A stretch of DNA of 64,000 nt from Burkholderiales bacterium (lineage in GTDB: Bacteria; Pseudomonadota; Gammaproteobacteria; Burkholderiales; Casimicrobiaceae): assembly GCA_905339295.1 (NCBI GenBank), contig CAJPFI010000013.1, positions 124,001-188,000 of the forward strand, in the 5' to 3' direction. Below are positions 1 through 64,000 of this stretch, one piece after another. The notes under the pieces were generated by a model. It did no database searches. It was not told the origin of the DNA and was given only the letters and a program-made list of their open reading frames with translations. Numbering within the stretch: position 1 is the first letter of the stretch; each line of letters starts with the position of its first letter. The position numbers were made by a program, and so were the translations under genes.

Positions 1-588
1 GCCCGCGGGCAGCCCGCTGCGGCTCGCGATCTCGGCGATCGCCCACGCGCAGCCGGGCACGAGCTCGGCCGGCTTGAACACGACACAATTGCCGTAGGCG
101 AGCGCCGGCGCGACCTTCCACGCCGGGATCGCGATCGGGAAGTTCCACGGGGTGATGATGCTGACCACGCCGAGCGGCTCGCGCGTGATCTCGACGCCGA
201 CGTTCGGGCGCACCGACGGCACGACCTCGCCGCCCGCGCGCAGCGCCTCGCCGGCGAAGAACTTGAAGATGTGCCCGGCACGCGTCGCCTCGCCGATCCC
301 TTCCGGCAGCGTCTTGCCCTCCTCGCGGGCGAGCAGGTCGCCCAGCTCCGCCCTGCGGGCGAGGATCTCGCTGCCGATGAAGTCGAGCGCGTCGGCGCGC
401 TGCTGCGGCGTCGCGACCGACCACTTCGGGAACGCGGCATGCGCCGCGTCGATCGCGGTGCGCGCCTGCCCGGCGTCCGCCAGCGCGTATTCGCCGACGA
501 CGTCGCGCGTGTCCGACGGATTGACGTTGCTGTGCGTGCGGGCGCCGGCGAGCCAGTCGCCGGCCACGTAGTTGCGGTGTTCGCTCAC
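1..588 (-). CDS. Aldehyde dehydrogenase, alpha-ketoglutarate semialdehyde dehydrogenase type (3' end beyond window)
   Basis: The N-terminal 196 residues of an NAD(P)-dependent aldehyde dehydrogenase are present; the gene runs off the left edge, so the catalytic cysteine is not visible. The start is GTG at 588 (protein begins (M)SEHRNYVAGDWLAG); no in-frame ATG lies nearby. The cofactor-binding motif TPWNFPIAIPAWK and the EEGKTLPE stretch are typical of the family. The N-terminus resembles alpha-ketoglutarate semialdehyde dehydrogenases, which finish oxidative L-arabinose and glucarate pathways by making 2-oxoglutarate. That assignment is supported by the L-arabinonate dehydratase and keto-deoxy acid dehydratase genes a few kb away, but they are not in one uninterrupted operon with this gene. 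Other semialdehyde substrates remain possible. Confidence 0.85.
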   Translation of the reverse strand, partial: MSEHRNYVAGDWLAGARTHSNVNPSDTRDVVGEYALADAGQARTAIDAAHAAFPKWSVATPQQRADALDFIGSEILARRAELGDLLAREEGKTLPEGIGEATRAGHIFKFFAGEALRAGGEVVPSVRPNVGVEITREPLGVVSIITPWNFPIAIPAWKVAPALAYGNCVVFKPAELVPGCAWAIAEIASRSGLPAG

Positions 589-921
589 GGGATGGGTGCC
601 TCGGGTCGATTGGGTCGATGCGGAGGGCGGACGCGTGGACTGCCCGGGCCCGTCGTCGAGATGCGCGTTCCGCAAGGCGCAATCCCGGCAGGCGGGCGCG
701 GCAGGATCGACCGCGGCGTGCGCGCCGGCGCGAAGCTCGCCCGCCGGGAGGCGACATCGTACCCGGCGAGGCGGCGTGCGGCCATCGCCGGCGCGTCGCG
801 GGACTCGAACGAACGTTCCACGACCGTGGCGGCGCGCGCCGCGAAGCTCGCCCGGATTCGCATCGCGGCATTCACCGCAACCTCTCCGTCGCCGGTGGCC
901 ACGCGCTCGCGACCGCGGCTT
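589..921. other. Intergenic stretch without a recognisable gene
   Basis: The region lies between the 3' end of the LysR gene and the start of the aldehyde dehydrogenase. Both strands have open frames because of the high GC content, but none resembles a known protein. It presumably carries the aldehyde dehydrogenase promoter; I could not pick out a convincing box. Confidence 0.4.
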
Positions 922-1827
922 TCACGGTTCCCCCGGCATGCCGCGCGATCGCGCGGCGCGACCGCGCGCATTCAGGATCTCGGCGAGGAAGTCGCGCACC
1001 GCGGTGACCCGCGGCTCGCGCAGGAGGTCGGCGTTGACGAACACCATCAGGTCGAGGTGGCCGACCTCGCGGCTGGGCAACACGACCTTGAGGCCGGGCG
1101 TGCCGCTCACCAGCGGCTCGGGCAGCATCGCGAGACCCAGTCCGGCACGCGCGGCGAGCAGGCGCGCGTGCGGGCTGTTGCTGCGGAAGACAATCGTCGC
1201 GCCGCGGCCGCCGGCGCGCAGCCACGGCTTGGGGGCGACGTGCGCCATCGAGTGGTCGAAGCCGATCAGCGCGTGGCCCTTCAGGTCGTCGATGGCGCGC
1301 GGCGCGCCGCAGCGCCGCAGGTACGCAGGCGACGCGTACAGGCCGAAGGGCACGCTGAACGTGCGCTCGAGCGCGAACCCGCCGGCCAGCATGCGCTCGG
1401 CGCGGATCGCGACGTCGACGTCGCGCACCAGCAGGCCTGCGGCGGGGCTGCCCGTCAACAGCTCGACGACCAGGTGCGGATGGCGCCGGGCGAGCTCGGG
1501 CAGCCGGCGCGCCAGCATCAGCCCGACGAACTCGGGCGCGGCGACGCGCACTTCGCCTACGAGCGCTTCCGGCCGGTCGGAGAGCCGCTCCCGGGCGATC
1601 TCGATCGTCCGCGGCACAGTCCCGACCGCCTCGAGAAGCGTCGCGCCGACCGGCGTCAGCACATAGCCCGTGGGCTTGCGCTCGAACAGCGTGGCGTCGA
1701 GCGCGGACTCGAGCGAGCGGATGCGCCGCCACGTCGTCGCCTGCGAGACGCGCGCGCGGCGCGCCCCGGCCGCGAGGCTGCCCGCGCTTGCGACGGCGAG
1801 AAAGATGCGCAGGTCGTCCCAGTCCAT
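922..1827 (-). CDS. LysR-family transcriptional regulator
   Basis: A 301-residue LysR-type regulator of normal length. The winged helix-turn-helix covers about residues 1-60 (MDWDDLRIFLAVASAGSLAA, then SQATTWRRIRSLE), followed by a LysR substrate-binding domain from about residue 90. The start is the ATG at 1827 rather than upstream codons, because LysR proteins begin a few residues before the DLR(I/L)F helix. It is divergent from the peroxiredoxin gene with a 105-nt gap, the usual arrangement for a LysR regulator and its target. Regulation of the downstream peroxiredoxin and cupin is an inference; control of the sugar-acid genes is also possible. Confidence 0.93.
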   Translation of the reverse strand: MDWDDLRIFLAVASAGSLAAGARRARVSQATTWRRIRSLESALDATLFERKPTGYVLTPVGATLLEAVGTVPRTIEIARERLSDRPEALVGEVRVAAPEFVGLMLARRLPELARRHPHLVVELLTGSPAAGLLVRDVDVAIRAERMLAGGFALERTFSVPFGLYASPAYLRRCGAPRAIDDLKGHALIGFDHSMAHVAPKPWLRAGGRGATIVFRSNSPHARLLAARAGLGLAMLPEPLVSGTPGLKVVLPSREVGHLDLMVFVNADLLREPRVTAVRDFLAEILNARGRAARSRGMPGEP

Positions 1828-1871
1828 TTCATGTCCCCGAAAATGAAAGACAGTCACTCGATTTTGGACTC

Positions 1872-1900
1872 TTCCTTTCGGATTCTGCAACCCCTAGACT
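1872..1900 (+). promoter_or_regulatory. Candidate sigma-70 promoter of the peroxiredoxin gene
   Basis: In the relatively AT-rich divergent region a -35-like TTCCTT (1872-1877) and a -10-like TAGACT (1895-1900) are separated by 17 nt. The gene follows after a strong ribosome binding site, AAAGGAGG at 1919-1926, seven to eight bases before the ATG at 1933. The promoter is a pattern match only. Confidence 0.35.
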
Positions 1901-1932
1901 GGCTGCCCCACTCACCCGAAAGGAGGCCGACG

Positions 1933-2595
1933 ATGGCACTGCACATTGGCGACGAGGCGCCGGATTTCACCGCGGACAGCACCGAGGGGCGGATCGCGTT
2001 CCACCGCCACATCGAGGGCGGCTGGGCAATCCTCTTCTCGCATCCCAAGGACTTCACGCCGATCTGCACGACCGAGCTCGGGGCGATGGCGCGCCTCAAG
2101 CCCGAGTTCGACCGGCGAAACTGCAAGCTGGTCGGCCTCTCGGTCGACCCGGTCGCCGACCACCTGCGCTGGGCCCGCGACATCGAGGAGACGCAGGGGA
2201 CGGCGCCGAACTTCCCGCTGATCGGGGACGCCGACCTCGCCGTCGCGAAGCTCTACGACATGATTCACCCGAACGCGAGCGGCGACGCGACGTCGCGCAC
2301 CGCCGCCGACAACGCGACGATCCGCTCGGTGTTCGTCATCGGCCCCGACCGGAAGATCAAGGCGACGCTCACCTACCCGATGAGCTCGGGCCGCAACGTC
2401 GACGAGCTGCTGCGCCTGCTCGACTCGGTGCAACTCACGGCGGCGCACAAGGTCGGCACGCCGGCGAACTGGCGCCCCGGCGAGGACGTGATCATCGTGC
2501 CGTCGGTGTCCGAGGACGAGGCGCGGCAGCGCTTTCCCGCGGGATGGAAGGCGCCGAGGGCCTACCTGCGGATCGTTCCGCAGCCGCGGCCATGA
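1933..2595 (+). CDS. 1-Cys peroxiredoxin (AhpC/TSA, Prx6 type)
   Basis: A 220-residue thiol peroxidase that reduces H2O2 and organic peroxides. The peroxidatic cysteine is Cys45 in DFTPICTTE. The C-terminal domain (GRNVDELLRLLDSVQLT, then RPGEDVIIVPSVS) is characteristic of the Prx6 group; no second resolving cysteine is seen, so a one-cysteine mechanism with an external reductant is expected. The ATG at 1933 has a near-perfect ribosome binding site. The stop overlaps the start of the next gene (ATGA), indicating translational coupling. Divergent from a LysR regulator that may control it. Confidence 0.95.
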   Translation: MALHIGDEAPDFTADSTEGRIAFHRHIEGGWAILFSHPKDFTPICTTELGAMARLKPEFDRRNCKLVGLSVDPVADHLRWARDIEETQGTAPNFPLIGDADLAVAKLYDMIHPNASGDATSRTAADNATIRSVFVIGPDRKIKATLTYPMSSGRNVDELLRLLDSVQLTAAHKVGTPANWRPGEDVIIVPSVSEDEARQRFPAGWKAPRAYLRIVPQPRP

Positions 2596-3221
2596 GCGCG
2601 CACGACGGTGCGCCGACGCTCGCGCGACAAGGACCGGCGGTGAAGGATGATGCCTCCCGGCGAACCACCGCCCTGCGCGACTTCACCGTCGCGCTGCGCG
2701 AGGCGCGTGAGCACTGCCCCGGCGAGCGAGCGATGATCGCTCACGCGCGCGAGCTGACCGTGACGTTCGCCGCCCGACAGTCGGAGTGGCTGACCGAGGC
2801 GATGTGCGTGCCTGACGCTGTCCAGGGATTCGGCGCTCATCTGCTTCACGAGGAGCCCGACCACACGCTCGCGGCGTTCGTCGTGAGCTGGCTGCCGGGA
2901 CGCGGCACGCCACCGCACGACCACGGCAGCTGGGCAGTGATCGTCGGGCTTCGCGGCAGCGAGCTCAACCGGATGTGGCGCCGGCTCGACGACGGCGGCC
3001 GTCCCGGTCATGCGGTGCTCGCGCCCGCGTCCGAGCGCGCGATCGCCATGGGCGGCGTGGTCGCGATGCCCTCCGGGGCGATCCACAGCGTGCGCAACGA
3101 AAGCGACGAGGTGAGCGTCTCGCTGCACGTCTACGGATTGCATTTCAATCACGCCCGGCGCTCGCAGTTCGATCCGGAGGCGCGCACCGAGATGCCGTAC
3201 CAGGTGCGGGTGAGCGCGTGA
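2592..3221 (+). CDS. Cysteine dioxygenase-type cupin protein
   Basis: A 209-residue cupin similar to cysteine dioxygenase-like metal-dependent enzymes. The expected three-histidine iron site is visible: His109 and His111 in PPHDHGSW and His165 in GAIHSVRN. Known family members oxidise cysteine or related thiols such as 3-mercaptopropionate to sulfinic acids. The actual substrate cannot be read from the sequence. The start overlaps the peroxiredoxin stop by ATGA, and the stop overlaps the start of a small downstream gene by GTGA, so the three genes form a coupled operon linked to thiol or oxidative metabolism. Confidence 0.82.
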   Translation: MSAHDGAPTLARQGPAVKDDASRRTTALRDFTVALREAREHCPGERAMIAHARELTVTFAARQSEWLTEAMCVPDAVQGFGAHLLHEEPDHTLAAFVVSWLPGRGTPPHDHGSWAVIVGLRGSELNRMWRRLDDGGRPGHAVLAPASERAIAMGGVVAMPSGAIHSVRNESDEVSVSLHVYGLHFNHARRSQFDPEARTEMPYQVRVSA

Positions 3222-3394
3222 GCGCCTCCGCGACGCCTGCCACGGCGATCGGCGCCTGGCTCGAGCGCAGCCGCGCGACGCTCGACGAGGAGATCCGCCG
3301 CTGCCCGACGCCGATCGCCCGCTGCGACTTGCAGCTCGGCGGGTTGATCGACCGGCGCGGCGCCGCGCCAGGACGTCGGCCGGCGGCGGATTGA
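3218..3394 (+). CDS. Small conserved-looking hypothetical protein (58 aa)
   Basis: Short frame starting at GTG 3218, which overlaps the cupin stop codon (GTGA), the same coupling as in the two preceding junctions. The first 40 residues look like a genuine compact helical protein: an amphipathic segment (IGAWLERSRATLDEEIRR) is followed by CPTPIARCDLQLGGLIDRR with two cysteines. The tail is arginine- and proline-rich and may be poorly conserved. I know of no function; the operon position suggests a role beside the cupin enzyme. Confidence 0.55.
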   Translation: MSASATPATAIGAWLERSRATLDEEIRRCPTPIARCDLQLGGLIDRRGAAPGRRPAAD

Positions 3395-3494
3395 CTGCCA
3401 GGCGACGCGCTGATCGAAGTCGTACGACGGTGCCGGCCGGGCCTGGCGATCGATTTCCCGCTGCCCTGCGGGCGGCATGTCCCGTAGCGGCGGG

Positions 3495-5237
3495 TCAGTG
3501 GATCTCGGGCTCGTGGCGGTCGCCGCCGGCGGGCCTCACCGGCTCGAGGAAATCGAAGTCGCAGCCTTCGTTGGCCTGGCGGATGTGCTGCTGGTAGAGC
3601 GCGCCGAAGCCGCGGTCGAAGCGCGGCGCGGGCGCCTTCCAGCCGGCGCGGCGGCGCGCGAGCTCGGCGTCGTCGACGTGCAGGTGCAGCTTGCGGCCGG
3701 GCACGTCGAGCGTGATCGTGTCGCCGTCGTGCACCAGCGCGAGCGGGCCGCCGACGTAGGATTCCGGCGCGACGTGCAGCACGCACGCGCCGTAGCTCGT
3801 GCCGCTCATGCGCGCGTCCGAGACGCGCACCATGTCGCGGACGCCTTGCGCGAGGAGCTTCTTCGGAATCGGAAGCTGGCCCCACTCGGGCATGCCGGGC
3901 GCGCCCTGCGGGCCGGCGTTCCGCAGCACGATCACGCACTGCGCGTCGATGTCGAGCGCGTCGTCGTCGATGCGCGCGGCGAGGTCGTTGTAGTCGTCGA
4001 ACACGACGGCGCGGCCGGTGTGCACGTGCAGGCGCTTCTCGGCGGCCGCAGGCTTGATCACCGCGCCGTCCGGGGCGAGATTGCCGCGCAGCACCGCGAG
4101 GCCGGTGTCGGGCACGAGCGCATGCGCGCGGTCGCGGATCACGTCGTCGTTCCAGGTCCGCGCGCCGGCGAGCGCGTCGCCGAGCGTGCGAGCCTCGACC
4201 GTGCGCTGCTTCGTGTCCAGCAGGTCGCCCAGGTTCGCCATCAATGCGCGCAGGCCGCCCGCGTAGTAGAAGTCCTCCATCAGGTACTCGCCCGACGGGC
4301 GGATGTTGGCGAGCACCGGCGTGCGGCGCGACAGCGCGTCGAAGCGGTCCAGCGTGAGCGGGATGCCCAGGCGGCGCGCCATCGCGACCAGGTGCACGAC
4401 GGCGTTGGTCGATCCCGACAACGCGAGCACCGTGGTGATCGCGTTGTCGAACGACGCGGCGGTGACGAGGTCGGAGGGCTTCAGGTCCTCCCACACCATG
4501 TCGACGATGCGCCTGCCGGTGTTGGCGGCCATCTGCGCGTGGCGCGAATCGGCCGCGGGGATCGACGCGGCGCCGGCCAGCGTGAGGCCGAGCGCCTCGG
4601 TCGCGCTGGTCATCGTCGACGCGGTGCCCATCGTCATGCAATGGCCGGGCGTGCGGGCGATCCCGCCCTCGATCTCCTGCCAGTCGGCTTCGGTGATCGT
4701 GCCGGCGCGCAGCTCCGCCCAGTACTTCCACACGTCGCTGCCGCTGCCGAGCGGACCGCCGCGGAAGTCGCCGCGCAGCATCGGGCCTGCCGGCAGGAAG
4801 ATCGACGGCAGGTCCATCGCGAATGCGCCCATCAGGAGCGCGGGCGTGGTCTTGTCGCAACCCCCCATCAGCACGCAGCCGTCGGCCGGATACGATCGCA
4901 GCAGCTCCTCGGTCTCCATCGCGAGCAGGTTTCTGTAGAGCATCGTCGTCGGCTTCTGGAACGGCTCGGAGAGCGACAGCGCCGGAATTTCGACCGGGAA
5001 GCCGCCGGCCTGCCAGACGCCGCGCTTCACCTCCTCGACGCGCTGCTTGAAGTGCGTGTGGCAGGGATTGATGTCGCTCCAGGTGTTGACGATCGCGATG
5101 ACCGGCTTGCCGGTGTAGTCCTCGCGCGTGTAGCCCATCTGCGCGGTTCGCGAGCGATGGCCGAAGCCGCGCGTGCCCGCGAGGCCGTACCAGCGGTGGC
5201 TGCGCAGTTCCTCGGGCTTCTTCCTGCGGGTCGACAT
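3495..5237 (-). CDS. L-arabinonate dehydratase (IlvD/Edd family)
   Basis: A 580-residue Fe-S dehydratase that removes water from a sugar acid to give a 2-keto-3-deoxy acid. Three cluster ligands fall at Cys59 (SDINPCHTHF), Cys127 (MGGCDKTTPA, followed by Lys129) and Cys200 (TPGHCMTMGTAS). To my knowledge these are the positions reported for the Rhizobium L-arabinonate dehydratase with a [2Fe-2S] cluster, which makes that substrate class likely. Other pentonate, galactonate or fuconate dehydratases share the fold. The start ATG is at 5237. It lies 71 nt downstream of the keto-deoxy acid dehydratase gene on the same strand, so the two are probably co-transcribed. Confidence 0.88.
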   Translation of the reverse strand: MSTRRKKPEELRSHRWYGLAGTRGFGHRSRTAQMGYTREDYTGKPVIAIVNTWSDINPCHTHFKQRVEEVKRGVWQAGGFPVEIPALSLSEPFQKPTTMLYRNLLAMETEELLRSYPADGCVLMGGCDKTTPALLMGAFAMDLPSIFLPAGPMLRGDFRGGPLGSGSDVWKYWAELRAGTITEADWQEIEGGIARTPGHCMTMGTASTMTSATEALGLTLAGAASIPAADSRHAQMAANTGRRIVDMVWEDLKPSDLVTAASFDNAITTVLALSGSTNAVVHLVAMARRLGIPLTLDRFDALSRRTPVLANIRPSGEYLMEDFYYAGGLRALMANLGDLLDTKQRTVEARTLGDALAGARTWNDDVIRDRAHALVPDTGLAVLRGNLAPDGAVIKPAAAEKRLHVHTGRAVVFDDYNDLAARIDDDALDIDAQCVIVLRNAGPQGAPGMPEWGQLPIPKKLLAQGVRDMVRVSDARMSGTSYGACVLHVAPESYVGGPLALVHDGDTITLDVPGRKLHLHVDDAELARRRAGWKAPAPRFDRGFGALYQQHIRQANEGCDFDFLEPVRPAGGDRHEPEIH

Positions 5238-5308
5238 GGGCGAGGGTTCGGACGGGAAAGGTTGGAAGGGCGCGGCCGGAGGGAAGGGGCGGATGCCCCG
5301 ACCCCGGC

Positions 5309-6250
5309 TCAGGCGGCGATCGGCGCGGCGGCGCGCGCGCGGTCGCGCGCGAGCAGTTCGCGCGCGGCGGGCTCGACGCGGGCCTGTTCGCCGGCGGAGA
5401 GCCCGCTCAGCAGCGGCAGCATCGGGCCGGTGTCGGCGACGCCGGCGAGCCCCACCGCGTCGTGCAGCACGCGGATCGGGCTCGACGCGTCGCGCGCGTC
5501 CTCGAGCGGCAGGAACGCCGAGCGGATCGCCTCGGCCTCGTCGTAGCGCCCGCGCTTCAGGAGGTCGAGCAGCGCCATCGACAGGTGCGGCGCGATGCAG
5601 CCGGACCCCGTCGTGAACGAGACGAGTCCGAAGTCGCGCAGGTGGACGATCGCGGGACGCTCGCCGATGCCGGACACGACGATCTCGCGCGGCAGCTCCT
5701 TCAGGATCGCGTCGAGATAGCCGTCGCGCGACGGATCGCGACGGACGACCGCGTACTTCACCGCAACGAGCCGTCCTTCGCGATGCAGCGCGCCGAGCGT
5801 CGCGGGCTCGAGGTAGGGATCGGCCTTGACGTAGACGACGACCGGCCTTCCCAGCGCGTCGCCGAAGCGGCGGATGCCGTCGGCAAGACCCGCGTCGGTG
5901 AATGGGAAGGTCATCGGCAGCAGCATCGCAGTCGGAAACGTCCGCGTGCGCAGGATCGCGGCCTGGTCCAGGAGCTTGCCGAAATCGGGCCCCGCCGACG
6001 GCAGCATCCAGGTGTCCGCGCCGGCGATCTCGGCGAGCATGTCGACGGTTTCCGCGTAGGCGGAGACCGCGAGGTGGTAGAAGTTCGCGTTGCCGCCGTA
6101 CATGAGGCTCCGCACGCCGCCGCCCTCGAGATGGCGGACGATCGCGCGGTTGGCGTCGCGGTCGAGCGAAAGGTCGGCGTGCCGCGCGAGCGGCGGGACG
6201 GCGATGACCGAGCGCGCGAGGTCGGCGGGGGTGATCGGCGAGGTCTTCAT
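5309..6250 (-). CDS. DHDPS/KdgD-family 2-keto-3-deoxy sugar acid dehydratase
   Basis: A 313-residue aldolase-fold enzyme of the dihydrodipicolinate synthase family. The Schiff-base lysine is probably the one in LVAVKYAVV, and GGGVRSLMYGGNANFYHL fits the substrate-binding loop. Placed directly before L-arabinonate dehydratase, it most likely converts 2-keto-3-deoxy-L-arabinonate to alpha-ketoglutarate semialdehyde, the next step of the oxidative arabinose route. A 5-dehydro-4-deoxyglucarate dehydratase role is the main alternative. The ATG at 6250 is chosen because the family N-terminus begins shortly before it; upstream in-frame sequence is low-quality. Confidence 0.85.
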   Translation of the reverse strand: MKTSPITPADLARSVIAVPPLARHADLSLDRDANRAIVRHLEGGGVRSLMYGGNANFYHLAVSAYAETVDMLAEIAGADTWMLPSAGPDFGKLLDQAAILRTRTFPTAMLLPMTFPFTDAGLADGIRRFGDALGRPVVVYVKADPYLEPATLGALHREGRLVAVKYAVVRRDPSRDGYLDAILKELPREIVVSGIGERPAIVHLRDFGLVSFTTGSGCIAPHLSMALLDLLKRGRYDEAEAIRSAFLPLEDARDASSPIRVLHDAVGLAGVADTGPMLPLLSGLSAGEQARVEPAARELLARDRARAAAPIAA

Positions 6251-6331
6251 GCGGCATCCGCGCGATGGGCGACGACGCGTCGCGCCGCGCGGAGTGCCCC
6301 CCGGATCATCTGACAACGGTAGGCGCGCAAT

Positions 6332-6351
6332 CGTATTTGTCCGACAATACG
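6332..6351. promoter_or_regulatory. Palindrome, candidate GntR-type operator of the sugar-acid operon
   Basis: A perfect 11-nt palindrome TTGTCCGACAA (6337-6347) sits within a longer imperfect inverted repeat flanked by CGTAT and ATACG. It is 80-100 nt upstream of the dehydratase operon. The form TTGTCnGACAA matches the general operator style of FCD-type GntR regulators, which often control sugar-acid genes. No GntR gene is in the window, so the regulator would have to be elsewhere. Confidence 0.45.
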
Positions 6352-6449
6352 CTGTCAAGCCGGGACGCACGACGTCCGCTGACCCCTGGCAGGACGGCGA
6401 ACGCGCCGCTCGCGTATTCTGTGCCGCTTCGACCGAGTCGGGGTCGCCG

Positions 6450-6788
6450 ATGGCGTTCATGACGGTGTTGCTCGTGTTCCTGGCGGCGTTCTCGGTGTGG
6501 GCGTACTTCCACACCGATCCGCCAGGCGTGCCCTTGCGTTCGCGCCTGCTGTACAACGGCGCGGTGCTCGCCGTCGCCGCAGCAGCCGCGATTGCCGTCG
6601 GAGCGACGCTCTACGCCGACGCGATCGTCGTCAAGGCCGGCCAGGCCGGGTTGCCGACGTACCTGTCCGTCATGGCAGGCTGCACGGTGTTCCTGATCGC
6701 GCTCGCACTGGGCGGCGTGATGCGCAACTTCTTCGTGTTTCCGGAGGGCAAGCGGGCGGTCGTGTCGCCCCGCAAGCCGGCAGGCTGA
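6450..6788 (+). CDS. Small inner-membrane protein of unknown function
   Basis: A 112-residue protein with about three hydrophobic segments (roughly residues 4-20, 35-57 and 70-92) and a basic C-terminus (EGKRAVVSPRKPAG). I do not recognise a named family. An alternative ATG nine bases further in (6459) would remove three residues. The gene is divergent from the sugar-acid operon and stands alone before the peptidase gene. Confidence 0.6.
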   Translation: MAFMTVLLVFLAAFSVWAYFHTDPPGVPLRSRLLYNGAVLAVAAAAAIAVGATLYADAIVVKAGQAGLPTYLSVMAGCTVFLIALALGGVMRNFFVFPEGKRAVVSPRKPAG

Positions 6789-6942
6789 CGCCGGGCGCGC
6801 GCCGAGCGCAGTGGTCGGCGCGCCGGCCAGCGACCCGCGAGGGATTCCCGCCGCCCACTCGCACCCGCCGCGCGGGCGGCCCTCGGCCCGCCACGCCGGT
6901 GGCAGAATTCGCCACATGCCGATTCACCGGAGGGGCTCCCGC

Positions 6943-9114
6943 ATGCGCCTGTCTTCCACCGTGTCGCGCGCCGGCGCGACGCTCGCTTTCGCCGCCGCGA
7001 GCCTGGCGGCCGCGCAGGCGCTGCCGCCCGCGCCGCCGGTGCGCGACGCGACCGACACGCATTTCGGCGTCGAGGTGCATGATCCGTATCGCGCCCTCGA
7101 GGACGTGGGCAACGCCGAGGTCGCGGCGTGGATGAAGGCGCAGGCCGGCCATGCGGCCGCGGTGCTCGCGGGCATTCCCGGACGCGGCGCGCTGCGCGAC
7201 GAGATCGCACGACGCGGCGACGCGGCGCCGGCGCGCGTGTTCGACGTGCGGCGCTCGGGCACGCACGTCTATTACCAGAAGCGCCTGGCGAGCGAGAACA
7301 TCCCGAAGCTGTACGTGCGCGACGGCTTCGCGGGGCGCGAGCGGCTGCTGGTCGATCCCGAGTCGATTCGCGACCCGGGCGGCAAGCACAGTTCGCTCGA
7401 CTACTACGCGCCGTCGCCGGACAACCGCCACGTCGCCACCGGCATCTCGCCGGCCGGCTCGGAGGCGAGCGTGCTCCGCATTCTCGACGTCGCGACGGGC
7501 AGGCCGCTCGCGGACACGATCGACCGCGCGCAGTACGCCAGCCCGTCGTGGCTGCCCGACGGCCGGCTCGTCTACAGCCGCCTGCAGAAGCTCGCGGCCG
7601 GGGCGCCGCCCACCGACAAGTACCAGAACCAGCGCGTGTACGTTCACCGGCTCGGCGACGATCCCGAGCGCGACACGCCGCTGTTCGGCGCCGGCGTGTC
7701 GCCGCTCGTCGCGATCGACCCGGTCGAGCTCGTCGCCGTCGTCTGCCCGCCCGGCTCGCGCTGGACGGTCGCGGTCGCGATCAATGGCGTCCAGCGCGAA
7801 CTGCGGATCTGGGTCGCGCCGGCGGCCGCGATCGACGGCGCGAGGACGCCGTGGACCAGGGTCGCCGAGCGCGCCGACGAGGTCACCGATTTCGCCGTGC
7901 TGGGCGACCACCTCTACCTCCTCTCGCACAAGGGCGCGTCGCGCTTCAAGGTGCTGCGCACGCCGCTCGCGAACCCCGACGTCGCGCGCGCCGAGATCGT
8001 CGTCGCGCCGGGGAATGCGGTCGTCAACGGCATCGCAGCCGCGCGCGACGCGGTTTACGTGCGCAAGATGAACGCCGGCGCGAGCGAGCTCTGGCGCCTC
8101 CCGGCAGGGTCGCGCGCGGCGCGCCGGGTCGCGCTGCCCCACGTCGGCGACATCGAGACGATGAGCGCCGACCTGCGCCGCCGCGACGTCGTGTTCGACC
8201 TGGGCGGATGGACGCGCGCGGGCGCGATCTACGTCTACGATCCCTCGACGCGCAAGGTGGTCGACACGAAGCTGCAGCCGCAGGGTCCCTACGACGCTCC
8301 GGCGGGCCTCGTATCGCGCGAGGTGATGGTGGCGGCGCGGGACGGCACGCTCGTCCCGCTCTCGCTCGTCCACCGCAGGGGACTCGAGCTCGACGGCGCC
8401 AACCCGACGATCGTCTACGGCTACGGCGCGTACGGCATCCCGATGACGCCGTCGTTCCGGCCGACGTGGCTCCCGTGGTTCGACCGCGGCGGCGTGCTCG
8501 CGGTCGCGCACGTGCGCGGCGGCGGCGAGTTCGGTGAGGACTGGTACAAGTCCGGCTACAAGGCGACCAAGCCGAACACCTGGCGCGACGCGATCGCGTG
8601 CGCCGAGTGGCTCGTCGAGAACCGCTACACGTCGCCGTCGAAGCTCTCGATCATGGGCGGCAGCGCGGGCGGCATCCTGGTCGGGCGTGCGATCACCGAG
8701 CGGCCGGACCTGTTCGGCGCGGCCGTCGCGCAGGTGCCGGTGGCCGACATGATCCGCTCCGAGACGTCCGCCAACGGCGTGCCCAACATTCCCGAGTTCG
8801 GCAGCGTGACGACCGAGGAGGGCTTCCGTGCGCTCCTCGCGATGAGTCCCTACCACTGGGTGCGCGACGGCGTGAAGTACCCGGCGGTGCTGCTGACGAC
8901 GGGGATCAACGATCCGCGCGTCGACGCGTGGGAGCCGGCGAAGCTGGCCGCGCGGCTGCAGGCGGCGTCGGCATCCGGCAAGCCCGTGCTGCTGCGCATC
9001 GACTACGACGCGGGACACGGCTTCGGCACGACCAAGCAGCAGGCCTACGACGAGCGCGCCGACACGTTCGCATTCCTGTTCCGCGAGGCGGGCGTCAAGC
9101 CGTTCGCGCCGTGA
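6943..9114 (+). CDS. Prolyl oligopeptidase family serine peptidase (S9A), exported
   Basis: A 723-residue S9 peptidase that cleaves peptides after proline. The N-terminus has a signal peptide (MRLSSTVSRAG...LAAAQA). A beta-propeller region fills about residues 70-430 and an alpha/beta hydrolase domain the remainder. The expected triad is Ser574 (MGGSAGG), Asp657 (INDPRV) and His692 (DAGHGFG). The ATG at 6943 is preceded by a CGGAGGGG ribosome binding site and immediately starts the signal peptide; upstream in-frame codons give no sensible extension. Likely periplasmic. No operon partner is evident. Confidence 0.93.
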   Translation: MRLSSTVSRAGATLAFAAASLAAAQALPPAPPVRDATDTHFGVEVHDPYRALEDVGNAEVAAWMKAQAGHAAAVLAGIPGRGALRDEIARRGDAAPARVFDVRRSGTHVYYQKRLASENIPKLYVRDGFAGRERLLVDPESIRDPGGKHSSLDYYAPSPDNRHVATGISPAGSEASVLRILDVATGRPLADTIDRAQYASPSWLPDGRLVYSRLQKLAAGAPPTDKYQNQRVYVHRLGDDPERDTPLFGAGVSPLVAIDPVELVAVVCPPGSRWTVAVAINGVQRELRIWVAPAAAIDGARTPWTRVAERADEVTDFAVLGDHLYLLSHKGASRFKVLRTPLANPDVARAEIVVAPGNAVVNGIAAARDAVYVRKMNAGASELWRLPAGSRAARRVALPHVGDIETMSADLRRRDVVFDLGGWTRAGAIYVYDPSTRKVVDTKLQPQGPYDAPAGLVSREVMVAARDGTLVPLSLVHRRGLELDGANPTIVYGYGAYGIPMTPSFRPTWLPWFDRGGVLAVAHVRGGGEFGEDWYKSGYKATKPNTWRDAIACAEWLVENRYTSPSKLSIMGGSAGGILVGRAITERPDLFGAAVAQVPVADMIRSETSANGVPNIPEFGSVTTEEGFRALLAMSPYHWVRDGVKYPAVLLTTGINDPRVDAWEPAKLAARLQAASASGKPVLLRIDYDAGHGFGTTKQQAYDERADTFAFLFREAGVKPFAP

Positions 9115-9265
9115 GGGCCTGACCGCGCGCGGGCGCCGGGACCGCGTCGCCGGGCCGTGCGTGCGCCTCCGATCCGGCAGGCGCGAGCGGGCGCGCCGCC
9201 GCATCCGGGGGCGGCGGCGCGAGCGACTCCGGTATCCTCGCGGCGCACCCAGTCCGGATCCGTCG

Positions 9266-10627
9266 ATGCCCGCCTCCGACCCGTCCTCGTCCCTGCTCGC
9301 GCTGCGCGGCGCGATGCTCTCGTGGAACGGCGACCCGTTCGAGCGCGGCGACGCCGCGATGGCCTTCGACAGCGACGCGGTCGTCGCGATGCGCGGCGGC
9401 CGCATCCTGCACGCGGGACCCGCGGCAGGCGTACTCAGGGGCCTTCCGGCCGGAACGAGGGTCGAGCGACTTCCGCGCGACTCGCTGATGATGCCGGGAT
9501 TCGTCGACTGCCATGTCCACTACCCGCAGTTGCCGGTGATCGGCAGCTACGGCGCGCGACTCCTCGACTGGCTCGACCGCTACACGTTCCCCGCCGAGGC
9601 GGCGTTCGCCGACCCGCGCGTCGCGCGCCGCGTCGCGCGCGACTACCTCGACGAGAACCTGCGGCAGGGGATCACGACCGCCGCGGTGTTCTGCACCGTG
9701 CATCCGGGATCGGTCGACGCGCTGATGCGGGAGGCCGCGCGGCGCTCGCTGCGACTGATCGCGGGCAAGGTGCTGATGGACCGCCACGCGCCGCGCGCGC
9801 TCCGCGACACGGCGAAGCGCGGCTACGACGAGTCGAAGGCACTGATCGCGCGCTGGCACGGCCGCGGGCGGCTGGGCTACGCGATCACGCCGCGCTACGC
9901 GGTCACGTCGTCGCCCGCGCAGCTCGAAGCCGCCGGTGCGCTGTGGCGCGAGCATCCGGACTGCTGGGTGCAGTCGCACGTGTCGGAGAACGCGGACGAG
10001 ATCGCGTGGGTGAGGAGGCTCTATCCGCGCGCACGCGACTACGTCGACGTGTACGTGCGTCACGGCCTCGCCGGGCGCCGCGCGATCTACGGGCACGGCA
10101 TCCACCTGAGGGAGCGCGAATGGCGCGCGTTCGCGGCGTCGGGCACCGCGATCGCGCATTGCCCGACGTCCAACCTGTTCCTCGGCAGCGGGTTCTTCCG
10201 CTGGGACCGCGCGAAGCGGCGCGACCGCCCGGTGCGCGTCGGTCTCGCGACGGACGTCGGCGGCGGCACGACGCTGTCGTTCCTGCGCACGATGGGCGAG
10301 GCCTACAAGGTCGCGCAAGGGGCGGGCTGGGCGATGCCGGCGGCGCAGGCGTTCTGGCTCGCGACGCAGGGCGGCGCGCGCGCGCTCGACCTCGACGGGG
10401 CGATCGGCAACCTCGCCCCCGGCCTCGAAGCGGACCTCGTCGTGCTCGACCTCGCGTCGACGCCGTTCATCGCGCAGCGCATGGCGAGCGTGCGCGACAT
10501 CGGCGAGGCGCTGTTCGTGCAGATGACGCTCGGCGACGACCGCGCGGTCCGGCAGACGTGGATTGCCGGCCGCAAGGCCTGCGACCGGGACGACGCCGGC
10601 GCGCCGCCGCAGGCGCGGCGCCGGTAA
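9266..10627 (+). CDS. guaD: Guanine deaminase
   Basis: A 453-residue amidohydrolase that deaminates guanine to xanthine. The metal-binding His83-x-His85 lies in PGFVDCHVHYPQ, the guanine deaminase version of the motif. Later metal-site regions include VQSHVSENADE, IYGHGIHL, IAHCPTSN and the aspartate in LATDVGGG. Length is normal for the family. The start is ATG 9266; the ribosome binding site is weak. No other purine catabolism genes are adjacent. Confidence 0.9.
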   Translation: MPASDPSSSLLALRGAMLSWNGDPFERGDAAMAFDSDAVVAMRGGRILHAGPAAGVLRGLPAGTRVERLPRDSLMMPGFVDCHVHYPQLPVIGSYGARLLDWLDRYTFPAEAAFADPRVARRVARDYLDENLRQGITTAAVFCTVHPGSVDALMREAARRSLRLIAGKVLMDRHAPRALRDTAKRGYDESKALIARWHGRGRLGYAITPRYAVTSSPAQLEAAGALWREHPDCWVQSHVSENADEIAWVRRLYPRARDYVDVYVRHGLAGRRAIYGHGIHLREREWRAFAASGTAIAHCPTSNLFLGSGFFRWDRAKRRDRPVRVGLATDVGGGTTLSFLRTMGEAYKVAQGAGWAMPAAQAFWLATQGGARALDLDGAIGNLAPGLEADLVVLDLASTPFIAQRMASVRDIGEALFVQMTLGDDRAVRQTWIAGRKACDRDDAGAPPQARRR

Positions 10628-10872
10628 CGCGCGGGCCACGCGCCCTCGCCGATACGCGGGCGGACCCGGGCGGCGGTCGGTCGCCGAACGTCGCACGGAC
10701 GGCGCGCCGCGCGCCGCGACCCGCAGGAGGGGCCGCGATGCCGCGACCGCGCGAAATCCCGTCGAGCACGGCGCGACGACGTCGGGCGCGACGCGAAGGG
10801 CGCCGCGAGTGCGGGTAGAATGCGGACGAGGAGTCCGGCGCGGCGGAGGGGGCGTGCCAGTCCAGTCATCCG

Positions 10873-13800
10873 ATGTCCGACACGGCCGTTCCTGACCCCG
10901 CCGCCGCTCGCCACCGCTGGCTGCGCCGCGCGGCGATCGCGGTGGGCGCGTTCGCCGCGATCGTCGTCCTCGCCTGGCTCGTCGTCCCGCCGGTGGCCCG
11001 CTCGCAGCTCGAGTCCCGGCTCACCGAGGCGCTGGGCCGCAAGACCACGGTCGATGCGGTCGCGTTCAATCCGTTCCTGCTGCGCGTCACCGTGCGCAGG
11101 CTCGCGATCGCCGATTCCGCCGGACCCGCGCCGCTGCTCGCCATCGACGAGCTCGTCGCCGACCTGTCCTCCGCATCGATCTGGCATCGCGCGCCGGTCC
11201 TCGACTCGCTCAAGCTCGTGCGTCCCTCGCTGTCGCTCTCGCGCGACCGCGACGGGCGCTACAACGTGCAGGACCTGATCGACGCCGCGCTCGCCGCGCC
11301 CGAAGGGCCGACGTTCGGGTTCTCGCTCAACAACATCGAGGTCGACGCCGGCGCGATCGCCTTCGACGACGGCGTGGCCGGGCGCAAGCACCTGCTCGAC
11401 GCGCTCGACGTCGGCCTCCCGTTCCTCTCGTCGCTGCCGTACCAGGCGGACATCCGCGTCAATCCGCGCCTCGGCGGCGCGTTCAACGGAACGCGCTTCG
11501 CGCTCGGCGGGAGCGCCGTCCCGTTCGCCGACCGGCCGGAGGCGGCGCTCGACGTGGACGTCGACGCGCTGCCGCTGAAGGAGTACGTCGCCTACCTGCC
11601 GGCGATGGCGCGCGTCGACCTCGCCGGCGGCGCGCTGACCACGCGGCTCAAGGTCGTGTTCGTCGACGGCAAGGCGGGCGAGCGCAGGCTCGAGGTGCGG
11701 GGCGAGGCGCGGATCGACGGCTTCGAGGTCAAGCGCCGCGACGCGTCGTCGCTGGTCGCCGCCGAGCGCATCGCGCTCGTTCTCGATCGCATCGACGTGT
11801 TCGGGCGCGACGTGCGCGTCGCGTCGATTGCGGTCGACGCTCCGGCCGTCGACGTCCGGCGCCTGCGCGACGGCACGCTCGAGCTCGCGCAGCCGCTGTT
11901 CGCCCCCGCGCCGCGCGCGGCGGCACCGCCCGCCACCGACGCCCGTCCCGCCGCAGCGCCGGGCAAGCCGTGGTCGGTGACAGTGGCGAAGGCGACGGTC
12001 GCGCGCGGCGCGGTCGCGCTCGCCGACGAAACCTCCGGGTTCCGCACCGCGCTCGCCGACGTCGCCGTCGACGCGTCGAACCTGTCGACGAAGTCGGGCG
12101 AGACGGCGCACGTCAAGCTGGCGTTCGTGTCGTCGGATCGCATCGCGTCGTTCGAGGGCGAGGCCGATGTCGAGCCGACGGTGCCCGCCGCGAACGGCAC
12201 GTTCGGCCTCGAGAAGTTCTCGCTTGCTCTCCTGTCGCCGTACTACCGGGACGTTCTCGCCGTCGATGTGCAGAAGGGCTCGCTCGACCTCGCCGGCCGC
12301 TTCGCGCTGGGCGCCGGGGGCAACCTGACGATCTCCGAGGGGGTGGCGTCGATCGCCGACCTCCGGCTGGCGTTTCCCGGCCAGCGCCAGCCGCTGTGGC
12401 GCTTCCCGAGCCTCGTCGTGGGCGGCGTCGACGTCGACCTGGACGGGCGCAAGGTCACGATCGGCGAGTTCCAGAGCGCCAACGCCGTGCTGCGCCTCGC
12501 GCGCGAAAAGGACGGGTCGCTCGAGGTCGCGCGGCTCCTGAAGACGACCGAGACGACCGGCGCAGCGCCCGACGACGGCACCTGGACGCTCGCGCTGGAG
12601 AAGCTCCGGATCGGGGGCGCGTCGATCGACGTCGAGGATCGGGTCCCGCAGCCCGCCGTGAAGCTCGCGTTGCGCGACCTGACGCTCGAGGCGACCGGCC
12701 TTTCGAACGCGCGCGGCGCGAAGGCCTCGATGTCGCTTCGTGCGAGGGTGGGCGCGCGCGGGCGCGTGTCATTCTCCGGACCGGTCACCAACAACCCGGT
12801 CTCGGCGGCGGGCCGGCTCGACATCTCGGCGCTCGACCTCGTCGCCCTCAGGGCGTACGTCGAGTCGAACGTCAACGTCGTGCTCACCGCCGGCACGCTC
12901 TCGGCGAAGGGCCGGGTCGCGTTCGACGTGCCCCAGCGGGGGCCGGTGAAGGCGACGTGGAAGGGCGACGTCACGGTGGCCGACTTCGCGGCGCTCGACA
13001 AGCCGACGGCGTCCGACCTCGCGCGCTGGAAATCGCTCACGATCGCCGGCGCGGACATCGCGAGCGAGCCGTTCCGCGTCGCGATCGAGCGCATCGGCGC
13101 GGAGGACTATTTCGCGCGCGTCATCGTCTACCAGGACGGCACGCTCAACCTCACGCGGCTGCTCACGCCGGGCGCCGAGCCCGAGCCGGCGCCGGACGCG
13201 AAGCCTGCCGCCCCGCCGGCCGACGGGGCCGCCGCGCGCGAGGCGCAGCCGGTCTCGATCGGCAAGATCGAACTCGCGCGCGGCAACGTCAACTTCTCCG
13301 ACTTCTTCGTGCGGCCGAACTATACGGTGAACCTCACCGACGTCGCCGGCAGCGTGTCGGCGATGTCGGCCGATCTGGCGGGGGACGTCGCGTTCACCGC
13401 GCGCGTCGACAGCACGGCGCCGGTCGAGGTGGCCGGCCGCGTCAACCCGTTCGCGAGGGAACTCGCGCTCGACCTTACCGCGAAGGCGCGCGACGTCGAC
13501 CTGCCGGCGCTGACGACGTACTCGGTCAAGTACGCGGGCTACGGCATCGAGCGGGGCAAGCTCGCGTTCGACGTGCACTACAGGATCGAGAACCGCAAGC
13601 TGACGGCGGAGAACCGCCTCGTGCTCGACCAGCTCACGTTCGGCGCGCAGCGCGTGGACAGCCCGACGGCGACCACGCTGCCGGTGCTGCTCGCGGTGGC
13701 GCTGCTCAAGGACTCGCGCGGCGTGATCGACATCCACCTGCCGATCTCGGGATCGCTCGACGATCCGCAGTTCTCGATCGGCGGGCTCATCGTCCGCGTG

Positions 13801-14484
13801 ATCGTCAACCTGATCACCAAGGCGGTGACCGCGCCGTTCGCGCTGCTCGCCGCGGTGTTCGGCGGCGGCGAGGAGCTGTCGACTGTGCCGTTCGCGCCCG
13901 GCAGCGCGGCGCTCGGCGCGGAGGCGCAGAAGCGCCTCGACACGCTGGGCAAGGCGCTCGCCGACCGGCCGGGGCTCAGGCTCGACATCGGCGGGCGCGC
14001 CGATCCCGCCGGCGACCGCGAGGCGCTGCGCCGCGCGTCGGTCGAGTCGGCGATGAAGCGCGCGAGGATGAGATCGCTCGTCTCGGAGGGCAACGCGCCG
14101 GCGTCGGTCGATCTCGTGACGATCGGCGCGGACGAGCGCGTGCGCTGGCTCACCGCGGCTTACCGCGAGTCGTCGATCAAGGACCGGCCGCGCAACGTGT
14201 TCGGCCTGCTGAAGGATGTCCCGCCCGCCGAGATGGAGGCGATGCTGCTGGCCGACGCCAGGGTCGACGACGACGCGTTGCGCGCCCTCGCGAACGCGCG
14301 CGCGCAGAGCGTCAAGGGCGCGCTCGCGGCGAAGGGTATCGCGGGCGAGCGCCTCTTCGTCGTCGCGCCGCGCCTCGGTGGCGATGGCGCCGCGCCCGCC
14401 GCGGGGGGCGGGCCGGCCGGCGACGGTGCGCCGGCGCCAGCGGCGCCGACCTCGCCGGCGCGGGTCGACCTCGCACTGCGCTGA
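10873..14484 (+). CDS. DUF748 domain-containing envelope protein (AsmA-like)
   Basis: A 1203-residue protein with one N-terminal membrane helix (about residues 13-33) and a long periplasmic part rich in repeated beta-strand segments of the type found in DUF748/AsmA-like proteins. This superfamily is linked to outer-membrane assembly or lipid transport. The last 200 residues contain a stretch (FAPGSAALGAEAQKRLDTLG, then DIGGRADPAGD) resembling the OmpA C-terminal fold that binds peptidoglycan, an arrangement common in DUF748 proteins. Two alanine/proline-rich linkers interrupt it. It appears monocistronic. Confidence 0.85.
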   Translation: MSDTAVPDPAAARHRWLRRAAIAVGAFAAIVVLAWLVVPPVARSQLESRLTEALGRKTTVDAVAFNPFLLRVTVRRLAIADSAGPAPLLAIDELVADLSSASIWHRAPVLDSLKLVRPSLSLSRDRDGRYNVQDLIDAALAAPEGPTFGFSLNNIEVDAGAIAFDDGVAGRKHLLDALDVGLPFLSSLPYQADIRVNPRLGGAFNGTRFALGGSAVPFADRPEAALDVDVDALPLKEYVAYLPAMARVDLAGGALTTRLKVVFVDGKAGERRLEVRGEARIDGFEVKRRDASSLVAAERIALVLDRIDVFGRDVRVASIAVDAPAVDVRRLRDGTLELAQPLFAPAPRAAAPPATDARPAAAPGKPWSVTVAKATVARGAVALADETSGFRTALADVAVDASNLSTKSGETAHVKLAFVSSDRIASFEGEADVEPTVPAANGTFGLEKFSLALLSPYYRDVLAVDVQKGSLDLAGRFALGAGGNLTISEGVASIADLRLAFPGQRQPLWRFPSLVVGGVDVDLDGRKVTIGEFQSANAVLRLAREKDGSLEVARLLKTTETTGAAPDDGTWTLALEKLRIGGASIDVEDRVPQPAVKLALRDLTLEATGLSNARGAKASMSLRARVGARGRVSFSGPVTNNPVSAAGRLDISALDLVALRAYVESNVNVVLTAGTLSAKGRVAFDVPQRGPVKATWKGDVTVADFAALDKPTASDLARWKSLTIAGADIASEPFRVAIERIGAEDYFARVIVYQDGTLNLTRLLTPGAEPEPAPDAKPAAPPADGAAAREAQPVSIGKIELARGNVNFSDFFVRPNYTVNLTDVAGSVSAMSADLAGDVAFTARVDSTAPVEVAGRVNPFARELALDLTAKARDVDLPALTTYSVKYAGYGIERGKLAFDVHYRIENRKLTAENRLVLDQLTFGAQRVDSPTATTLPVLLAVALLKDSRGVIDIHLPISGSLDDPQFSIGGLIVRVIVNLITKAVTAPFALLAAVFGGGEELSTVPFAPGSAALGAEAQKRLDTLGKALADRPGLRLDIGGRADPAGDREALRRASVESAMKRARMRSLVSEGNAPASVDLVTIGADERVRWLTAAYRESSIKDRPRNVFGLLKDVPPAEMEAMLLADARVDDDALRALANARAQSVKGALAAKGIAGERLFVVAPRLGGDGAAPAAGGGPAGDGAPAPAAPTSPARVDLALR

Positions 14485-14606
14485 CGCGGCGGGCACGGCG
14501 GTGAACGCGGGCGTTCGGCGGGGCACGGCGTGCGCGGGCAGGCCGGTTGCCGGGCATGCGTGGCGGCGGGAGAATGCGCCGGATCGAAACGCGACAGGGA
14601 GGCGCC

Positions 14607-15065
14607 GTGAACGCGCGCACGACGATGCGCTCCGCCGGGATGGCGCTGTCCCTCGCCGCGGCCGCGTCGCTCGCGGCGACGCCCGCGCTGGAGCAGGCGT
14701 TCGTCGACGCCTACCGCAGGGCCTTCGAGGGCGGCGACGCGAAGACGTTGCACTCGCTGCTGTACACGAAAGGCGCGGACTCGAAGGCGCTCGGGTTCTA
14801 CCGGATGATGACGACCGCCGGCATGGGCGCGAAGATCGCGTCGATCTCGCTGGTCGAGCTGACGCCCGAGGACCGCTCCCGCGCGGCGAGGGCGATGCCT
14901 TCGCCGGACGGCAGGTCGCTCGGGTTGTCGCTTACGCCGGTGAAGAAGCTCGTGATCCGGATCGAGACGAGGACTGCGGACTCGTCGTCGACGGGCACGA
15001 GCGAGGTTTTCGTCGCGGAGCACGACGGGCGGCTGTGGATCCCGGTGCCGGCGCCCGCGCAATGA
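14607..15065 (+). CDS. Exported hypothetical protein
   Basis: A 152-residue protein with an N-terminal signal sequence (MALSLAAAASLAATPA region). The GTG at 14607 is preferred because AGGGAGG lies 5-11 bases upstream and the signal peptide follows directly; an upstream ATG (14547) would add 20 non-signal residues. The mature part (LEQAFVDAYRRAFEGGDAKT) resembles small NTF2-like or ketosteroid-isomerase-like domains, but this is not certain. Confidence 0.65.
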   Translation: MNARTTMRSAGMALSLAAAASLAATPALEQAFVDAYRRAFEGGDAKTLHSLLYTKGADSKALGFYRMMTTAGMGAKIASISLVELTPEDRSRAARAMPSPDGRSLGLSLTPVKKLVIRIETRTADSSSTGTSEVFVAEHDGRLWIPVPAPAQ

Positions 15066-15090
15066 CGCGGGCGCGCCGCCCGCGGCGATC

Positions 15091-15288
15091 ATGACCGGGA
15101 CGCCGCCGCTCGTGCCGAAGGGGGAGGCGCTGCGGCGCGCGTTCGCGTGGCTTGCCGGCCAGGGTCCGTGGACGCCCGGGCGGATCGACGAGGCGAGCCG
15201 GCGCTTCGACCTCTCGCCGGACGACGAGGAATTCCTGCTCGCGGAGATGCGCCGGATGCGGCGTGGGGACGAGTCGTCGTCCGGCTGA
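15091..15288 (+). CDS. Small hypothetical protein (65 aa)
   Basis: A short frame just after the preceding gene on the same strand. The sequence is mostly helical and charged (EALRRAFAWLAGQ, FDLSPDDEEFLLAEMRRM) and reads like a true small protein rather than a shadow frame. I recognise no family. Confidence 0.45.
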   Translation: MTGTPPLVPKGEALRRAFAWLAGQGPWTPGRIDEASRRFDLSPDDEEFLLAEMRRMRRGDESSSG

Positions 15289-15419
15289 CGACCGGGCCGG
15301 ATACGCGATTCGCCATTCGCTTCCGTCGTGCCCCGCGGTCCACGCGGGATCCCGCAGGAGCCGGGGTGTGGCGCGAAGGGCCGCCCGGCGCGCGCCCCGG
15401 GGCCGGGGTCCGGCAACTC

Positions 15420-15974
15420 CTACACGCGGCGCTTGTACTCGCCGGTGCGCGTGTCGACCTCGATCCGGTCGCCGGTGCTGACGAACAGCGGGACGGCGAC
15501 CTCGAAGCCGGTGCCGAGCTTCGCGGGCTTGGTCACCTTGCCCGACGTGTCGCCCTTGACCGCGGGCTCGGTGTAGCTGACCTCGCGCACGACCGTGTTC
15601 GGCAGCTCGACCGAGATGGCGCGCCCCCCGTAGAACGTGATCTGGCAGGAGAGCCCGTCCTCGAGGTAGCTGAGCGCGTCGCCCATCGACTCCTTCTCGA
15701 CCTCGTACTGGTTGAACTCGCCGTCCATGAACACGTACATCGGGTCGGCGAAATACGAGTAGGTCACGTCCTTCTTGTCGAGCTGGATCGTCTCGAACTT
15801 CTCGTCAGCGCGGTAGATCGTCTCCGTGCCGGTGCCCGACAGGAGGTTCTTGAGCTTCATCTTGACGACGGAGGCGTTGCGGCCGGACTTCGAGAACTCG
15901 GCGCGCTGCACGACCATCGGATCCTTGCCGACCATGATCACGTTGCCGGCCCGGACTTCCTGGGCGATCTTCAT
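15420..15974 (-). CDS. efp: Elongation factor P, arginine-32 type
   Basis: A 184-residue translation factor that relieves ribosome stalling at polyproline stretches. KOW-like domain I and two OB domains are complete. The modified loop reads [12 protein letters not shown], with Arg32 at the tip in place of the lysine found in enterobacterial EF-P. Arg32 is the residue rhamnosylated by EarP in beta- and some gammaproteobacteria, and earP is the adjacent upstream gene. The start ATG is at 15974. Confidence 0.97.
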
Positions 15975-16036
15975 GGGACTCTCCGGGCGGCGGCCCGCGT
16001 CGGGCGCACCGCCATGACGTTGGCGGAAAACCTAAC

Positions 16037-16042
16037 ATTATA
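16037..16042 (-). promoter_or_regulatory. -10 box of an efp promoter
   Basis: On the minus strand a consensus TATAAT overlaps the earP stop codon and lies 63-68 nt before the efp ATG. The -35 region is weak (GGTCGA at 17-nt spacing). This suggests that efp has its own promoter in addition to any read-through from earP. Confidence 0.5.
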
Positions 16043-17186
16043 CCCGCTTGCGGGCGAGCTCGACCAGGCCGGAGGCGAGGTCGGCGCGCGAGGCGAGGCC
16101 GTCGGCCCACGCGCGCCGGTGCGGCGCGAGGGCGTCCCGGGCGAGGTCGAAGGCGGGCCACGCCGCGCCGAGCGCGCCGGCGTCCTCGCCGGCCAGCGCG
16201 CCGGTGAACGCGCGCACCGCGGCCGACGGCACCGGAGGCGCCCCGGCCAGGTAGCGGTCGAGGAACGCGGCGACCTTCGCCCGGTGCGCGCCGTCCGGCT
16301 GCGGGTAGGCGTGCCACGCGAACGGGATCGACGCCCACTGCGCGCGCACGAACGAGTCCTCGCCGCGCACGATCGCGAGGTCGCACGACCACAGCAGCGC
16401 GTCGAACGCGCGCTGCGGGACGAACGGAATCGACGCGAGCGTGAGCGCGCCGCGGACGAACGGCGCGCCGGGGTGCGGGACGCGCCCGCCGGTCCAGCGG
16501 TCGACCGCGTCGACGGCCACCCCCTGCGGGACCAGCGCGAGGGTCGGCGAATCGTCCTCCGACCAGGCGTCGAACAGGCCGGCGAGTGCCGGCGTCGGGT
16601 AGCAGAACAGCAGCGCGACGCGCGTCCCGGCGGGCGCGCCGAGGCGGACCGAACGCAGCATCGCGGACCGCGCGGCGGGATCGCGCAGGAAGGCGTCGCG
16701 CTGCGACAGCAGGCCCGATTCGCGCGGCAGGCCGCCGGTGGCCGGCGTGAACCCAGGGCACCAGTACCGCCGCGCCAGGCCCGTGCGCGGTTCGGGCGAC
16801 GAACGCAGGTGCGCGCCGTCGGCCCACGCCTCCGCCGTCAGGTACTCGAGGACGATCCAGAGCGGCGGGCGCGATGCGCGCGCCATCGCATCGACCCACG
16901 GCGCGGGCATGCCGACGCCGAACGCGTCGACCAGCACGTCGGGGGGCGTCCAGGGCGATCCCGGATCGGGCCCGCGCCGGACCGCCACGCCCTCGACCAC
17001 GGACGCGTCGCGCGCGGCGTCGTGGCCGGGGGCCAGGCGCGCCAGCGGCGCGGGATCGTCGATCCACAGCGTCACGCGCTGGCCGTGCTCGGCGGCGAGT
17101 TGCCGCGCGAGGCGAAACGCGACGCCGGCGTCGCCGTAGTTGTCGACGACCCGGCATACGATCTCCCAGTCCAGTGCCGCCTGCAT
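16038..17186 (-). CDS. earP: EF-P arginine rhamnosyltransferase EarP
   Basis: A 382-residue GT-B glycosyltransferase that transfers rhamnose from dTDP-rhamnose to Arg32 of EF-P. The N-terminal motif VVDNYGDAGVAFRLARQL (Asp15 and Asp19) is diagnostic. The C-terminal segment LLWSCDLAIVRGEDSFVRAQ contains the conserved RGEDSF sequence of the sugar-nucleotide site. The start is ATG 17186. It is followed by efp on the same strand, the usual earP-efp pairing. Confidence 0.95.
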   Translation of the reverse strand: MQAALDWEIVCRVVDNYGDAGVAFRLARQLAAEHGQRVTLWIDDPAPLARLAPGHDAARDASVVEGVAVRRGPDPGSPWTPPDVLVDAFGVGMPAPWVDAMARASRPPLWIVLEYLTAEAWADGAHLRSSPEPRTGLARRYWCPGFTPATGGLPRESGLLSQRDAFLRDPAARSAMLRSVRLGAPAGTRVALLFCYPTPALAGLFDAWSEDDSPTLALVPQGVAVDAVDRWTGGRVPHPGAPFVRGALTLASIPFVPQRAFDALLWSCDLAIVRGEDSFVRAQWASIPFAWHAYPQPDGAHRAKVAAFLDRYLAGAPPVPSAAVRAFTGALAGEDAGALGAAWPAFDLARDALAPHRRAWADGLASRADLASGLVELARKRV

Positions 17187-17639
17187 CGCATGGGCTTCCG
17201 TGAGCGTCCATTATCCTCGCGGGCCGCGCCGACATTGGCTCATCGGCGGGAGGGGATTGCGCCGGGGATCGGCATCCATGTAGCATCGGGGCAACGCGGC
17301 GCATCGCGAAGGGGGTTACTTGACCGGAATTGACCGGGATCAAGCGGGCGTCCGGCGCTGTATGTTGTTGTAGCGTGCATCGAGAGGGGCGGCCACGACC
17401 GCCCTCGAACGGGGCCACGAAGGTGGCCGACGATCGCAGTCCGAGGCGCAGGAGCGGGCCGGCATGCACGCCGGAATTGCCAGGGCGACTCCCAGCGCGC
17501 ACCCGCCGTCATCGTGCGCGCCCGTGCGCTGCGTCCATCCGCCGGCGGCTCGACTCCGTGTGCCGCATCGCGTTGATTCCGGGACGCGGCCGTCCGCCGC
17601 CCGTTCGGTCACCTGTTCCGCACCCTCCCGGGTCTGACG
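17187..17639. other. Regulatory region upstream of the electron-transfer cluster
   Basis: A 450-nt gap between the divergent earP and cytochrome genes. Apart from an FNR-like box near its centre (annotated separately) I recognise no gene. The frames that cross it look like chance GC-rich frames. The distance from the box to the first cytochrome ATG implies a long leader of about 260 nt. Confidence 0.5.
17330..17343. promoter_or_regulatory. FNR/Anr-like box before the cytochrome cluster
   Basis: The sequence TTGACCGGGATCAA matches the FNR-family consensus TTGAT-N4-ATCAA with one mismatch. A -10-like segment (TATGTT or TTGTAG) follows at 17361-17372, placing the box centre near -37 to -43, where class II FNR activation occurs. 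The natural reading is oxygen-responsive transcription of the downstream electron-transfer genes. A second TTGACCGGAAT half-site sits 11 nt upstream. Confidence 0.55.
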
Positions 17640-17972
17640 ATGCCCCGACTCGCCTGCGCGCTCCCCGCCGCCGTCCTGCTCGCCGTCGCGCCCGTCCCGT
17701 CCGCTCGCGCGGACGAGGCGGCGGTCGAGTCGCTGATGAAGAAGAGCAACTGCATGAAGTGCCACGCCGTCGACAAGAAGAAGGACGGCCCGGCGTTCAA
17801 GCAGATCGCCGCGAAGTACAAGGGCAAGGCCGACGCCGAGGCGACGCTCGTCAAGGCGGTCACGACCGGGCCGAAGGTGAAGATCGACGGGGTCGAGGAA
17901 ACGCACGACTCGCTGAAGACGAAGAACGACGCCGAGGTCAGGGAAGTGGTCAAGTGGATCCTGGCCCGGTAG
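17640..17972 (+). CDS. Class I monoheme cytochrome c, MtoD-like, copy 1
   Basis: A 110-residue exported cytochrome with signal peptide cleaved near ARA-DE and one heme site Cys38-x-x-Cys41-His42 (CMKCH). The fold region (KKDGPAFKQIAAKYKGKADAE) matches small cytochrome c551/c552 proteins, but no methionine follows the heme motif. The only remaining histidine is His89 in GVEETHDSLK. This fits bis-histidine ligation as reported for MtoD of Sideroxydans, a periplasmic shuttle. About 84 percent identical to the next gene over the mature region. It heads the conduit cluster behind an FNR-like box. Confidence 0.9.
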   Translation: MPRLACALPAAVLLAVAPVPSARADEAAVESLMKKSNCMKCHAVDKKKDGPAFKQIAAKYKGKADAEATLVKAVTTGPKVKIDGVEETHDSLKTKNDAEVREVVKWILAR

Positions 17973-17997
17973 ACCCGGAACCCGAAGGAGATTCGAG

Positions 17998-18327
17998 ATG
18001 AGGTTTGCGAAAGCGATGGCCGGCGCGGCCGTGCTGGCATTCGGCATGGCGAACGCCGCCTGGGCGGACGACGCGGCGGTCGAGGCGCTGATGAAGAAGA
18101 GCAACTGCATGAAGTGCCACGCCGTCGACAAGAAGAAGGACGGCCCGGCGTTCAAGGAGACCGCCGCGAAGTACAAGGGCAAGGCCGACGCCGAGGCGAA
18201 GCTCTACACGCATCTCACGACCAGCCCGAAGGTGAAGATCGACGGGGTCGAGGAGACGCACGACAGCCTGAAGACGAAGAACGACGCCGAGGTGAAGGCG
18301 GTGATCAAGTGGATCCTGGCGAAATAG
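17998..18327 (+). CDS. Class I monoheme cytochrome c, MtoD-like, copy 2
   Basis: A 109-residue paralogue of the preceding cytochrome, 25 nt downstream with its own AAGGAG ribosome binding site. The signal peptide ends near AWA-DD and the heme motif is Cys37, Cys40, His41. It also lacks any downstream methionine; His88 (EETHDSLK) is the conserved candidate sixth ligand, and an extra His72 is unique to this copy. The close similarity outside the signal peptide indicates a tandem duplication. Both probably carry electrons between the tetraheme and decaheme cytochromes. Confidence 0.9.
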   Translation: MRFAKAMAGAAVLAFGMANAAWADDAAVEALMKKSNCMKCHAVDKKKDGPAFKETAAKYKGKADAEAKLYTHLTTSPKVKIDGVEETHDSLKTKNDAEVKAVIKWILAK

Positions 18328-18359
18328 GCGCGCCGCGGCGCTGACGGAGGCGGAACGCC

Positions 18360-18962
18360 ATGCTCAAGCGAATCCTGCTCGCGATCCGGGGCCCCGACGC
18401 GGGGCGCGGGACGATCCTCATGCGTTTCGCCGGCGCGGCGGTCGCCTTCGCCGTCATCGCCGGGGGACTCGTCGCGGCGGGCGCCGCCGGCCTCGCGTGG
18501 ACCAACACCGAGGCGTTCTGCATCAGCTGTCACGAGATGCGGGACAACGTCTACGCCGAGTTCAAGGACACGATCCACGACCGCAACCGCACCGGCGTGC
18601 GCGCGATCTGCTCCGATTGCCACGTGCCGCGCCAGGTCGGACCGATGATGGTGCGCAAGATGCGCGCGACCTTCGAGGTGTGGGGGCATCTCACCGGAGT
18701 CATCGACACCAAGGAGAAGTTCGAGTCGCATCGCCACATGCTGGCGACGCGCGTGTGGGCGCGGATGAAGGAGACGGACTCGCTCGAGTGCCGCAACTGC
18801 CACCACACCGAAGCCTGGGACCAGGAAAAGCAGTCCGACCGCGCGAAGGCGCGGCACGAGAAGGGCAAGGCGGAAGGGCTCACGTGCATCGACTGCCATT
18901 ACGGGATCGCGCACAAGGAGCCGGAAGGACCCGGACCCCGGGAGATGAAGGTGGCGAAGTGA
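18360..18962 (+). CDS. NapC/NirT/CymA-type tetraheme quinol cytochrome c
   Basis: A 200-residue membrane-anchored cytochrome. One N-terminal helix (about residues 22-47) is followed by four CxxCH heme sites beginning at Cys54, Cys84, Cys144 and Cys176. This is the NapC/NirT family, which exchanges electrons between the quinone pool and periplasmic partners; CymA and the Mto-cluster equivalent are the relevant relatives. No nap, nrf or nir genes are near, whereas the MtrA/MtrB-type conduit follows directly, so its partner is most likely that conduit. It can act as quinol oxidase or quinone reductase depending on direction of flow. Confidence 0.93.
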   Translation: MLKRILLAIRGPDAGRGTILMRFAGAAVAFAVIAGGLVAAGAAGLAWTNTEAFCISCHEMRDNVYAEFKDTIHDRNRTGVRAICSDCHVPRQVGPMMVRKMRATFEVWGHLTGVIDTKEKFESHRHMLATRVWARMKETDSLECRNCHHTEAWDQEKQSDRAKARHEKGKAEGLTCIDCHYGIAHKEPEGPGPREMKVAK

Positions 18963-19124
18963 CCGGGGACGGGACGGGGCAGGCGGAGACGAAGGGGTAG
19001 CGGGGATCGGGCAGCGGGAGTCGGAGACGGCGCGGGTTCAGCGCGTCGCATCGCAACGGAGCAGGCAGCGCCGGGACGCACCGCATTCGCGGGGGCGATC
19101 CCGATCGGAGCCCGGGAGGTGCCG

Positions 19125-20060
19125 ATGAAGTTCGTACCACAGGGATGGATCGCGGCCGCGCAGGCGGTCGTGCTGGCCTTCGGAATCGCAGCGGTCGCGC
19201 AGGCGCAGACCGCATCGAAGGACCTGGTCCTCACGGGCGACGCGAAGTGCACGCGCTGCCATGACGAAGGCGACGATTACCCGGTGCTCGACATCGGGCG
19301 GACGCGGCACGGCGTGACGGCGGACCAGCGAACACCGACGTGCACGAGCTGCCACGGCGATAGCGCGAGCCACATCACCCGGCCGGGGGGCGTCTCGGTG
19401 CGGCCCAAGCCGGATGTCACGTTCTCGAAGCATTCGGGGAACTCGCCCGAGGAGCGGGGAGCGGCGTGCCTCACCTGCCACGAGCAGGGGGAAAAGCACA
19501 TGTCCTGGCAGGGCAGTCCGCACGATCGCGCCCGTGTCGACTGCGCGAGCTGCCACACGGTGCACACGCCGCGCGACCAGGTGCTCGTCAAGCAGACGCA
19601 GGCGGGCGTGTGCTTCACCTGCCACAAGGAACAGCGCGCGGCGATGTTCCGGTTCTCGTCGCACCCGCTGCGGACCGGCCAGATGGCGTGCTCGTCGTGC
19701 CATCAGCCGCACGGCTCGGTCGGCGACCACAACCTGATCCGCACCACGATCAACGACACCTGCTACACCTGCCACGCCGAGAAGCGGGGGCCGTTCCTGC
19801 ACGAGCACCCGCCGGTGCGCGAGGAGTGCACGAACTGCCACAACCCGCACGGCACCAACAACCCGCAGATGCTCACGGCACGCCCGCCGCACCTGTGCCA
19901 GCAATGCCACGTGGCGCCGTTCCATCCGAGCACGCTCTACAGCGGCAGCAACCTGCCGCCGGCGGTCGGCGCGGACAAGATGCTGGGACAGTCGTGCGCG
20001 AACTGCCATTCGCAGATCCACGGAAGCAACCACCCGTCCGGCCAGCGTTTCACGCGCTGA
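19125..20060 (+). CDS. Decaheme cytochrome c of the MtrA/MtoA/PioA family
   Basis: A 311-residue exported decaheme cytochrome. Ten CxxCH motifs begin at Cys42, 73, 115, 140, 163, 189, 213, 235, 258 and 291, the full MtrA/DmsE set. The signal peptide is cleaved near AQA-QT. The ATG at 19125 follows GGGAGG by a good distance; a GTG six bases earlier is less likely. In known systems this protein is threaded through the MtrB-type barrel and conducts electrons across the outer membrane. The barrel gene follows 24 nt downstream. Length resembles MtrA rather than the N-terminally extended PioA. Confidence 0.95.
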   Translation: MKFVPQGWIAAAQAVVLAFGIAAVAQAQTASKDLVLTGDAKCTRCHDEGDDYPVLDIGRTRHGVTADQRTPTCTSCHGDSASHITRPGGVSVRPKPDVTFSKHSGNSPEERGAACLTCHEQGEKHMSWQGSPHDRARVDCASCHTVHTPRDQVLVKQTQAGVCFTCHKEQRAAMFRFSSHPLRTGQMACSSCHQPHGSVGDHNLIRTTINDTCYTCHAEKRGPFLHEHPPVREECTNCHNPHGTNNPQMLTARPPHLCQQCHVAPFHPSTLYSGSNLPPAVGADKMLGQSCANCHSQIHGSNHPSGQRFTR

Positions 20061-20084
20061 CGACGGCGATCGAGGGGACGGATC

Positions 20085-22430
20085 ATGACCACGAACGATC
20101 GGAATGCCCGGGGATTCGCGGCGAGGCCGCTCGCCGCGGTGATCGCGGCGCTGGTGGCCGGGGGAGCCCTGGCCGAGCCGATGCTCTACGTGCCGCTCAC
20201 CCGTGGCGCGGACATGTCGCGCTACACCGACAACAGCGTCGAGGCCGGCGTCGGCTACTCGGACGAGGACTCGTTCAGGTTCGGCGAGTTCACCGGGATC
20301 CGGAAGAGCGAGGCGTTCTTCATCGGCAACGCCAACGTGCGGATGCGGCCGGGGAACGACGGCCGCTACCTCAACGCGTACGCATGGAACCTGGGACTGC
20401 CGTCGCGCGAGCTCGGCGGCGAGTACGGGCGCCAGGGCCTGTGGGGCGTGAGCGCGAGCTACCAGCAGATCCATCGCTACCAGTTCGACGACGCGCTGTT
20501 CATCCACGAGGGGCTCGGCTCGAACCGGCTCACGCTCCCCGCGGGCTTCACCGGCCTCGCCGGCCAGCCCCCGACCCAGGCGGCGGCGGTCGCGCCGTTC
20601 CTGCGGCAATACGACATCAAGCAGGAGCGCGACATCCTGAGGGTAGGCGGCAAGGTCGCGCTCGGCAACGGCTTCGGCCTGACGATCAGCTTCCGGCAGG
20701 ACGAGCGCGACGGCACCAAGCTCGTGGGCGCGGTCATGGGCAATTCCGGCGGCAATCCGCGGGCGGCCGTCATCCCGTACGAGCTGAACGACCGCACGCA
20801 GCAGGTCGAGGCCTCGTTGCACTGGGCCAGCAAGGCCGCGCAGCTCAACCTGTCGTACTGGTACTCGCGCTACGACAACGACAACTCGTCGTTCACCTGG
20901 CAGAACCCGTACGCCATCATCGCCGGCTGGGCCGGCGCCTCCGGGTTCCCGACCGGCTACGGGCGCCTCGCGGCGATGCCGTCGAACGACTTCCACCAGT
21001 TCCAGCTGACCGGCGGCTGGAGCGTCACGCCGACGACGCGGTTGAACGGCGTCGTCTCGTACAGCATCGCGCGGCAGAACGAATCGTTCCTGCCCTACAC
21101 GATCAACACCGCGGGCGAGACGCCCGGAACGTCGCTTTCCGACCCCAACGCGCTGCCGCGCAGCTCGCTGGACGGCGAGATCCGGAACACGACGGTCGAC
21201 CTGTCGGTGTTCTCGCGGCCGATGCCCAGGCTGTCGGTGAAGGCGCGCTACCGCTACCAGGAGCACGACAACAAGACGCCCTCCGACGTCTACGGGTACG
21301 TCGGCGGCGACACCACCGACCAGGTTCCGGTCGTGAGCGACGCGGTCAACAGCACGCGCATCCGGCGCAACCTGCCGCCGGGCACGAAGGAGAACCGGTT
21401 CAAGGTCGACGCCGACTGGCAGATCGCCCGCGGGACGCTGCTGCGCGGCTGGTACCAGTACCGGCAGATCGACTACGAGGAGGCCGCGCACGAGCTCCGC
21501 ACCGACACCGACAACAACGAGTTCGGCGCCGAGATCCGCAAGGTGATGGGCGACGGGTTCACGGGCGCGGTGCGCTACGTGTTCGACCAGCGCCGCGGAT
21601 CGGACTACGACAACTCGCGCCCGTACCACGGGAGCTTCACGTCCGCCACGACGACGGCGCAGCCGATCCCGGACAACGTGCCGACGCTGCGCCACTTCTT
21701 CGTCTCCAGCTACGACAAGAACCTCGTCCGCGCCGAGGCCGCGTTCTCGCCGCTCGACCGGCTCTCGCTCACCGCGCGCGCGGACTGGTACAAGATGGAC
21801 TACAAGGGCCCGGACTGCGGCGGCACGAACGACCAGGTGCTCGCGCCGGCGAACGTGTTCCCGAGCGAGTGCCTGGGCCGCACCGAGGCGATCGGCGAGA
21901 GCTACACGGTCGACGGCTCGTGGGTCCCGATGGACGGCGTCAACGCGTTCCTCTTCTACACGTACTCGCGCTTCTCGACCGAGCAGGCGAGCCGCTCGTG
22001 GAACAACAGCGTGGCGCAGGCGATCAGCACCGGCCAGAACTGGCAGGCGTCGCTCGAGTATTCCGACCACACGGCCGGCGCCGGCGTGCGCTACACGCCG
22101 GCGAGCAAGCAGTGGGACGCCGGCGCGCAGGTCGTCTTCAGCGACGGCACGGGCAAGACGAGCCTCACGCCGGGCTCGGCATTGGCTGCGCCCCTGTCGG
22201 TGCCGGACATCCGGACGAAGCTCACGTCGATCCAGCTGTTCGGCAAGTACCAGGTGAACAAGAACGTGCTGGTGCGGCTCAACTACGCGCACGAACGGTT
22301 CCGCAACAGCGACTGGGCCTTCGACAACGCGACGCCGACGTCGTCCAACAACGTGCTGCTTACCGGACACCAGGCGCCGACCTACGACGCGAACGTGTTC
22401 GGGGTGTCGGTCGCGTACACGGGCTGGTAG
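20085..22430 (+). CDS. MtrB/MtoB/PioB-family outer-membrane porin of the cytochrome conduit
   Basis: A 781-residue beta-barrel with a signal peptide (cleavage near ALA-EP). Alternating aromatic and polar strands run to the end, and the last residue is tryptophan (VSVAYTGW), the usual outer-membrane sorting signal. Length and placement after the decaheme gene match MtrB/PioB barrels, which insulate MtrA-type cytochromes. No CxxC pair occurs near the N-terminus, unlike Shewanella MtrB; the only cysteines I noticed lie in a loop (PDCGGTND and PSECLG). No surface MtrC/OmcA-type cytochrome follows. Confidence 0.92.
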   Translation: MTTNDRNARGFAARPLAAVIAALVAGGALAEPMLYVPLTRGADMSRYTDNSVEAGVGYSDEDSFRFGEFTGIRKSEAFFIGNANVRMRPGNDGRYLNAYAWNLGLPSRELGGEYGRQGLWGVSASYQQIHRYQFDDALFIHEGLGSNRLTLPAGFTGLAGQPPTQAAAVAPFLRQYDIKQERDILRVGGKVALGNGFGLTISFRQDERDGTKLVGAVMGNSGGNPRAAVIPYELNDRTQQVEASLHWASKAAQLNLSYWYSRYDNDNSSFTWQNPYAIIAGWAGASGFPTGYGRLAAMPSNDFHQFQLTGGWSVTPTTRLNGVVSYSIARQNESFLPYTINTAGETPGTSLSDPNALPRSSLDGEIRNTTVDLSVFSRPMPRLSVKARYRYQEHDNKTPSDVYGYVGGDTTDQVPVVSDAVNSTRIRRNLPPGTKENRFKVDADWQIARGTLLRGWYQYRQIDYEEAAHELRTDTDNNEFGAEIRKVMGDGFTGAVRYVFDQRRGSDYDNSRPYHGSFTSATTTAQPIPDNVPTLRHFFVSSYDKNLVRAEAAFSPLDRLSLTARADWYKMDYKGPDCGGTNDQVLAPANVFPSECLGRTEAIGESYTVDGSWVPMDGVNAFLFYTYSRFSTEQASRSWNNSVAQAISTGQNWQASLEYSDHTAGAGVRYTPASKQWDAGAQVVFSDGTGKTSLTPGSALAAPLSVPDIRTKLTSIQLFGKYQVNKNVLVRLNYAHERFRNSDWAFDNATPTSSNNVLLTGHQAPTYDANVFGVSVAYTGW

Positions 22431-22439
22431 CCGCGAGGG

Positions 22440-22503
22440 GCGCCGGACGGGCGCGCCGGGCCGCGACGAGGCGCGACAGGGGCGCGCCTGCCGCGTCCGG
22501 CGC
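22440..22503. terminator. Inverted repeat after the conduit cluster, possible terminator
   Basis: GCGCCGGACG at 22440-22449 is exactly complementary to CGTCCGGCGC at 22494-22503, so a 10-bp stem with a long GC-rich loop can form just after the barrel gene stop. No T-tract follows, so this would not be a classical intrinsic terminator. Confidence 0.3.
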
Positions 22504-22558
22504 GCGCGGCGTTTTCGTCTACGGGTCCCGGAGTCCGCGGCTCGCTCCGCTTCAGCTC

Positions 22559-23236
22559 ATGTCTTCCCCTGACGATTCCGCGCGCGTCACGCTCGTCGAC
22601 GTCGTCTCCGACGTCGTCTGCCCGTGGTGCTACATCGGCAAGCGGCACCTCGAGGCGGCGCTCGCCATGGTCGCCGAGGCCGGCGGCGACACGCCCGTCG
22701 TGCGCTGGCACCCGTTCGAGCTCAATCCCGGCATCGCCGGCGAAGGGGTCGACCGGCGCGAGCATATCGAGCGCAAGTTCGGCGGACCGGCGCGCGCCGC
22801 GCAGGCCTACGACCGCGTGCGGCGTGCCGGGACGCAGGCCGGCATCGCGTTCGACTTCGAGCGCATCGCGCGGCAGCCGAACACGCGCGACGCGCATCGG
22901 CTGATCGCGTGGGCGCAGACGCGCGGCGACGCGTCCGCGCTGGTCGAGCGGCTGTTCCGCGCGTACTTCGTCGACGGCCTGTTCGTCGGTTCGCGTGAGG
23001 TGCTGGCCGACCTCGCCGCCGAGGCGGGCGAGGATCGCGATGCGGCGCGTGCGTTCCTCGACTCGGGCGTCGGAGCGAGCGAGATCGAGGACGCGGAGGC
23101 GCGCGCGGCCTCGCTGGGCATCACCGGCGTGCCGTTCTTCATCGTCGACGGGCGTTACGGCCTGTCCGGCGCGCAGCCCGCCGCGACGATCGTCGAGGCG
23201 CTGTCTCGCGCTCGACGGGCGCAGGCGGCGGACTAG
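22559..23236 (+). CDS. DsbA-family oxidoreductase (FrnE-like)
   Basis: A 225-residue thioredoxin-fold protein with Cys21-Pro-Trp-Cys24 in VSDVVCPWCYIG, the signature of the cytoplasmic FrnE/HCCA-isomerase branch of DsbA. The cis-proline region reads GITGVPFFIVDGRYGLSGAQP. No signal peptide is seen, so it probably acts in the cytoplasm. Substrates are unknown. It follows the conduit cluster on the same strand after 128 nt, but the link is probably only positional. Confidence 0.9.
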   Translation: MSSPDDSARVTLVDVVSDVVCPWCYIGKRHLEAALAMVAEAGGDTPVVRWHPFELNPGIAGEGVDRREHIERKFGGPARAAQAYDRVRRAGTQAGIAFDFERIARQPNTRDAHRLIAWAQTRGDASALVERLFRAYFVDGLFVGSREVLADLAAEAGEDRDAARAFLDSGVGASEIEDAEARAASLGITGVPFFIVDGRYGLSGAQPAATIVEALSRARRAQAAD

Positions 23237-23281
23237 GGCACGCCACGCCGTCGGGTTGTGCGTCCGGGACGCCGGACGGGA

Positions 23282-23475
23282 TCAGCCGGCGAACCGCCGG
23301 CCGACCGCGCGCATCGCGGCGGCGGTGCGCGATTCGACGCCGGGCTTCGCGCAGATCCGCTCGAGGTGCCTGGCGACGGTGCGCGGGCTCGCGCCGACGA
23401 ACTCGCCGATCCGCGCATTGCTCTTGCCGGCCGCGACCCAGCCCGGCACTTCGCGTTCGCGGTCGGTGCGACGCC
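23282..23475 (-). pseudogene. Remnant of a LuxR-type HTH regulator (C-terminal domain only)
   Basis: The minus strand encodes a recognisable GerE/LuxR DNA-binding domain: TDREREV, WVAAGKSNARIGEFVGASPR, TVARHLERICAKPGVESRTA, ending in a TGA. Immediately upstream in the same frame is a stop codon, and no sensor domain or start codon is present. The core is well preserved but lacks the N-terminal part, so this looks like a truncated relic. It abuts a GGGGTCAGACCCC palindrome and the GH15 gene end. Confidence 0.6.
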
Positions 23476-23488
23476 GGGGTCAGACCCC
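23476..23488. repeat. GGGGTCAGACCCC palindromic element, copy 1
   Basis: A 13-nt near-perfect palindrome overlapping the stop codon of the GH15 gene by one base and adjoining the LuxR remnant. Twelve of its 13 bases recur in reverse orientation at 33774-33785. Confidence 0.5.
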
Positions 23489-25290
23489 TAGAACGCCTCG
23501 TCCCAGGGCATCGACAGGCGCTTGGCGGCGCTGATCACGCCGACCATGCTGTAGGTCTGCACGAAATTGCCCCACGGCTCGCGCGTCGCCGGGTCGACGT
23601 GCTCGGCGAGCAGGCCGTGGTGCGTGCGGCAGGCGAGCAGGCGCACGTAGAGCTCGCGCGCCTCGTCGCGGCGGCCCAGCTGCGCCAGCGCGTTCACGTA
23701 CCAGAACGTGCAGACGACGAACGCGTTCTCGGGCGCGCCGAAGTCGTCGTGCTCGACATAGCGGAAGACGAAGTCGCCATGGCGCAGCTCGCGGTCGATC
23801 GCGGCGACGGTCGACGCGAAGCGCGGGTCGTCGGGACGCACGAAGCCCAGCTCGGCGAGCAGGAGCAGGCTCGCGTCCAGCGCTTCGCCGTCGACGCACG
23901 CGACATAGGCGCCGCGCGCGTCGTTCCAGCATCGCGTCTGCACGAAGTCGCGGATGCGCGCGGCCTCCGCGTGCCAGTGCGCCGCGCGGTCGGCGAGGCC
24001 GAGGCGGGCGGCGATGCGCGCGAGCCGGTCGCAGGCCGCCCAGCACATCACCGACGACCAGGTGTGGACCCGCAGCCGCTCGCGCAGCTCCCACAGCCCG
24101 GCGTCGGGCTTGTCGAACAGCGCGACCGCGCGCGCGCCGAGCGGCTCGAGCTGCGCGAACAGCGCCGCGTCCCCGCGGCGCGCGAGTCGCTCGTCGAAGA
24201 ACGCGTGCGTGACCGCGAGCACGACCGCGCCGTACGCGTCGTGCTGCGCCTGCCGGTAGGCGAGGTTGCCGGCACGCACCGGGCCGATCCCGCGGTAGCC
24301 CGGCAGCGACGTGACGATGCGCTCGTCGAGCGCCGCGTCGCCGGCGATCGAGTACACCGGCTGCAGAGGCCCGTCGCCGACGTTCGCGGCGATGGTCGCG
24401 AGGTAGCGCAGGTAGCCCTCGAGCGTGGCGGTCGCGCCCAGGCGGTTCAGCGCGTCGACGACGAAATAGCCGTCGCGCAGCCAGCAGTAGCGGTAGTCCC
24501 AGTTGCGCTGCGAGCGGGACGACTCGGGGATCGAGGTCGTCATCGCGGCGACGATCGCGCCGGTGTCCTCGTCCGCGTTGAGCTTCAGCGTGATCGCCGC
24601 GCGGATCACGTCCGTCTGCCACTCGAACGGGATCGCGAGGCGCTGCACCCAGTCCTGCCACCACGCGACCGTCTCGTCGATCGCGCGGCGGGCGAAGCTC
24701 GCGGGCGACCCGGGCAGCGGCTCGTCCGGGCCGAGCACCAGCGTGCACGTGTCCTCGACGAAGAACGGACGCTCGTCCGCAACCGCGGTCAGCGACGCGT
24801 CGGTCGTGACGCGCAGCGTGAGGTTCGGCGCGATGAAGCGGATGTGGTGGCTGCCGGCGGTCGTCTCGGGCTTGCGCGCGCCCCATTCGCATGCCGGGCG
24901 CAGCCGCACGGTGATGCGCGGACGCCCGGACACGCGGCGCACGTGGCGCACCAGCGTGTGCGGCGTGTGAAGGCGATCGAACTCGGCATGGCGCGGCACG
25001 CAGTCCACGATCTCGATCGCGCCCCCGTCCCTGTCGACGAGCCGCGTCGTCAGCACCGCCGTGTTGCGGACGTACGACTGCTCCGCGCGGGCGAGGTTGG
25101 CGAGCTCGATCGCGAACACGCCGCGCGCGTCGGCGGGGCCGCGATCGTCGAGCAGCGCGCAGAACGCGGGGTCGCCGTCGAAGCGCGGGAAGCATCCCCA
25201 CACGACCGTGCCCTCCGGATCGACGAGCAGGCCGATGCGCCCGTTGCCGACGAGCGCGAGGTCGAGGTGGCGAGGACGACGATCGTTCAT
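23488..25290 (-). CDS. Glycoside hydrolase family 15 protein (glucoamylase/trehalase-like)
   Basis: A 600-residue GH15 enzyme. The N-terminal beta-sandwich (about residues 1-230) includes GLLVDPEGTVVWGCFPRFD. The catalytic (alpha/alpha)6 barrel follows with the family signature RNWDYRYCWLRDGYFV and a later LLLAELGFV stretch. Bacterial GH15 proteins hydrolyse alpha-glucosides, including trehalose. The start ATG overlaps the otsB stop by ATGA, so it is the third gene of a trehalose operon and may degrade or recycle trehalose. Confidence 0.9.
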   Translation of the reverse strand: MNDRRPRHLDLALVGNGRIGLLVDPEGTVVWGCFPRFDGDPAFCALLDDRGPADARGVFAIELANLARAEQSYVRNTAVLTTRLVDRDGGAIEIVDCVPRHAEFDRLHTPHTLVRHVRRVSGRPRITVRLRPACEWGARKPETTAGSHHIRFIAPNLTLRVTTDASLTAVADERPFFVEDTCTLVLGPDEPLPGSPASFARRAIDETVAWWQDWVQRLAIPFEWQTDVIRAAITLKLNADEDTGAIVAAMTTSIPESSRSQRNWDYRYCWLRDGYFVVDALNRLGATATLEGYLRYLATIAANVGDGPLQPVYSIAGDAALDERIVTSLPGYRGIGPVRAGNLAYRQAQHDAYGAVVLAVTHAFFDERLARRGDAALFAQLEPLGARAVALFDKPDAGLWELRERLRVHTWSSVMCWAACDRLARIAARLGLADRAAHWHAEAARIRDFVQTRCWNDARGAYVACVDGEALDASLLLLAELGFVRPDDPRFASTVAAIDRELRHGDFVFRYVEHDDFGAPENAFVVCTFWYVNALAQLGRRDEARELYVRLLACRTHHGLLAEHVDPATREPWGNFVQTYSMVGVISAAKRLSMPWDEAF

Positions 25291-26081
25291 CGCGTGCCGG
25301 CGCCTCGGGCGAGCGCCGCGAGCCACGAGCGTACCGCATCGATGTCGGGCAGCCGGTAGCGCGCGTACGTGTGGCCGGGTCCGACCTTGATCGCGATGCC
25401 GCGCGCCTTCTCGACGACGCGGAAGCCGTGCTCGTCGCCGCGGTCGTCGCCGACGAACACCGGCCGGCGCCCGGCGAACGGCGGCTCGCCGATGAAATCG
25501 GCGATCGCGCGGCCCTTGTCGCGGCCCTCCGGCCGGACCTCGACCAGCCGCTTGCCGCCTTCGACGGTCCAGTCGCCGTCGACGCCGTCGACCGCGTCGC
25601 GGATCGTCTGGTGGACGTGGCTCGCGAGGCCGGGCACGGCGCGGTAGTGCAGCGCGAGCGACGCGCCCTTGTGCTCGACGACGACGCCCGGATGGCGCGC
25701 CGCGAAGCCGGAGAAGAGGTCGCGCAGCCGGTCGAGCGTCCCGGCGTCGCTCGCATGCAGCCGCAGCGTCCCGTCGTGGCTGCGGCGCTCGCAGCCGTGC
25801 TGGCCGGCGATCGGTAGCTTGAGGCCGGGAAACAGGCCGTCGGCGTCGCGGATCGAGCGTCCCGTGACGAGTGCCAGCGCGCCGCCGAGGATGCGCGCGG
25901 TCGAGACCAGCGCGGAGGCGAGCGTGGGGTCGACGTCGACGCGGTCCGGCGCGGGCGCGAGGTCGACGAGCGTGCCGTCGATGTCGAGGAACAGCGCGTC
26001 GGACGGCGCGAGCGGAGGAGGCCGGCGCCGGGTCGGGATGCGCAGCCGCTCGGCGTCGGCGGCCTCCCCGTCGCGCATCAT
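25287..26081 (-). CDS. otsB: Trehalose-6-phosphate phosphatase
   Basis: A 264-residue HAD-superfamily phosphatase that dephosphorylates trehalose-6-phosphate. The nucleophile motif is FLDIDGTLVDL (Asp33 and Asp35), motif II is LVTGRS, and GDDRGDEHGF supplies the acidic motif IV. The first of two adjacent ATG codons (26081) overlaps the otsA stop as ATGA and is chosen for that reason. Its own stop overlaps the GH15 start. Confidence 0.94.
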   Translation of the reverse strand: MMRDGEAADAERLRIPTRRRPPPLAPSDALFLDIDGTLVDLAPAPDRVDVDPTLASALVSTARILGGALALVTGRSIRDADGLFPGLKLPIAGQHGCERRSHDGTLRLHASDAGTLDRLRDLFSGFAARHPGVVVEHKGASLALHYRAVPGLASHVHQTIRDAVDGVDGDWTVEGGKRLVEVRPEGRDKGRAIADFIGEPPFAGRRPVFVGDDRGDEHGFRVVEKARGIAIKVGPGHTYARYRLPDIDAVRSWLAALARGAGTR

Positions 26082-28309
26082 GCCGGGTGCGCGGCGTCGC
26101 GCGCGCGACGGCCGAGCTTGCGGTGCTGGCGGATCGCCGCGGCGTCCATCAGCATCCGGCCCGCCCAGCGGTAGACGTTGAACTCGCGCAGGAGCCCGCG
26201 CATGAGCCGCATGCGGTCGCGCTGCTCGTCCTCGGGCATCGTGAGCGCGCGGTGCAACGCGGCCGAGCACTGGTCGGCGTCGTAGGGGTTGACGATGAGC
26301 GCCTCGGGAAGCTCGCGCGACGCGCCGGCGAACTGCGAGAGGACAAGCACGCCGCGCTCGTCGTCCCGGGCCGAGACGAATTCCTTGGCCACGAGGTTCA
26401 TGCCGTCGTGCAGGCTCGACACGACGCACACGTCCGCGCCGCGGTAGTACTCGTACACGGCATCCGCCTCGTGGTGCTCGGCGATGAGCCGGATCGGCGG
26501 CGCACCGTCGCCGGCGTGGCGGGCGTTGATCTCGTCGGCGAGCGCCTTCGCGCGCGCCGCGTAGTCGCGGTAGTCGGCGATCGTCCCGCGCGTCGGCGCC
26601 GCGATCTGGACGAACGTGAAGCGGCCGACCCACTCGGGATGGGTCGCGAGCAGCCGGTCGATCGCGTGGAAGCGCTCGAGGATGCCCTTCGTGTAGTCGA
26701 GCCGGTCGATGCCCACGCCGAGGCGCACGTCCGCCGGCAGGCCCAGGCGCTTGCGCACGGCCGCGCGCGCATGGCCGATGCCCCACTGGCGCGCGAGCGG
26801 CTCGGGCGGCCACGCGATCGAGATCGGGTAGCGGCGCACCGCGGTCGCGTGGCCGGAGACGTTGACCTCGAAGGTCTCGCGGTCGACGCGCGCCTCGAGC
26901 AGGCGGTCGACGGTGTCGAGGAAGTTGTTGCAGTGGAACTGCGTGTGGAAGCCGAGGATGCTGCTGCCGAGGAGCCCGTCGAGCAGCTCGACCCGCCACG
27001 GGCAGATCGAGAACGCCTCCGGGTTCGGCCACGGGATGTGCCAGAACGTGACGACGGTCGCGTTCGGCAGGCGCTCCATGATCATGCGCGGCATGAGCGC
27101 GAAGTGGTAGTCCTGGACGAGCACGATCGGCGCGTCGGTGCGCGCCTCCGCGACGACCGCGTCGGCGAACTTCTCGTTGACCTTGCGGTAGTGCGTGAAG
27201 TCGGACGAGCGGAACGTCGGTCGCACGTGGGCGATGTGGCAAAGCGGCCACAGCCCCTCGTTGGCGAAGCCGCTGTAGTAGCCGGCCTCCTCCTCCTCCG
27301 TGAGCCAGATGCGGCGCAGCCGGTAGGCCGCCTCGCCGGGCGGGACGTCGACGTGGCCGCTGCGGTCGACCGTCTCGCGGTCCGCGCTGCCGCTGCCGTG
27401 CGCGATCCAGGTGCCCGCGCACGCGCGCATCACCGGCTCGAGCGCGGTGACCAGGCCCGATGCCGGATGCTGCACGCGCACGCCGTTGTCGGTCTTGACG
27501 TGGATGTACGGCTCGCGGTTCGACACGACGATCACGTCGCCGCCGCCCGGCTCGCGCTCGAGGATCGCCTTCAGGCTCGCCGCCGACCATGCGAGCTGCC
27601 CCTCGTCGCGCGGGCGGTAGCGTTCCTCGAGCTCGCGGATCAGCTCGCGCACGTCGCCGGCGATCGGGCGCAGCTCGCGCGTCGCCACCGTCGACGACGT
27701 GGCGCGGAACAGGCCCTCGCCGCGCAGCAGCGCGCGCAGGCCGTTGACCCAGCCGCGCCAGGAGAGCTGCGCGACGACGATCGTGATCAGCGCGACCAGG
27801 AACGCGAGCACGGCGAAGAACACGAACAGGTAGCGGCGCGTTTCCTCGCTGCGGCGCTCGATGAAGCTCATGTCGTGCAGGATGGCGAGTTGCGCCGGCT
27901 GGGCGTCGCCGGTGTCGACCGGCGTGACGGCGAGGTGCAGCATGCCGTGCGCGGTCGTCATGACGGCCTTGGCGGCGTCGGCGTGCGCGCGCAGCGACGA
28001 GCACGCGATGTCGGCCGGGAAGTCCGGTGTCGCGATCGGCATCGCGCGGCCGGCCAGGCACAGGCCGACCGCGTAGAGCCGCTCGTCCTGCGTGAGCCGC
28101 TCGAAGAACTGCTCGATGCGGGGGGTCGAGCCGGTGAGCACCAGCCCGGACAGCGGGCCGGTGACCGCCGTGGCGATCGCGGACGAGCGCGTGTCGAGGT
28201 CGCGCACGAACCAGCGGAGCATCAGCGTGTCGGCGAGCGGGACCGCCGCGTAGGCGAACAGGCCCACGACCAGCATCAGCGGCAGCAGGAAGCGCAGGGA
28301 AAGACGCAT
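26078..28309 (-). CDS. otsA: Trehalose-6-phosphate synthase with membrane-anchored N-terminal sensor-like region
   Basis: A 743-residue protein. The GT20 synthase domain (from about residue 258, [13 protein letters not shown]) makes trehalose-6-phosphate from UDP-glucose and glucose-6-phosphate; conserved pieces include VWIAHGSGS-like loops, [23 protein letters not shown] and [14 protein letters not shown]. Before it lie two membrane helices (about 7-27 and 160-181) enclosing some 130 presumably periplasmic residues, then a HAMP-like linker. E. coli OtsA has only the synthase part, near 470 residues. ATG 28309 begins exactly at the first helix. First gene of the trehalose operon. Confidence 0.92.
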
Positions 28310-28623
28310 CGCCGAACCGTAGCGGGGCCATGGGCGCCCGTCTGTCGGACGGACGCCGATACGGGCGCCCGCGTCCGGGCCCGTCTCCGGAGGAACTCGC
28401 GCACCGGAGTGTCCTCCGGACGGCCGCATGGTGGGGTGGGCATCCCGGCCGGGCGAGGTGCGCATCCGCGGCGGGCGAAGACGCCGCGCGTCGGCGCCGG
28501 GCGACCGGTGGTTTGCGCCAAGTCGTTGAAATGCAAGGATTCGTCGGAGACGCGGTGGCGGGCCTGGGACGGCACGAACCTTGCGGCTTCATCGGGATGG
28601 CGGTCCGAGAGGGGAGGTTCCAG
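28310..28623. other. Divergent intergenic region between otsA and the rhodanese gene
   Basis: About 310 nt that must hold the promoters of both divergent units. Only the last 20 nt show a feature I trust, a GAGAGGGGAGG ribosome binding site before the ATG at 28624. No gene or clear promoter hexamers were recognised. Confidence 0.4.
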
Positions 28624-29832
28624 ATGAAGACCAGGCTTGCGTGGGCGCTCATGCTCGCGGCCGGCAGCGCGGCGGCCGACATCAAGGTGCTCGTGGCCGT
28701 CGATCCGTCCGACCGCGAATCGATGGTGATCAGCATGCAGGACATCGGTGCGACGCTGTCGCGCGCGGCGGGCGTGCCCGCGCGCATGTCGAAGTCGCAG
28801 GACCTCTCCGACGCGATGCGCTCGACCCGCACCGGCGAGTACGACGTGTACATCGCGCCGGCCCACGTCGCGGCCTCGGCGCTTTCGCACGGCTACGCGC
28901 TCGTCGGCTCGACCGAGCCCGACGAGGTCTATCAACTCGTCGCGAGGTCGGGCGCGAAGGCGTCCGCCGACCTCAAGGGCGGGCGGATCTACCTGCCGCA
29001 GCAGGACTCGGTGGGAGCGTACATGGCGCGCGGCATGCTGAACGAGTCCGGGCAGTCGCTCAAGACGTTCAGGGACGTGCTCTACCGGCGCACGTCGGGC
29101 GCGGGGCTGTTCGCGATCGATACCGGCATCGTCGACGCGACCGTCGCGAAGCGCCGCGAAGTCGAACAGTGGCTCAAGTCGGGCGATTCGAAGGGCCGCG
29201 TGATCATCACGTCGCGTCCGGTGCCGGGCGGGATGTCGGTCGTGCTGAAGAAGGACATGCCCGAGGCGCTGCGCGCCAAGATCGAAGGCTGGTTCCTGAG
29301 CCCGGCGGGAGCGATGTCGGGAATCGGACGAGTCGCGTTCCGTCCCGACGCCGCGACCTACCGCTATGTCGCGGCGCTGGGCAACTGGACGCCTGCGCAG
29401 CTGCCGGGGGCGAAGGTCGTCACCGCGGAGGAAGTCTCCGCGCTCGCGCGCGCCGGCGTGACGGTCGTCGACGTCCGGACCGCGAAGGAATTCAACGAGA
29501 AGCGCATTCCCGGCGCGGTCTCGATCCCGTACGTCGAGAAGAGCGTCAAGGACGTTGCGTTCGACCCGAAGGCCGACGAGTTCGCGATCCCCGATGCGAT
29601 GGACCGGGCGAAGCCGGTCGTCTTCCACTGCAACGGCCCCGAGTGCTGGAAGTCGTACAAGGCCTCGCAGGTCGCGCTGTCCCGAGGCTTCAAGACCGTC
29701 CACTGGTTCCGCGGCGGCATGCCCGAATGGGAGAAGAGCGCGCTCGCGATCGACACGTCGAAGCCCGCGCCCGACCGGCTGGCAGCCAGCGCCGCGGCCG
29801 CGCCGGCGACGCTCGCCGCCCCGAAGCGCTGA
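28624..29832 (+). CDS. Periplasmic phosphonate-binding-like protein fused to a rhodanese domain
   Basis: A 402-residue exported protein with a short signal peptide (ends near SAAA-DI). Residues about 20-240 resemble PhnD-type periplasmic binding proteins (KVLVAVDPSDRESMV, YDVYIAPAHVAASAL, GRIYLPQQDSVGAYMARGML). Residues about 262-375 form a rhodanese domain (TVVDVRTAKEFNEKRIPGAV) with the likely active cysteine Cys336 in FHCNGPECWKSY; Cys341 is nearby. It may bind a ligand and transfer sulfur or act as a redox sensor in the periplasm. No transporter permease of the phosphonate type is adjacent. Function is unassigned. Confidence 0.8.
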   Translation: MKTRLAWALMLAAGSAAADIKVLVAVDPSDRESMVISMQDIGATLSRAAGVPARMSKSQDLSDAMRSTRTGEYDVYIAPAHVAASALSHGYALVGSTEPDEVYQLVARSGAKASADLKGGRIYLPQQDSVGAYMARGMLNESGQSLKTFRDVLYRRTSGAGLFAIDTGIVDATVAKRREVEQWLKSGDSKGRVIITSRPVPGGMSVVLKKDMPEALRAKIEGWFLSPAGAMSGIGRVAFRPDAATYRYVAALGNWTPAQLPGAKVVTAEEVSALARAGVTVVDVRTAKEFNEKRIPGAVSIPYVEKSVKDVAFDPKADEFAIPDAMDRAKPVVFHCNGPECWKSYKASQVALSRGFKTVHWFRGGMPEWEKSALAIDTSKPAPDRLAASAAAAPATLAAPKR

Positions 29833-29896
29833 ACGCGGCCGCACCGCCGCCCGCGGCGCAGGCGATCCACCCGTCGCCGCGCGCCGCCTCGCGCGG

Positions 29897-32140
29897 TCAG
29901 CGCCGCGCGCGGAGCGTGTTCATGCCGAGCGTGATCGCGACGACGGAGATGCCGATCACGTTGAGCCAGAGCTGGTTGAACACGAGGATCAGCCCGCCGG
30001 CGGTCAGCACGACCTGCTCGATGCGGGTGACCGTCATCGCCCACCATCGCGTGTACGCCGCCGCCAGCGCGAGGACGCCGATCGCGCCGGCCACGGCCGC
30101 CGAGACGAACGCGCCCCACGTGAAGTCCACGAACAGCAGCGCCGGCGTGTAGGTGAACATGAACGGCACGAGCGCCTTGCCCATCGACAGCCGGAACGCC
30201 GTCATGCCGGTGCGCATCGGCTCGGCGCCCGCGATGCCGGCCGCCGCGTAGGCGGCGAGCGCGACCGGAGGCGTGACGTCGGCGAGCACGCCGTAGTAGA
30301 AGACGAAGAAGTGGGTCGCGAGCAGCGGCACGCCGAGCGTCGCGAGCGCGGGCGCGGCGATCGACGCGAGGATGATGTAGGTCGGCGTCGTCGGGACGCC
30401 GGTGCCCATCATGATGCACGCGATGGCGACGAACAGCAGCCCGAAGAACACCTTCGCGCCGTTCTCGGTCACGAGCCCGGTCGGGTCGAACGACCGGATC
30501 AGGTCGCCGACGATTCCGGCCAGGTCGATGACCGCTCCCGAGAACTTGAACCCCAGTCCCGAGAGCGTGAGCGTGCCGAGGATGAGGCCCACGCAGGCGC
30601 ATGCCGCGCCGATCGCGAGCGCGTACTTCGCGCCCACCGAGAGTCCCTCGATCAGCGGTCCCCACGTGAGCGTCTGGCCCTGCAGCTTCCCCCAGCCGAG
30701 CCTGCGCGCGACGAGCGGGATGTACGAACTGACGAAGCAAAGGATGATGCCCCAGAACGCCGCCAGGAACGGCGTGAAGTCGAGCAAAAGCATCGTGACC
30801 AGCGCGATGAGCGGGAACACGAGGTGCCAGCTCTCGCCGACCACGCGCGAGAGCCTGGGGATCAGGTGCGGCTCGACGCCCTTGAGCTTCAGCCGCTTCG
30901 CCTCGAGGTGGACCATCGTGAGGCAGGCGAAGTAGTGGAACAACGCGGGAACGATCGCGACGATCACGAGCAGCTTGTACGGGACCCCGAGCAGCTCGGC
31001 CATCACGAACGCGGAGGCGCCCATCACCGGGGGCGTGACCTGCCCGCCGCACGAGGCGGAGGCCTCGACCGCGCCGGCGAAGCGCGGCGAGAAGCCGTAC
31101 TTCTTCATCATCGGGATGGTGAGCGAGCCGGTCGTGACCGCGTTCGCGATCGCCGAGCCGGAGATCATGCCGAACATCCCCGACGAGACGACGGACACCT
31201 TCGCCGGGCCGCCCGAGTAGCGGCCGGCGAGGACCGTCGCGAGGTCCATGAACAGGCGGCCCAGTCCGGTCATCTGCGCGAGGATTCCGAACAGCACGAA
31301 GTGGAACACGTAGGTCGCGACGACGCCCACCGCGATCCCGTAGATGCCCTCGGTGCCGACGTAGATGTGGTTGACGACGCGGTCGACGGAATACCCGCGG
31401 TGCCCGAGGATGCCGGGCATGTGGCGGCCGAGCAGCGCGTAGAGCAGGCACGCCATGCCGAGCACCGGCAGCAGCGGTCCCATCGTGCGCCGCGTCGCCT
31501 CCATCACGATCACGATCGCGAGCACGCCCATCATGTAGTCCTGCGCGACCGGCGCGCCGACCCGCGCGATGAACACGTCGTCGAAGAACACGATGAAGTA
31601 GAGCGACGCCGCCGCGGCGGTCGCCGCGAGCGGCCAGTCGACCCAGGACGTGCGGTCGCCCGTGCCGCCGAACTGCGGGAGCGGCAGCGAGATGAACGCG
31701 ACGAACCCGACCAGCGCGACGAACGCCCATCCGTGCCTCACCTCGCCCTGCGCCGTGAGCCGCTCGAGGAGCGCCCAGGCGAGGTAGAGGTAGAACGCGG
31801 TGAACACGACGCTCCAGCCCCAGGCCTTCGCCGCCTGCACCGCGTCGCGCGGCATGCGCGGGCGCGGGAACACGAGGAAGACGAGCCCGAGGACCAGCGC
31901 GAGGTGAAACGCCCGGTGCTTGATCTCGACGAGCAGTCCGAATCCGGCCGTGTAGATGTGGAATCCGGACAGGATCACCGCGATCGTCGTGACGAACAGT
32001 CCGACCGGCCCGGCGAGCTTGCGGAAGTTCGACTCGCTGTCGTACTCGCGGATGATCTCCGCCTGCTTCTCGGCGGGGACCGCCTCGATGCCGTCGGTCA
32101 GGAGGCCGCCGTGCGGGTCGGGACGCTCTGTCGCGGTCAT
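29897..32140 (-). CDS. TRAP transporter permease, fused small and large subunits (4TM/12TM type)
   Basis: A 747-residue inner-membrane protein with many hydrophobic segments. The N-terminal third corresponds to DctQ and the rest to DctM (SGMFGMISGSAIANAVTTGS, GASAFVMAELLGVPY, MMGTGVPTTPTYII, YYGVLADVTPPVALAAYAAAGI). Such fusions pair with TAXI-type binding proteins, and a TAXI gene lies two genes upstream on the same strand. The transporter imports organic acids using ion gradients. Substrate unknown. The start is ATG 32140, 7 nt after the DUF1850 gene. Confidence 0.93.
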   Translation of the reverse strand: MTATERPDPHGGLLTDGIEAVPAEKQAEIIREYDSESNFRKLAGPVGLFVTTIAVILSGFHIYTAGFGLLVEIKHRAFHLALVLGLVFLVFPRPRMPRDAVQAAKAWGWSVVFTAFYLYLAWALLERLTAQGEVRHGWAFVALVGFVAFISLPLPQFGGTGDRTSWVDWPLAATAAAASLYFIVFFDDVFIARVGAPVAQDYMMGVLAIVIVMEATRRTMGPLLPVLGMACLLYALLGRHMPGILGHRGYSVDRVVNHIYVGTEGIYGIAVGVVATYVFHFVLFGILAQMTGLGRLFMDLATVLAGRYSGGPAKVSVVSSGMFGMISGSAIANAVTTGSLTIPMMKKYGFSPRFAGAVEASASCGGQVTPPVMGASAFVMAELLGVPYKLLVIVAIVPALFHYFACLTMVHLEAKRLKLKGVEPHLIPRLSRVVGESWHLVFPLIALVTMLLLDFTPFLAAFWGIILCFVSSYIPLVARRLGWGKLQGQTLTWGPLIEGLSVGAKYALAIGAACACVGLILGTLTLSGLGFKFSGAVIDLAGIVGDLIRSFDPTGLVTENGAKVFFGLLFVAIACIMMGTGVPTTPTYIILASIAAPALATLGVPLLATHFFVFYYGVLADVTPPVALAAYAAAGIAGAEPMRTGMTAFRLSMGKALVPFMFTYTPALLFVDFTWGAFVSAAVAGAIGVLALAAAYTRWWAMTVTRIEQVVLTAGGLILVFNQLWLNVIGISVVAITLGMNTLRARR

Positions 32141-32147
32141 CGCCCGC

Positions 32148-32666
32148 TCAACGGACGCCGAAGCCGCCCTGGCCGGGTCGCACGAGGCACTCGCCGGCCC
32201 GCGCCTCGAGCGAGAGCGCCCGGTTGCCCCATTGCGCGAGGTTCACGGGACGCGGATCGCCGGTGACGGCGAGCCGCGGCGACTGGTCGGCGTGCACGCG
32301 CATCGCGAACGTGTCGAAGCGGCGTCGCATCGACACGACGTAGGTGGCGCCCTCGCGGCGCCACGCGCCGCCCGCGTCGGCCTCGGTCGGCAGCCCCGGG
32401 CCGTGCTGGCGGAAGCGGATCTCGTCCTGCACGATGGCGCCGCCGTCGATGCGGTAGCGCTCGTCGACCGGCGTGCGCGTCACCGAATGGACGTAGGTGA
32501 TCGCGAACGTGGGCGTCGCATCCCGCACGCCGACCTGCGCCAGCGGCTTGCCGTCGGGATGCGACGCGAGCGTGAGGCACGCGCCGCGAGCGGCCCCCGC
32601 GAACGGGAGGACCGCGAGTGCGAGGCCCGGGAGCAGCAGGACACCGATCCCGGGCCGCGCGGTCAC
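32148..32666 (-). CDS. DUF1850 domain-containing protein of the TAXI-TRAP system
   Basis: A 172-residue exported protein (hydrophobic N-terminus through about residue 25). The sequence FAITYVHSVTRTPVDERYRI is the DUF1850 hallmark. The GTG start at 32666 overlaps the TAXI protein stop (GTGA) and the stop lies 7 nt before the permease gene. DUF1850 proteins regularly sit between TAXI and fused TRAP permease genes; their exact role is not known. Confidence 0.85.
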   Translation of the reverse strand: MTARPGIGVLLLPGLALAVLPFAGAARGACLTLASHPDGKPLAQVGVRDATPTFAITYVHSVTRTPVDERYRIDGGAIVQDEIRFRQHGPGLPTEADAGGAWRREGATYVVSMRRRFDTFAMRVHADQSPRLAVTGDPRPVNLAQWGNRALSLEARAGECLVRPGQGGFGVR

Positions 32667-33634
32667 TTGAGGACGCCCTTCTCGCGGTAGTAGCGCGCCG
32701 CGCCCGGGTGCAGCGGGATCGAGATCGACTGCAGCGCGGTCTGGAGCGTGATCTCCTTGCCCTTCGGGTGCACCTGCCCCAGCGTGGCCGTGTTCTCGTA
32801 GAGCGCCTTCGTGACCTCGTAGGCCATCTGGTCCGACAGCCCGTCGTGCGTCGCCCAGACCGCCATCACGGCGAGCGTGTCGACCGGCGCGGCCTGGCCC
32901 TTGTACGTGTTGGCCGGGAGCTGGACCATCGCGTAGTACGGCTGCTTCTTGCGCAGCGCCTCGATCTCGGGGCCGGCGAGCGGAACGATGCGGATCTCGC
33001 GCGCGTTCGCGAGGTCGCTGATCGACGAGGTCGGCGCGCCGGCGGTGATCAGCGAGGCGACCAGGTTGCCGTCCTTGATCTTGTCGACCGATTGCGTGAA
33101 CGACGACAGGTCCTCGCCGATGTCCTTGCGCGTCATGCCGTGCGCCTCGAGCAGGTCGCCCAGCAGCTGCCACTGGCCCGAGCCGGGCGAGCCCGACGAC
33201 ACGCTCTTGCCGTTGAGGTCGCGGAAGCTCCGCACGTTCGCGGACGCGAGCGTGACGAGCTGGACCTGCTCGGGATACAGCGCGCCCAGCGCGCGCAGGT
33301 TCTTCACCGCCTTGCCTTCGAACTGCCCCTTGCCGCTGTACGCCGCGTCGAGGATGTCCGCCGCGACGAACGCGCTCTCGATGTCCTTGCGGGCGAGGAG
33401 TTGCGCGTTGGCGACCGACGCGCCCGCCGTCTCGGCGGTCGCGGAGAGCTTCTTGCCGCCGATCGTGACCTTGTTCGAGATGAGCTGCGCGAGCATGCCG
33501 CCGAGCGGGTAGTAGGTGCCGCCGGTGCCGCCGGTGGCGATGCCGAAGAAGACGCGATCCTGCGCGGCGGCGTGGCCGGCGAAGGCCAGGGCGGCCGCGA
33601 TCGCGGTGACGCCGAGGAGACGGTGATGACGCAT
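32663..33634 (-). CDS. TAXI-family TRAP transporter solute-binding protein
   Basis: A 323-residue periplasmic binding protein with signal peptide cleaved near AAA-QD. The family signature GIATGGTGGTYYPLGGMLAQ is at the mature N-terminus, followed by ETAGASVANAQLL and the SGSPGSG loop. It delivers a solute, commonly glutamate, 2-oxoglutarate or another organic acid in this family, to the permease encoded downstream. First gene of the TAXI-DUF1850-permease operon. Confidence 0.95.
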   Translation of the reverse strand: MRHHRLLGVTAIAAALAFAGHAAAQDRVFFGIATGGTGGTYYPLGGMLAQLISNKVTIGGKKLSATAETAGASVANAQLLARKDIESAFVAADILDAAYSGKGQFEGKAVKNLRALGALYPEQVQLVTLASANVRSFRDLNGKSVSSGSPGSGQWQLLGDLLEAHGMTRKDIGEDLSSFTQSVDKIKDGNLVASLITAGAPTSSISDLANAREIRIVPLAGPEIEALRKKQPYYAMVQLPANTYKGQAAPVDTLAVMAVWATHDGLSDQMAYEVTKALYENTATLGQVHPKGKEITLQTALQSISIPLHPGAARYYREKGVLK

Positions 33635-33709
33635 GGAACCTCCCGGAAGTGCGTGGGCGCGTGAATGCGCGGGCGCGGTGTCGAGGAAAACCGGCGAAGT
33701 ATACCCTTC

Positions 33710-33785
33710 GGGGTCAGCTACGACTCCCGTGCGGGGCGGCCTGTTTTTCGCCGCCCGGTACCGCGCGAAGGTCGGGTCTGACCCC
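33710..33785. repeat. 76-bp palindromic cassette bounded by GGGGTCAG/CTGACCCC
   Basis: GGGGTCAG (33710-33717) and its inverse CTGACCCC (33778-33785) bracket a segment containing an internal hairpin, GGGCGGC (33734-33740) with GCCGCCC (33750-33756) around a T-rich loop. The right end includes GGGTCTGACCCC, matching 23476-23488. The cassette lies between the FAD oxidoreductase stop and the TAXI operon. It resembles a REP- or BIME-like intergenic repeat. Confidence 0.45.
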
Positions 33786-33809
33786 ACTGTTCCGACCCGC
33801 CTGTTCGCG

Positions 33810-34997
33810 CTACGACACCGCGCCAGCCCCGTAGCGGCCGGCCAGCAGCCGGCGCTCGGCGAAGCGCGCAAGCGCGTAGGGTGCGAGCGGCAGGTCGGGC
33901 GCGAGCCCGAGCGCACACTGCGCGACGAGGCGTCCGACGACCGGCGAGAGCTTGAAGCCGTGTCCCGAGAAGCCGCAGGCGAGCACGAGTCCCGGGACGC
34001 CGTCGACCGGACCCAGCACCGGATTCCAGTCGGGCGTCACGTCGTAGACGCCGGTCCACGAGGCGGCGAGCCCCGCGCTCCCGAACGCCGGCATCCGGTG
34101 CACGAGCTGCTCGCCCACGCGAACGACCTCGTCGAGCGGGACCTCTGCCTGCCCGGTGTCCGGTTCCGCGATGTCGACACCCTCGTTGCCCTCGGACACG
34201 AGGACCTGCCGTCCGCCGTAGCCGCGGAAATAGATGCGCCCCGGCGACGCGAGGTCCTTGACGACCGGCAGCTCGCGGCCGTACGGCGTCTCCGCCTCGA
34301 GCGTCATCACGCTGTGACGCGACAGCGTCAACGGCAGCGCGAGGCCGGCCCAGCGCGCGGCCTCGCGCGACCAGATGTTCTGCGCCGAGACGACGACGCC
34401 CGCGCCGATCGTCCCCGTCGCGGTCGTCACGCCGACGACGCGCCCGTGCGCGTCGCGTGCGAGGCCGGTGACCGCGACGCCCTCGCGCACGATCGCTCCC
34501 GCGCGCCGCGCGGCCCGCGCGAACGCGGTGAGCGTCAGGTACGCGTCGGCGTAGCCCCCGCCCGGCTCCCATCCGACGACGGCGACGTCGTCGTAGTTGA
34601 GCAGCGGATGGCGCTCGCGCGCCTCGGCGAGGTCGAGCTCGCGCGCCTCGATGCCGAGCTCGCGCTCGATCGCGAGCGACGCGCGCACGGCGTCGGCCGG
34701 CGCGCCGTCCGGCGCGACGATCAGGTAGCCGCAGCGCCGGTAGCCGCAGTCGGCCTCGGGATCGTCGAGGTAGGCGGCGATGTCGTCGAACACGCGCATC
34801 GCCGCCTGCGCGAGCACGACGTTCTCGCGCACCGAATAGTGCGTGCGCAGGATGCACGACGACTGCGCGGTCGTGCCGCCGCCCAGCTGCCCGCGTTCGA
34901 GCAGCAGCGTGCGTTTCGCGCCGAGTCGCGCGAGGTGGCAGGCGATCGACGTTCCGATCACGCCGCCGCCGATGACGATCGCGTCGTGGTGTTCCAT
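33810..34997 (-). CDS. FAD-dependent amino acid/sarcosine oxidase-type oxidoreductase
   Basis: A 395-residue DAO-family flavoprotein. The dinucleotide-binding motif IVIGGGVIGTSIACHLARLG is at the N-terminus, and the C-terminal FAD segment reads GLVLACGFSGHGFKLSPVVGRL. The family includes sarcosine oxidase beta, glycine oxidase and D-amino acid dehydrogenases. It stands upstream of the TAXI operon on the same strand but is separated by 175 nt containing a repeat. Substrate unknown. Confidence 0.9.
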   Translation of the reverse strand: MEHHDAIVIGGGVIGTSIACHLARLGAKRTLLLERGQLGGGTTAQSSCILRTHYSVRENVVLAQAAMRVFDDIAAYLDDPEADCGYRRCGYLIVAPDGAPADAVRASLAIERELGIEARELDLAEARERHPLLNYDDVAVVGWEPGGGYADAYLTLTAFARAARRAGAIVREGVAVTGLARDAHGRVVGVTTATGTIGAGVVVSAQNIWSREAARWAGLALPLTLSRHSVMTLEAETPYGRELPVVKDLASPGRIYFRGYGGRQVLVSEGNEGVDIAEPDTGQAEVPLDEVVRVGEQLVHRMPAFGSAGLAASWTGVYDVTPDWNPVLGPVDGVPGLVLACGFSGHGFKLSPVVGRLVAQCALGLAPDLPLAPYALARFAERRLLAGRYGAGAVS

Positions 34998-35125
34998 GGG
35001 GCCGGCGCATGCGATTCGCGCGGACCGATTACATCACATCCGGCCAACCGGCCGCACGGACGCGCTGCCGGGCGCGCACGCGACGGCCGGCCGTGCCCGC
35101 GCGCCGGCGCCCGTGCCCCCGGAAG

Positions 35126-35731
35126 TCAGCGCATGGCTTCGAGCCACCAGATCGCGAATCCCAGCGCGATCAGCAGCACGTCCGCCAGGCCGATCACGAG
35201 CACCAGGAACGTGATTCGCCGGGCCGAGGGCTTCATCGGCAGCCATACGCGCTCCATCCACGGACGGAACAGCGGCATCCAGCCCCACCGTCGATCGCGC
35301 TCGAGGTACGCCTTGAGCGCGACGCCCCACGCGTGCAGGCTGCGATCCACTTCCGGCCCCGGCGATGGCGTGTCGCCCGGCACCGGGCCGTACGCCTCGG
35401 TGATGGTGAGCCGGCTGCCGGCGGGGGCCGGCCCGATCTCGAAGCGGGTGCACGCCTTCAGGCCGCGGGCGTAGTCCACGCGAATCGCGTGATCGCCGGT
35501 GCGCGTGACGGTGGCTTCCAGCACCGTACGCTGCCCGTTGCTGTGATTGTGGACCTCCGCGCGAAACCGGTCCGGCGCTTCCTGTCGCCACGACGCGAAC
35601 TCGAGGAACGGGTTGATCCGGTACAGCCGCTCGAGGTCGCCGCAGAACGCGGCGAGCTCGACCGGGGAAAGCGGGGTGTCGAGCACCACCCAGGCCGCAT
35701 CCGGCTCGGGAGGGGCTTCGGCGCCGGTCAT
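35126..35731 (-). CDS. SRPBCC-like protein with C-terminal membrane helix
   Basis: A 201-residue protein. About residues 15-150 look like a helix-grip (SRPBCC/polyketide cyclase-like) domain (LERLYRINPFLEFASW, RFEIGPAPAGSRLTITEAYG). A membrane helix follows at about 173-197 (ITFLVLVIGLADVLLIALGF). The start overlaps the universal stress protein stop (ATGA), so it is the last gene of the exporter operon. Function unknown. Confidence 0.6.
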   Translation of the reverse strand: MTGAEAPPEPDAAWVVLDTPLSPVELAAFCGDLERLYRINPFLEFASWRQEAPDRFRAEVHNHSNGQRTVLEATVTRTGDHAIRVDYARGLKACTRFEIGPAPAGSRLTITEAYGPVPGDTPSPGPEVDRSLHAWGVALKAYLERDRRWGWMPLFRPWMERVWLPMKPSARRITFLVLVIGLADVLLIALGFAIWWLEAMR

Positions 35732-36195
35732 CCGGGATGCGGGACGACGAGCAGCGGCACCGCGAGCCCGCGCAGGAGCTTCTCCATGTGCATCCGCGAG
35801 CGCAGGCCGCGCGTGCCGGCAGGTCGCGGCGAGCCGATCACCACCAGGTCCGGCCCGAGCATCGCCGCCGCCTCGATCAGACGCAGGGCGGGGTTGCCCA
35901 GCACCACTCGCCGCTCGTAGCGCAGCCCGGCGTCGGCCGCCTGCGCGCGGACGCGGGCGACCTCCTCCTCGATCTCGCGCTCGAGCTGGCGCTCGACGTG
36001 CCGGCCGTAGACGTCGCGCGTGGCGGCGTTGTTCAGCCAGTCGTCGCCCTGCATCCCCTTCCAGAAGTCCGGGACGACGACGAGCTGCGACAGCCGCGCC
36101 CCCGGAGCGGCGAGGCCGAGCGCCATTCGCTCGGCCGCCCGCGCCCCGGCGGTGCCGTGGCTGGCCAGCAGGATGTGGGCGTACCTGGCCAGCAG
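35728..36195 (-). CDS. Universal stress protein, apparently CTG-initiated
   Basis: A 155-residue UspA-fold protein. The first strand (YAHILLASHGTAGARAAERMAL) and the nucleotide-binding end (DLVVIGSPRPAGTRGLRSRM, VPLLVVPHPG) are both present. The domain start lies upstream of the first ATG (36126), and between that ATG and the in-frame stop at 36196 there is no ATG, GTG or TTG. The candidate start is CTG at 36195 or 36192, directly abutting the stop of a 40-residue gene, which suggests termination-reinitiation. A start at 36126 would remove the first beta strand. Confidence 0.75.
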   Translation of the reverse strand: MLARYAHILLASHGTAGARAAERMALGLAAPGARLSQLVVVPDFWKGMQGDDWLNNAATRDVYGRHVERQLEREIEEEVARVRAQAADAGLRYERRVVLGNPALRLIEAAAMLGPDLVVIGSPRPAGTRGLRSRMHMEKLLRGLAVPLLVVPHPG

Positions 36196-36318
36196 CTAGA
36201 CGAAGATGTAGACGAGCAGGGCGATGGCGAACGCAAGCACGAGTGCCATGAAGTCCTCGTGCCGGTCGCTCTTGAACACCGTCAGCGCGGAGCCGCGGTC
36301 GAACTTGTCTTCGGTCAT
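36196..36318 (-). CDS. 40-residue single-helix membrane peptide
   Basis: A small gene between the exporter and the universal stress protein gene. It begins MTEDKFDRGSALTVFKSDRH and ends in one hydrophobic helix (about residues 22-40, MALVLAFAIALLVYIFV). The gap to the exporter stop is 15 nt and contains a GGGGAGA-type ribosome binding site. The charged N-terminus with a clean helix argues for a real gene, perhaps a small subunit of the exporter. Confidence 0.65.
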   Translation of the reverse strand: MTEDKFDRGSALTVFKSDRHEDFMALVLAFAIALLVYIFV

Positions 36319-36333
36319 GGTTGTCTCCCCGGA

Positions 36334-37920
36334 TCAGATCGTTTCGGCCACCAGCAGCCACACGACGATCAGCGAGCCGACCGCCTTGATCACGCCGACC
36401 ATGCTGCCCACGACCAGCGGCTGCCCGCCGGCCTGCTTGATGGAGGCCATCGTGATCTGCATCCCCAGGCCCACCAGGCCGAAGGTGAAGAACCAGGCGA
36501 TCAGGTCGCGGAACATGGCGATCTTCTTCGCCGTGTGGCGCACCGCGCGGTGCGCCTTGGTCAGCACGTCGTTCGCCGCCTTGCCCATGACCTTGGCGTT
36601 GACCACGCCTCGCAGCGTGTCGTCGTCGTCGATGGACATCACCTTCTTGTTCTCGATCAGGCGCTGCAGCGCGGCCTTCTGGTCCTGGCGCTGGACCTTG
36701 TCGGCGTCGGCCTGCAGCGCGGCGAGGTCCTTGTCGCCGAGCAGCTTGCTGACCGGCTTGCCGTCCTTGTCCGCCGTCGTCATCGCCTTGTCGCTGTTGT
36801 CGAAGTACGAGCCCTGGTAATGCTGGGCCGGCGCGAAGATGCCTGTCGACGACAGTGCGAACATCAGGATGAAGCCGAGCACGAACACCGGGAACTTGCC
36901 GACGACCACCTTGACGAGGTCCACCTTCTCCGCGCCCTCCTCGCGCCTCACGTACCAGACCGCCAGCCACAGCACGATGACCGGCAGGAACAGCACGCGG
37001 GTGATGTTGAAGATCTCGGCGACCTTCAGCGTCTCGATGCCGTTGGGCTGGAAGGCGAGGGCCGCGCCGGCCACCTGCGCGGAGTTGAGGATCCCGGTAC
37101 CGGCCCACGCGCCGAACTGGATGAACCCCATGCCCATCGCCTTGCCGATGATCGGGAACAGGAACATGCAGATCACGCCGAACAGCAGGATCGTGCCGAT
37201 CGTGTAGGCGATCTCGGTGGACTTCGCCTTCACCACGGGGGCGGCGGCCACGGCCGCGGAGACGCCGCACACGCCGACCCCGGCCGCCAGCACCCCGGTC
37301 ATCGAGTTCGGCATCGTGCGACGCGACCCCAGCCACAGCACGAAGCCCACCGAGCCGAGCACGAACACGCCGATCAGCACGACGGAGAGGCGACCGAGCT
37401 GCGCCAGTTCCGCCAGGCTGTAGAGCGCGCCCAGCAGGATCACGCCGGTCTTCAGGCCGAGGCGCGAGAGCCTCACGCCGTTTTCCGCCCAGCCCGGCAC
37501 CTTGAAGACGTTGACGATGACGATGCCGGCGATGATGCCCATGACGACGTAGTTCAGGTTCATCACGCTGGCGAAATTGAAGCCCAGGGTCGGCTGCGCG
37601 GCCCGTCCCCATTGCGCCATCAGCGGATCGAGCCCCCATTTCACGACGAAGGCGACCATCATGATGAAGATCACGCCGCCGACCATCGAGAGGTAATAGT
37701 CCCCCTTTCCCTCCTTGGGCGAGGCGAGCAGCTGCCACAGGCCGACTACGATGCCGATCGCGCCGAACGTGTAGCCGAGGATCTGCATCTCGCCGGCGTT
37801 GCGCGCGCTGCCGAGGAACCCGATGACCGACCCCATCGCGCCGGACTGCACCATGTAGGCGTAAGCCACCATGATGATGCCGAACACCAGTGGCCAGACG
37901 GACTTCCGCGTATAGACCAT
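36334..37920 (-). CDS. YeiH/UPF0324-family putative sulfate exporter, extended form
   Basis: A 528-residue polytopic membrane protein. The core family motifs are present: VKAKSTEIAYTIGTILLFG, GAWAGTGILNSAQVAGAAL and the GVGVCGVSAA segment. It is longer than the usual roughly 350 residues. There are about 110 extra N-terminal residues with several helices, and a hydrophilic helical insertion at about 365-468 (QADADKVQRQDQKAALQRLI region) before the last two helices. Family members are annotated as sulfate exporters with little biochemical support. ATG 37920 follows GGGAGG. Confidence 0.85.
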   Translation of the reverse strand: MVYTRKSVWPLVFGIIMVAYAYMVQSGAMGSVIGFLGSARNAGEMQILGYTFGAIGIVVGLWQLLASPKEGKGDYYLSMVGGVIFIMMVAFVVKWGLDPLMAQWGRAAQPTLGFNFASVMNLNYVVMGIIAGIVIVNVFKVPGWAENGVRLSRLGLKTGVILLGALYSLAELAQLGRLSVVLIGVFVLGSVGFVLWLGSRRTMPNSMTGVLAAGVGVCGVSAAVAAAPVVKAKSTEIAYTIGTILLFGVICMFLFPIIGKAMGMGFIQFGAWAGTGILNSAQVAGAALAFQPNGIETLKVAEIFNITRVLFLPVIVLWLAVWYVRREEGAEKVDLVKVVVGKFPVFVLGFILMFALSSTGIFAPAQHYQGSYFDNSDKAMTTADKDGKPVSKLLGDKDLAALQADADKVQRQDQKAALQRLIENKKVMSIDDDDTLRGVVNAKVMGKAANDVLTKAHRAVRHTAKKIAMFRDLIAWFFTFGLVGLGMQITMASIKQAGGQPLVVGSMVGVIKAVGSLIVVWLLVAETI

Positions 37921-38350
37921 GTGAGCCTCCCAGACTGTCATGGACCCGCGGAGCAAGGGATGCGGAAACGGCGCGAGCCTTTTCGCTCTGCGCCCACTCC
38001 CCGCGTCCGCGCGATGGCGACTTGACCTTGACGGCAGCGCTCTTCGGCGGCGCTTCGGAAACGGATCATAGGACAAGGTTCCGGTCCCATGGAAACTCTT
38101 TCGTCGCTGCATTGCAGCAATCGTGCTCCGATGCGGCAAGCCGGGAGTTCGCTCGGGTTCCGGCCCGTGTTTCGACGTCGCCGGCGAGCCGCGGTGGCGC
38201 CCCGAACAGCCGGCCCCGGCATCGCTTGTCCGTTCCCGTGGACGAACGCCAGAACGGGCGATCGCCGGCTCGACGCCACGGGCGGGCGCGGAGCCGGCGC
38301 CGGAACCGCTTCCCGCCGACCGCGGGCCGGACGACGCGCCGGTCCGCGAG
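37921..38350. other. Intergenic region upstream of the exporter operon
   Basis: About 430 nt with no recognisable gene. Its middle is less GC-rich and holds a perfect short palindrome GCTGCATTGCAGC (38106-38118), a possible regulator binding site about 190 nt upstream of the exporter. The ABC permease gene ends at its right border. Confidence 0.35.
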
Positions 38351-39151
38351 CTACCTCGTCGCGACCTCGCTATCGTGCCAATGGCGCAGCGCGAGCCGCG
38401 AGAGCAGCACCGCGACGCCGTAGAACGCGACGCCGGCGAGCGTGATCAGCACGAGCGCGGCGAACAGGCGCGGGATGTTGAGCTGGATGCCCGCCATCAG
38501 GATCTGGTAGGCGAGCCCCGCGCCCTGGCCGCCGGTGCCGGCGACGAACTCGGCGACGACCGCGCCGATCAGCGCGAGGCCGCTCGCGATGCGAAGTCCG
38601 CCGAAGAAATACGGCAGCGCGCTCGGGATGCGCAGCCGCGTCAGCACCTGCCAGCGCGTCGCGCGGTTCATCCGGAACAGGTCGACGAGGCGCGGGTCGA
38701 CGCTGCGCAGGCCCAGCGTCGTGTCGGACACGACCGGGAAGATGGCGACGACGACCGCGCACAGCACGAGCGCGAGGTGCGTGTCGCGCACCCATATGAT
38801 GATGAGCGGCGCGATCGCGACGATCGGCGTCACCTGCAGCAGCACGACATAGGGCGTGAACGCGGCCTCGATCCAGCGGCTCTGCACGAACACGAGCGCG
38901 ATCGCGACGCCCAGCACCACCGCGATCGCGAGCGCGGTGAGCGCGATCGACACGGTCACGCCGAGCGACGCGACCAGGAACGCCCAGTCGGTGACGAGCG
39001 TGCGCATGACGACGAGCGGCGACGGCACCAGGTAGGTCGGCACATCGTAGGCGACCGTCCACGCCTGCCAGAGCGCCAGCATCGCGACGGCGACGATCAC
39101 GGGCGCGGCGTGGCGCCAGCGCGACTCCGGGAGCGAAGCGCCGCGCTTCAC
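38351..39151 (-). CDS. ABC transporter permease (SsuC/ThiX type)
   Basis: A 266-residue binding-protein-dependent permease with about six helices (WQAWTVAYDVPTYLVPSPLV, VSIALTALAIAVVLGVAIAL). The cytoplasmic coupling loop is near FRMNRATRWQVLTRLRIPSA. The GTG start at 39151 overlaps the ATPase stop by GTGA. Last gene of the three-gene importer operon. Confidence 0.92.
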   Translation of the reverse strand: MKRGASLPESRWRHAAPVIVAVAMLALWQAWTVAYDVPTYLVPSPLVVMRTLVTDWAFLVASLGVTVSIALTALAIAVVLGVAIALVFVQSRWIEAAFTPYVVLLQVTPIVAIAPLIIIWVRDTHLALVLCAVVVAIFPVVSDTTLGLRSVDPRLVDLFRMNRATRWQVLTRLRIPSALPYFFGGLRIASGLALIGAVVAEFVAGTGGQGAGLAYQILMAGIQLNIPRLFAALVLITLAGVAFYGVAVLLSRLALRHWHDSEVATR

Positions 39152-39966
39152 ACGCGCTCCGCGGCGGGCGCGTCGTCCGCCGCGGCGCCGCCGCACGCCT
39201 GCGCGACGAGCCGGGACAGGCGCTGGGCGTATCCGGCGAAGCGCGTCGTGAGCCGGAACGCGTCGCCGCGGGGATGCGGCTCGTCGACCGCGATCTCGTC
39301 GATCAGGCGTCCCGGCCGCGGCCCCATCACCGCGACCCGCGTCGACAGGAACACCGCCTCGTGGATGCTGTGCGTGACGAACACGATCGTCAGGCCGCGC
39401 TTCATCCACAGCGCGGAGAGCTCGCTGTCGAGGCGCTGCCGCGTGAACTCGTCGAGCGCGCCGAACGGCTCGTCCATCAGCAGGAGGTCGGGCCGCGTGA
39501 CGAGCGCGCGCGCGATCGACGCGCGCATCTGCATGCCGCCGGACAGCTCGCGCGGCCAGTGGCGCTCGAATTCGGCGAGCCCCACGAGCCAGATCGCGTC
39601 GGCGACGGCGCGGTCGGCCTCGTCGCGCGGCGCGTGCGCGAGCGTGAGCGGCAGGCGCACGTTCGCGTCGACGCGCGCCCACGGCATCAGCGTCGGGGAC
39701 TGGAACACCATCGCGAGCCGCCTGCCTGCGCGGCCGGTCGCCGCGTGCGGCCCCCCCCACCAGCGGATCGAGCCGGTCGTCGGCGCCTCGAGCCCGGCGA
39801 TCAGGTGCAGCAGCGTCGACTTGCCGCATCCCGACGGCCCGAGGATCGTCAGGAACTCGCCGCGCCGGACCTCGAGGTCGATCGGATCGAGCGCGCGCGT
39901 GCCGTTCGGCCAGGTCTTGGTCGCGCCGGCAATCGCGACCGCGGGCGCGTCCCCGGGGGCGTCCAT
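39148..39966 (-). CDS. ABC transporter ATP-binding protein (SsuB/ThiZ type)
   Basis: A 272-residue ATPase. Walker A is GPSGCGKST, the signature is LSGGMQMRASIARAL, Walker B is LLLMDEPFGALDEF, and the switch histidine is in VFVTHSIHEA. It powers the importer formed with the flanking permease and binding-protein genes. The ATG at 39966 lies 26 nt after the binding-protein stop. Confidence 0.95.
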   Translation of the reverse strand: MDAPGDAPAVAIAGATKTWPNGTRALDPIDLEVRRGEFLTILGPSGCGKSTLLHLIAGLEAPTTGSIRWWGGPHAATGRAGRRLAMVFQSPTLMPWARVDANVRLPLTLAHAPRDEADRAVADAIWLVGLAEFERHWPRELSGGMQMRASIARALVTRPDLLLMDEPFGALDEFTRQRLDSELSALWMKRGLTIVFVTHSIHEAVFLSTRVAVMGPRPGRLIDEIAVDEPHPRGDAFRLTTRFAGYAQRLSRLVAQACGGAAADDAPAAERV

Positions 39967-39992
39967 CCCCGCCCGCGGCGCCGATCCGGCGT

Positions 39993-40973
39993 TCAGGGAA
40001 GGACCCTGACGTCGCGCACGACCTGCAGGCTCCATGCCTTCGCGTAGTCGACGTTCGGCTTGGCGAGCCGCGTGATCTTCAGGAACTCGACGGTCGCGCG
40101 CCAGCGCGCGTCGGTCATCGTGAGGAGGCCGTCGCGCTTCGCGTCGCCGCTGTCGACGATGCCGTGCTCCCTGAGCTTGCGGTGGCCGAACGCGAGCAGT
40201 TCGTCGCTCATCTGCGGGTTGTCCTTCCGGATGAGCGCATTGCCCGGCGCGGGGTTCGCGAGGTAGCTCTTCCAGCCCTCGGCGGAGGCGCGGACGAAGC
40301 GTTCGAGCGCATGCTCGCGCCGCGCGAGCGTATCTCGCCGCACGACGAGCGCCTCGGAGTAGGGCGGGTAGCCGTAGTCGGCGAGCAGGAACACGACGGG
40401 CTTCACGCCCCCCTTCTCGATCGAGTACGGCTCGGAGGTCGCGAACCCCTGCTGCGACAGCGTCTTGTCGGCGAGGAACGGCTGCACCGAGAATCCGTAC
40501 GGCCGCTTCTGGGCATCGGAGAACCCCATCTGTGCCTTGAGCCATGGCCAGAACGTCGTGTTCGCGGCGGCCGCGATCGCGATCGGCTTGCCTTTGAGCT
40601 GCTCGATCCTGGACGTTCCCGGCTGCGCGATCAGCACGGTCGGGTTCTTCTGGAAGGTCGCCGCGATCGCGACGACCGGCACGTCCTGCTCGACGGCGGA
40701 CAGCGCCTGCAACCCGTCGGCCATCGCGACGTCGATCTGGCCCGCCGCGAGCAGCTGCAGGCCGTTGACCTGCGGTCCCCCCATCCTGATCGTCACGTCG
40801 AGGTTGTGCTGGCGGTAGGTGCCCTCGGCCAGCGCCTGGTAGAAGCCGCCGTGCTCGGCCTGCGCGAGCCAGTCGGTCGCGAACACGATGCGGTCGGGCG
40901 CCTGTGCCTGCGCGAGCGTCGCGCCGGCGGCGAGCGCCGCGGCGGCGAGGCGGGCGGCGAGCGTGGTCTTCAT
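39993..40973 (-). CDS. ABC transporter substrate-binding protein (NMT1/THI5-like)
   Basis: A 326-residue periplasmic binding protein with signal peptide cleaved near AQA-QA. The mature start FATDWLAQAEHGGFYQALAE and QVNGLQLLAAGQIDVAMAD match the NMT1/THI5/SsuA family, which binds thiamine-pyrimidine precursors, sulfonates, riboflavin or similar small molecules. I see no thiamine riboswitch upstream, so the substrate stays open. First gene of the importer operon. Confidence 0.9.
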   Translation of the reverse strand: MKTTLAARLAAAALAAGATLAQAQAPDRIVFATDWLAQAEHGGFYQALAEGTYRQHNLDVTIRMGGPQVNGLQLLAAGQIDVAMADGLQALSAVEQDVPVVAIAATFQKNPTVLIAQPGTSRIEQLKGKPIAIAAAANTTFWPWLKAQMGFSDAQKRPYGFSVQPFLADKTLSQQGFATSEPYSIEKGGVKPVVFLLADYGYPPYSEALVVRRDTLARREHALERFVRASAEGWKSYLANPAPGNALIRKDNPQMSDELLAFGHRKLREHGIVDSGDAKRDGLLTMTDARWRATVEFLKITRLAKPNVDYAKAWSLQVVRDVRVLP

Positions 40974-41138
40974 CCGAGCCTCCGGGTCGTCATCTGGCGC
41001 GATTATGCGCGAAGCGCGCGCGGCGCGGCCATGCCGGCGGATCGGCGGCAGCGGATCGGCGGCGGCGACGCCGACCGGCCGATCATCGCGTCCGAAAACG
41101 GCGAGTCCGCCCGGGGCCGCGCGCGTATGATCGCCGCC

Positions 41139-42572
41139 ATGACGCTCGATGCCGATGCCTGCTGGCGGGCGCTTTCCGCCCACGACGCCCGCTTCGACGG
41201 CCGCTTCTACGTAGGGGTCGCGACGACCGGCATCTATTGCCGGCCGGTGTGCAACGTGCGCACGCCGCGACGCGAGAACTGCCGCTTCTTCGCGAGCGCC
41301 GCGGCGGCGGAGGCGCGCGGATTCCGCCCGTGCCTGCGCTGCCGTCCCGAGCTCGCGCCCGGCCACGCCGCGATCGACGCGTCGTCGCGGCTCGCGCAGG
41401 GCGCGGTCGACCTGATCGAGTCGGGCGCGATGGACGAGGGCGGGCTCGCGCGCCTGGCCGGGCGCGTCGGCGTGTCCGACCGGCACCTGCGCCGGGTGTT
41501 CGACGCCGAGTTCGGCGTCTCGCCGGTCGAGTACGCGCAGACGCACCGCCTGCTGCTCGCGAAGCGGCTGCTGACCGACACGCGCCTGCCGGTGACCGAC
41601 GTCGCGCTCGCGAGCGGCTTCTCGTCCGTGCGGCGGTTCAACGCGCTGTTCCGCGAGCGTTACCGGATGGCCCCCTCGCGCCTGCGCCGCGACGCGGCCG
41701 ACGGCGACGCGGCCGACTGGCTCGCGTTCGAGCTCGCCTATCGGCCGCCGTACGATTTCGACGCGCTGCTCGCGTTCCTGCGCGCGCGCGCGGTCGAAGG
41801 CATCGAGACGGCGGGCGACACGGCCTATTCGCGCACGATCGCGATCCGGCGCCGCGGCCGCACCCATGCCGGGCGCGTCGAGGTGCGCCATCACGCGCGC
41901 CGGCACTCGTTGCGCGTGTCGCTGTCGGCGTCGCTCGCAGGTGTCGTGCCCGCGGCGCTGGGGCGCGCGCGGCACGCGTTCGACCTCGCAGCCGATCCCG
42001 GCGAGATCGGCGCCGTGCTGGGCGATCTCGCGCGCGCGCATCCGGGGCTGCGCGTGCCCGGCACGTTCGACGGCTTCGAGCTCGCGGTGCGCGCGATCGT
42101 CGGCCAGCAGGTGTCGGTCAAGGCGGCGCGCACGCTGCTCGCCCGCCTGGTCGCCGCACACGGCGAGCCGCTCGCGCTGCACGGCGCGGGTCCGGGGCGC
42201 CTGTTCCCGACGGCGCAGGCGATCGCCGCGCTCGCGCCCGCGGAACTCGCGCACCTCGGGCTGGTCGCGTCGAGGGCGCGGGCGGTGCAGGCGCTCGCCG
42301 CGGCGGTCGCCGCCGGCGCGGTCGACCTCGACCCGGGCGCCGACGTCGAGGCCACGACGCGCGCGCTCGTCGCGCTGCCCGGAATCGGCGACTGGACGGC
42401 GAGCTATATCGCGATGCGCGCGCTGCGCTGGCCCGACGCGTTCCTCGCCGGCGACCTCGTCGTGAAGCGCGCGCTCGGCGTCACGACCTCCGCGCGCGCG
42501 GAGGCCAGGAGCGCCGCGTGGCGGCCGTGGCGGGCGTACGCGGTGATGCATCTGTGGAAAGGAGCGACATGA
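41139..42572 (+). CDS. AdaA-AlkA fusion: methylphosphotriester sensor and 3-methyladenine DNA glycosylase
   Basis: A 477-residue DNA repair protein. The Ada zinc domain has Cys34, Cys38, Cys65 and Cys68 (YCRPVC, CLRC) with the same spacing as E. coli Ada Cys38/42/69/72, so Cys34 is the expected methyl acceptor. An AraC-type HTH follows (about 85-180), then an AlkA-like HhH glycosylase (LPGIGDWTASYIAMRAL, catalytic Asp probably in FLAGD). It senses and repairs alkylated DNA. ATG 41139 is preferred over the ATG 12 nt earlier. The stop overlaps the ogt start (ATGA). Confidence 0.93.
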   Translation: MTLDADACWRALSAHDARFDGRFYVGVATTGIYCRPVCNVRTPRRENCRFFASAAAAEARGFRPCLRCRPELAPGHAAIDASSRLAQGAVDLIESGAMDEGGLARLAGRVGVSDRHLRRVFDAEFGVSPVEYAQTHRLLLAKRLLTDTRLPVTDVALASGFSSVRRFNALFRERYRMAPSRLRRDAADGDAADWLAFELAYRPPYDFDALLAFLRARAVEGIETAGDTAYSRTIAIRRRGRTHAGRVEVRHHARRHSLRVSLSASLAGVVPAALGRARHAFDLAADPGEIGAVLGDLARAHPGLRVPGTFDGFELAVRAIVGQQVSVKAARTLLARLVAAHGEPLALHGAGPGRLFPTAQAIAALAPAELAHLGLVASRARAVQALAAAVAAGAVDLDPGADVEATTRALVALPGIGDWTASYIAMRALRWPDAFLAGDLVVKRALGVTTSARAEARSAAWRPWRAYAVMHLWKGAT

Positions 42573-43093
42573 ACGAGCACGTCAGGTGGTGCCGAAGGAC
42601 CACTCCGCTGGGAACGGTGCGCGTCGTCGCGCGCGGCAACGGGATCGCCGGGATCTATTTCGACGGGCAGAAGCACGACGCGGCGTCCGACGCGAGCTGG
42701 CGCGAGGCGCCGGACGACCCGTTGCTCGCCGCGGCGGCGCGGCAGCTCGACGAGTACTTCGCCGGGCGCCGACGGCGCTTCGACGTCGCGATCGCGCCTC
42801 GGGGCACGCCGTTCCAGCGCGCGGTGTGGCGCGCGATCGCGGCAGTGCCCGCCGGCGAGACGGCCACCTACGGCGAGCTCGCGCGGCGCATCGGCAAGCC
42901 GACGTCGGCGCGGGCGGTCGGCGCCGCGGTCGGGCGCAATCCGCTGTCGATCGTCGTCCCGTGCCACCGGATCGTCGGCGCCGGCGGGGCGCTCACCGGG
43001 TACGCGGGCGGCCTCGCGCGAAAGCGCGCGCTGCTCGCGCACGAGCACGTCGCGCTCGACGCTGCACGCGACGCGGTCGTGACGCCCGCATGA
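42569..43093 (+). CDS. ogt: Methylated-DNA--protein-cysteine methyltransferase
   Basis: A 174-residue suicide enzyme that removes methyl groups from O6-methylguanine. The acceptor is Cys132 in the motif VVPCHRIVGAGG, and the DNA-binding helix contains the SARAVGAAVGRNP arginine finger. It starts inside the stop of the AdaA-AlkA gene and its stop overlaps the start of the transporter gene, so the three are translationally coupled. Probably induced by alkylation through the upstream Ada-type regulator. Confidence 0.95.
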   Translation: MNEHVRWCRRTTPLGTVRVVARGNGIAGIYFDGQKHDAASDASWREAPDDPLLAAAARQLDEYFAGRRRRFDVAIAPRGTPFQRAVWRAIAAVPAGETATYGELARRIGKPTSARAVGAAVGRNPLSIVVPCHRIVGAGGALTGYAGGLARKRALLAHEHVALDAARDAVVTPA

Positions 43094-43989
43094 CGTCGCT
43101 GCGCAGGGGCGATGTCGCACGGCTCGTCGCGCTCGCGGTGATCTGGAGCGCGTCGTTCGTGTTCATCCGCGTGATCGCCGCGCCGCTCGGGCCGGTGTGG
43201 ACCGCGACGCTTCGCATGCTGGTCGCGGGCGTCGCCCTGGTCGCGTATTTCATGGCGACGGGCTATGCGCCGGGGTTGCGGCGGCACTGGCGCGCCTGCC
43301 TCGTCGTCGGCGGACTCAACTGCGCGCTGCCTTTCCTGCTCTACGCGTGGGCGGCGCTGACGCTGCCTGCGTCGTATCTGGTGATCCTCAACGCCGCGAC
43401 GCCGTCGTTCGCCGCGATGGCTTCGGCGCTGTGGCTCGGCGAGCGCTTCGGCGGCGCGAAGCTCGCCGGGCTCGCGGCGGGCGCCGCGGGCGTGGCGCTC
43501 GTGAGCCGTGCCGGGCCGCTGGACCCGACGCCGGCCGTCGCCGCGGCCATCGTCGCGAGCCTTGCCGGAGCGGCGTGCTACGCGCTGTCCGCCGTGTGGC
43601 TCAAACGGCGCGGCGGCGGCCTCGACCCGAAGGCGGTCGCGGGCGGAAGCCTGCTCGCCGCGGGCATCGCGATGCTGCCGATCGCCGCGGCGAGTCCCGC
43701 GCCGGGACCGGTCACGCCCGCCGTCGCGGCGAACCTGCTCGCCCTCGCGCTCGTGTGCACCGCAATCGCGTACCTCCTCTATTTCCGCCTCATCGGCGAC
43801 ATCGGGCCGACGCGCACGATGACGGTGACGTTCCTGATGCCGGCCTTCGGGCTCGTCTGGAGCATGCTGTTTCTCGACGAAACCGTCACGGCGCCGATGC
43901 TCGCGGGGACCGCGCTCGTCGTCGCGGGGACCGTTTCGGTGCTCAAGCCCGCCCGCCCGACTTGCCCGGCGCCGCCGGTCCGTTCATAG
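43090..43989 (+). CDS. EamA/DMT-family transporter
   Basis: A 299-residue membrane protein with ten predicted helices in two EamA repeats (VIWSASFVFIRVIAAPLGPV at the start of repeat 1 and SLAGAACYALSAVWLKRRGG at the start of repeat 2). The family exports amino acids, metabolites or drugs. It overlaps ogt by ATGA and so is co-expressed with the alkylation repair genes; whether this is functional or only positional is unknown. Confidence 0.9.
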   Translation: MTSLRRGDVARLVALAVIWSASFVFIRVIAAPLGPVWTATLRMLVAGVALVAYFMATGYAPGLRRHWRACLVVGGLNCALPFLLYAWAALTLPASYLVILNAATPSFAAMASALWLGERFGGAKLAGLAAGAAGVALVSRAGPLDPTPAVAAAIVASLAGAACYALSAVWLKRRGGGLDPKAVAGGSLLAAGIAMLPIAAASPAPGPVTPAVAANLLALALVCTAIAYLLYFRLIGDIGPTRTMTVTFLMPAFGLVWSMLFLDETVTAPMLAGTALVVAGTVSVLKPARPTCPAPPVRS

Positions 43990-44054
43990 TTCGGGGGTCG
44001 CTCGTCGCCCGCCTGGGGCCGCGGGAGGAAACGCAGGTCCGGAACGCGCCCACG

Positions 44055-44978
44055 ATGCCTCTCGACCCCGGAGTGGCCGACTACCTCGCGCGAGTTGCCG
44101 CCGAGATCGCGCCGCTCGCGGAACCCACGCCGGCCGCGCGGCGCAATCGCATGGAACTGATCGCGCGGCGCTTCCCCGCGCCCGAGGATGCGGTCGCGCG
44201 CGGCGACGCCTGGATCGCGATGCCCGGCCGCGAGATCGCCGTGCGGCTCTATCGTCCACGCGCGGGCCGCCTGCCCGGGATCGTCTACCTGCACGGCGGC
44301 GGCTGGGTGGCCGGCAGCCTCGCGACGCACGACGGCGCGTGCGCGGCGCTCGCGCAGGACGCCGACGCCGTCGTCGCGAGCGTGCATTACCGCCGCGCGC
44401 CCGAGAACCCGTACCCGGCGCCGAACGACGACGCGTACGCGGCGCTCGCGTGGCTGGCCGGGCACGCCGACGCGCTCGACGTCGACGCGAGTCGCATCGG
44501 CGTGGGCGGCGACAGCGCGGGCGCGCATCTCGCGATCGGCTGCGCGATCGAGGCCCGCGATCGCGGCGGACCGAGGGTCGCGCTCCTGCTCCTGGTCTAC
44601 CCGGTCGTGGAACCGGCGTTCGACACGGCGAGCTACCGCGAGCACGCGTCGTCGCCCACGCTCACGCGGGACGACATGATCGGGTACTGGCGGGACTACC
44701 TTCCGCCGGGCGCGGACGATGGCGGCGCGCGTGCGGTGCCGACGCGCGACACGCTCGCGGGGCTGCCTCCCGTGCACGTCGTCGTGGCCGGGCTCGACCC
44801 GTTGCGCGACGAAGGCGTCGCGCTCGCGTCGCGGCTCGCGCAGGCAGGCGTCGCGGCGACGCTCGCCGAGGCGGCCTCGCTGCCGCACGGCTTCCTGCGC
44901 GCCGCGCCGTACGCGGCGGCCGCCCGCAAGGCGCAGGCCGCGCTCGGATCGGCGGCACGCGCGGCGCTCCGCCGATAG
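44055..44978 (+). CDS. Alpha/beta hydrolase, hormone-sensitive-lipase-type esterase
   Basis: A 307-residue esterase. The oxyanion-hole motif HGGGW is at residues 80-84 and the nucleophile Ser154 lies in GVGGDSAGAHLA. The acid and histidine are expected in VAGLDPLRDEG and LPHGFLRAAP. These enzymes cleave short-chain esters. The ATG at 44055 is 65 nt after the transporter stop. Confidence 0.92.
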   Translation: MPLDPGVADYLARVAAEIAPLAEPTPAARRNRMELIARRFPAPEDAVARGDAWIAMPGREIAVRLYRPRAGRLPGIVYLHGGGWVAGSLATHDGACAALAQDADAVVASVHYRRAPENPYPAPNDDAYAALAWLAGHADALDVDASRIGVGGDSAGAHLAIGCAIEARDRGGPRVALLLLVYPVVEPAFDTASYREHASSPTLTRDDMIGYWRDYLPPGADDGGARAVPTRDTLAGLPPVHVVVAGLDPLRDEGVALASRLAQAGVAATLAEAASLPHGFLRAAPYAAAARKAQAALGSAARAALRR

Positions 44979-44982
44979 CCCG

Positions 44983-45870
44983 ATGACCGACCGCGAGCCG
45001 GTTGCGCCGCCGCGCGCGCCCCGGTCGCCGAACGACCCGACGGGCGTCGACGACGGACGGGGCGCAGTCCCGATCGGCGCGCGACGGCCGGCGCTGCGCG
45101 CCACGACGTGGATCGCGCTCGTCGTCGTCGCGATCACGATCGCGGCGCTCGGATGGCGCACGATGGAGCGCAAGGCGATCGAGCGCGCGTACGCGGACGG
45201 CGTGAATGCGCTCGCCGAGGGGCGCGTCGACGACGCGCGGATCGCGTTCGACCGGGTGATCGCGCTGCGCCCCGGCTGGGCGGCGGCGTACCGTCAGCGC
45301 GGCCATGCGACGCGCGACCCCGCGCGCGCGATCGGGGATTACAGCCGCGCAATCGAGCTCGACGGCGGCGATGCGGACGCGATCGCGGCCCGCGGCCGCG
45401 CGTGGCGCCTGGCGGGGCAGCCGGCGAAGAGCGTCGAGGACCTCTCGGTCGCGATCGCGATCGCGGAGCGCGGCGGCGCGGGCGCCGCGGCCCTCACCGC
45501 GTGGCGCGCCGATCGCGGACTCGCACGCCTCGAGACCGGCGCCATCGCGTCGGCCCTCGACGACCTGCAGCATGTCGCGCAGGCGCGCGGAACGCCGGAG
45601 GACCACCATCGCCTGGCGCTCGCGCTCTCGAGCGCGGGCGACTGGCACGGCGCGCGGTCCGCCTACGATCGCGCCGTGGCATCCGGCGAGCAGCCTTTGT
45701 GGCTGGGCGAGCGTGCGCTGGTGCTGATGCGGATCGGCGAGGACGGCGCGGCGGGTGTCGACCTCGTGCGATGCGCCGAGCTCGATTCCGCGTGCGCCGA
45801 TCTCCACGGCACGCGCGCCGGCCGGCTCGCGCGCGAGCTCGGCCGCGCACCGCCGTCCGGCGCGAGGTAG
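44983..45870 (+). CDS. Membrane-anchored TPR-like protein
   Basis: A 295-residue protein with a proline-rich cytoplasmic N-terminus, one membrane helix (about 42-62) and a periplasmic array of TPR-like helices (AYADGVNALAEGRVDDARIA, AYRQRGHATRDPARAIGDYS). Such proteins scaffold other proteins. The gene is 4 nt after the esterase stop. No specific role can be assigned. Confidence 0.75.
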   Translation: MTDREPVAPPRAPRSPNDPTGVDDGRGAVPIGARRPALRATTWIALVVVAITIAALGWRTMERKAIERAYADGVNALAEGRVDDARIAFDRVIALRPGWAAAYRQRGHATRDPARAIGDYSRAIELDGGDADAIAARGRAWRLAGQPAKSVEDLSVAIAIAERGGAGAAALTAWRADRGLARLETGAIASALDDLQHVAQARGTPEDHHRLALALSSAGDWHGARSAYDRAVASGEQPLWLGERALVLMRIGEDGAAGVDLVRCAELDSACADLHGTRAGRLARELGRAPPSGAR

Positions 45871-46030
45871 CGCGCAGGCGCCGCCCCGTATAATCGACCA
45901 CCGGGGCGGCGATGACCGTGCGCACCCCGGCGCGATCGTGGGGGTCGGGCGGTTGCCCGGCGGCTCGCCTCGACGGCGCCGAATCGCGCCGGACGGCCGG
46001 ATCGACGGCGCGCCGCGTGAAGGTCCCGTG

Positions 46031-47479
46031 ATGAATGCACCGCCTCCCGCCGACCTGACCGGACCGACCGCGGCCGCCGAGCTGCGGCGCCGGTTCGACG
46101 CGCAACGCGCGGCGCACGCGCGCGAGCCGAACCCGGGTCTCGCCGTGCGCCGCGATCGCCTTGCGCGCCTGCTCGCGCTCGTGCGCGAGCGCGAAGCCGC
46201 GTTCGTGGCGGCGATCGACCGGGACTTCGGCCACCGCTCGTCGCACGAGACGCGGCTCGCGGAGCTCTACATCGTCGCGTCGGAGGCGCGCCATGCGATG
46301 GCGCACCTGCGCCGCTGGATGCGGCCGCGGCGCGTGCGCACGCCGATCCAGCTGTTGCCGGGACGCGCGTACGTCGCGCCGCAGCCGCTCGGCGTCGCCG
46401 GTATCGTGAGCCCGTGGAACTACCCGGTGCAGCTCGCGCTCGCGCCGGCGGTTGCCGCGCTCGCCGCCGGCAATCGCGCGATGCTGAAGCCTTCCGAGGT
46501 GACGCCGGCGACCTCGGCGCTGCTCGCCGAGGCGATCGCGTCCCGCTTCGCCGAGGACGAGTTCACCGTCGTCACCGGCGGCGCGGAGACGGGCGCCGAG
46601 TTCGCGCGGCTGCCGTTCGACCACCTGTTCTTCACCGGATCGACCGCCGTCGGCCGCATCGTCGCGAAGTCGGCGGCGGAGAACCTGACGCCGGTCACGC
46701 TCGAGCTCGGCGGCAAGAGCCCCGCGTTCGTCGACGCTTCCGCCGACCTCGCGCTCGTCGCGCCGCGCATCGCCGCCGGCAAACTCCTCAACGCCGGCCA
46801 GACGTGCATCGCGCCGGACTACGCGCTCGTGCCCGCGGCCCTGGCCGACGCGTTCGTGGCGGCGATCGCCGGCGCGGTGCGCAGACTCTACCCGGATCCG
46901 CTGCGCAGCGACGACTACACGTCGATCGTCAACGAGCGCCACTACGCGCGGCTCGTCGCGCTGATCGACGAAGCGCGCGCGAAGGGAGCGAGGGTCGTGA
47001 CCGTGCCGGACGGCGCCGTGCCCGATCCGGAAACGCGCCGCATCCCGCCGACGCTCCTCGTCGGCGTGGACGACGGCATGCAGGCGATGCGCGAGGAGAT
47101 CTTCGGGCCGATCCTGCCGATCGAGACCTACGCGACGATCGACGACGGGATCGCGGCGGTGTCGCGGCGGCCGCGCCCGCTCGCGCTCTACGTGTTCGCG
47201 CAGGACCGCGCGGCGCGCGAGCGCATCCTCGCGCGAACGATCGCCGGCGGCGTCACCGTCAACGACACGCTGTGGCACTTCGCGCATGAGGGACTGCCGT
47301 TCGGCGGCGTCGGCGCGTCCGGCATCGGTGCCTACCATGGAGAGACGGGCTTCCGCACGTTCAGCCACATGAAGGGCGTGTTCGTCCAGCCGCGCGTCGC
47401 GGCGGCGAAGCTGCTCCATCCGCCCTACGGCGCGACGTTCGAGAAGGTGCTCTCGCTGCTGAAGCGCGTTGCGGGCTGA
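46031..47479 (+). CDS. Coniferyl aldehyde dehydrogenase-type aldehyde dehydrogenase
   Basis: A 482-residue NAD(P)-dependent dehydrogenase. The cofactor motif is GIVSPWNYPVQLALAP, the general base glutamate lies in VTLELGGKSP, and the catalytic cysteine in LLNAGQTCIAPDY. The short form without an extended N-terminus, and a C-terminus ending near LHPPYGATFEKVL, match coniferyl/CalB-type enzymes that oxidise aromatic aldehydes to acids. Medium-chain aldehydes are an alternative substrate class. Confidence 0.88.
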   Translation: MNAPPPADLTGPTAAAELRRRFDAQRAAHAREPNPGLAVRRDRLARLLALVREREAAFVAAIDRDFGHRSSHETRLAELYIVASEARHAMAHLRRWMRPRRVRTPIQLLPGRAYVAPQPLGVAGIVSPWNYPVQLALAPAVAALAAGNRAMLKPSEVTPATSALLAEAIASRFAEDEFTVVTGGAETGAEFARLPFDHLFFTGSTAVGRIVAKSAAENLTPVTLELGGKSPAFVDASADLALVAPRIAAGKLLNAGQTCIAPDYALVPAALADAFVAAIAGAVRRLYPDPLRSDDYTSIVNERHYARLVALIDEARAKGARVVTVPDGAVPDPETRRIPPTLLVGVDDGMQAMREEIFGPILPIETYATIDDGIAAVSRRPRPLALYVFAQDRAARERILARTIAGGVTVNDTLWHFAHEGLPFGGVGASGIGAYHGETGFRTFSHMKGVFVQPRVAAAKLLHPPYGATFEKVLSLLKRVAG

Positions 47480-47520
47480 CAGGCGAAGGGCGTCGGGGTG
47501 AAGCGCGGCCCGCGAAGGGC

Positions 47521-47538
47521 GTCGGGCTTCAGCCCGAC
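47521..47538. terminator. Hairpin between convergent genes
   Basis: GTCGGGCTTCAGCCCGAC forms a 7-8 bp stem with a tiny loop in the 77-nt gap between the convergent dehydrogenase and amine oxidase genes. It follows a 13-nt direct repeat (GAAGGGCGTCGGG twice). It can serve as a terminator for either direction; the same sequence type also occurs as REP-like palindromes in other bacteria. Confidence 0.45.
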
Positions 47539-47556
47539 GATTCCCCCGCTTCGCGG

Positions 47557-48984
47557 CTATCCGGGCTTCGCATGGATCTCGCGCGCGGCGCGCAGCCCCG
47601 ACTCGACCGCGCCCTGGATCCACGCGTGCGCGAGCGACGCATGCTCGCCGGCGAAATGGATGCGCCCCTCGGGCGCGACGATGTGCTCGTGCAGCAGCCC
47701 CTGCTGCGACGGCTCGAAAAGCGCGAACGCGCCGCCCGCGTACGGGTCGTCGTGCCACATCCACGACGCCCCCACCTCGAACTCGTCGACGACCTGCGGG
47801 TGGATCAGCGCGACGTTCTCGAGCGCCTGCGCGATGCGATCGTCGGGGGCCAGCGAGCCCCAGCGCTGCGCGTCCTCCGACCACGTGTAGCTCGCGAGCA
47901 GCACGCCGCGGCCGGTCGCCTTGCCGGACTCGGGGTAGTAGACGTTGCGGATCGGCAGGTCGGTCACGCTGCCGCCCCCGACGATGCCGTCGTCGTCCTC
48001 CCAGAAGCGGCGCCGGCACTGGAAGAAGATCTTGGCCGACGCGTCGTAGCGCAGCTGCCGGATCGCGCGCCGCTTGGCGTGCGAGAATGGCTTCAGCACC
48101 TCGACGTGGCGCAGCACCGGATAGGGCACGGTGACGATCGCATAGTCGCCGGTCGCCTTCGTGCGGCCCGCCGCGGTCTCGAAATGCACGGTCACGTCGC
48201 GGTCCGACTGGTCGATCGCGACCATGCGCGCGCCGAAGCGGATGCGCTCCCGCAACGCCGGCATGTACGCGTTCGGCAGCTGGTCGGCGCCGCCGTCGAC
48301 GCGCACCATGTCGGTGTAGTAGCGGCCGACCTCCTCGCGCAGCAGCTCGAGGAAGCACGCGTTCATCAGCGCCTCCTGGTTCCACACGAGGCCGAACAGC
48401 TCGATCGCGGACTCGGACCAGCCTCGCTCCTCGAGGAACTCGCGCGTCGAGTAGCCGTCGTACTGCGCGACGATCGCCGCCCACGCCTCGTCGCCTTCCT
48501 TCTCGATGCGCTGCGCGAACGGCTGCAGCAGCGCCTGCCAGCGCGCGCCGGACGTGAGCCCTCGGTCCTGCTCGGCGAGCTCGGCGCCCAGCAGCTCGGG
48601 CTTCTCCTCGAACTCGGACAACCGCATCCGGCGGCCGAACAGATGGCAGTACGCATTCGGGTTGTGCGACGTGAACGGCTTGACGTCGAGCCCGAACTTC
48701 TCGAGCAGCGCGAGCGTGAGCTTGTGCGCGCACGGGATGCGCATCGCGCCGGCCTCGCCGTAGAGTCCCGGCGCGAACGGCTCGCGCATCGTGTAGATGC
48801 GCCCGCCGACGCGCTGGCGCGCCTCGAGGACGAGGGGATCGTGGCCGGCGCGAGCGAGCTCGTACGCGGCGACCAGGCCGGCCATGCCCGCGCCGACGAC
48901 GATTACGCGGTGGCGCTCTCCGTCGCGCGGCGGCAGCCCGTCGCGGAGGGTGGCGAGGTCGCGGTCGAGGGCGGCGGACGTCAT
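47557..48984 (-). CDS. Flavin-containing amine oxidase
   Basis: A 475-residue FAD enzyme of the monoamine oxidase family. The dinucleotide-binding motif is VIVVGAGMAGLVAAYELARAG, followed by VLEARQRVGGRIYTMREPFA. The C-terminal FAD segment reads IHFAGEHASLAHAWIQGAVESG. It oxidises an amine or amino acid to the imine with release of peroxide or electron transfer. The substrate is not evident. ATG 48984 starts the gene; no signal peptide is seen. Confidence 0.92.
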   Translation of the reverse strand: MTSAALDRDLATLRDGLPPRDGERHRVIVVGAGMAGLVAAYELARAGHDPLVLEARQRVGGRIYTMREPFAPGLYGEAGAMRIPCAHKLTLALLEKFGLDVKPFTSHNPNAYCHLFGRRMRLSEFEEKPELLGAELAEQDRGLTSGARWQALLQPFAQRIEKEGDEAWAAIVAQYDGYSTREFLEERGWSESAIELFGLVWNQEALMNACFLELLREEVGRYYTDMVRVDGGADQLPNAYMPALRERIRFGARMVAIDQSDRDVTVHFETAAGRTKATGDYAIVTVPYPVLRHVEVLKPFSHAKRRAIRQLRYDASAKIFFQCRRRFWEDDDGIVGGGSVTDLPIRNVYYPESGKATGRGVLLASYTWSEDAQRWGSLAPDDRIAQALENVALIHPQVVDEFEVGASWMWHDDPYAGGAFALFEPSQQGLLHEHIVAPEGRIHFAGEHASLAHAWIQGAVESGLRAAREIHAKPG

Positions 48985-49062
48985 CAGAGGGTCAGGGACC
49001 AGGCTCGGCGACCACGGCCGCGAACGGGAAGCCGAAGAACTGCCGGGTCTCGTCTCCGACCC

Positions 49063-50115
49063 TCACAGGATGCGGTGGAACCAGAGCACCGACAACGCGG
49101 AGGCCAGTATCGTGATCAGCGCGGCGGCGGCGGCGAACAGCGCCGTGATCTCGATCATCTTCTTCTCGAACACGAAGCGCGTGTTGAGCGCCTCGTATAC
49201 CTTCTTCAGGTCGCTCGCCGTGCCGGCGTAGAAGTACTCGCCGCGCGTCTGGTTCGCGATGTTCTTGAGCGCGTCCTCGTCGAGACGCACGCGCATCGAC
49301 CAGCCCTCGGCGCCGATGATCTCGCCCTGAGGCGTCCCGATGCCCACCGTGTAGACGCGAACGCCGCGCTCGGCCGCCATCTTCGCGGACTCGATCGGGT
49401 CGGGGCCGGTCGTCGTCTGGCCATCGGTGAGCAGGATGATGACCGCCGAGCCGTGGGTCCCCGGCTCGACCGGCGTCGGGGGCGCCTTCGGCGCGTCCTT
49501 GCGCGGCTCGCTGCCGAGCGACCGCGGCCCGTCGCGCGGCGTCGGGCGGGGGTTGCTGTTGCGCAGGTCGAACTCGACATCGGGCACGATCGTCTTGAGG
49601 GAGACGAGAATGCCGCTGCCCACCGCGGTGCCGCGCTGGAGCTGGAAGCGGTCGATCGCCGCGAGCAGGTCCTCCTTCACGTGCGTCGGCGGCTGCACCA
49701 GCGCGGCGGTGCCCGCGAACGTGACGATGCCGATGCGCGTCGTGCGCGGCTGGTCGCCGACGAACGCGCGCGCGGCCTCCTGCGCGGCGGCGAGCCGCGT
49801 TGGCTGCACGTCGGCCGCACGCATGCTGCCCGACACGTCCATCGCGAGGATGATCGTCTCCTGCCGGGTCGGCAGCGTGATCTCGCCCTCCGGTCGCGCC
49901 ATGGCGACGATCATCAGCGCGATCGCGACGAGGAGCAGGACCGGCGGGACGTGCCGCCGCCATCCCGCCCCGCGCACGAGCGCCTCGCGCACGAGCGACA
50001 GGTTCGCGTAGCGGAGCGCGAGGCGCTTGCGCCGGCGTTGCAGCCACGCGTAGCCCAGCACGAGCAGCGGCAGGACCGCGAGGCCCCAGAGCAGCTCAGG
50101 CCACTGGAAGGACAC
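49063..50115 (-). CDS. VWA-domain membrane protein (BatA-like)
   Basis: A 350-residue protein with N-terminal helices (about 6-25 and 58-75), a von Willebrand factor A domain with the metal site DVSGSM, and a C-terminal helix (about 325-345). The VWA domain carries an insertion rich in proline and charged residues (about 185-220). It starts with GTG and overlaps the DUF58 gene by 20 nt. Together with the MoxR ATPase and DUF58 gene it forms the common MoxR-DUF58-VWA module linked to protein maturation or envelope stress. Confidence 0.88.
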   Translation of the reverse strand: MSFQWPELLWGLAVLPLLVLGYAWLQRRRKRLALRYANLSLVREALVRGAGWRRHVPPVLLLVAIALMIVAMARPEGEITLPTRQETIILAMDVSGSMRAADVQPTRLAAAQEAARAFVGDQPRTTRIGIVTFAGTAALVQPPTHVKEDLLAAIDRFQLQRGTAVGSGILVSLKTIVPDVEFDLRNSNPRPTPRDGPRSLGSEPRKDAPKAPPTPVEPGTHGSAVIILLTDGQTTTGPDPIESAKMAAERGVRVYTVGIGTPQGEIIGAEGWSMRVRLDEDALKNIANQTRGEYFYAGTASDLKKVYEALNTRFVFEKKMIEITALFAAAAALITILASALSVLWFHRIL

Positions 50116-51049
50116 GGCGTGCCTCGAGGTGGCGCGGCAGCGCGCCGCCGGCGGCGAGCTGCGTGCGGCGCTTGCGCAGGTCGGCGAAGCGCACGACGGC
50201 GCCGACGAGATCCTCGTCCGTGGCGAGCTCGAGCGTGTCGACGCCCGCGGCGGCGAACGCGTCGCGGATGACGGCCTCGCGGCGCTCGGCGGCGGCGGCG
50301 AAGCGTGCGCGGAAACCGCGGTCGTGCGTGTCGACGAACAGCTGCTCGCCGGTCTCCGAGTCCTCGACGACCACCATGCCGAGGTCGGGCAGCGCGCGCT
50401 CGAGCGGGTCGAAGAGCCGCACGGCGACGACCTCGTGGCGCTTGGCGAGATGGCCGAGCGGCTTGTCCCATCCCGGCTCGCTGATGAAGTCCGACACGAC
50501 GAACACGAGCGAGCGCCGCGGCACCATGCGCAGCGCCGCCTCGACGAGCTCGGAGAGGCGGGTGCCGGTGGAACGCGGCGTCTCGGGGCGGGTGGCGAGC
50601 TTGTGCATCAGGTGAAGCACCTGGCGGCGGCCGCCGCGCGCGGGGAGCACGGTGTCGACGCGATCGCCGTAGAGCATCGCGCCCACGCGGTTGCCGTGGC
50701 GTGTCAGCAGGCGCGCCACCACCGCGACGAAGTCGACGGACAGCGACCGCTTGCGGACGGTGGACGAGCCGAAGTCGACCGACGGCGACAGGTCGAGCAG
50801 GAACCACGCGCTGACCTCGCGGTCCTCGACGTACTCGCGCACGTAAGGGGTCTGCAGCCGCGCGGTGACGTTCCAGTCGATGTGCCGGACGTCGTCGTGG
50901 TACTGGTACTCGCGCAGGTCGGCGAGGTCGAGGCCGAAGCCGCGGAACAGCGTCCGGTAGTCGCCCTGCAGGAGCCCGTCGAGACGGCGGATCACCGTCC
51001 ACTCGAGCTTGCGCAGCAGTGCCTCAGGATCGCTCGGCGAGCGCGACAT
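50096..51049 (-). CDS. DUF58 domain-containing protein
   Basis: A 317-residue protein with the DUF58 signature DIRHIDWNVTARLQTPYVRE-like region and the following REVSAWFLLDLSPSVDFG segment, a degenerate VWA-like fold. Standard partner of MoxR ATPases. It overlaps both neighbours (26 nt with the MoxR gene, 20 nt with the VWA gene), so all three are translated together. Confidence 0.9.
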   Translation of the reverse strand: MSRSPSDPEALLRKLEWTVIRRLDGLLQGDYRTLFRGFGLDLADLREYQYHDDVRHIDWNVTARLQTPYVREYVEDREVSAWFLLDLSPSVDFGSSTVRKRSLSVDFVAVVARLLTRHGNRVGAMLYGDRVDTVLPARGGRRQVLHLMHKLATRPETPRSTGTRLSELVEAALRMVPRRSLVFVVSDFISEPGWDKPLGHLAKRHEVVAVRLFDPLERALPDLGMVVVEDSETGEQLFVDTHDRGFRARFAAAAERREAVIRDAFAAAGVDTLELATDEDLVGAVVRFADLRKRRTQLAAGGALPRHLEARRVLPVA

Positions 51050-52040
51050 GGGTGTCGAGCGGCTTGTCGGGCGCCGCCACGTGGCGCAGGATCTCCAGGA
51101 TCAGCCGGTCGGCGGACACGCCGTCCGCCAGCGCCTCGTAGGACAGCGACAGCCGGTGGCGCAGCACGTCGGGCGCGATGTCGATCATGTCCTCGGGCAG
51201 CGCGTAGCTCCGGCCGCGCAGGAACGCGAGCGCCCGGGCGCCCTCCACCAGCCCGATCGTCGCGCGCGGGCTCGCGCCGAACGTGATGTAGCGCGCGATG
51301 TCCTTGATGCCGTAGCGCTCCGGCTCGCGCGTCGCCGCGACGAGCTTCACCGCGTACTGCATCAGCGCGGGGTCGACGTACCCGCCGCGGCACTCGCGGT
51401 AGAGCGCCGCGAGCTCGACGGTCGTCGCGATCGGCATCACGTCCTGCGTCGTGCCGGTCATGCGCTCGACGATCACGAATTCCTCGGTCTCGGTCGGGTA
51501 GCCGACCAGCACCTTCATCATGAAGCGGTCGACCTGCGCCTCGGGCAGCGGATAGGTGCCCTCGGTCTCGATCGGGTTCTGCGTCGCCATCACGAGAAAC
51601 GGCTCGGGCACGTGGTGCGTCTCGCCGGCGATCGTCACCTGCCGCTCCTGCATCACCTCGAGCAGCGCGCTCTGCACCTTCGCCGGCGCGCGGTTGATCT
51701 CGTCGGCGAGCAGGAGGTTCGTGAACACCGGCCCGAGCGAGGTCGCGAACTCGCCGGTCTTCTGGTTGTAGATGCGCGTGCCGACGAGGTCGGCGGGCAC
51801 GAGGTCGGGCGTGAACTGGATGCGGCGGAACGTCCCGCGGATCGTGCGCGCGAGCGTCTTGACGGTCAGCGTCTTCGCGAGCCCCGGCACGCCCTCGACC
51901 AGAAGGTGGCCCTGCGCGAGGATCGCGACCAGCACGCGCTCGAGGAAGGCGTCCTGGCCGACGACGATCTTCTTGACCTCGTAGAGGATGCGCTCGGGCA
52001 GCGGTGCGTGGCTGGGCGGAGCGTAGTCGTGGATGTGCAT
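51024..52040 (-). CDS. MoxR-family AAA+ ATPase
   Basis: A 338-residue ATPase with Walker A GVPGLAKT (residues 50-57), Walker B LLLADEINRAP, and sensor 1 in VMATQNPIETEGTYPLPEAQ. MoxR ATPases act as chaperones that help load cofactors or assemble complexes with VWA proteins. First of the overlapping MoxR-DUF58-VWA genes; 22 nt after the S1C protease stop on the same strand. Confidence 0.95.
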   Translation of the reverse strand: MHIHDYAPPSHAPLPERILYEVKKIVVGQDAFLERVLVAILAQGHLLVEGVPGLAKTLTVKTLARTIRGTFRRIQFTPDLVPADLVGTRIYNQKTGEFATSLGPVFTNLLLADEINRAPAKVQSALLEVMQERQVTIAGETHHVPEPFLVMATQNPIETEGTYPLPEAQVDRFMMKVLVGYPTETEEFVIVERMTGTTQDVMPIATTVELAALYRECRGGYVDPALMQYAVKLVAATREPERYGIKDIARYITFGASPRATIGLVEGARALAFLRGRSYALPEDMIDIAPDVLRHRLSLSYEALADGVSADRLILEILRHVAAPDKPLDTHVALAERS

Positions 52041-52062
52041 GGGCTCGGGGCTCGGGGAAGGG

Positions 52063-53172
52063 TCAGAACGGCGACATGCCGACGCCGGCGGCGGCGTTCT
52101 CGATCGGGACCGCGAAGCCGATGCCGACGAAGACGCGATGCTCGGTCGGATTGAGGATCGCGGTGACGATGCCGACGACCTCGCCGTCCATCGTCACCAG
52201 CGGGCCGCCCGAGTTGCCGGGGTTCGCCGCCGCGTCGAACTGGATCAGGTTGGTGAGCTGGCGCTTGCCCTCCGGCGACCGGTACTCGCGCTGCAATCCC
52301 GAGACGACGCCCGCGGACGCGGACGGTCCGATGCCGAACGGAAATCCGACCGCCACCACCTCGTCGCCGGGGACGAGGTCCTTGGTCGAGCGCAGCACCG
52401 CGGGCCTGAGGTCGTCGGGCAGCTTCGCGGCCTTCAGCACCGCGAGATCGTGCTCCGGCTGCACGCCGATCACCGTGGCGTCGGACTCGAGGCCGTCGAA
52501 GAACACGACCTTGAGCTTCGCCGCGCCGAGCACGACGTGCAGGTTGGTGAGGATGATGCCGCTGTCGACGATCACCACGCCGGTCCCGACACCCATGCCC
52601 CTGCCGATGTCCGGGTGACCCTCGGGAAGCGCCGGCTTGTCGGCGTGCTTGTCCGTGCCGGGGCCGCCCGGCGCCGAGGGCGCCGCCTTGCCTTCCGCCC
52701 TCCTCGCATCCGGCGCAGGCGACTTGCCGCCCTCCTTGCCGGCACCCTTGCCCGCCTTCTTCTTCCCGGCATCCCCGTCGTCGTCGGGATAGCCGGTGCC
52801 GACCACCTTCACGACCGACGGACGCACCGCCTCGTAGGCCTTCGCCGCACGCGACGGCAACGTCTGTGTCGCGAGCGTGTGCAGGACCGCCCCGTCGATG
52901 TCCTTCTGCGTGAGGTGGCGCGCTCCCGGACGGGAACCCGTCCACACGGCGATCGCGATCGCGCCGATCACCAATCCGGCGACCAGCGCGAGCCAGCGGT
53001 CGTGGCGCTGCGCGAGGGCGCCGGCGGCCAGGCGCTTGCGCCCGGACACGGCGGGCGCCGTCGCTTCGCCTGCGGTTCGGGAGTCCGCGGCCGCCTCCGG
53101 GCGCGCGGTTGCGACGCCCGGCGTGGCGACATCGCGGCGGGGCGAACGGCTGTACAGCGCGTTGCGTCGCAT
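52063..53172 (-). CDS. Membrane-anchored trypsin-like protease (S1C, HtrA-like) without PDZ domain
   Basis: A 369-residue protease with one membrane helix (about 60-78). The triad is His212 (ILTNLHVV), Asp242 (PEHDLAVL) and Ser321 (NPGNSGGP). A lysine-, glycine- and alanine-rich low-complexity stretch (about 130-185) is inserted before the catalytic fold. The protein ends soon after the protease domain and has no PDZ domain, unlike DegP/DegS. ATG 53172 is chosen over a TTG six bases upstream. It heads the MoxR-DUF58-VWA cluster, suggesting envelope quality control. Confidence 0.9.
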   Translation of the reverse strand: MRRNALYSRSPRRDVATPGVATARPEAAADSRTAGEATAPAVSGRKRLAAGALAQRHDRWLALVAGLVIGAIAIAVWTGSRPGARHLTQKDIDGAVLHTLATQTLPSRAAKAYEAVRPSVVKVVGTGYPDDDGDAGKKKAGKGAGKEGGKSPAPDARRAEGKAAPSAPGGPGTDKHADKPALPEGHPDIGRGMGVGTGVVIVDSGIILTNLHVVLGAAKLKVVFFDGLESDATVIGVQPEHDLAVLKAAKLPDDLRPAVLRSTKDLVPGDEVVAVGFPFGIGPSASAGVVSGLQREYRSPEGKRQLTNLIQFDAAANPGNSGGPLVTMDGEVVGIVTAILNPTEHRVFVGIGFAVPIENAAAGVGMSPF

Positions 53173-54100
53173 GGCCAACCTCGCGAACGGGTTCCCTCGG
53201 ACTCCGGCGTCCTTCCGGCGGGACGCACGGGGAACGGTTCCCTAGGATAGAGAGATTCCGCGCGGGCGCATAGACCGCGCCCGTTCGATCAGCGGTCGTG
53301 CTCCGCGCATCGGCTGCGGAATCAGGGCGGACGCGCATCATCGTCCGAAGGTGCGCCGGTGCGCGCAACTGGCAACCGTGCCGACCCCGTCAGTCACGAG
53401 GGTTCCCCGGCCGCCCGCTTCCGGCCATGCGCAGGTGTCTCGCGAACGGATGCCGGGCCCTGGGCCCGGCATCCTGTCCCGGTGACACTTTCGGCTGATT
53501 CCGAGGGCCTGGTCCGTGCGGGCGACCTGCCTTTCGTTCGCGGCGAGCATCCGGTCGATGCAGGCGCGCTCGCACCCGGGCAGAGGCGCCTGGCGAGACG
53601 TCGATCCGACGGACGAGCGCAGGCGTCCCGTGATGTCGCGCAATGCTTCCAGGATCGGGCGCCCCGACAACCCGGCACAGGTCACCGGCACCGATCGACC
53701 GGCAGCTCGCAGGTCGAGACACGCGTTGGCGGCGGGGCGCGGGCCGGGAATCCGGACGGCGACGCGATGATCGCGATGAACGAGGCGCTCGCCGATGCCC
53801 GCCCGGGCTCGATGCCGGCCGCCACGAGCGCCGTCGTTTCAGCGTAACCTGGTTGCGCCGTCGGATCGGTGCGTGCGGCGCCCTTGGTTTCGCCGGTCGC
53901 TACAGGACAAGGCTTCGACGCCGCGCGCCGGGCCATGCCCGTTCGGGAGACCGCTCGATCGCCGAACCGGGCCACCCGACCCGGGTCCAGTCCGCTTCGG
54001 AATTGCCGTTGATCACCGGTGTGTCAGCGCATGCGACGCACCGGATCGCCTGATCCCGCGTTGCGGAAGAAGCAGCCGCGCTCATGAAGGCGCGCCGGTA
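53173..54100. other. About 930 nt without a convincing gene
   Basis: Several frames of 80-160 codons cross this stretch on both strands, but none shows a recognisable domain, a good ribosome binding site or the codon pattern of neighbouring genes. The region separates the protease operon from the arsenic operon and could hold decayed genes or an RNA. I see no tRNA-like fold or long repeat. Confidence 0.4.
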
Positions 54101-54472
54101 CTACGCGTACCGCCGTCGCTTCGGTCGCGTGACGGTTACCGCAGCAATCTGGCGCGGCTTCGGCGCGCACCGGGGATCACACACCGCGCTGGATTGGCAG
54201 CAGTTCTCCGTGAGATAGCCGACCACGCCGTTCATGGTGTCGAGGTCGGCGCTGTACCACACGAACCGGCCGACGGGACGCGGCACGATCAATCGCGCCC
54301 GCGTCATCTCCTTCAGGTGAAACGAGAGCGAGGTGGGGGTGATCCCGAGCCGCTCCGCCACCTGGCCGGCCGTCAACCCTTCGGGAGCGTGCGCGACCAG
54401 CAACCGATGGACGGCAAGGCGCGTCCCGTGCGCAAGCGCCGCCAATGCCACGAGAACGCTGGTTGTCTTCAC
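54101..54472 (-). CDS. arsR: ArsR-family arsenic-responsive repressor
   Basis: A 123-residue winged-helix repressor (HTH at about 32-62, LTAGQVAERLGITPTSLSFH). There is no cysteine pair in the recognition helix as in E. coli ArsR. Instead the C-terminal region has Cys91-Cys92 and Cys98 (ENCCQSSAVC), the same spacing as the As(III) site Cys95/96/102 reported for Acidithiobacillus ferrooxidans ArsR. The start is GTG 54472. It is the last gene of the arsC-(arsDA remnant)-acr3-arsR set. Confidence 0.9.
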   Translation of the reverse strand: MKTTSVLVALAALAHGTRLAVHRLLVAHAPEGLTAGQVAERLGITPTSLSFHLKEMTRARLIVPRPVGRFVWYSADLDTMNGVVGYLTENCCQSSAVCDPRCAPKPRQIAAVTVTRPKRRRYA

Positions 54473-54582
54473 AATGGCTCAACTATACGAACGACATCGG
54501 TTGCCCAGTCGATGCCGAAGCCACCCGCGAAGCTCGCCTTCGCAGGCCGACCAGGCGTTGAGCAGGCACGGGAGTTCCATCG

Positions 54583-55650
54583 TCAGGCGCGCTCGTACCA
54601 GCCCTTGCTGGCGTTGACTACCTTGACCACCAGCAGCATGACCGGAACCTCGATCAGCACGCCCACGACGGTGGCGAGCGCCGCACCCGATTCGAAACCG
54701 AACAGACTGATGGCGGCCGCCACCGCCAGCTCGAAGAAGTTCGACGCGCCGATCAACGCCGACGGGCAGGCGACGCTGTGCTTTTCCCCGACCGCGCGAT
54801 TCAGGAGATACGCGAGCGACGAGTTGAAGAAGACCTGAATCAGGATCGGCACCGCCAGCAGCGCGATGATCAGCGGCTGCTTGAGGATGGCATTGCCCTG
54901 AAAGGCGAACAGCAACACGAGCGTGAGCAGAAGCGCCGCGACCGACCACGGCTGGATCCTGGCCATCGCGGCGTCGAATGCCGGCTGTCCGCGTGCCAGC
55001 AATCGCCTGCGGATCACCTGCGCGAGAATCACCGGGATGACGATGTAGAGGACCACGGACGTGATGAGCGTCGCCCAAGGGACGGTGATGCTCGAGATGC
55101 CGAGCAGCAAGCCGACCACGGGAGCGAACGCGAAGATCATGATCACGTCGTTCAGCGCCACCTGCGACAGCGTGAAGTACGGATCGCCGTGGGTCAGCCG
55201 GCTCCAGACGAACACCATCGCGGTGCAGGGCGCGGCGGCGAGCAGGATGAGGCCGGCGATGTAGCTGTCGATCTGGTCGGCCGGCAACATCGGCGCGAAG
55301 AGATGGCGGATGAAAAGCCACCCGAGAAACGCCATCGAGAAGGGTTTCACCAGCCAGTTGATGGCCAGGGTCACGCCGATGCCCTTGACGTGTCCCTTGA
55401 CCTGGTGAAGCGCGCCGAAATCGATCTTCAGCAGCATCGGGATGATCATCACCCAGATCAACAGGCCAACCGGCAGGTTGACCCTGGCGATCTCCATCTC
55501 GCCGATGGCCTGGAAGACTCCCGGCAGAAACTGCCCGAGGGCGATCCCCACGACGATGCAGAGCGCGACCCAGGCCGTCAGGTAGCGCTCGAAGAAATTC
55601 AGGGGCGCGGTTGCCATCGGGCGGATTGCCGCTTCAACGCGAGCAGTCAT
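54583..55650 (-). CDS. Arsenite efflux permease ACR3
   Basis: A 355-residue membrane protein of the ACR3 family with about ten helices. The conserved cysteine Cys142 lies in the diagnostic APCTAMVFVWS motif. It exports As(III) using the proton gradient. ATG 55650 is preferred; ATG 55617 would shorten the cytoplasmic N-terminus by 11 residues. Downstream of arsC and the arsDA remnant, upstream of arsR. Confidence 0.95.
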   Translation of the reverse strand: MTARVEAAIRPMATAPLNFFERYLTAWVALCIVVGIALGQFLPGVFQAIGEMEIARVNLPVGLLIWVMIIPMLLKIDFGALHQVKGHVKGIGVTLAINWLVKPFSMAFLGWLFIRHLFAPMLPADQIDSYIAGLILLAAAPCTAMVFVWSRLTHGDPYFTLSQVALNDVIMIFAFAPVVGLLLGISSITVPWATLITSVVLYIVIPVILAQVIRRRLLARGQPAFDAAMARIQPWSVAALLLTLVLLFAFQGNAILKQPLIIALLAVPILIQVFFNSSLAYLLNRAVGEKHSVACPSALIGASNFFELAVAAAISLFGFESGAALATVVGVLIEVPVMLLVVKVVNASKGWYERA

Positions 55651-55696
55651 GAATCTAGGCGCCTCTCGGAGGGTCGCGCCGTGTCGCCTGTCCAGG

Positions 55697-56037
55697 TCAA
55701 TCGATGTCGCCTGCGGCGATCTGCGTTCGAGCGTGATCCACGGCGGCTGGAGACATGCGCCCGCCCGCCATGTCCAGCAACCGAGCCACACCGACCGGCT
55801 CTTCGCGCATCAATGCGACGACCGCGTAGCGCCGCGCGTGCCGGGTGGCCACCGCATCGATCTCCCGCCTTTCGTGGGCCGCGCGCTCGCGCAGCAACGG
55901 CGAGCGCGGGTGCGCCGCCGCGACGCTGTTGTTGACGATCCACGCCCAGGGCTCGATGCCAGCGACGGGTCCGCCTCGGGTCCGCAGCCCCCCTTGTTGC
56001 AGCCCATGGCAGGGTCGAACGCCTGAATCCTGCTCAT
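55697..56037 (-). pseudogene. Decayed arsD-arsA fusion remnant
   Basis: The 5' part reads MSRIQAFDPAMGCNKGGCGP, clearly the ArsD N-terminus, although the normally vicinal CC is GC here. After about 25 codons the similarity stops. In another frame the DNA continues with the C-terminus of an ArsA ATPase (PWAWIVNNSVAAAHPRSPLL, then EREIDAVATRHARRYAVV-like sequence and REEPVGVARLLDMAGG) up to a TGA at 55697. The simplest explanation is one deletion that removed the rest of arsD and most of arsA, including the ATP sites. It probably encodes nothing functional. Confidence 0.75.
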
Positions 56038-56049
56038 CACGGAGCTCCT

Positions 56050-56529
56050 TCAAGCGGTGAGGGTGGCGATCTGGTCCATCGCGGACTTGAGCGCTGCCTT
56101 GTCGTGCTTCAACGATTCGAGGGGCAGCGCCAGAAACGCCTCGATGCGGGCGCGCAGAACCCGATACGCCCGCATGAACGCAGCGTCGATTTCAGCATCG
56201 GTCCCGGTGGCGTGCGCCGGATCGTCGACGCCCCAGTGCGTTCGCAGCACCGGTCCCAGGTAGGCGGGGCACGTTTCACCCGCCGCGCTCGCACACACCG
56301 TGACGACGATGTCCGGCGTGGCGGGCAGGTTGTCCCACGACTTGCTGTGAGAGCCCTCGGTCGGGATGCCTTCACGCGCCAGCAGCGCGAGCGACCGCGG
56401 ATTGACCTGCCCGGCTGGCTGGCTGCCCGCGCTCACTGCCCTCCACCCCGGAGGTGCCAGGTGATTGAAGGTCGCCTCGGCGAGGATCGAGCGGCAGGCG
56501 TTGCCCGTGCAGAGAAAGAGAACGTTCAT
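56050..56529 (-). CDS. arsC: Arsenate reductase (low-molecular-weight phosphatase type)
   Basis: A 159-residue enzyme that reduces As(V) to As(III) for export by ACR3. The phosphatase loop CTGNACRS gives the nucleophile Cys7, and Cys79 and Cys87 (VCASAAGETC) are positioned for the relay seen in thioredoxin-coupled ArsC. ATG 56529 starts the family N-terminus (MNVLFLCTGN). First gene of the arsenic operon, behind a palindromic candidate ArsR operator. Confidence 0.94.
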   Translation of the reverse strand: MNVLFLCTGNACRSILAEATFNHLAPPGWRAVSAGSQPAGQVNPRSLALLAREGIPTEGSHSKSWDNLPATPDIVVTVCASAAGETCPAYLGPVLRTHWGVDDPAHATGTDAEIDAAFMRAYRVLRARIEAFLALPLESLKHDKAALKSAMDQIATLTA

Positions 56530-56585
56530 CGCCTTCGGGACCGTCGGGACGAGAGGCGGACGCCACGGTCGCCCATAACCGCACA

Positions 56586-56603
56586 ATTCAACGAATGTTG
56601 AAA
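56586..56603. promoter_or_regulatory. Candidate ArsR operator upstream of arsC
   Basis: TTCAACGAATGTTGAA (56587-56602) is a perfect inverted repeat of 6-bp arms around GAAT in a locally AT-rich patch, 58-74 nt before the arsC start. ArsR/SmtB repressors bind such imperfect 12-2-12 or shorter palindromes over their promoters. Confidence 0.55.
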
Positions 56604-56818
56604 TGATACACGATTCGGGGGCGGGGGTCGACGATCGCGACACCGCAGGGGACGGGCGAGCGCAGCGGCTCGGCGGAGACCTGGCGGAAGCCCCGGGACA
56701 TCACGTACGCCGTGATCGCGGGCACGGCCCCGATGCCGGATGACCTGCGCGCGAGCTGTGCGGAAAGGGTGGCCGCCTTCCGTGCGTTGGCGCGGATCGT
56801 GCGGCGTCTGCGAGGACG

Positions 56819-57121
56819 GTGCCGAGGTATTCACGCAGGTCTTCGGACAGGCTTGCGATCGTCCAGCGCGCGTACGCCGTCAACTGCGACCTCTGCTACT
56901 GGCTCGCGACGGGCCGAAGCCTCGACGGGTACCTCGCGCAGCTCGGCGAGGATCCGGTCGCGACGCGCCTGGTGATGCTCGTGCGCGAGCCGATGGCGCC
57001 CAACGTGACGATGCTGGGCGCGATCCTGCAGCGCATGATCATGGACCGCGTCGAGGAAGGCCTGCCGCTGGACGACGCTCTCTCCGCCGTCGAGCGGCAG
57101 CATCGGCTCGCCACCGCCTGA
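56819..57121 (+). CDS. Small hypothetical protein (100 aa)
   Basis: The frame from GTG 56819 gives a plausible helical protein (NCDLCYWLATGRSLDGYLAQ, NVTMLGAILQRMIMDRVEEG). Two cysteines form a CxxC. The first 15-20 residues are less convincing and the true start may be further in. No family recognised; divergent from the arsenic operon. Confidence 0.45.
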   Translation: MPRYSRRSSDRLAIVQRAYAVNCDLCYWLATGRSLDGYLAQLGEDPVATRLVMLVREPMAPNVTMLGAILQRMIMDRVEEGLPLDDALSAVERQHRLATA

Positions 57122-57134
57122 GGCGGCGGGACAG

Positions 57135-57428
57135 TCAGCCGGCGAAGCCGTCGACGAGGAGGAACTGCCCGGTCGCCGCGCCGGCCCGCTTCGCCTTCGC
57201 CTCGCCGTACTCGGCGGACGCGTAGAACGCCTTCGCGCGCTCGTAGCTCGGGAACTCGATGACGACGACGCGGTGCGTCTCGGCGGGGCCTTCGAGCGTC
57301 TCCATCTCTCCGCCGCGGACGATGAACTTCCCGCCGTACGCCGCGATCGCGGCCGGCGTGAGCTTCATGTACTCGCGATAGCGTTCCCAGTCGGTGACGT
57401 TGACGCGGGCGATCAGGTAGGCGGGCAT
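57135..57428 (-). CDS. DUF1330 domain-containing protein
   Basis: A 97-residue ferredoxin-like-fold protein. The family pattern is complete: MPAYLIARVNVTDWERYREY, then GGKFIVRGGEMETLEG and VVIEFPSYERAKAFYAS near the C-terminus. Function is unknown for the family. Confidence 0.9.
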   Translation of the reverse strand: MPAYLIARVNVTDWERYREYMKLTPAAIAAYGGKFIVRGGEMETLEGPAETHRVVVIEFPSYERAKAFYASAEYGEAKAKRAGAATGQFLLVDGFAG

Positions 57429-57489
57429 CGGGGCTCCAGGGTCGGGTTCGGTGTCGGACAGCGAGGCGCGCGGGGACGACGAAGCGCGG

Positions 57490-57642
57490 CTATCCCCGCG
57501 ACCACTTCTGCAGGTAGAAGCAGAAAGCGGCGGCGAACACCCAGCCGATCCCCGCGATCGGCATGTCCGAGACGAACGTCCACACGACCGCGTTGATCAG
57601 GCACAGCAGGATGGCGAACAGCGCGACGAGGACGTTGCCCAC
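57490..57642 (-). CDS. 50-residue two-helix membrane protein
   Basis: A short frame starting with GTG 57642 encodes two hydrophobic segments (VLVALFAILLCLINAVVWTF and IAGIGWVFAAAFCFYLQKW) and ends KWSRG. The hydrophobic pattern and clean termination suggest a small integral membrane protein of unknown role. Confidence 0.5.
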   Translation of the reverse strand: MGNVLVALFAILLCLINAVVWTFVSDMPIAGIGWVFAAAFCFYLQKWSRG

Positions 57643-57986
57643 GGAGGACCGGCCTTTGCGGTGACGCACGGACCCTCGAGCACTCGCGTGCCGGACGGCA
57701 TGCGATCGGATCCGCGCAGCGATTCTGGCACAAACGCCGCGTCGACGTGGCCGGGGTCACGACCGGCGGCGATCCGTTCCCCCGGGACGGTCCGGCGGCG
57801 CCGGCCCCGCCCTCCGCGCGAACGCGAATCCCGCCCCGCCGGGCCTCTGGGGCCTCGGCGGCCGCCGCGGTCGCGCGCCCGCATGGCGCCTCCGCGGATC
57901 GGGAGGCGCGCGACGACGCGGTGACACGCGGTCCGCGCCGACCGCGTCCGGAGGCGGGCGTCGACATCGACCCGCCCGGCCGCCGC
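57643..57986. other. Intergenic stretch without a recognised gene
   Basis: About 340 nt between two minus-strand membrane protein genes. Open frames here are arginine-, proline- and alanine-rich and look like GC shadow. No promoter or repeat was recognised. Confidence 0.4.
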
Positions 57987-58358
57987 TCAGCCGGCGGCCC
58001 TCGCGTTCACCAACACGTTGACCGCGAGGCAGACGAGGCCCGCGAGCATCGCGATCGCGAGGAGGCCTACCACGGGCCCCGCACCGGGATTGCCGGACAG
58101 GAACACCGCGAGCGCGATCATGAACAACGGCAGGACCAGGTTGTGGATCCAGAAGTGGGCCTTCGCGAGCCGCGTGGCGCCCGCGGCGGGATACAGGTGG
58201 TAGACGATGCCGGCGAGCGCCAGCGACGCCCAGCCGAGCAGCAGCAGGTGCGCGTGCACCGGCGCGAGCGTGAATTTCTGGGTCATGCCCATGTACAGCC
58301 CGAGTGCGGCGCCGACCATCAGGTAGACGACGGCGATGCGCAGGAAGCGAAGCCCCAT
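57987..58358 (-). CDS. Four-helix membrane protein resembling a fragment of heme-copper oxidase subunit I
   Basis: A 123-residue integral membrane protein with about four helices. The conserved-looking histidines in APVHAHLLLLGWASLALAG, GIVYHLYPAAG and AHFWIHNLVLP recall the heme-binding helices of cbb3/NnrS-type proteins. Small proteins of this type occur in many Proteobacteria and are often annotated as cytochrome-c oxidase subunit I-like. Heme binding is possible but unproven. Confidence 0.75.
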   Translation of the reverse strand: MGLRFLRIAVVYLMVGAALGLYMGMTQKFTLAPVHAHLLLLGWASLALAGIVYHLYPAAGATRLAKAHFWIHNLVLPLFMIALAVFLSGNPGAGPVVGLLAIAMLAGLVCLAVNVLVNARAAG

Positions 58359-58457
58359 GGTGTGCCTCCGGAGAAAGTGGACGCGCGACGCCGCGCGGCG
58401 CCGCGGATTCTGCCGCAGCGCGAACCTCGAGGCAATTGCCGTTCGGCGACCGGTCCG

Positions 58458-58733
58458 TCAGGCTCCGTCGCGCCGCCGGCGCCTGCGCGCCTGCGTGCGG
58501 CCGTACCAGAACAGCGCCGTGCCGACGGCGAGCGCGACCGGCAGCGGCAGCACGAGCGCGCCGGCGAGCCAGCTCCAGCTCTCGTTGCGGTCGAGCACCT
58601 GCACGGTGATGCACACGGCGAGCGACGCGCCCACGGCCGCCGCCAGGGATGCGTGCTTCGCGTCGCGCAGCCACGCCTCGGCGAGCGCGCCGATCAGCAC
58701 CGGCAGGACCACGAGGACGAGAAGCGCTTCCAC
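58458..58733 (-). CDS. Small membrane protein (91 aa)
   Basis: A GTG-started frame with three hydrophobic stretches (EALLVLVVLPVLIGALAEAW, ASLAAAVGASLAVCITVQVL, WLAGALVLPLPVALAVGTAL) and an arginine-rich C-terminus. I recognise no family. Confidence 0.5.
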   Translation of the reverse strand: MEALLVLVVLPVLIGALAEAWLRDAKHASLAAAVGASLAVCITVQVLDRNESWSWLAGALVLPLPVALAVGTALFWYGRTQARRRRRRDGA

Positions 58734-58849
58734 GCTGCGACGGCAGACACGCGTTGCAACGGCAAGGGTACTCCCGAATCGGGCGCGCGGCGAACGACCT
58801 CGAGCGCGCCCTCGCCCCGCCCGGAGGCAGCCCGGAGGCCGCCGGGGAG

Positions 58850-59734
58850 TCACGTCGCCGCCATCGCCTTCAGGTCGGCCTCGCACCAGGGGCGCTCGTC
58901 GGCGGGGATCCGCTCGTACTGCGCGAACGCATGCCGGCGTGACGCTTCGAACGCGGCCCGGTCGCCGGCGGCGCGCTGCGCGATCGCGAGCGCCGCGTGC
59001 GCGAAGAAGCGCTCGAACGGCGGCGCGTTGTTGCGCTTGCACACGTCGACGCAACGCGCGGCGCTCTCGATCGCGGCGAGCGGCTCGTCCGCGCAGACGA
59101 GGCTCCGCGCGAGCCGGTAGTGCGCACGCTCCTCCTCGAGCCACGTGCCCGCGAGCGTCCAGTAGGCCAGCGCGGAACGCGCGGCGGCGACCATGCCGCG
59201 CGTCTCGGCGTCGTCGCGGTCGCGGCGCTCCTCGAGCGCCGCGGCGAGGTTGTTGCCGCCGACGGCGAGCGCGCGCAGAGCGGGCGATCCGTCGGCGATG
59301 CCCGCCTCCGCGAGCGCGAGCGCCTGCGCGTACGCGTCGAGAGCGCGCTTGACCTCGCCCCGGCCCGCGAACGCCGACGACGCGGCGGCGATCGCCGCGA
59401 TGCGGTCGTCGGGGGAGAGCGCGGACGGCGCGTCGGCGTCGCCGGCCGCGAATCGCAGCGTGGCGATGCCGCGCGCGATCGCGCCGGCCGCGGCGCCGCT
59501 GTCTTCGCAGGCCGGAAGCGCGCGCAGCGCTTCCAGCATCGAGACGCCCCGTTCCCACTCGCCCAGGTGTTCGCCCAGCACGTGGGTCGCGAGGCGCGCG
59601 AACGCGGCGACGTGTTCGGGCGACCGGACGGCGTCCAGCGACGCCGCCAGCCGGTCGGCGACCTCGCGCGGCCGTTCGGCATGCTCGCTCCACGCGGCGG
59701 CGAGGAGCGCGTCGACGTCCGGGGCGCCACCCAT
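58850..59734 (-). CDS. Helical repeat (TPR-like) hypothetical protein
   Basis: A 294-residue protein without signal peptide or membrane helix. The helix pairs (GEVKRALDAYAQALALAEAG, ALAYWTLAGTWLEEERAHYR, EPLAAIESAARCVDVCKRNN) are consistent with tetratricopeptide-like repeats. Likely a cytoplasmic scaffold or regulator. ATG 59734 is used. No operon partner is clear. Confidence 0.75.
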   Translation of the reverse strand: MGGAPDVDALLAAAWSEHAERPREVADRLAASLDAVRSPEHVAAFARLATHVLGEHLGEWERGVSMLEALRALPACEDSGAAAGAIARGIATLRFAAGDADAPSALSPDDRIAAIAAASSAFAGRGEVKRALDAYAQALALAEAGIADGSPALRALAVGGNNLAAALEERRDRDDAETRGMVAAARSALAYWTLAGTWLEEERAHYRLARSLVCADEPLAAIESAARCVDVCKRNNAPPFERFFAHAALAIAQRAAGDRAAFEASRRHAFAQYERIPADERPWCEADLKAMAAT

Positions 59735-59788
59735 GCCCGCGTCAGCGTCGAGTGCCGCCCGGGCCGCGAGCCGCGGCGGCTCCTCCCG

Positions 59789-60010
59789 TCACGGCTTGCG
59801 GCTGCCGAACACGATCAGCAGACCGCCGGCGACGATCGCGCCGACGCCGAGCCACACCGGGATGTTGACCGACTCCTTGTCCTTGACCGACAGCTCGATC
59901 GGTCCGATCTTCATGTCGTGCGTTTCCTTCGTGTAGCTGAATCCGCCGTAGGCGAGGCCGAGCGCGCCGGCGACGATGAGGACGATGCCGACGATCTTCG
60001 TGAGGTTCAT
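59789..60010 (-). CDS. Small membrane protein, DUF3185-like
   Basis: A 73-residue protein with two helices (IVGIVLIVAGALGLAYGGFS and WLGVGAIVAGGLLIVFGSRK) separated by a polar loop (KETHDMKIGPIELSVKDKES). This pattern fits DUF3185-type small membrane proteins. Function unknown. Confidence 0.8.
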   Translation of the reverse strand: MNLTKIVGIVLIVAGALGLAYGGFSYTKETHDMKIGPIELSVKDKESVNIPVWLGVGAIVAGGLLIVFGSRKP

Positions 60011-60054
60011 GGCGCTTTATCCTTTTCGGTGCGTGGGACGGCAGGTGCGGGACG

Positions 60055-60885
60055 TCAACGGCAGAACAGTGCGTTCAGCTCGGCGTACGGCGTCGCGTCG
60101 TTCGCGTAGCCGAACGTGCCGTGCTCCTTCAGTTCGCGCCCCGCGCGGAACAGCGCGCCATACGCGGCGCGCGCGAGCGACGACCCGACGCTGACGCGTT
60201 TCACGCCGAGTTCCCCGAGCTCCGCCATCGTGAGCGTCGACCCGGCGATGCCCATGATCGCGTTCACCGGCTTAGGCGACACCGCGCGGACCACCGCGTC
60301 GATCGGCTCGCGCGTCCGCAGGCCCGGTGCGAACAGCACGTCCGCCCCGGCATCCGCGTACGCCTGGAGGCGCCGGATCGTGTCGTCGAGATCGGTCCTG
60401 CCGTGAAGGAAGTTCTCGGCGCGCGCGGTGAGCGTGAACGGAAACGGCAGCGCGCGCGCGGCCGCGACCGCCGCGCGCACGCGCTCGACCGCGTGCGCGA
60501 ACGGGTAGATCGGCGCGTCGGCACGCCCGGTCGCGTCCTCGATCGATCCGCCGACGAGGCCCGCCGCGGCCGCGCGGCGGATCGTCTCGGCGCAGCCGTC
60601 CGGATCGTCGGCAAAGCCGTTCTCGAGGTCGGCCGCCACCGGCAGGGGTGTCGCCTGCACGATCGCCGCGGCATGGGCGAGCGTCTCGTCGCGCCCCACC
60701 GCGGCGGCGCCGTCCGGACGTCCGAGCGCGAACGCGAGTCCCGCGCTCGTCGTCGCGAGCGCTTCGAAACCCAGCGACGCGAGCACCTTCGCGGTGCCCG
60801 CATCCCACGGGTTGGGGATCGCGAAGATTCCCTCGCGCTCGTGCAACGCGCGGAACGCGCGGGCGCGTTCGGCTTGCGTGCTCAT
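60055..60885 (-). CDS. Isocitrate lyase/PEP mutase family protein
   Basis: A 276-residue TIM-barrel enzyme. Family features include GIFAIPNPWDAGTAKVLASL near the N-terminus, PVAADLENGFADDP at the metal site and GGSIEDATGR after it. The KKCG-type catalytic loop of true isocitrate or methylisocitrate lyases is not present in that form, so the substrate is unclear; such proteins are usually annotated as carboxyvinyl-carboxyphosphonate mutase-like. ATG 60885 is used. Confidence 0.88.
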   Translation of the reverse strand: MSTQAERARAFRALHEREGIFAIPNPWDAGTAKVLASLGFEALATTSAGLAFALGRPDGAAAVGRDETLAHAAAIVQATPLPVAADLENGFADDPDGCAETIRRAAAAGLVGGSIEDATGRADAPIYPFAHAVERVRAAVAAARALPFPFTLTARAENFLHGRTDLDDTIRRLQAYADAGADVLFAPGLRTREPIDAVVRAVSPKPVNAIMGIAGSTLTMAELGELGVKRVSVGSSLARAAYGALFRAGRELKEHGTFGYANDATPYAELNALFCR

Positions 60886-60977
60886 TCAGGCGCTCCTCGG
60901 CAGGCGCCCATTGTGACCGAGATGCGTGGCGCGCGGTATCCCCGTCCGACCCGGCCGCGCCGGCGTCGCGCGGCCCG

Positions 60978-61430
60978 TCAGCGCAGCGGCGAGAGCGCGA
61001 AGGTGACGCGCACGACGGGATCGGGCACTTCGCGTCCTCCGGCCGACGCGCACAGGCGGCGCACCGCGACGTCGTCGCGCCCGGCGTCGGCGCGCGCCTC
61101 GCGACAGCCCAGCGCACGGCCGTGCTCGAGCAGCGCCGCGAGGAGCCGCCGGCCCACGCCCCGGCGGCGGAGCGCGGGCGCCACGGCGATGTCACGGACG
61201 TCGAGCCCGGCGGGCGTCCCCGCCGACGAGGAACGGATGCCCGTCGCGATGCCCACGACCCGACCGCCCGCGAGCGCGACCGCGAGCACCCGGCGGGGAT
61301 CGGCGAGGAATGCCGCCGCGAGCGGCGAGTCGACGTCGTCGGGGATGAGGCCGTCCGCGACGCGCTCGAGGAGCGCTGCGTCGGCGGGACCCAGCACGCG
61401 CACGTCGATGTCGAGGTCGTTCGCGGTCAC
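60978..61430 (-). CDS. GNAT-family N-acetyltransferase
   Basis: A 150-residue acetyltransferase. The acetyl-CoA loop is visible in DIAVAPALRRRGVGRRLLAA, preceded by the beta strand VVGIATGIRSS. The C-terminal part is short. Starts with GTG 61430, 17 nt after the sigma factor stop on the same strand, so the two are likely co-transcribed. Substrate unknown. Confidence 0.85.
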   Translation of the reverse strand: MTANDLDIDVRVLGPADAALLERVADGLIPDDVDSPLAAAFLADPRRVLAVALAGGRVVGIATGIRSSSAGTPAGLDVRDIAVAPALRRRGVGRRLLAALLEHGRALGCREARADAGRDDVAVRRLCASAGGREVPDPVVRVTFALSPLR

Positions 61431-61446
61431 GGCCGGCGTCCTCGGG

Positions 61447-62712
61447 TCATTCGCCGCGCGCGCACCGCGCCGCGCGCTCGAGCATGAGGGTGCGCTCGCG
61501 TGCGTTGCGCGTGAGCGACGCGGCGCGCGTGAACTCCGCGCATGCCTCGTCGCGCCGGCCGAGCTTCGCGAGCAGGTCGCCGCGCACGCCCGGCAGCAGG
61601 TGGTAGTCCCTGAGCGTCGGCTCGGCGACCAGCGCGTCGACGAGCGCGAGTCCCGCGGCCGGCCCGAACGCCATGGCGATCGCCACGCCGCGGTTCAGCT
61701 CGACGATCGGCGAGGGCGCGACCTGCGCGAGCGCGTCGTAGAGCGCGGCGATGCGCTTCCAGTCGGTCTCGCCGGGGGTCGCGGCGCGCGCATGGCACGC
61801 CGCGATCGCGGCCTGCAGCGCGTAGCGTCCCAGCGCGCCGCCGAGCTGCTCGGCGCGATCGAGCGCGGCGAGCCCCCGGCCGATCAGCAGCCGGTCCCAG
61901 CGTGCGCGGTTCTGGTCGAGCAGCAGCACCGGCTCGCCCGACGGGCCGACGCGCGCCTTCGAGCGCGACGCCTGGATCTCCATCAGCGCGACGAGGCCGT
62001 GCACTTCGGGCTCGCGCGGAGCGAGCTCGGCGAGTATGCGCCCGAGGCGCAGCGCCTCCTCGCACAGTTGCGGCCGCATCCAGTGGTCGCCCGCGGTTGC
62101 CGAATAGCCTTCGTTGAACACGAGGTAGATCACCTCGAGCACCGACGAGAGTCGCGCGGCGAGCGCGTCGCCCTGCGGCACCTCGAACGGCACGCGCGCC
62201 TCGGCGAGCGTGCGCTTGGCGCGAACGATGCGCTGCGCGACGGTCGGCTCGGGTACGAGAAAGGCCCGTGCGATCTCGTCGGTCGCGAGGCCGCCGAGCA
62301 GGCGCAGCGTGAGCGCGACGCGCGCGGGCGGAGGCAGCACCGGATGGCAGGCGGTGAAGATGAGGCGCAGCAGATCGTCGCCCACGTCGTCTTCGGCAGC
62401 GCCCTCGGCTTCGGCCCAGGCGATCTGCTGCTGCACCTCGATCTCGCGTCCCAGTTCCTCGTGTTTTCGCTCCAGCAGCTTGCCGCGGCGCAGCCAATCG
62501 ATGGCGCGGTGCTTCGCCGCCGCGACGAGCCAGGCCGCGGGGTTGTCGGGTATGCCCTTGTCGGGCCACTGCTCGAGGGCGGTGACGAGCGTGTCCTGCG
62601 CCAGTTCCTCGGCCACGCCGACATCGCGCACCATGCGTGCGACGATCGCGATGATCTTGGCCGCCTCCATGCGCCAGACCGCCGAGATGGCACGATGTGT
62701 TGCATCCGTCAT
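61447..62712 (-). CDS. ECF sigma factor with C-terminal extension (ECF42/SigJ-like)
   Basis: A 421-residue RNA polymerase sigma factor. Region 2 (about residues 10-80, GVAEELAQDTLVTALEQWP then AAWLVAAAKHRAIDWLRRG) and region 4 (LGGLATDEIARAFLVPEPTV) are followed by about 220 residues of helical TPR-like extension (VIYLVFNEGYSATAGDHWMR, ELNRGVAIAMAFGPAAGLAL). This layout is typical of the ECF42 group, which has no anti-sigma factor and usually neighbours a DGPF/YCII-like gene; none is visible here. ATG 62712 is chosen at the family start. Confidence 0.92.
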   Translation of the reverse strand: MTDATHRAISAVWRMEAAKIIAIVARMVRDVGVAEELAQDTLVTALEQWPDKGIPDNPAAWLVAAAKHRAIDWLRRGKLLERKHEELGREIEVQQQIAWAEAEGAAEDDVGDDLLRLIFTACHPVLPPPARVALTLRLLGGLATDEIARAFLVPEPTVAQRIVRAKRTLAEARVPFEVPQGDALAARLSSVLEVIYLVFNEGYSATAGDHWMRPQLCEEALRLGRILAELAPREPEVHGLVALMEIQASRSKARVGPSGEPVLLLDQNRARWDRLLIGRGLAALDRAEQLGGALGRYALQAAIAACHARAATPGETDWKRIAALYDALAQVAPSPIVELNRGVAIAMAFGPAAGLALVDALVAEPTLRDYHLLPGVRGDLLAKLGRRDEACAEFTRAASLTRNARERTLMLERAARCARGE

Positions 62713-62825
62713 GGCGACCTGCCCGGGCGAGTTCCGCGTTGCTTCATCATCGACACTTTCTCCTGCTTCCCTCCACGACGGATGGGACGCGACCACATCG
62801 ACAGTTCGGGTGACTTTATTTGAAG

Positions 62826-63950
62826 ATGCTGGCTGACGGAACGAGACGCTTCGTGCTGGCGCTGGGCGCCGCGCTGCTGGCGGGCTGCGCCACCCGCGAG
62901 CGGCCCGCCGAGGCGCTGTCCATGCGCCCGGCCGTGGCGCGGGCGCTGGTCGGCGAGCTGCTGCCGCCGAACGTGGCCGACCGCGCAGGCTGGGCCACCG
63001 ACATCGTCGCGGCCATGACGGCGATGCGCATCGCGACGTCGCCGCAGAACGTCTGCGCGACGCTTGCCGTGACCGAGCAGGAGTCGGGCTTTCGGGTCGA
63101 TCCCGCCGTGCCGGGGTTGGCGGCGATCGCCTGGCGGCAGATCGACCAGCAGGCCGAGCGCGCCGGCGTGCCGCAGGTGCTCGTGCGTGGCGCGCTGCGC
63201 CTCGAATCGCCGAACGGCAAGAGCTACAGCGAGCGCATCGACCGTGCGCGCACCGAAAAGGAGCTGAGCGACATCTTCGAGGACTTCGTCGGCATGGTGC
63301 CGATGGGGCGGCGCCTGTTCGCCGGCTGGAACCCGGTGCGCACGGGCGGGCCGATGCAGGTGAGCATCGATTTCGCCGAGCGCCACGCCGCCGACAAGCC
63401 CTACCCCTACCCGGTCGACGAAAGCATCCGGCGCGAGGTGTTCACGCGGCGTGGTGGCATGTATTTCGGCATCGCCCACCTGCTCGACTATCCGGCGTCC
63501 TACGACCGCCCGCTCTACCGCTTCGCCGACTTCAATGCGGGCCACTACGCCAGCCGCAATGCGGCGCTGCAGAACGCGATCAGCACGCTGTCGGGCATCC
63601 CGCTCACGCTCGACGGCGACCTGGTTCGCCACGACAGCGGCCGCGACGACCCGGGCAGCACCGAACTCGCCGCCCGCGTGCTGGCCGAGCGGCTCGACAT
63701 GAGCCCCGCGGCGATCCGTCGCGACCTCGAGCTGGGGGCGAGCGAGGCGCTGGAGCGCAGCACGCTCTACGAGCGCGTGTTCGCGCTGGCCGACAGGCTC
63801 GAGGGCCGCGCGCTGCCGCGTGCCGTGATTCCGCGCATCACGCTCAAAAGCCCCAAGATCACCCGCAAGCTGACGACGCAATGGTTCGCCAACCGCGTCG
63901 ACGAACGCTACAGGCGCTGCCTGGCGCGGGTGGCCGCAGCGCTCGCGTGA
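62826..63950 (+). CDS. DUF1615 domain-containing lipoprotein
   Basis: A 374-residue protein with a lipoprotein signal ending in the lipobox LLAGC (Cys at about residue 20). The mature part (VCATLAVTEQESGFRVDPAV, GGMYFGIAHLLDYPASYDRP, RFADFNAGHYASRNAALQNA) is the DUF1615 family, probably lysozyme-like in fold given the EQESGF segment. ATG 62826 is used; a TTG two codons earlier is possible. Divergent from the sigma factor gene. Confidence 0.88.
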   Translation: MLADGTRRFVLALGAALLAGCATRERPAEALSMRPAVARALVGELLPPNVADRAGWATDIVAAMTAMRIATSPQNVCATLAVTEQESGFRVDPAVPGLAAIAWRQIDQQAERAGVPQVLVRGALRLESPNGKSYSERIDRARTEKELSDIFEDFVGMVPMGRRLFAGWNPVRTGGPMQVSIDFAERHAADKPYPYPVDESIRREVFTRRGGMYFGIAHLLDYPASYDRPLYRFADFNAGHYASRNAALQNAISTLSGIPLTLDGDLVRHDSGRDDPGSTELAARVLAERLDMSPAAIRRDLELGASEALERSTLYERVFALADRLEGRALPRAVIPRITLKSPKITRKLTTQWFANRVDERYRRCLARVAAALA

Positions 63951-63956
63951 GTTGCA

Positions 63957-64000
63957 TCAGCGTGCCGCGTCGGGCGCCGCGGCCAGCTCCAGCGTGACCG
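63957..64000 (-). CDS. C-terminal end of a gene entering from the right
   Basis: On the minus strand one frame reads VTLELAAAPDAAR and then a TGA at 63957-63959, seven bases after the lipoprotein stop. It may be the end of a convergent gene, but too little is visible to identify it. Confidence 0.3.
   Translation of the reverse strand, partial: VTLELAAAPDAAR

Follow-up and report, generated by a model that had tools for sequence, protein, structure and literature searches.

The five consecutive plus-strand genes at positions 17640–22430 of the window, which is the whole 64-kb stretch of DNA analyzed here, raise the question of whether they encode a complete electron path linking the cell surface with the quinone pool, to which kind of porin–cytochrome conduit this path would belong, and in which direction electrons would flow. 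Even for the model organism it is still debated which small cytochrome connects MtoA with the inner membrane (PMC13390432, in excerpt). The data presented below suggest that the cluster is a new and probably functional variant of the Mto conduit, which serves iron-oxidizing bacteria for taking up electrons from minerals, and we consider it reasonably likely that it forms a complete path of the Mto kind, with net flow most probably inward, in a facultative lithotroph.

Layout of the operon

The cluster and its surroundings consist of the following features:

15420–15974: efp, beyond earP on the left
16038–17186, minus strand: earP (EF-P rhamnosyltransferase), left flank; PF10093, 386.3 bits
17640–17972, plus strand: mtoD-like gene 1, monoheme class I cytochrome c; 110 aa, one CXXCH, signal-peptide-like N-terminus
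17998–18327, plus strand: mtoD-like gene 2, tandem paralogue; 109 aa, one CXXCH
18360–18962, plus strand: tetraheme NapC/NirT-family cytochrome, quinone side; 200 aa, four CXXCH, N-terminal hydrophobic stretch
19125–20060, plus strand: mtoA-like decaheme cytochrome; 311 aa, ten CXXCH and 16 further histidines
20085–22430, plus strand: mtoB-like 26-strand outer-membrane beta-barrel; 781 aa, C-terminus ...AYTGW
22489–22511, plus strand: terminator-like hairpin 3′ of the barrel gene (weak evidence)
22559–23236, plus strand: DsbA-like protein (DSBA domain), right flank; PF01323, 144.6 bits

The row of five genes and its outer boundaries agree exactly with the original prediction, while the heme counts that it gave (1, 1, 4, and 10) and the tryptophan at the end of the barrel were confirmed by the ORF and CXXCH counts. 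The intergenic gaps along the operon are 25, 32, 162, and 24 bases. For the decaheme gene the mechanical ORF begins at GTG 19119, and GGGAGGTG is located immediately 5′ of ATG 19125. The stop-to-stop ORFs of at least 80 aa in the 64-kb window contain 16 CXXCH motifs, and because all of them belong to the four cytochrome genes of the operon, chance is of no concern for this set of motifs. The hairpin is weak evidence for a terminator, since seven such sites were found in the stretch versus a mean of 3.0 after shuffling. The search of the stretch for promoter-like sites returned none, and the window contains no tRNA.

No further multiheme ORF, which could encode an extracellular cytochrome of the MtrC/OmcA type, was found within the window. 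Genome-wide, PF09699 scored above its cut-off in the operon and on contig C30, with weaker matches on C17 and C33; as the genome-wide multiheme search covered PF09699 only, MtrC could still be encoded elsewhere in the genome.

Family and phylogenetic placement

To define the decaheme and barrel proteins we used profile searches, which gave 269.6 bits to TIGR03508 for the decaheme (cut-off 192.2) and 368.6 bits to TIGR03509 for the barrel (cut-off 240.05), a member of the MtrB/PioB family. The decaheme matched the MtrA chain 6r2q_A with an E value of 2.5e-76. The molecule name given for chain A (MtrA) in the 6r2q file is erroneous. The decaheme and the barrel encoded next to it belong to the MtrAB/MtoAB/PioAB porin–cytochrome superfamily.

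The homologue set is biased, because 80 of its loci were taken as the top 80 among 130 matches to the window decaheme; the duplicates L018, L240, and L243 (of L050, L070, and L049) were removed before counting. In the careful decaheme tree, built from a hand-picked spread of 66 of the 139 rows, a Mto side of 46 rows was separated from a Mtr/Dms side of 20 rows, each with 100/100 support, and the window decaheme was placed on the Mto side. There it is one of six members of a clade separate from that containing MtoA of Sideroxydans ES-1. Its membership in the ES-1-type clade was rejected (AU p 6e-11), as was its placement with nine Shewanella-type rows. A constraint that kept the six-row clade on the same side of a branch as the 20 Mtr/Dms rows could not be rejected (AU p 0.171); this test addresses only whether the clade is the first branch of the Mto side, which it may be. 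The barrel tree was calculated with a simpler model from barrels of at least 600 aa that phmmer matched to that of the window, plus two manually included DmsF rows; it did not resolve how its main groups branch. Judged by these phylogenies, the MtoA and MtoB proteins are a deep separate lineage and not of the ES-1 type. The cluster adds a deep MtoAB branch, and marker searches based on ES-1 may score such sequences poorly.

The tetraheme protein scored 211.5 bits against PF03264 (cut-off 24.1) and 228.5 bits against TIGR02161, which is below the cut-off of 310.6 for that family, while phmmer gave no PDB matches for it. Its identity to ES-1 ImoA/CymA is 58.9% over 146 aa. The protein is located in a separate NapC clade of 13 rows (support 100/99), whose genes are flanked by MtoD-like and decaheme genes in 12 members, while the 13th is truncated at the end of its contig. 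Placing the protein with eight ES-1-type rows, as expected for an ImoA/CymA orthologue, was rejected with an AU p value of 5.47e-27 in a run that warns of long branches meeting. A second NapC tree was calculated without L156, L139, L211, and L067, which are long or distant rows. Because the NapC protein is of the same superfamily but of another clade, we call the cluster a Mto variant and not an ES-1-type mto operon. Thus, the equation of its content with Sideroxydans mtoABCD, as originally proposed, holds for a Mto-kind conduit with its own monohemes and quinone-side cytochrome, while it fails for the NapC protein, which is not a CymA/ImoA orthologue, and for MtoAB, which are not of the ES-1 type.

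The product of mtoD-like gene 1 scored 36.6 bits against PF00034 and shares 51% identity with the part of ES-1 MtoD in PDB 4xxl (91 aa aligned); the top PDB match of the second product is 4xxl_A (E 4.9e-25). In the alignment both proteins keep the unusual second heme histidine of MtoD; in the product of gene 1 this distal-ligand histidine is that of EETH. This homology and the conserved histidine predict that both are bis-histidine class I cytochromes of the MtoD type. The two proteins are 84% identical over 87 aa, and their DNA is 85.8% identical over 310 bases. They are sisters in the tree, while the copies in the kin loci L021, L022, and L015 split into two lines across genomes. A few sites suggest that the window pair may also have a two-line origin, followed by gene conversion.

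Proposed function and alternative readings

From the gene content, heme motifs, ligand residues, barrel fold, and phylogenetic placement we infer a redox-active complex, its partners, its direction, and its substrate. The decaheme MtoA, inserted in the 26-strand MtoB, would connect the cell surface electrically with the periplasm, where one or both of the MtoD-type bis-histidine monohemes would carry the electrons across, and the membrane-anchored tetraheme of the NapC clade would exchange them with the (ubi)quinone pool. The net flow is most probably inward, from an extracellular reductant, e.g., mineral-bound Fe(II), to respiration and to CO2 fixation by the Calvin cycle, whose genes are on another contig of the bin.

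An operon of the genome bin encodes form I RuBisCO together with CbbX, fructose bisphosphatase, and phosphoribulokinase, and the bin also contains parts of a PCC3-type cluster, each of the two on its own small contig, while MenD and MqnA of the menaquinone routes were not detected in the bin. The chromosome had been described as heterotrophic in appearance, and this description is incomplete, because the bin adds the Calvin-cycle operon and the PCC3 parts. Together with the lack of detected menaquinone genes, these additions favor electron uptake over metal reduction, which falls short of proof. As the contigs are short (27,391 bases for C2 and 24,254 bases for C30), and the estimated contamination of the bin is 1.51%, RuBisCO and PCC3 could be misbinned. 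A 561-aa ORF (L160:3847–5529) was rejected as the PCC3 porin, as it has no family match and overlaps an opposite-strand gene in antisense; a 740-aa ORF (L162:283–2502) is a candidate porin only, and its sole family match, to BamD, is weak.

It is unlikely that the conduit runs outward, as MtrAB with a CymA-like cytochrome, and that, when oxygen is low, it passes electrons from respiration to acceptors outside the cell such as Fe(III) minerals or humic matter. Such a direction would be consistent with the classical role of NapC/NirT proteins, which is quinol oxidation, and with the organotrophic genes noted in the window by the original prediction. It is also consistent with excerpts of two studies, in which MtrAB-type conduits could be made to run in both directions (PMC8805035), and ES-1 ImoA placed in Shewanella could oxidize quinol (PMC9600427). 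On the other hand, the failure to detect MenD and MqnA counts against menaquinol-driven metal reduction, so that the quinol would be high-potential ubiquinol, and an extracellular MtrC-like partner is absent from the operon and the window. The decaheme is also on the MtoA side, apart from Shewanella MtrA and DmsE, even though the side of the MtoA/MtrA split does not prove a direction (PMC8805035, in excerpt).

That the cluster was acquired horizontally and is now silent or decaying, without present use, is very improbable. Its distribution in the genus is patchy, with any barrel match in 3 of 22 genomes and a close match in 2 of 22. The earP and DsbA-like genes, which flank the operon here, are adjacent in all eight genus relatives read with both, and the operon is missing at this site in the relatives. 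Its G+C content is 0.683, with lower values in 1 of 297 sliding stretches of equal size. In contrast, none of the five frames is disrupted, no heme motif has been lost, and kin in other genomes preserve the gene order. The third-position G+C (0.91–0.97) is like that of the neighbors, and because it is normal, the low G+C was not used as a sign of recent transfer. Among 72,556 plasmid records the search found a single match, at 37%, in Photobacterium. The least credible reading is a module of the DmsEF type that supplies a molybdenum reductase outside the cell (for DMSO, iodate, and the like): the NCBI family matching the decaheme has a DmsE-derived name, but forcing the window clade together with both DmsE rows of the Shewanella type lowers the log likelihood by 170 units (AU p 0.0002), which rejects the outcome named beforehand as refuting the prediction, and the neighboring genes encode EarP and a DsbA-like protein, while both loci labeled DmsE carry a molybdopterin oxidoreductase.

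Within the inward Mto-kind path, the periplasmic step deserves separate consideration. The MtoD protein of ES-1 was long assumed to be the link to the inner membrane, and yet it interacted with neither MtoA nor ImoA, while PmcA interacted (PMC13390432, in excerpt); MtoD was also undetected in every culture of a magnetite study of ES-1. In Sideroxydans CL21, mtoD expression tracks iron-oxidizing ability (PMC12442390, in excerpt). No homologue of PmcA (Slit_2494-like) was found in the fetched loci beyond that of ES-1 itself, nor in this genome in a search without a positive control. Given the ES-1 results and this lack of PmcA both near other loci and in the genome, the periplasmic link proposed here is a putative one. 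Since the search found no PmcA near the remaining Mto loci, PmcA is hardly a defining Mto feature. It is possible, albeit doubtful, that the operon represents a second, separately wired Mto architecture, with its own NapC clade as the inner-membrane connector and the MtoD pair replacing PmcA, where one copy would serve the quinone pool and the other a high-potential oxidase branch. If so, a fork between energy generation and CO2 fixation would be built into one operon. Operons in which MtoD-type genes accompany a different NapC clade, and PmcA was not found, offer natural comparisons on MtoD as a quinone-side shuttle.

Comparison with known conduits

The ES-1 cluster MtoD-MtoA-MtoB-ImoA(CymA)-PmcA (L236, taken to be from the ES-1 genome) is related to the window by 44.9% identity of the decaheme over 296 aa, 23.3% of the barrel over 808, and 49%–51% between the monohemes and MtoD, and in both clusters an MtrC-like gene is not adjacent. 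The gene order is D-D-N-A-B in the window and D-A-B-ImoA in ES-1, and the window differs in having two MtoD copies, a NapC of a different clade, and an MtoA outside the ES-1 clade, with PmcA not found. In comparison with Shewanella MtrCAB (PDB 6r2q), the window decaheme is 47.8% identical to MtrA over 276 aa, and the barrel has the same fold as MtrB, while the window operon has MtoD and NapC genes and no MtrC, and its decaheme is across the main split. The N-terminal extension of Rhodopseudomonas PioA (residues 1–270), called rare outside that genus in an excerpt of PMC10654088, could not be held by the 311-aa window decaheme, which is too short. PCC3, parts of which are on other contigs of this bin, is likewise a proposed porin–cytochrome route, described as non-homologous to MtoAB (He and others 2017, PMC5566968). 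The clusters of the Burkholderiales MAGs SJ14 (L021) and PRO12 (L022) and of genome G034 (L015) have the same five-gene order with two MtoD-like genes per operon, and share with the window 62%–71% identity in the decaheme, 53%–61% in the barrel, and 67%–69% in the NapC protein over the aligned parts.

The operon, its decaheme cytochrome and its barrel

The five genes of the operon and the basis on which each was assigned were as follows.

17640-22430, plus strand: operon of five consecutive genes (ORF reading)
First two genes, plus strand: two monoheme cytochromes (signal-peptide-like N-termini, by eye)
Third gene, plus strand: tetraheme NapC/NirT-family protein (hydrophobic N-terminal stretch, anchor by eye)
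Fourth gene, ATG 19125, plus strand: decaheme cytochrome of 311 residues (ten CXXCH motifs; TIGR03508)
Last gene, plus strand: barrel of 781 residues (Trp at the C-terminal end; TIGR03509)

The genes are separated by gaps of 25, 32, 162 and 24 bases, and among window ORFs of at least 80 residues all CXXCH motifs are confined to the four cytochrome genes. The gene reading and motif counts agree with the original prediction of two monohemes, a tetraheme NapC, a decaheme cytochrome and a tryptophan-ending barrel. In profile searches the decaheme exceeded the curated cut-off of TIGR03508 and the barrel that of TIGR03509, and NapC scored above the PF03264 cut-off and below the stricter TIGR02161 cut-off.

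Relatives were sampled by searching named genomes with the decaheme query, from which the best 80 of 130 loci were taken (mainly betaproteobacteria and some gammaproteobacteria, going by titles). Class- and phylum-wide profile searches contributed the Mtr- and Dms-like loci, with the decaheme above the family cut-off in 25 of 369 genomes of the class sample and the barrel in 22 of 398 of the phylum sample. The cluster of Sideroxydans lithotrophicus ES-1 was located by its MtoD, 100% identical to the PDB 4xxl piece used; MtoD matches at E 1e-30 or better were obtained in 27 of 158 genomes of the ES-1 family.

The trees of 139 rows and, more carefully, of 66 rows placed the window decaheme in a six-member clade with loci L013, L014, L015, L021 and L022 (support 100 and 100/100, respectively), L013 and L014 both coming from genome G009. 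In the 66-row tree this clade formed a group with L016 and L148 (97/87), next to the remaining 38 Mto rows (96/83), and the entire Mto side and the entire Mtr/Dms side each had support of 100/100. Grouping with DmsEF-type modules, named earlier as a refuting outcome, was rejected by an AU test that held the window clade with two DmsE rows (p 0.0002). Groupings with nine Shewanella-type rows (p 5e-6) and eight ES-1-type rows (p 6e-11) were also rejected, and a position as first branch beside the Mtr/Dms side was compatible with the data (p 0.171). The same six came together (100), as did a wider ten (99), in the barrel tree, built from 126 rows with a simpler model; it did not settle the order of the main groups.

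Several other arrangements were seen. L148, from a small genome (G077, 1.5 Mb), holds a decaheme-barrel pair of the wider clade and no MtoD-like or NapC genes nearby. L020, from genome G002 of the window's genus, holds a very divergent pair (barrel 27% identical) that forms the longest end branch of the barrel tree and also of the decaheme tree of 139 rows; it is possibly another kind of conduit. Three successive pairs lie in the Sterolibacterium MAG locus L056 (4237-15909) and two in L088 (7941-15358). All five Nitrosomonas loci (L036, L040, L041, L044, L057) have the pair, with MtoD-like or NapC genes in none of the five in the surrounding DNA, which for L040 covers less than 1 kb upstream.

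The NapC clade and the monoheme cytochromes

The window NapC falls within a clade of 13 rows, supported at 100/99 in trees of both 51 and 47 rows, the latter being the same set minus four long or distant rows. The order MtoD-like gene, NapC, decaheme, barrel was found in 12 of the 13 members (the window and 11 loci), while in the 13th, L013, the contig starts at the NapC gene. ImoA (CymA), the ES-1 tetraheme protein, falls in a different group, whose genes mostly come after the barrel gene. The proposed match to the Sideroxydans mtoABCD genes held for the decaheme, which is on the Mto side, and for the monohemes, each about 50% identical to ES-1 MtoD; it did not hold for NapC, as grouping it with eight ES-1-type rows cost 152 log units (p 5e-27). 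The root position of the clade is less sure than its unity, because its stem is long and the tree run warned of long branches meeting.

The globular parts of the window NapC and ImoA are 58.9% identical over 146 residues, which makes it likely that the two are alike in function. The heme I motif of the window protein, CISCHEM, keeps the Met described at heme I of ES-1 CymA (PMC10654088). Scores against the NapC/NirT model were 302.0 bits for ImoA, 228.5 for the window NapC and 219.7 for that of L022. Because the decahemes that accompany clade members come from several MtoA clades (L028, L034; L029, L031; L023, L058), parts were swapped or lost in places. Adjoining cymA and mtrA/mtoA-like genes have been reported in a few species (PMC6295460). 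In two Thiobacillus MAGs (L023:7341-7931 and L058:2778-3431) the first heme motif of the clade protein is CTTSCH, one residue longer than CXXCH.

Both window monohemes retain in alignment the histidine that serves as sixth heme ligand in ES-1 MtoD, His95 (PMC4412085). The two proteins share 84% identity and pair as sisters in the tree (SH-aLRT 99, from few columns), unlike the pairs of L015, L021 and L022, which form two lines running across genomes. Counting as MtoD-like any same-strand gene within 4.5 kb of the decaheme that phmmer matched to the window pair, we found one in 84 of the 108 rows on the Mto side (window excluded) and in 0 of 29 on the Mtr/Dms side; two such genes were present in 8 of the 108, spread over seven loci. 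ES-1 MtoD has a potential of +155 mV and bound neither ImoA nor MtoA, and the monoheme PmcA, at about -143 mV, binds both (PMC13390432). MtoD was undetected in every culture of an ES-1 magnetite study (PMC12016527); in Sideroxydans CL21, mtoD was the member of the mto set most in step with iron-oxidising ability (PMC12442390). The ES-1 pmcA gene, whose product was recently described as partnering ImoA and MtoA, lies at L236:3318-3755. PmcA is not generally encoded beside Mto loci, since among those compared only ES-1's own had a homologue; none was found in the window's own genome, in a search run without a positive control.

Operon site and host genome

With earP on one side of the operon and a DsbA-like gene on the other, its setting speaks for its being part of the window's genome. 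earP is present in 21 of 22 genus genomes, and nine of the 20 other earP sites were read: in eight, EarP and the DsbA-like gene are adjacent with no mto gene between, and at the ninth neither a DsbA match nor an mto gene was found. G009, a bin rated 9% contaminated, has two related clusters elsewhere and an empty earP/DsbA-like site. Any barrel match occurs in three of the 22 genomes and a close one in two. The simplest reading is that the lineage of the window gained the operon here; alternatively, it may have been lost from other genus members. Passenger-style spread is known for mtr clusters (PMC8805035).

The genome bin (98.13% complete, 1.51% contaminated, 60 contigs), which we infer to be from a betaproteobacterium in older terms, held two further sets of genes.

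L272:184-5185 (contig C2): operon for form I RuBisCO, CbbX, class 1 fructose bisphosphatase and phosphoribulokinase (profile matches)
L160:2-3856 (contig C30) and L162:3-329 (contig C33): PCC3-type cluster parts (motif marks)

The first set modifies the original view of a heterotrophic-looking chromosome. Its RuBisCO large subunit scored 450.7 bits against PF00016 and 790.6 against PRK04208, and small-subunit-like and LysR-like ORFs were seen by eye in the same run. On contig C47, L274:4658-5815 encodes another protein, RuBisCO-like and 386 aa long (69.7 bits, PF00016). Contig C30 encodes a 27-motif (27-heme) cytochrome, a protein of 298 residues in which an SGXXG motif lies between two WX3HX13H motifs, and a multiheme ORF of repetitive sequence running off the contig end, with similar repeats opening C33. 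PCC3 has been described by such marks (PMC5566968), and L162:283-2502 may be the porin of this cluster. The RuBisCO and PCC3 contigs are short, so misbinning is possible. Because no MenD above cut-off and no MqnA were found in this genome, ubiquinone is presumably the host's quinone.

Function and comparison with known systems

The operon probably encodes a working Mto-type conduit, most likely one taking up outside electrons, and we infer the steps from genes to complex, partners and direction. The main alternative is outward electron flow, as related parts are able to run both ways (PMC8805035, PMC9600427). Since MtoA/PioA did not form a function-specific clade in a published tree (PMC8805035), inferring direction from phylogeny calls for caution. 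Only the description may be new, because clusters with this gene order are already in public MAGs. The open-access literature searched yielded no account of a NapC clade whose gene stands between mtoD and mtoA, nor of paired mtoD genes as a recurrent arrangement. One region holding genes for a decaheme, a barrel, NapC and another cytochrome is described in a 2026 paper on Ferrovaceae (PMC13390463), and an MtoAB-bearing betaproteobacterial bin without RuBisCO has been reported (PMC7767972). The ES-1 cluster differs in its order, MtoD-MtoA-MtoB-ImoA followed by the one-heme gene PmcA (PMC12016527, PMC13390432), and ES-1 likewise has both Mto and PCC3 (PMC12016527).
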